From Flavobacteriaceae bacterium (GTDB lineage Bacteria; Bacteroidota; Bacteroidia; Flavobacteriales; Flavobacteriaceae): a stretch of 11,676 bases of DNA. The position numbers and the translations under genes were made by a program. Positions 1 through 11,676 of the stretch are shown here, piece after piece. The notes beneath the pieces were generated by a model. That model did not search any database. It was not told the DNA's origin and saw nothing but the letters and a program-made list of their open reading frames with translations. Location: the NCBI GenBank assembly GCA_003511845.1, contig DOIV01000099.1, positions 1 through 11,676 of the forward strand. Reading direction: 5' to 3'. Position 1 is the stretch's first letter. Every line of letters begins with the position of its first letter.

Positions 1-429
1 CATAATATTTCTGATGTTGAGCTGTGTGAAATTTGTGCGAATAAAAATAGAAATGCTGAATTACTTTGTGTGGTTGAAGATATACGTGATGTTATGGCTA
101 TTGAAAGTACGGCTCAGTTTAGAGGTTTGTATCATGTGTTGGGAGGTAAAATTTCACCGATTGAAGGGGTTGGTCCTCAAAACTTAACCATTGAAAGTTT
201 GGTTGCTAAAGTGAAACAAGGTACAATTAAAGAAATTATTTTCGCTTTGAGTCCGACTATGGAAGGCGATACTACCAATTTTTACATCTACAAACAGATA
301 GAAGATTTAGAGCTTAATATTTCTACCATTGCAAGAGGAATTGCCGTTGGCAACGAACTAGAATATGCAGATGAAATTACCTTAGGGAGAAGTATTTTGA
401 ATAGAATTCCGTTTGAGAATAGTTTGTGA
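1..429 (+). CDS. recR: Recombination protein RecR, C-terminal part (5' end outside window)
   Basis: RecR acts with RecO and RecF to load RecA at single-strand gaps in recombinational DNA repair. The open frame runs in from base 1 with no start codon, so the N-terminal helix-hairpin-helix and the first half of the zinc finger are missing. What remains is the second Cys pair of the zinc finger (CEIC), then a Toprim domain beginning [12 protein letters not shown], with the family blocks [37 protein letters not shown] and a final TLGRSILNR. About 142 residues are present of a usual length near 200, which fits a clean truncation by the window edge. The acidic Toprim residues appear intact. The gene converges on the minus-strand lipoprotein block and shares no obvious function with it. 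The identification is very secure. Confidence 0.96.
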
Positions 430-453
430 AATTAAGATTTTTTATACTTTTAA

Positions 454-490
454 GTCTTTTGTCTTGTGTCTAATAGCGAAGCGGTCTTTT
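454..490. repeat. Imperfect GTCTnnT heptad repeat in the convergent gap
   Basis: The 71-bp gap between recR and the convergent lipoprotein gene holds three adjacent 7-bp units, GTCTTTT, GTCTTGT and GTCTAAT (454-474), then AGCGAAGCG and a further GTCTTTT (484-490). The gap is otherwise T-rich on the plus strand. No stable hairpin followed by a T-run is visible, so it is not called a terminator. It may be a copy of a dispersed intergenic sequence, but with one copy in view this cannot be shown. Confidence 0.35.
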
Positions 491-500
491 ATCTTTTTTA

Positions 501-1232
501 TTAATAATCTAGCGTACTCAAATGTGTAATATTTTCAATGTTTGTTGGGTCTAGAGTATATTGATTTAAGCTATTCTTTCCAACAACTATCAGGTGGTCA
601 TTTTGAATAATGACATCAAATCCAGCAATGTCAATGCTCTTAGCAAAGGTCATTTTTTCAGGGTCAGACACATCAAATATTTTAACTTCATCATCACAAA
701 GGATAAGATAGTCATTGTACAAACCTAACCCTTTTGGACTTGCCATATTACGTTGTTCTACAAGCACTGGGTTTTGAATATCAGTAACATTATATACTTC
801 TAATAAATTAACGTTATTGCCACAGTTTGAGTTTGAATGTAAGGAGACATAAGCAAACTCACCATCGGTAACCACAGGGTCGCAAGAAGTGAAATGTTCA
901 ACTGACGACTCTTTTTTTGGTGCTTCAGGATTTTCTAGGCTGTAAATAAACATTCCGCTTTGAGAACCAACAAATAAAATATTATTGTAAGCAAATAAGG
1001 TTTCTATTCTAAAGCCTATAAAAACTTCGTTTAAAAAAACAGGATTATTTTTATCGCTAATAGAAAACACATTCAAACTATTTTCATCTACGGTGTATAA
1101 ATAATCGTCTAGTATAGTAAATCTTGCTAAAGAACCGCCTTTTCCTGTTGACTGCTCTGAAGCTGAAGAATCTGAATCGCTGCTACATCCAATAAAAAAG
1201 ATGCTAATTATTATAATTGATAAATATTTCAT
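501..1232 (-). CDS. LVIVD-repeat lipoprotein (beta-propeller-like), downstream member of pair
   Basis: Exported lipoprotein of unknown function, 243 aa. Residues 1-15 form a hydrophobic signal peptide ending FIG, followed by Cys16 as the lipidation site and a Ser/Asp-rich linker (SSDSDSS). An acidic stretch just after the Cys is the kind of signal reported to send Bacteroidota lipoproteins to the cell surface. The rest is a series of blades with the LVIVD-repeat pattern: YLYTVDENSLNVFSISDKNNPVF, NILFVGSQSGMFIYSLENPEAP, FAYVSLHSNSN, NLLEVYNVTDIQNPVLV, YLILCDDEVKIFDVSDPEK and HLIVVGKNSLNQYTLDPTN. Such repeats fold as beta-propeller blades and probably bind something rather than catalyse. It starts 7 bp after the upstream lipoprotein gene stops, so the two are almost certainly co-transcribed. 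Family assignment is fairly sure; role is unknown. Confidence 0.85.
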   Translation of the reverse strand: MKYLSIIIISIFFIGCSSDSDSSASEQSTGKGGSLARFTILDDYLYTVDENSLNVFSISDKNNPVFLNEVFIGFRIETLFAYNNILFVGSQSGMFIYSLENPEAPKKESSVEHFTSCDPVVTDGEFAYVSLHSNSNCGNNVNLLEVYNVTDIQNPVLVEQRNMASPKGLGLYNDYLILCDDEVKIFDVSDPEKMTFAKSIDIAGFDVIIQNDHLIVVGKNSLNQYTLDPTNIENITHLSTLDY

Positions 1233-1239
1233 TTGTTTG

Positions 1240-1731
1240 TTATTTAGGAACCCAATTGATTAAAACTTTGCCTTGTGGTGTGTATGCATTAAATCCGTCA
1301 GGCGATAGCATTTCAGGAAAAATATTTTGCACACGTTTGGTAACCGTTAATGATTGTAAGTCTTGACTTAATTTTATGGCTATTAAATCTCGTGCTTGAT
1401 TGATGTAAATCGCATCATTTTTTATTGCTAAGTCCGTAGCACCAGGTGTTTTTATAAACTTAATAGCTTTGGGGTTTGCAGGGTCTGAATTGTCGTAAAC
1501 ATGAAAACCCTTATTTTTTTCATTGATAAATAAATAGTTTTTGTAGACATATATTTTTCCTGCATTATCAATTGAGCCTGGTTTTTCAATGCTTACTGAA
1601 GCTTCAAAAGCATCCCTATCCATATAAACAGCTTTGTAATAAGAACCAGGATCTACATCATCACCTCTGTCAAAAGGAAAAATACATGATTGTAGAGAAA
1701 GTGCAACGAGAAGAATTACTATTTTTTTCAT
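1240..1731 (-). CDS. Small lipoprotein with LVIVD-like repeats, upstream member of pair
   Basis: Exported lipoprotein of 163 aa with no recognised catalytic motif. The signal peptide ends with a classical lipobox, LQS-C, with Cys16 as the lipidation site. A conserved-looking block follows (YKAVYMDRDAFEASVSI), then propeller-type repeats: GKIYVYKNYLFINEKNKGFHVYDNSDPANP and DLAIKNDAIYINQARDLIAIKL. The protein ends GKVLINWVPK, which looks like a natural end of this module. In some Bacteroidota proteins, as I recall them, this N-terminal section and the repeats of the downstream gene form one longer polypeptide, so the two products may be halves of one ancestral protein and may assemble. It lies 63 bp behind hemJ on the same strand with no clear promoter or terminator between, so read-through from hemH-hemJ is possible. 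Function unknown. Confidence 0.83.
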   Translation of the reverse strand: MKKIVILLVALSLQSCIFPFDRGDDVDPGSYYKAVYMDRDAFEASVSIEKPGSIDNAGKIYVYKNYLFINEKNKGFHVYDNSDPANPKAIKFIKTPGATDLAIKNDAIYINQARDLIAIKLSQDLQSLTVTKRVQNIFPEMLSPDGFNAYTPQGKVLINWVPK

Positions 1732-1794
1732 TGTAGAATTGGTTTGTTTTTTATGAGATGCAATAAAAATAAAAAGGTTGCTTTATTAATTGTT

Positions 1795-2346
1795 TTATTC
1801 CTGATTCCAATCCTTTTTTGCTCTAATTCTTTTGTATAATTTTATGCCGAGCATAAGTAATACAGAAACACCTAGAATACCTAATACTCCAAAAACCCAT
1901 CCTAAAGAATTTTTTAATACTACTAAAAATACAATAGCAAATAAGATAAGAGTGGCAACTTCATTCCAAATCCGTAAGGCAAAAGAAGAATAGTTTAAAT
2001 GTCCTTTTTCAATTTGATTGATCATGTGTTGACAACTAAAGTGATATAAATATAGAGCCAGAACAAAAGTTAGTTTAATATGCATCCAACTTGCTTTTAG
2101 CCATTCAGGTTGTAAAATTAATAGCCATGTAGCAAAAATAGCGGTGAGTATTGCAGAAGGCCAGGTGATGATGTACCATAACCTTTTGCTCATCAACTGA
2201 TACTGCTTTTGTAATATTTTTTTTTCTAATTCAGGCTTTTCTTCAGCTTCTTTAAAATAAATAAATAATCTGATGATATAAAAAAGTCCAGCAAACCATG
2301 TGGTTATAAATATGATGTGGAGCGATTTTATATAAAGATAATCCAT
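1795..2346 (-). CDS. hemJ: Protoporphyrinogen IX oxidase HemJ
   Basis: Inner-membrane enzyme that oxidises protoporphyrinogen IX to protoporphyrin IX, the penultimate step of haem synthesis; HemJ is the haem-b-containing type unrelated to HemG and HemY. At 183 aa it is slightly longer than many members because of a last membrane segment. Visible family signatures are the N-terminal IKSLHIIFITTWFAGLFYIIRLF with the invariant His10, KRLWYIITWPS after a charged loop, the WMHIKL block (His89, Lys91) and RIWNEVATLILFAIVFLVVLK. Hydrophobic stretches at about 6-30, 60-78, 88-106, 126-144 and 148-170 suggest five membrane helices. The start codon lies 1 bp after the hemH stop, so translation is probably coupled, and the product of HemJ is the substrate of HemH. 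The electron acceptor is not encoded nearby. Confidence 0.93.
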   Translation of the reverse strand: MDYLYIKSLHIIFITTWFAGLFYIIRLFIYFKEAEEKPELEKKILQKQYQLMSKRLWYIITWPSAILTAIFATWLLILQPEWLKASWMHIKLTFVLALYLYHFSCQHMINQIEKGHLNYSSFALRIWNEVATLILFAIVFLVVLKNSLGWVFGVLGILGVSVLLMLGIKLYKRIRAKKDWNQE

Positions 2347-2347
2347 T

Positions 2348-3385
2348 TTAGAAAGTTACAGGTTCACCAATCCATTCATTCAGCCATTCAACCATCACAG
2401 TTACCCAATCGTCATTATCATTCAAACAGGGTATATAATTGTAATTTTTGCCTCCAGCTTTGATATAATCTTCTTTACCTCTCATGGCAATTTCTTCTAA
2501 AGTTTCTAAACAATCGGCTACAAAAGCGGGAGTAATTACAGCTAAATTTTTGACTCCACCTTTTGCCAAACGCTCAAATTCAAAATCGGTGTAAGGTTTT
2601 AACCAAGGGTCTTTTAACATTCTAGATTGAAAAGAAATACTATAAGTACCTTCTTTTAATTTTAATGTATTTACAATTTGCTTTGTAGTTTCAAAACATT
2701 GACTTCTATAACAAGTTTTTCTAGATTTCGGATTGTTTTCACAGCAATCTACATTTAGAACGATATCACCATGCGTATTTGTTTTGTCAGTTTTAAAAAT
2801 ATGTCGCTCAGGAATACCATGATAAGAAAATAAAATATGATCGTAATTAAAATCTGATAAATGCTTTTCAATATTATTACTCATCACTTTGATATAATCA
2901 GAATTGTCGTAAAAAGGAGGTAAAACATCCATTTTAATGGTAGGAAATGATTTTCTGTTGATTTCTTTTGCTTTTTCAACTACCGTTTCAAATGACGACA
3001 TAGCATAATGAGGATAAAGAGGTACTAACAAAATCTCTTCAACATTTTGATTTACCAATTCTTGAATGGCATTTTGAATACTCATTGAACCATAACGCAT
3101 CCCTAAAGCAACAGGAATATCTAATTGTTTGGCTACTTTTTTTGAAAATAATTCTGAAATCACCACTAAAGGAGAACCTTCTTTCGTCCAAATCTCTTTA
3201 TAGGCTTCAGCAACTTTTTTTGGACGTGTATTTAAAATAATGCCTTTAATAAGTAGATACCGCTTCCAATAGGGTATGTCAATTACCCTTTCATCCATTA
3301 AGAACTCATCTAAATATTTTCTAACGTCTTTAGTTTTTGTACTATCTGGTGATCCGAGATTGACTAATAATATTCCTTTCTTCAT
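2348..3385 (-). CDS. hemH: Ferrochelatase HemH
   Basis: Inserts Fe(II) into protoporphyrin IX, the final haem step. The 345-aa protein opens MKKGILLVNLGSPDS, the usual ferrochelatase start. It contains the EGSPL block (69-73), the catalytic His189 in SYHGIPERH and the conserved Glu294 in FVADCLETLEE. Four cysteines (214, 215, 225, 230) in an insert after the catalytic His are placed as expected for an internal [2Fe-2S] cluster seen in some bacterial ferrochelatases; no cluster can be proved from sequence. The ATG at 3385 is chosen over an in-frame TTG at 3406 because the seven extra residues are unlike the family and that TTG lies inside a TAnnTTTG promoter element. It is the first gene of the hemH-hemJ unit and is divergent from the TraB-family gene. 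Confidence 0.96.
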   Translation of the reverse strand: MKKGILLVNLGSPDSTKTKDVRKYLDEFLMDERVIDIPYWKRYLLIKGIILNTRPKKVAEAYKEIWTKEGSPLVVISELFSKKVAKQLDIPVALGMRYGSMSIQNAIQELVNQNVEEILLVPLYPHYAMSSFETVVEKAKEINRKSFPTIKMDVLPPFYDNSDYIKVMSNNIEKHLSDFNYDHILFSYHGIPERHIFKTDKTNTHGDIVLNVDCCENNPKSRKTCYRSQCFETTKQIVNTLKLKEGTYSISFQSRMLKDPWLKPYTDFEFERLAKGGVKNLAVITPAFVADCLETLEEIAMRGKEDYIKAGGKNYNYIPCLNDNDDWVTVMVEWLNEWIGEPVTF

Positions 3386-3403
3386 TGAGTTGTAAATTGA
3401 CGT

Positions 3404-3411
3404 CAAAAATA
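3404..3411 (-). promoter_or_regulatory. Candidate -7 element for hemH
   Basis: Read on the minus strand the sequence is TATTTTTG, an exact match to the Bacteroidota TAnnTTTG motif, ending 18 bp before the hemH ATG. Transcription would start about 12 bases ahead of the ATG. No TTG is present at the expected upstream distance, so the -33 half is weak and the call is moderate. Confidence 0.45.
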
Positions 3412-3576
3412 CAATTATTATATCATTTGACTTTAGAATTTTGCTAACAAAAAAGGTTTTTTAAAATTTTACTTAAAAATTAGCGTTTACTCACTAACTA
3501 ACCCATTTTACTCAATCGTATTTTTTCTATTTTAATTAAATAGATATATTTACATTTTGCTAAAAAAAATCAGTTC

Positions 3577-6500
3577 ATGAAAAATATTTTTCTAATAACC
3601 TTGCTTTTATTAATCTATAATGTTGATGCTCAGCAGGAATATCAGAGCTTACTCTGGAAAATATCAGGTAATAACTTAACAAAAGATTCCTATTTGTATG
3701 GTACCATGCATGTGAGTAGTAAAGTTGCTTTCAGGTTAGATGATGTGTTTTATGAATCTTTGAATAAAAGTGAAATTATAGCTCTAGAATCGGATCCTTC
3801 AAAGTGGATGGAAAACAGTTACGACTTGTTAAATACAAGCATGTCATATTATTCTGGTGGCTCATATTATAATAAAGATTTTTATTCCAGTTTATTCAAA
3901 CTTCCTTTTCCTGAGAAATTAACTATTAGAACTGCCATTCGATTGGACAACTCTCTAGTAAATGGTTATTTGTATAGAAAACAAAGAGGGTCAGATAATT
4001 TTGAAGAAGAAACCTATTTAGATATGTTTATTTACCAAGCTGGTAAAAAACACAATAAACGGGTTATTGGACTTGAAGATTTCAACGAGTCTAGGTCATT
4101 AGTTACTAAGGCGAGTTATAATATGATGAAAAAGCCGCAAGATAAGTGGTTAAGGAAATTATATGAAGAAAAACCAATGTATGCTTTTATTGAAGATGCT
4201 TATAGAAGCCGAAATTTAGACTTGTTAGATTCTATTGGTGTGGCAAGTAATACAGAACATTTTAGGCAATACATGCTTTATAAAAGGAATGAGAATATGG
4301 TAAATGTGTTAGACTCGGTAATGCAAAAACAGTCTGTTTTTTCAGGAGTTGGTGCAGCACATTTACCAGGAAAAAAAGGTGTTATTGAACTATTGAGAAA
4401 CAAAGGATATATTGTTACTCCATTAACTTCTAAAAGAACACCTTATGGTAAAGCTCAGAAAAAAGAACTTGAAATAATTTTTACTGAGCCTTATTTAAAA
4501 TTAGAGGCTACTCCTGATGATTTTCTATCTATAAAAAGCTTTGAAAAGTTAAGAGAATTGAATTTATTCAATCAAAAATATTATATAGCCACAGACATGG
4601 CTAATGGTGGTTATTTGGCAATTACGAGAATTAACACTTTTGATTATTTAAATGCAAAAAAGAAGATAGAATTAAAAGATATAGATAACCTTTTATATGA
4701 AGATGTTCCAGGTAAAATTATTGAGAAAAAAGTATTAACAAATCCTTATCCTGGTATTGGTATAATAAACAAAACTAAAAAAGGAGATTTTCAAAAATAC
4801 CATATTTACAAAACACCACTTGAAATTGTTATCATAAAATTAGGTGGTAAAAAAGAATACGCTATAAATCATGCTGATGAAATTTTTAATTCTATAGTCT
4901 TTAAAACCAAAGCTACCACTTTGGTTGATTTTACCCCAAATTTCGGCAAGTATTCTGTTAAATTACCAGAAAATTATATTGCTGAAGGTTTTGGTGTGGC
5001 TGGTAAAAACACCATTCAAGCTTATGATGATAATGGATTTTATTTTTTAGAAGAAGTGCCAATTCATGAAGTTACATTTATTGAAGAAGATAAGTTTGAG
5101 GCAGTCTATATTCACAAAGCGTTTTATGATGATCTCAAATTAGAAAAAGAGAAAGGAAAGTTGATGAAGTCTAACTACTCAACATATCAGTCATTAGCTA
5201 TACTTGATACTTTAACAGATAAAAAGGTGATGTTAAGGAGCATTGTAAAAGATGAAATTTATTATTTAATGGGGTATGTCGGTAAGGACACTGTTGCTGC
5301 CACTTCATATTTTGATTCCTTCAAGTTTAAAAATATTCTTTACAAAAAAGAATTCAAACAAGTTAAAGATACTGCCTTACATTTCTCTGTTTTGACGAAT
5401 GTTAAACAGCCTTTTCCAACAAATTTATACCGTAGCGGTGTCGCTAAAAAGCCCTATGAGCATTTGACGAAACACACACGATATAATTCTAAAACCAATG
5501 AAAGTATATTTGTTACTAGAAATAAATACCATGACTTTAAAATGGTTGAAAATATTGATAGTTTGTGGAGTCAAATAGATAAAAAATATGACTATCAGTT
5601 TGCATTATCTCATAAAGAGAAGTCTAAAAAAGATGACGTATATACCTATTCTTTTTTCTTAAAAGACAGTTTAAGTTCAAAACAGATAAGAGTTAAGAAT
5701 GTGCTAAAAAAAGGGGTGTTGTTTGAGTTGAGAACTTTAGAAGACAGTATTAGTACCACCTCAAAATTTGTTGAGAATTTTTACAACACATTTACACCTT
5801 TAGATACTTTATTAGGTAGAGATGTTTTTGAGAACAAAGTAACCGATTATTTTAAAGCTTTAAAGAGTAAAGATAGTATTGCAGATAATGCAGAGTATTT
5901 GATAAAATATGAGGAAGCAGATGTTGATACAATGATTGCTTTATTAAATAATTTTGAGTTTCCTAAGGATAAGAAAAGTGCAAAAGAAGCACTCATATAT
6001 GAGTTTTCAGATTTAAAAAGTGAAAAAACAGCGTCTTTTCTTAAAAGGATGTATCAAAAATCATATAGTGATCCAAAAACACAAATTAACATTTTAGAGA
6101 CATTGATTGCTAAAAGAGATATTGAATCGTATAAATTAATTTTGTCTTTACTTGAAGAAGATTTTCCTATCGGTTCTTATAGTATGAATAATATTTTTCT
6201 CTTGTCTAAAGAAAAGGACTCCCTTCAGTTAAAAAGGAAGTTATTTCCTGAATTATTGAAATATTCATCTATTCAAGAATATAAACAGCCAGTTTACGGT
6301 CTTTTAGCCCAGTTAAAAGACAGCAGTATAATTAAGCCTAGAGTTTATAAAAAATTTAAAGATCAAATTTTTAATGACGCCAAAATTGAATTGAAAAGAA
6401 GTTTAATGAAAGACCATCAGTCTTATGGAAATAATACGCTATTGAGTAATTATGTGAATCTATTATATCCGTTTAGAGAAGATAAAAATATTGCTCGTTT

Positions 6501-7053
6501 TTATATAAAACTATTAGAGAGTAATAATATTGAAGCTCTAAGTGATTATTATGTATTGTTGAAAACAAAAGGAGAAACAATACCTAAAAAGTTAGAAAAT
6601 AAGACGTTGAATGATATTGAGAATTTAAGCGTATTAATTCATAAACTAAAAAAGAAAAACCTATTACCACAGGTTTTTAAAACAGAAAAATTTCAATTAA
6701 AATATGCTCAATCAGAATTGTTTTCATCTGTATATGGTGATTATGATGAGGATAAAATTTCTTTTCTAAAGAAAGAAGAATTAATCCTGAATAATAAATC
6801 TTTAGATGTTTACTTTTTTAAAGTAAAAGATAATGACGGTTATTCAAATTCTAAAGCAGAATGGTTGTATTATATAGCTTTTAAGAAAGATAAAAAGATA
6901 ATAAGTGTAGAACCTTATTTTACATTTGACACTAAAAATAGTTCCTTGAAAGGAACTAAAAGCGAAGATGAATTGATAAAAGAAGCCTTAGATAAAATAA
7001 GGTATAAAGATAGAAAACGACTTCAAGGTGCTTCTAATAATTATAATTACTAA
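3577..7053 (+). CDS. Large exported TraB/GumN-family protein with repeat modules and alpha-solenoid
   Basis: A 1158-aa secreted protein of unknown substrate. Residues 1-18 are a type I signal peptide (likely cut after VDA). Residues 20-285 are a TraB/GumN domain, related to Tiki metalloproteases and ChaN haem-binding proteins: it shows the start LLWKISG, the two GxxH motifs (GTMH 42-45 and GAAH 259-262), Glu71 in ALESD, and GKKHNKRVIGLED. Most TraB/GumN proteins stop there. Here about 870 residues follow. Three segments ending near 443, 585 and 742 share a pattern of strand-rich sequence closing with a phrase like FDSFKFK, and look like diverged tandem modules. From about 750 to 1000 the sequence is helical and HEAT-like. 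A separate alpha/beta C-terminal domain covers about 1040-1158. Divergent from hemH and convergent with trmH; whether it has a role in haem handling is open. Confidence 0.85.
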   Translation: MKNIFLITLLLLIYNVDAQQEYQSLLWKISGNNLTKDSYLYGTMHVSSKVAFRLDDVFYESLNKSEIIALESDPSKWMENSYDLLNTSMSYYSGGSYYNKDFYSSLFKLPFPEKLTIRTAIRLDNSLVNGYLYRKQRGSDNFEEETYLDMFIYQAGKKHNKRVIGLEDFNESRSLVTKASYNMMKKPQDKWLRKLYEEKPMYAFIEDAYRSRNLDLLDSIGVASNTEHFRQYMLYKRNENMVNVLDSVMQKQSVFSGVGAAHLPGKKGVIELLRNKGYIVTPLTSKRTPYGKAQKKELEIIFTEPYLKLEATPDDFLSIKSFEKLRELNLFNQKYYIATDMANGGYLAITRINTFDYLNAKKKIELKDIDNLLYEDVPGKIIEKKVLTNPYPGIGIINKTKKGDFQKYHIYKTPLEIVIIKLGGKKEYAINHADEIFNSIVFKTKATTLVDFTPNFGKYSVKLPENYIAEGFGVAGKNTIQAYDDNGFYFLEEVPIHEVTFIEEDKFEAVYIHKAFYDDLKLEKEKGKLMKSNYSTYQSLAILDTLTDKKVMLRSIVKDEIYYLMGYVGKDTVAATSYFDSFKFKNILYKKEFKQVKDTALHFSVLTNVKQPFPTNLYRSGVAKKPYEHLTKHTRYNSKTNESIFVTRNKYHDFKMVENIDSLWSQIDKKYDYQFALSHKEKSKKDDVYTYSFFLKDSLSSKQIRVKNVLKKGVLFELRTLEDSISTTSKFVENFYNTFTPLDTLLGRDVFENKVTDYFKALKSKDSIADNAEYLIKYEEADVDTMIALLNNFEFPKDKKSAKEALIYEFSDLKSEKTASFLKRMYQKSYSDPKTQINILETLIAKRDIESYKLILSLLEEDFPIGSYSMNNIFLLSKEKDSLQLKRKLFPELLKYSSIQEYKQPVYGLLAQLKDSSIIKPRVYKKFKDQIFNDAKIELKRSLMKDHQSYGNNTLLSNYVNLLYPFREDKNIARFYIKLLESNNIEALSDYYVLLKTKGETIPKKLENKTLNDIENLSVLIHKLKKKNLLPQVFKTEKFQLKYAQSELFSSVYGDYDEDKISFLKKEELILNNKSLDVYFFKVKDNDGYSNSKAEWLYYIAFKKDKKIISVEPYFTFDTKNSSLKGTKSEDELIKEALDKIRYKDRKRLQGASNNYNY

Positions 7054-7056
7054 AAT

Positions 7057-7572
7057 TCAGGTCGAACTCAGGTTATTAAGCTGATTTGTAATTTCATAAA
7101 GAGCTATAGCCAGACTGTGAATTACATTCATTGATGAATTTTGACCATACATAGGTATTTCAATACTTTGGTCTAATAAGTTTACATCAGAAATCCCGTT
7201 TCTTTCACTGCCTAATATCAGTACTATTTTACGATGTGAAGTGAAATTAAAGTTTTTAATAGGTTTACTGGTATCCGTAATTTCTAATCCAACTATTATG
7301 TTTCCTTCACTTTTCAATTGTTTAACCAATTGATTGAAATCTGAGTAGCGATCAGCTGCAACTTGATTGATGGTGTTTCTTGCTGTTCTTTGTATTTTTT
7401 TATTTTCTAAGGGTGCTGAATTTTCATGAAGGTAAATTTTTTCTACCCCAAAGCTTTCAGCAATACGGAAGCACATTCCAATATTTTCTGGTGTTCTTAT
7501 TTTATCACAAACCAATGTAATCGGAAATTTTTTCTGTCTGTTTTGTATTTTATTATGGGTTAGCTGTTTCAT
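7057..7572 (-). CDS. TrmH-family (SpoU/SPOUT) RNA 2'-O-methyltransferase
   Basis: Transfers a methyl group from S-adenosylmethionine to a ribose 2'-OH in RNA, probably a tRNA; the exact target cannot be read from sequence. The 171 residues hold the three SPOUT motifs: motif 1 TPENIGMCFRIAESFG (Asn30, Arg36), motif 2 LILGSERNGI (Glu123) and motif 3 IEIPMYGQNSSMNVIHSLAIALYE (Asn149), which form the knotted SAM site. No N-terminal RNA-binding L30e-like domain is present, so it is a minimal catalytic form closer to TrmH/TrmL in size. Its ATG directly follows the stop codon of the AraC-type regulator with no gap, which implies one transcript and translational coupling. It ends 3 bp from the convergent TraB-family gene, so any terminator must lie inside coding sequence. 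Confidence 0.92.
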   Translation of the reverse strand: MKQLTHNKIQNRQKKFPITLVCDKIRTPENIGMCFRIAESFGVEKIYLHENSAPLENKKIQRTARNTINQVAADRYSDFNQLVKQLKSEGNIIVGLEITDTSKPIKNFNFTSHRKIVLILGSERNGISDVNLLDQSIEIPMYGQNSSMNVIHSLAIALYEITNQLNNLSST

Positions 7573-8469
7573 TTAATTGTGTAATGCCGTAATGTATTTT
7601 TTTGGTGTAGTGCCGTATTTTTTCTTAAAAGCAGCTATAAAATGACTAGAAGTACTGTAACCTACTTTTAGACCAACTTCTGTAACGTTATATTCTTTAG
7701 TCTCTAACAATTTTCTAGAGACTTCCATTTTGTAATCAAATAAAAAACTATATACCGAATCGCCATAAATTTGCTTGAAACCTTCTTTTAGCTTTTTTAA
7801 ATTAAGACCAACTTCATTGGCCAATTCTTGTAAGCTTGGCGGTTCTGTTATGTTTGAAATAATAATGTCTTTTGCCTTTCTTATTTTTAATACATTTTGT
7901 TCGTCCACTAAAAACGGACATTGCTCAATGTCAGTATCTTCACTTTTATTAAAATAAAGGCTTAATAGTTCGTAAAATTTTGCTTTTAAGTACAGTTTTT
8001 CAACGGATGAATGTAGGTTGTAATTCATCATCTGATTTAAAATCACAATTTTTGATGGGGAAATAGGGTTGGTGTCATAATATTTTTTATCCTTATTTTC
8101 ATCGTTTAGAAAATGAATATAATTAGATTCATCAGAAAATAAAGAATGGAATTTTTTTATAGAAATCACTAAAGATATCACCCAAGATGTTTCTTGTAAT
8201 TCTAGATGTAATGGCAAATCAATCTGTGGATTGTACAGTAATAATGAGTTTTCTTTATGAACATCAAAAGCATAACTACCATTGTTGAAATAAAATTTTG
8301 AAGCACCTTTTAGACAATAGTGAAATTGAATATAACTACTGTCAATTTGATGCTTAATTGTTTGAATTTTAGTACTGTTATTTTGAAATTTTAAAATATA
8401 AATACCCGTTTCAATTTCTTTTTTTGTAACCGAACTTTCAGCGTTATTTTTCAGGTTGTTCTCTAGCAT
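7573..8469 (-). CDS. AraC-family regulator, PchR-like, divergent from hemA
   Basis: DNA-binding regulator of 298 aa. Residues about 20-130 form a variable, strand-rich sensor region (IQFHYCLKGASKFYFNNGSY) like the N-terminal half of PchR-type regulators, which respond to iron-siderophore ligands. The C-terminal AraC domain has both helix-turn-helix units: PSLQELANEVGLNLKKLKEGFKQIYG (211-236) and NVTEVGLKVGYSTSSHFIAAFKKKYGTTPKKY (261-292). The KLKEGFKQIYG phrase is typical of the PchR branch. The gene starts divergently from hemA across 189 bp holding four ATAAnCCTTT repeats, two of them inside its own promoter. I infer that it represses itself and controls hemA; the ligand (iron, haem or a siderophore) is not known. 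The next gene, trmH, begins at the base after its stop codon. Confidence 0.93.
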   Translation of the reverse strand: MLENNLKNNAESSVTKKEIETGIYILKFQNNSTKIQTIKHQIDSSYIQFHYCLKGASKFYFNNGSYAFDVHKENSLLLYNPQIDLPLHLELQETSWVISLVISIKKFHSLFSDESNYIHFLNDENKDKKYYDTNPISPSKIVILNQMMNYNLHSSVEKLYLKAKFYELLSLYFNKSEDTDIEQCPFLVDEQNVLKIRKAKDIIISNITEPPSLQELANEVGLNLKKLKEGFKQIYGDSVYSFLFDYKMEVSRKLLETKEYNVTEVGLKVGYSTSSHFIAAFKKKYGTTPKKYITALHN

Positions 8470-8531
8470 GATTAAAAATTTATTATTTAGAATTATTATA
8501 AATTAATAATGATAAATAATGTGATTGTTAG

Positions 8532-8562
8532 CAAATATAAGCCTTTATAAGCCTTTGTGCAA
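8532..8562 (-). promoter_or_regulatory. Promoter of the AraC-type regulator gene
   Basis: On the minus strand there is a TTG (8562-8560), 20 bp, then TATATTTG (8539-8532), a full match to the Bacteroidota form TTG-N17-23-TAnnTTTG. Transcription would begin near 8525, giving a leader of about 55 bases. Both copies of the tandem ATAAGCCTTT repeat lie between or on these elements, so a protein bound there should block RNA polymerase. Confidence 0.68.
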
Positions 8563-8605
8563 TAAAAAACAGGTAATAATCCTTTAACGATATAAATAAC
8601 CCTTT
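8537..8605 (+). promoter_or_regulatory. Four ATAAnCCTTT direct repeats, candidate AraC-regulator operator
   Basis: Four 10-mers share the pattern ATAAnCCTTT: 8537-8546 and 8547-8556 (both ATAAGCCTTT, in tandem), 8576-8585 (ATAATCCTTT) and 8596-8605 (ATAACCCTTT). All point the same way, and their starts are 10, 29 and 20 bp apart, close to one, three and two helical turns, so they face one side of the helix. AraC-type proteins typically bind direct repeats read by two helix-turn-helix units about one turn apart. Copies 1 and 2 overlap the regulator's promoter; copy 4 ends 5 bp before the hemA -33 element. The repeats are seen directly; their role as the binding site is inference. Confidence 0.7.
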
Positions 8606-8610
8606 TAGCG

Positions 8611-8642
8611 TTGTTTTTATACAATCAGTAATGATATTTTTG
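8611..8642 (+). promoter_or_regulatory. Promoter of the hemA operon
   Basis: TTG at 8611-8613, a 21-bp spacer and TATTTTTG at 8635-8642 match the Bacteroidota promoter consensus TTG-N17-23-TAnnTTTG. Transcription would start near 8648, about 10 bases before the hemA ATG. The nearest upstream operator-like repeat is centred near -48, a position usual for activators. Confidence 0.7.
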
Positions 8643-8658
8643 CTTAGATTCTATTTTT

Positions 8659-9906
8659 ATGAGTAAAAAACAAGTTAACATACATCATTCTTTTTATTGT
8701 ATAGGCTTAAGTTACGAAAAAGCCAATGCCGAAATTAGAGGTAGATTTAGTTTAGATCAAGGCTCTAAAGAGAAGTTATTGAAAGAAGCTAAGGCAAATG
8801 TTATTGATGGAGCTTTAGCTATTTCGACTTGTAATAGAACCGAAATTTACGGTTTTGCAGAGCATCCATTTCAATTGATAAAGTTATTGTGTAAATATTC
8901 AAAAGGTACCGTTGAAGAATTTGAAGAATTTGCTGATATTTATAAGAATAACGATGCGGTAAACCATATGTTTCGTGTTGGTACAGGCTTAGAAAGTCAA
9001 ATTTTAGGTGATTTTGAAATTATTGGTCAATTAAAGAAAAGTGCTGCTCTATCAGAAAAGTATCATTTATTAAACACCTATTTAGGTAGGTTGGTTGATA
9101 ATGTAATTAGAGCCAGTAAATTGGTAAAAACAGAAACAGAAATTAGTTCAGGAGCTACATCAGTCTCTTTTGCCTCTGTACAATACATGTTAAATAATGT
9201 CAAAAATATTTCTGATAAGAATATTTTGTTATTTGGTACAGGTAAAATAGGTAGAAATACTTGTGATAATTTAGTGAAGCATACACAGAATAAGCAAATT
9301 ACCCTTATAAATAGAACAAAAGATAAAGCAGAGAAGATTGCTGGTAAGTTTGATCTTACCGTAGCAGATTATAATAATTTACAAAATGAAATCAGTAAAA
9401 CTAATGTGTTAATTGTTGCTACAGGAGCACAATTACCAACCATTACAAAAGAAATTATTGCTGCAAAACAAGAATTGTTAATTTTAGACCTGTCTATTCC
9501 TATAAATGTTTCAGTCGATGTTATGGAATTAGAAAATGTCAACTTGGTTCATTTAGATGATCTTTCAAAAATTACTGATAATACACTTAAAAAAAGGCAA
9601 GAGCAAATTCCACTAGTAGAAGCTATTATTGAACGTGAAATGAGAAAATTCATTGTTTGGTTAGAAACACGTAAATTTGCTCCTACAATAAAAGCTTTAA
9701 AACAAAGGTTAAAAGAAATACAATCAGAAGAAATTGATTATCAGCGTAAAAACAGAACTGATTTTAATGAAGAGCAAGCCTTGTTGCTGTCTGAAAGAAT
9801 AGTTCAGAAAATCACCAAACAATTTGCCAATCATTTAAAAGATAATTCAACTTCTTCAGAAGAAAGTATGGCGTTTATTTCTAAAGTTTTTCAGTTAGAA
9901 AATTAA
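8659..9906 (+). CDS. hemA: Glutamyl-tRNA reductase HemA
   Basis: Reduces glutamyl-tRNA(Glu) with NADPH to glutamate-1-semialdehyde, the first committed and usually rate-limiting step of the C5 route to haem. The 415-aa protein has the usual three parts: a catalytic domain with nucleophile Cys58 in STCNRTEIYGF, His103 in NHMFRVGTGLES and the QILGDFEIIGQLK block; a Rossmann domain with GTGKIGRN (193-200) and INRTKDKA; and a C-terminal helical dimerisation domain from about 310 (EREMRKFIVWLETRKFAPTIKAL). Length and motifs are complete. The ATG at 8659 lies about 10 bases after the predicted transcription start, with only T-rich sequence ahead and no Shine-Dalgarno. The next gene, hemCD, begins 3 bp after its stop. 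Expression is probably set by the divergent AraC-type regulator. Confidence 0.97.
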   Translation: MSKKQVNIHHSFYCIGLSYEKANAEIRGRFSLDQGSKEKLLKEAKANVIDGALAISTCNRTEIYGFAEHPFQLIKLLCKYSKGTVEEFEEFADIYKNNDAVNHMFRVGTGLESQILGDFEIIGQLKKSAALSEKYHLLNTYLGRLVDNVIRASKLVKTETEISSGATSVSFASVQYMLNNVKNISDKNILLFGTGKIGRNTCDNLVKHTQNKQITLINRTKDKAEKIAGKFDLTVADYNNLQNEISKTNVLIVATGAQLPTITKEIIAAKQELLILDLSIPINVSVDVMELENVNLVHLDDLSKITDNTLKKRQEQIPLVEAIIEREMRKFIVWLETRKFAPTIKALKQRLKEIQSEEIDYQRKNRTDFNEEQALLLSERIVQKITKQFANHLKDNSTSSEESMAFISKVFQLEN

Positions 9907-9909
9907 AGA

Positions 9910-11499
9910 ATGGATAAAACGATTAGAATTGGTACTCGCGATAGTGAGTTGGCAATGTGGCAAGCTAAAACCGTACAAGAACAACTTGAGTATTTAGGTT
10001 ATAAAACCGAGTTAGTACCCATAAAAGCTACAGGAGACTTAGTATTGAATAAACCCATTTATGAACTAGGTATTACAGGTGTCTTTACTAGAAATTTAGA
10101 TATTTCTATGTTGAATAACGATATTGATATAGCCGTACACTCCTTAAAAGACGTGCCAACAGCATTACCAGAAGGTATTGTTCAAGCAGCAGTTTTAAAA
10201 AGAGGGCCTTCAGAAGATGTCTTGGTTTTTAAAGGGAATGAAGAGTTTCTTGCCCAAAAAGACGCTATAATTGCAACAGGTAGTTTGCGTAGAAAAGCCC
10301 AATGGTTACATCGTTATCCGTCACATAAAATAGAAGGTTTACGAGGTAATGTAAATACGAGACTCCAAAAATTAAAAGATAATGAACAGTTGAATGGAGC
10401 TATTTTCGCTGCTGCAGGATTGAAGCGTATTGGTGTTAAACCAGAAAACATGGTTAACTTAAGTTGGATGGTTTCTGCACCAGGACAAGGAGCAATTATG
10501 ATTGCAGCTCTTGAAGAGGATGAATATTGTAAAGAGGCTTGTGCAAAATTAAATCATGAAGAAACTGAAATTTGTACTAATGTAGAACGTAAATTTTTAA
10601 GACTGTTAGAAGGAGGCTGTTCTTCTCCTATAGGTGCATTGGCTTATATCAATGAAAAAGAAGATGAAATTACTTTTAAAGGTATTATTTTAAGTGAAGA
10701 TGGTTCTCGAAAAAAAGAAGTCAATAAAACAGTAAAGACTAGAAAACATATCTATTTAGCACAAGATACAGCTGATATTATTATAGATAGAGGAGGTAAA
10801 AAATTAATATCTAAGTACGGAGCTTTTGAAAAGAAATATAAAATATGCTCTACTAAGAAGTTTACAGATAGTCAATCTAAATTAGTCCATGAAGATATAG
10901 CTGTTGAAGATAGCGATTTTATAAAAATTAGATCGAGTAGAATTCCTTTACCTGTATTGAAAAATGAAATAGAAAACGTAATCATTACCAGTAAAAATGC
11001 AATTGAATCATTAGAAACCAATTTTTCATTAGCTGAGTTGCAATTTAAAAACATCTATTGCGTAGGTAGAAGAACCAAAGCTTTAATTGAAAAGAAAATA
11101 GGTAACGTAAAATTTGTAGCTAGAAACGCAAAATTATTGGCTAAACATTTATCAGAAGAAATTAAAGGACAAGAAGTTACTTATTTTACAAGTAGTTTGC
11201 GTTTAGATGATTTGCCAACTATTTTAGAGCAAAATGAAGTTGTAGTAAATGAAGTTGAAGCGTATAAAACAATGTTTAGTCCAAAAGTAATCGATGATAA
11301 TACTGATGGCGTATTATTTTATAGTCCATCGACAGTAGAAAGTTATATACTAGAAAACAAAGCAATAGGTATTGCTTTTTGTATTGGTGAAACTACAGCA
11401 GCTAAGGCTAAAAAACATTTTACAGAAGTAAAAGTAGCCAAAGTGCCTACCGTAGAAAGTGTTATTGAATTGGCAAATTTATACTTTGTGAAAAAATAA
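9910..11499 (+). CDS. hemCD: Fused hydroxymethylbilane synthase / uroporphyrinogen-III synthase (HemC-HemD)
   Basis: One 529-aa protein carrying two consecutive haem-pathway steps. Residues 1-300 are porphobilinogen deaminase, which joins four porphobilinogens to hydroxymethylbilane. Visible are TRDSELAMWQA, catalytic Asp81 in HSLKDVPT, Arg127/Arg128 in TGSLRRKAQW, Arg145 and Arg151 in LRGNVNTRL, and Cys237 in LLEGGCSSPIGAL, which carries the dipyrromethane cofactor. From about 305 the sequence matches uroporphyrinogen-III synthase, a weakly conserved family, with STKKFTDSQ, VIITSKNAIESL, CVGRRTKALIEKK, TYFTSSLRLDDLP, VVVNEVEAYKT, DGVLFYSPSTVESY and AFCIGETTAAKAKK marking its two lobes. The fusion would let unstable hydroxymethylbilane pass between sites, preventing closure to isomer I. 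The frame is uninterrupted across the junction, so this is not a sequencing artefact that can be seen. The HemC half is certain, the HemD half very likely. Confidence 0.95.
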   Translation: MDKTIRIGTRDSELAMWQAKTVQEQLEYLGYKTELVPIKATGDLVLNKPIYELGITGVFTRNLDISMLNNDIDIAVHSLKDVPTALPEGIVQAAVLKRGPSEDVLVFKGNEEFLAQKDAIIATGSLRRKAQWLHRYPSHKIEGLRGNVNTRLQKLKDNEQLNGAIFAAAGLKRIGVKPENMVNLSWMVSAPGQGAIMIAALEEDEYCKEACAKLNHEETEICTNVERKFLRLLEGGCSSPIGALAYINEKEDEITFKGIILSEDGSRKKEVNKTVKTRKHIYLAQDTADIIIDRGGKKLISKYGAFEKKYKICSTKKFTDSQSKLVHEDIAVEDSDFIKIRSSRIPLPVLKNEIENVIITSKNAIESLETNFSLAELQFKNIYCVGRRTKALIEKKIGNVKFVARNAKLLAKHLSEEIKGQEVTYFTSSLRLDDLPTILEQNEVVVNEVEAYKTMFSPKVIDDNTDGVLFYSPSTVESYILENKAIGIAFCIGETTAAKAKKHFTEVKVAKVPTVESVIELANLYFVKK

Positions 11500-11579
11500 T
11501 ATTTCAGTGTAGGAGAATTCATGGGTTTTTCACCCCGAAGCTTTGAGACTGTGGAGTTAGTATGTTAAATCTAATAATT

Positions 11580-11605
11580 GTCCCCTTGAGGGGACTTTAG
11601 GGGTG
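11580..11605 (+). repeat. GC-rich hairpin in the hemCD-hemB spacer
   Basis: A perfect 6-bp stem with a 4-base loop, GTCCCC-TTGA-GGGGAC (11580-11595), is followed by TTTAGGGGTG. The final GGGGTG (11600-11605) is complementary to CACCCC at 11531-11536, so a larger alternative fold is possible. It is far more GC-rich than its surroundings and resembles short dispersed intergenic palindromes of flavobacterial genomes. No T-run follows, so it is not a standard terminator. It may stabilise hemCD mRNA or tune hemB expression. Confidence 0.5.
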
Positions 11606-11632
11606 TAAATTCAATTAGAAGAATACTTAATT

Positions 11633-11676
11633 ATGTTCAGAACAAGAAGACTTAGAAAATCAGAAAATATCAGACG
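11633..11676 (+). CDS. hemB: Probable delta-aminolevulinic acid dehydratase HemB, N-terminus only
   Basis: Only 14 complete codons plus two bases lie before the window ends. They read MFRTRRLRKSENIR, which matches the start typical of porphobilinogen synthase (an Arg-rich RxRRLRxxxxIR segment). HemB condenses two 5-aminolevulinates into porphobilinogen, the substrate of the HemC domain encoded just upstream, so context supports the call. The ATG is preceded by AT-rich sequence without Shine-Dalgarno. Nothing of the active site is visible, so the identification rests on the short N-terminus and the operon position. Confidence 0.72.
   Translation, partial: MFRTRRLRKSENIR

Follow-up and report, generated by a model that had tools for sequence, protein, structure and literature searches.

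The locus studied here raises two questions: which sequence in the gap between a divergent AraC-type regulator gene and hemA serves as the operator of the regulator, and what does the regulator control through it? The window, that is, the whole stretch of 11,676 nucleotides that was analysed, is an entire contig of a Flavobacteriaceae genome (G000) that is 68% complete. On its forward strand, hemA (positions 8659 to 9906) encodes glutamyl-tRNA reductase (TIGR01035, 278 bits, above the cut-off) and is followed after 3 bp by a hemC-hemD fusion gene (9910 to 11499; Porphobil_deam, 9.5e-66; HEM4, 3.3e-25), which is presumably cotranscribed with it. Behind the AraC-type regulator gene lies a SpoU methylase gene, and hemH and a hemJ-like gene (UPF0093; TIGR00701 below the cut-off) are found farther along the contig. 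A protein of 1158 amino acids is encoded at 3577 to 7053, between hemH and the methylase gene.

A sequence-only reading of the window had proposed that a local AraC-type switch acts on hemA through direct repeats which abut the -33 element of its promoter, the repeats being four copies of the 10-mer ATAAnCCTTT. The promoter elements on which that reading relied are found where it had placed them: on the reverse strand, the promoter predicted from sequence for the regulator gene (8532 to 8562) has a -7 element TATATTTG at 8539 to 8532 and a -33 TTG at 8562 to 8560, while on the forward strand, hemA has a -7 element TATTTTTG at 8635 to 8642 and a -33 TTG at 8611 to 8613. According to our analysis, the switch stands in outline but its motif does not, the conserved repeat being CGATA/AGCGTT, and the results neither favour nor contradict self-repression of the regulator. 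To that reading, our analysis adds a Fur-like box, an FNR-like box in part of the family, and a change of target in species without hemA, all described below.

The regulator (7573 to 8469, reverse strand) is a protein of 298 amino acids with an N-terminal beta domain, a linker carrying Cys184-Pro185, and a C-terminal AraC helix-turn-helix. The C-terminal double helix-turn-helix that marks the AraC/XylS family is recognized in it by Pfam (HTH_18, 1.3e-17, and HTH_AraC, 7.2e-10, both above the cut-off) and by Foldseek, whose best matches are whole, two-domain AraC proteins, at a low overall TM-score of 0.30 to 0.34. In the AlphaFold2 model (mean pLDDT, 85; pTM, 0.55), the linker between the N-terminal beta domain and the AraC domain is helical. 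The earlier label "PchR-like" finds no specific support, as other AraC-family models, all of them below the cut-off and none of them named PchR, account for the NCBIfam matches shown (25 of 27), and Pfam recognizes the helix-turn-helix domains only. Cys184-Pro185 is present in all 201 rows of close orthologues, which are not all independent, and in five of five distant orthologues, and in none of 14 paralogues; among the 17 sequences of alignment A1, it is lost in G272 only. His108 is invariant in a 45-row alignment of the regulator, and residues 177 to 183, just N-terminal of Cys-Pro, are modelled at low confidence. Irr binds haem through a Cys-Pro motif, according to the passages of PMC11442138 cited here. 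In the present regulator, direct haem sensing through the orthologue-specific Cys-Pro motif appears plausible, the motif being short and no proof of haem binding on its own.

Two sets of loci were compared with the window. The first comprises the 30 best relatives of the regulator, drawn from 60 genomes, and gives 29 gaps, that of the window included, once L030, which has no hemA, is set aside. The second comprises 80 named loci, the best 80 of at least 532 confirmed ones, chosen by protein similarity, and includes Maribacter, Zobellia, Arenibacter, Aquimarina, Kordia, and others; the named relatives of the regulator belong mostly to the Flavobacteriaceae. A divergent hemA adjoins the regulator gene in 80/80 named loci and in 29 of the 30 first-set relatives, and five distant regulators (39 to 46% identity, two of them from other families) are likewise divergent from hemA. 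The gap between the two genes has a median length of 195 bp in the 80 named loci (range, 170 to 218 bp). In 50 of these 80, hemH lies on the strand of the regulator within the 3-kb flank, where the window has the SpoU methylase gene, so that the regulator gene may often be cotranscribed with that of ferrochelatase under Fur control.

The gaps share a 31-bp element on the forward strand, here called box B (8588 to 8618 in the window), which is a direct repeat of CGATA/AGCGTT with a 21-bp period. Its upstream half-site, AACGATATAA (8586 to 8595), has a CG core, which in 95% of 109 sites is spaced 21 bp from the CG of the downstream half-site; the latter, AGCGTTGTTTTT (8607 to 8618), overlaps the -33 TTG of hemA. 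The consensus over the 109 sites is AAAAAAC-N3-AAACGATACTAAAAGTTCTTTTAGCGTTATTTTTT. All 109 gaps were used in the alignment and all are distinct, with two pairs of gaps having a common 100-mer; one of these pairs, L015 and L146, is the same contig, present in both sets. Scored over 19 pattern positions, box B of the window is complete (19/19), 27 of the 29 gaps of the first set reach at least 18 and the other two 16, and 78 of the 80 named loci reach at least 17 and the other two 15, against a maximum of 15/19 in 2180 mononucleotide-shuffled gaps.

Box B has the arrangement of an AraC-type direct-repeat operator, namely, half-sites of like orientation at a distance of about two helical turns: over the 109 sites, identity to the sequence upstream peaks at an offset of 21 bp (0.56, versus 0.15 to 0.39 elsewhere). 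Its CG core is self-complementary, and an inverted repeat was also considered; the direct reading is favoured by the 21-bp peak and, by eye, in G235, G101, G316, and G038, the box of the last consisting of two AGCGTTATTTTT units with a period of 19. The distance from AGCGTT to TAnnTTTG, the latter represented in the window by TATTTTTG, is 28 bp in 109/109 hemA promoters, a fixed spacing which in part restates the promoter's own -33/-7 spacing. At -33, 85 of these promoters have the triplet TTA and 24 have TTG.

Ten genomes were scanned for box B at up to two mismatches, and each of them contained exactly one (10/10), with one match in total in the reversed control; on this one-per-genome count we rejected box B as the site of a general regulator. 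A looser pattern matches 255 of 299 family genomes and gives chance matches at two mismatches, so that only zero-mismatch rows were tallied, and rows with one or two mismatches, such as G099:C4:14467 (one mismatch), fall outside the tally. Among the matches listed, 52 of 53 zero-mismatch rows fall in the gap of the regulator by coordinates, the remaining one (G165) being without a gap placement. The box row of G290 lies beside the regulator and hemA.

A second conserved element, box A, stands before the regulator gene and resembles a Fur box. In the window, it reads ATTTAGAATTATTATAAAT (8485 to 8503) and agrees with 11 of the 12 arm bases of ATTTAGAATTATTCTAAAT, the consensus of Riemerella anatipestifer, with a single changed base in the right arm. 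All 12 arm bases are matched in 69 of the 80 named loci and in 22 of the 29 first-set gaps, and in none of 1600 shuffled gaps, where the maximum is 11/12. With start codons taken from the alignment, the box A consensus TTTAGAnnnnnTCTAAA lies a median of 17 bp upstream of the regulator start codon. For the Fur box of R. anatipestifer, the passages cited here from PMC5609570 report ATTTAGAATTATTCTAAAT, with electrophoretic mobility shift assays of four promoters, that of hmuR among them, whereas a portion of PMC7976709 gives the classical GATAATGATAATCATTATC for the same Riemerella strain, YM; the literature is therefore not uniform. An Irr/ICE-type element was also considered for box A and was rejected, since the Riemerella Fur box matches it.

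Across ten genomes, the strict Fur palindrome is not enriched (29 one-strand places versus 39 in the reversed control), and relaxed box A is enriched, with 55 strand-hits at 52 places versus 7 in the control. The contexts of 30 of the 52 places, judged by eye from N-terminal sequences, include hmuR, feoAB (in one genome), several TonB receptors, and an nqrA-like and a sufS-like gene; six are inside other coding sequence. The Fur-like boxes near nqrA-like genes are at L108, L120, and L134 (three genomes, by eye). At one locus, L010, the gap measures 368 bp and carries between box A and box B an insertion of about 160 bp with inverted ends TAGTGTCTGGTCGG, which looks like a MITE and leaves both boxes in place.

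A third element, box C (ATGAYNNNNRTCAT), which we take to be a CRP/FNR-like palindrome, is found in 29 of the 80 named gaps and 10 of the 29 first-set gaps and not in the gap of the window. Exact copies occur at 13 places in six genomes, versus 3 in the control, and five of them are at the regulator-hemA gap; of the 8 of 13 contexts inspected by eye, another adjoins cbb3-oxidase-like genes. In Flavobacterium psychrophilum, haem synthesis and the cbb3 oxidase go up together at low oxygen, as stated in the part of PMC9723704 cited here. Taken with this, box C is suggestive of an oxygen input in part of the family.

Box B follows the regulator. Among 299 family genomes, some of them incomplete, the regulator (E ≤ 1e-30) was matched in 284 and hemA (E ≤ 1e-20) in 273; both were matched in 271, the regulator only in 13, hemA only in 2, and neither in 13. 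The hemA promoters of five regulator-less genomes all score 10 to 12 of 19 for box B, within the shuffled range (5/5). Two of these genomes are from the family (G062 and G074) and three from the order (G053, G040, and G048), the latter being weak controls because they come from other families of the order. Box B was also not seen at the hmuR promoters of G315, G205, and G254, which have neither regulator nor hemA and score 12 of 19. Six genomes, G259, G262, G272, G315, G316, and G336, were assigned as hemA-less by elimination.

In hemA-less genomes, the box is found before genes for haem uptake. We opened 14 regulator-bearing genomes of this kind, namely, the 13 regulator-only family genomes and G008, which is 99% complete and has no hemA match at E ≤ 1e-20. 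In 8 of the 14, the divergent neighbour of the regulator gene is a TonB receptor gene followed by a gene encoding an HmuY domain (by Pfam in 8/8), and in seven of these eight (G008, G185, G087, G101, G316, G259, and G145), a box B of 17 to 19 of 19 precedes the receptor; in the eighth, G262, which adjoins a receptor too, the box is a degenerate one of 14 of 19. In the gaps of the seven, box A scores 8 to 10 of 12, which is the shuffled level. In G024, the contig ends within the regulator gene, and in G235, the neighbour of the regulator is hemC-hemD. Four of the 14 genomes (G224, G252, G166, and G272) have neither a haem receptor gene nor hemC-hemD as this neighbour, and at E ≤ 1e-60 they yielded no relative of the G185 receptor.

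Box B has separate contexts in G235 and G031. In G235, a box of 17 of 19 lies on contig C40 before a TonB receptor and HmuY operon, with the regulator on C15. In G031, which is 84% complete and in which neither hemA nor the regulator was found at the family cut-offs, a box of 18 of 19 precedes a different TonB receptor and HmuY pair. The nine box-bearing receptor promoters keep the promoter geometry, with the 28-bp spacing in 9/9 and 5 or 6 of the 6 TAnnTTTG bases.

The proteins of the receptor/HmuY loci were examined by HMM. Pfam recognizes an HmuY-domain lipoprotein beside the receptor in 10/10 partner genes, G262 included, and TonB receptor domains in 6 of the 10 receptors (G008, G262, G185, G145, G235, and G031); the receptor of G316 is identified by NCBIfam only and those of G087, G101, and G259 by eye. 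Among NCBIfam models, TonB-hemin ranks first for the receptors of G008 and G185, below the cut-off. For G316, TonB-B12 ranks first and TonB-hemin second, and for G262, a ligand-gated channel model is best and TonB-hemin fourth, in both cases below the cut-off. A DUF6607 gene (by Pfam in both) is found at the receptor loci L076 (G008) and L235 (G031), as is an ankyrin-like gene (by eye in G031), and the DUF6607 gene of G031 has a Fur-like box of its own.

At the hmuR orthologues of six hemA-bearing genomes, box B was not seen (11 to 13 of 19) and a Fur-like box is present; haem uptake is thus not generally in the regulon of the regulator. In the regulator tree, the seven receptor cases linked in cis, together with G024 at its contig edge, form one clade (99/94), and 13 of the 14 hemA-less regulators lie on one side of one branch (98/91, with long branches), G235 being placed inside the hemA-linked group. 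The single clade and branch suggest that the swap of target in cis may be one event, and transfer is possible as part of the change.

Two other arrangements were observed in hemA-less genomes. A repeat resembling box B (17 of 19; CGATATTTATAATTCTTTTATCGATATTTTT in G166) persists at L069 (G166) and L070 (G272), where the regulators show 37% identity and no divergent gene follows; it is possibly a relic or an autoregulatory site. L063 (G252) has, close to the regulator, a tandem pair of AATTCTTTTAGCGTT units at a distance of 23 bp, followed by a lipoprotein-like gene that has no Pfam match.

On these grounds, we deem it likely that an AraC-type activator under Fur control binds a single box B and drives the supply of haem, that is, hemA or, where hemA is missing, haem uptake. 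The regulator gene (7573 to 8469) would be transcribed away from hemA under the Fur-box-like element, through which Fur would repress it, so that the level of the regulator should rise when iron is short. The regulator would then bind its one operator per genome, box B, at direct-repeat half-sites two helical turns apart, and would recruit RNA polymerase at hemA in the way that AraC does at I1-I2; class II activation is the most likely mode since the downstream half-site overlaps the -33 element of hemA. The gene driven would be hemA in prototrophs and haem uptake in hemA-less species. Because the same box precedes a haem-uptake operon in the hemA-less lineages, the regulator probably responds to haem or to a shortage of it. 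What the comparisons establish is a conserved operator with constant promoter geometry, its association with the regulator, and its position ahead of uptake genes where hemA is missing; binding, activation, the action of Fur at this locus, and the ligand are inferred from them.

In class II activation by AraC at I1-I2 and by XylS, the downstream half-site lies over the -35 element. The present locus resembles these systems in its AraC-type helix-turn-helix, in its two direct-repeat half-sites with a 21-bp period, and in their overlap with the -33/-35 element. It differs from them in its Bacteroidota -33/-7 promoter, in having a single site in each of the ten genomes that were scanned, in the apparent control of the regulator by a Fur box, and in its target, the supply of haem.

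The weak point of the proposed mechanism is the sign of regulation, for if Fur represses the activator of hemA, there would be more hemA at low iron. A cell that avoids free porphyrin would not usually raise hemA when iron is low. The sign would be reconciled if low iron were read as haem shortage or if haem then switched the regulator off. The opposite sign defines the first of three alternatives, which we regard as unlikely: the regulator on box B would be a repressor, released by Fur at low iron, and would shut hemA so that no porphyrin piles up. The Fur box before the regulator gene fits such a scheme, a repressor, too, would act from the position of box B over the -33 element, and Irr of Bradyrhizobium represses hemB under iron limitation, according to the passages cited from PMC11442138. 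Against it, 85 of the 109 promoters have TTA as their -33 triplet, which suggests a promoter needing help. A 21-bp direct repeat abutting -33 is, moreover, the arrangement of an AraC-type activator, and the shutting of haem uptake at low iron would be self-defeating for hemA-less species. Irr itself compares with the present regulator in tying iron or haem status to early haem synthesis and in having a Cys-Pro motif; it differs in being a Fur-family protein that acts on hemB, the present protein being AraC-type and its haem binding putative (PMC11442138, passages cited).

In the second alternative, box B is the site of a different protein, such as a general regulator of haem or redox state, and the AraC-type gene is no more than a conserved neighbour. 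The box-bearing receptor promoters of G235 and G031 agree with this, as they are not beside the regulator gene and no regulator was found in G031, yet a different contig of G235 carries the regulator and G031 is just 84% complete. The single site in 10/10 genomes argues against a general regulator, the box falls to the shuffled level in 5/5 regulator-less hemA promoters, and direct repeats suit AraC proteins; we hold this alternative to be quite improbable.

The third alternative returns to the ATAAnCCTTT copies. All four are confirmed to the base on the forward strand, at offsets of 0, 10, 39, and 59: copies 1 (8537 to 8546, overlapping the -7 element of the regulator) and 2 (8547 to 8556) form a head-to-tail 10-bp tandem repeat, copy 3 (8576 to 8585) stands at the position of the conserved AAAAAAC block of the relatives, and copy 4 (8596 to 8605) separates the two half-sites of box B. 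Copies 1 to 3 are not conserved. The helical phasing ascribed to the copies applies within pairs (10 bp and 20 bp) and fails between pairs (29 bp, about 2.8 turns). Four copies in the window compare with 0.34 expected, and 0/200 dinucleotide shuffles reach four. The 10-mer is nevertheless not kept in orthologous gaps: at least one exact copy occurs in 8 of the 29 gaps, the window included, all eight labelled as its own or the same genus, at least two occur in the window only (0/28 relatives), and the gaps of the 80 named loci contain no exact copy (0/80). Genome-wide, it is near background, with 80 exact matches in G000 versus 53 in the reversed control and no further cluster of four close copies in the match list of that genome. 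We therefore rejected ATAAnCCTTT as the conserved operator; the four-copy array is lineage-specific in the gaps compared, and copy 4 alone falls inside the operator, as the spacer of the 21-bp-period CGATA/AGCGTT repeat. That the four copies are half-sites of the regulator, two repressing its own gene and two activating hemA, is very improbable given these counts and the lack of a CG core in copies 1 and 2, even though the copies are real, are clustered beyond chance in the window, and include two (3 and 4) that each stand immediately 5' of a CG half-site.

For the activator reading, the closest described systems each share a part of the arrangement. The Fur box of R. anatipestifer equals the box A consensus, and its hmuR is a Fur target whose orthologues here have the same kind of box; the difference is that here the box also stands before a regulator gene adjoining hemA, a gene which the excerpted text of PMC5609570 does not mention. 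The box-bearing uptake loci resemble HmuR-HmuY uptake in Porphyromonas and Riemerella in pairing a TonB receptor with an HmuY-domain lipoprotein, and differ from it in having an AraC-type box in hemA-less species, the six hemA-bearing species having a Fur-like box. By word search of the text available for each, "AraC" is not mentioned in the haem reviews PMC11442138 and PMC12670364, nor is "Bacteroid" in the former or "Bacteroidetes," "Bacteroidota," or "Flavobacter" in the latter. An AraC-type regulator of hemA in Bacteroidota was not found in the titles and abstract openings of the literature searched, which is weak evidence of novelty, and haem regulation in Bacteroidota appears to be little described in these sources.

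The regulator is matched in 284 of the 299 family genomes. A broader and more tentative proposal, which we consider possible though on balance doubtful, is that it is a family-wide AraC-type haem sensor that would perceive haem through Cys-Pro and His108, would integrate iron (through the Fur box) and partly oxygen (through the FNR-like box) at its own gene, and would act at one operator per genome, moved between hemA and uptake genes as the cell goes from making to importing haem. The change of target in the hemA-less genomes amounts to a natural experiment, in which a one-site transcription factor follows its pathway from synthesis to uptake.
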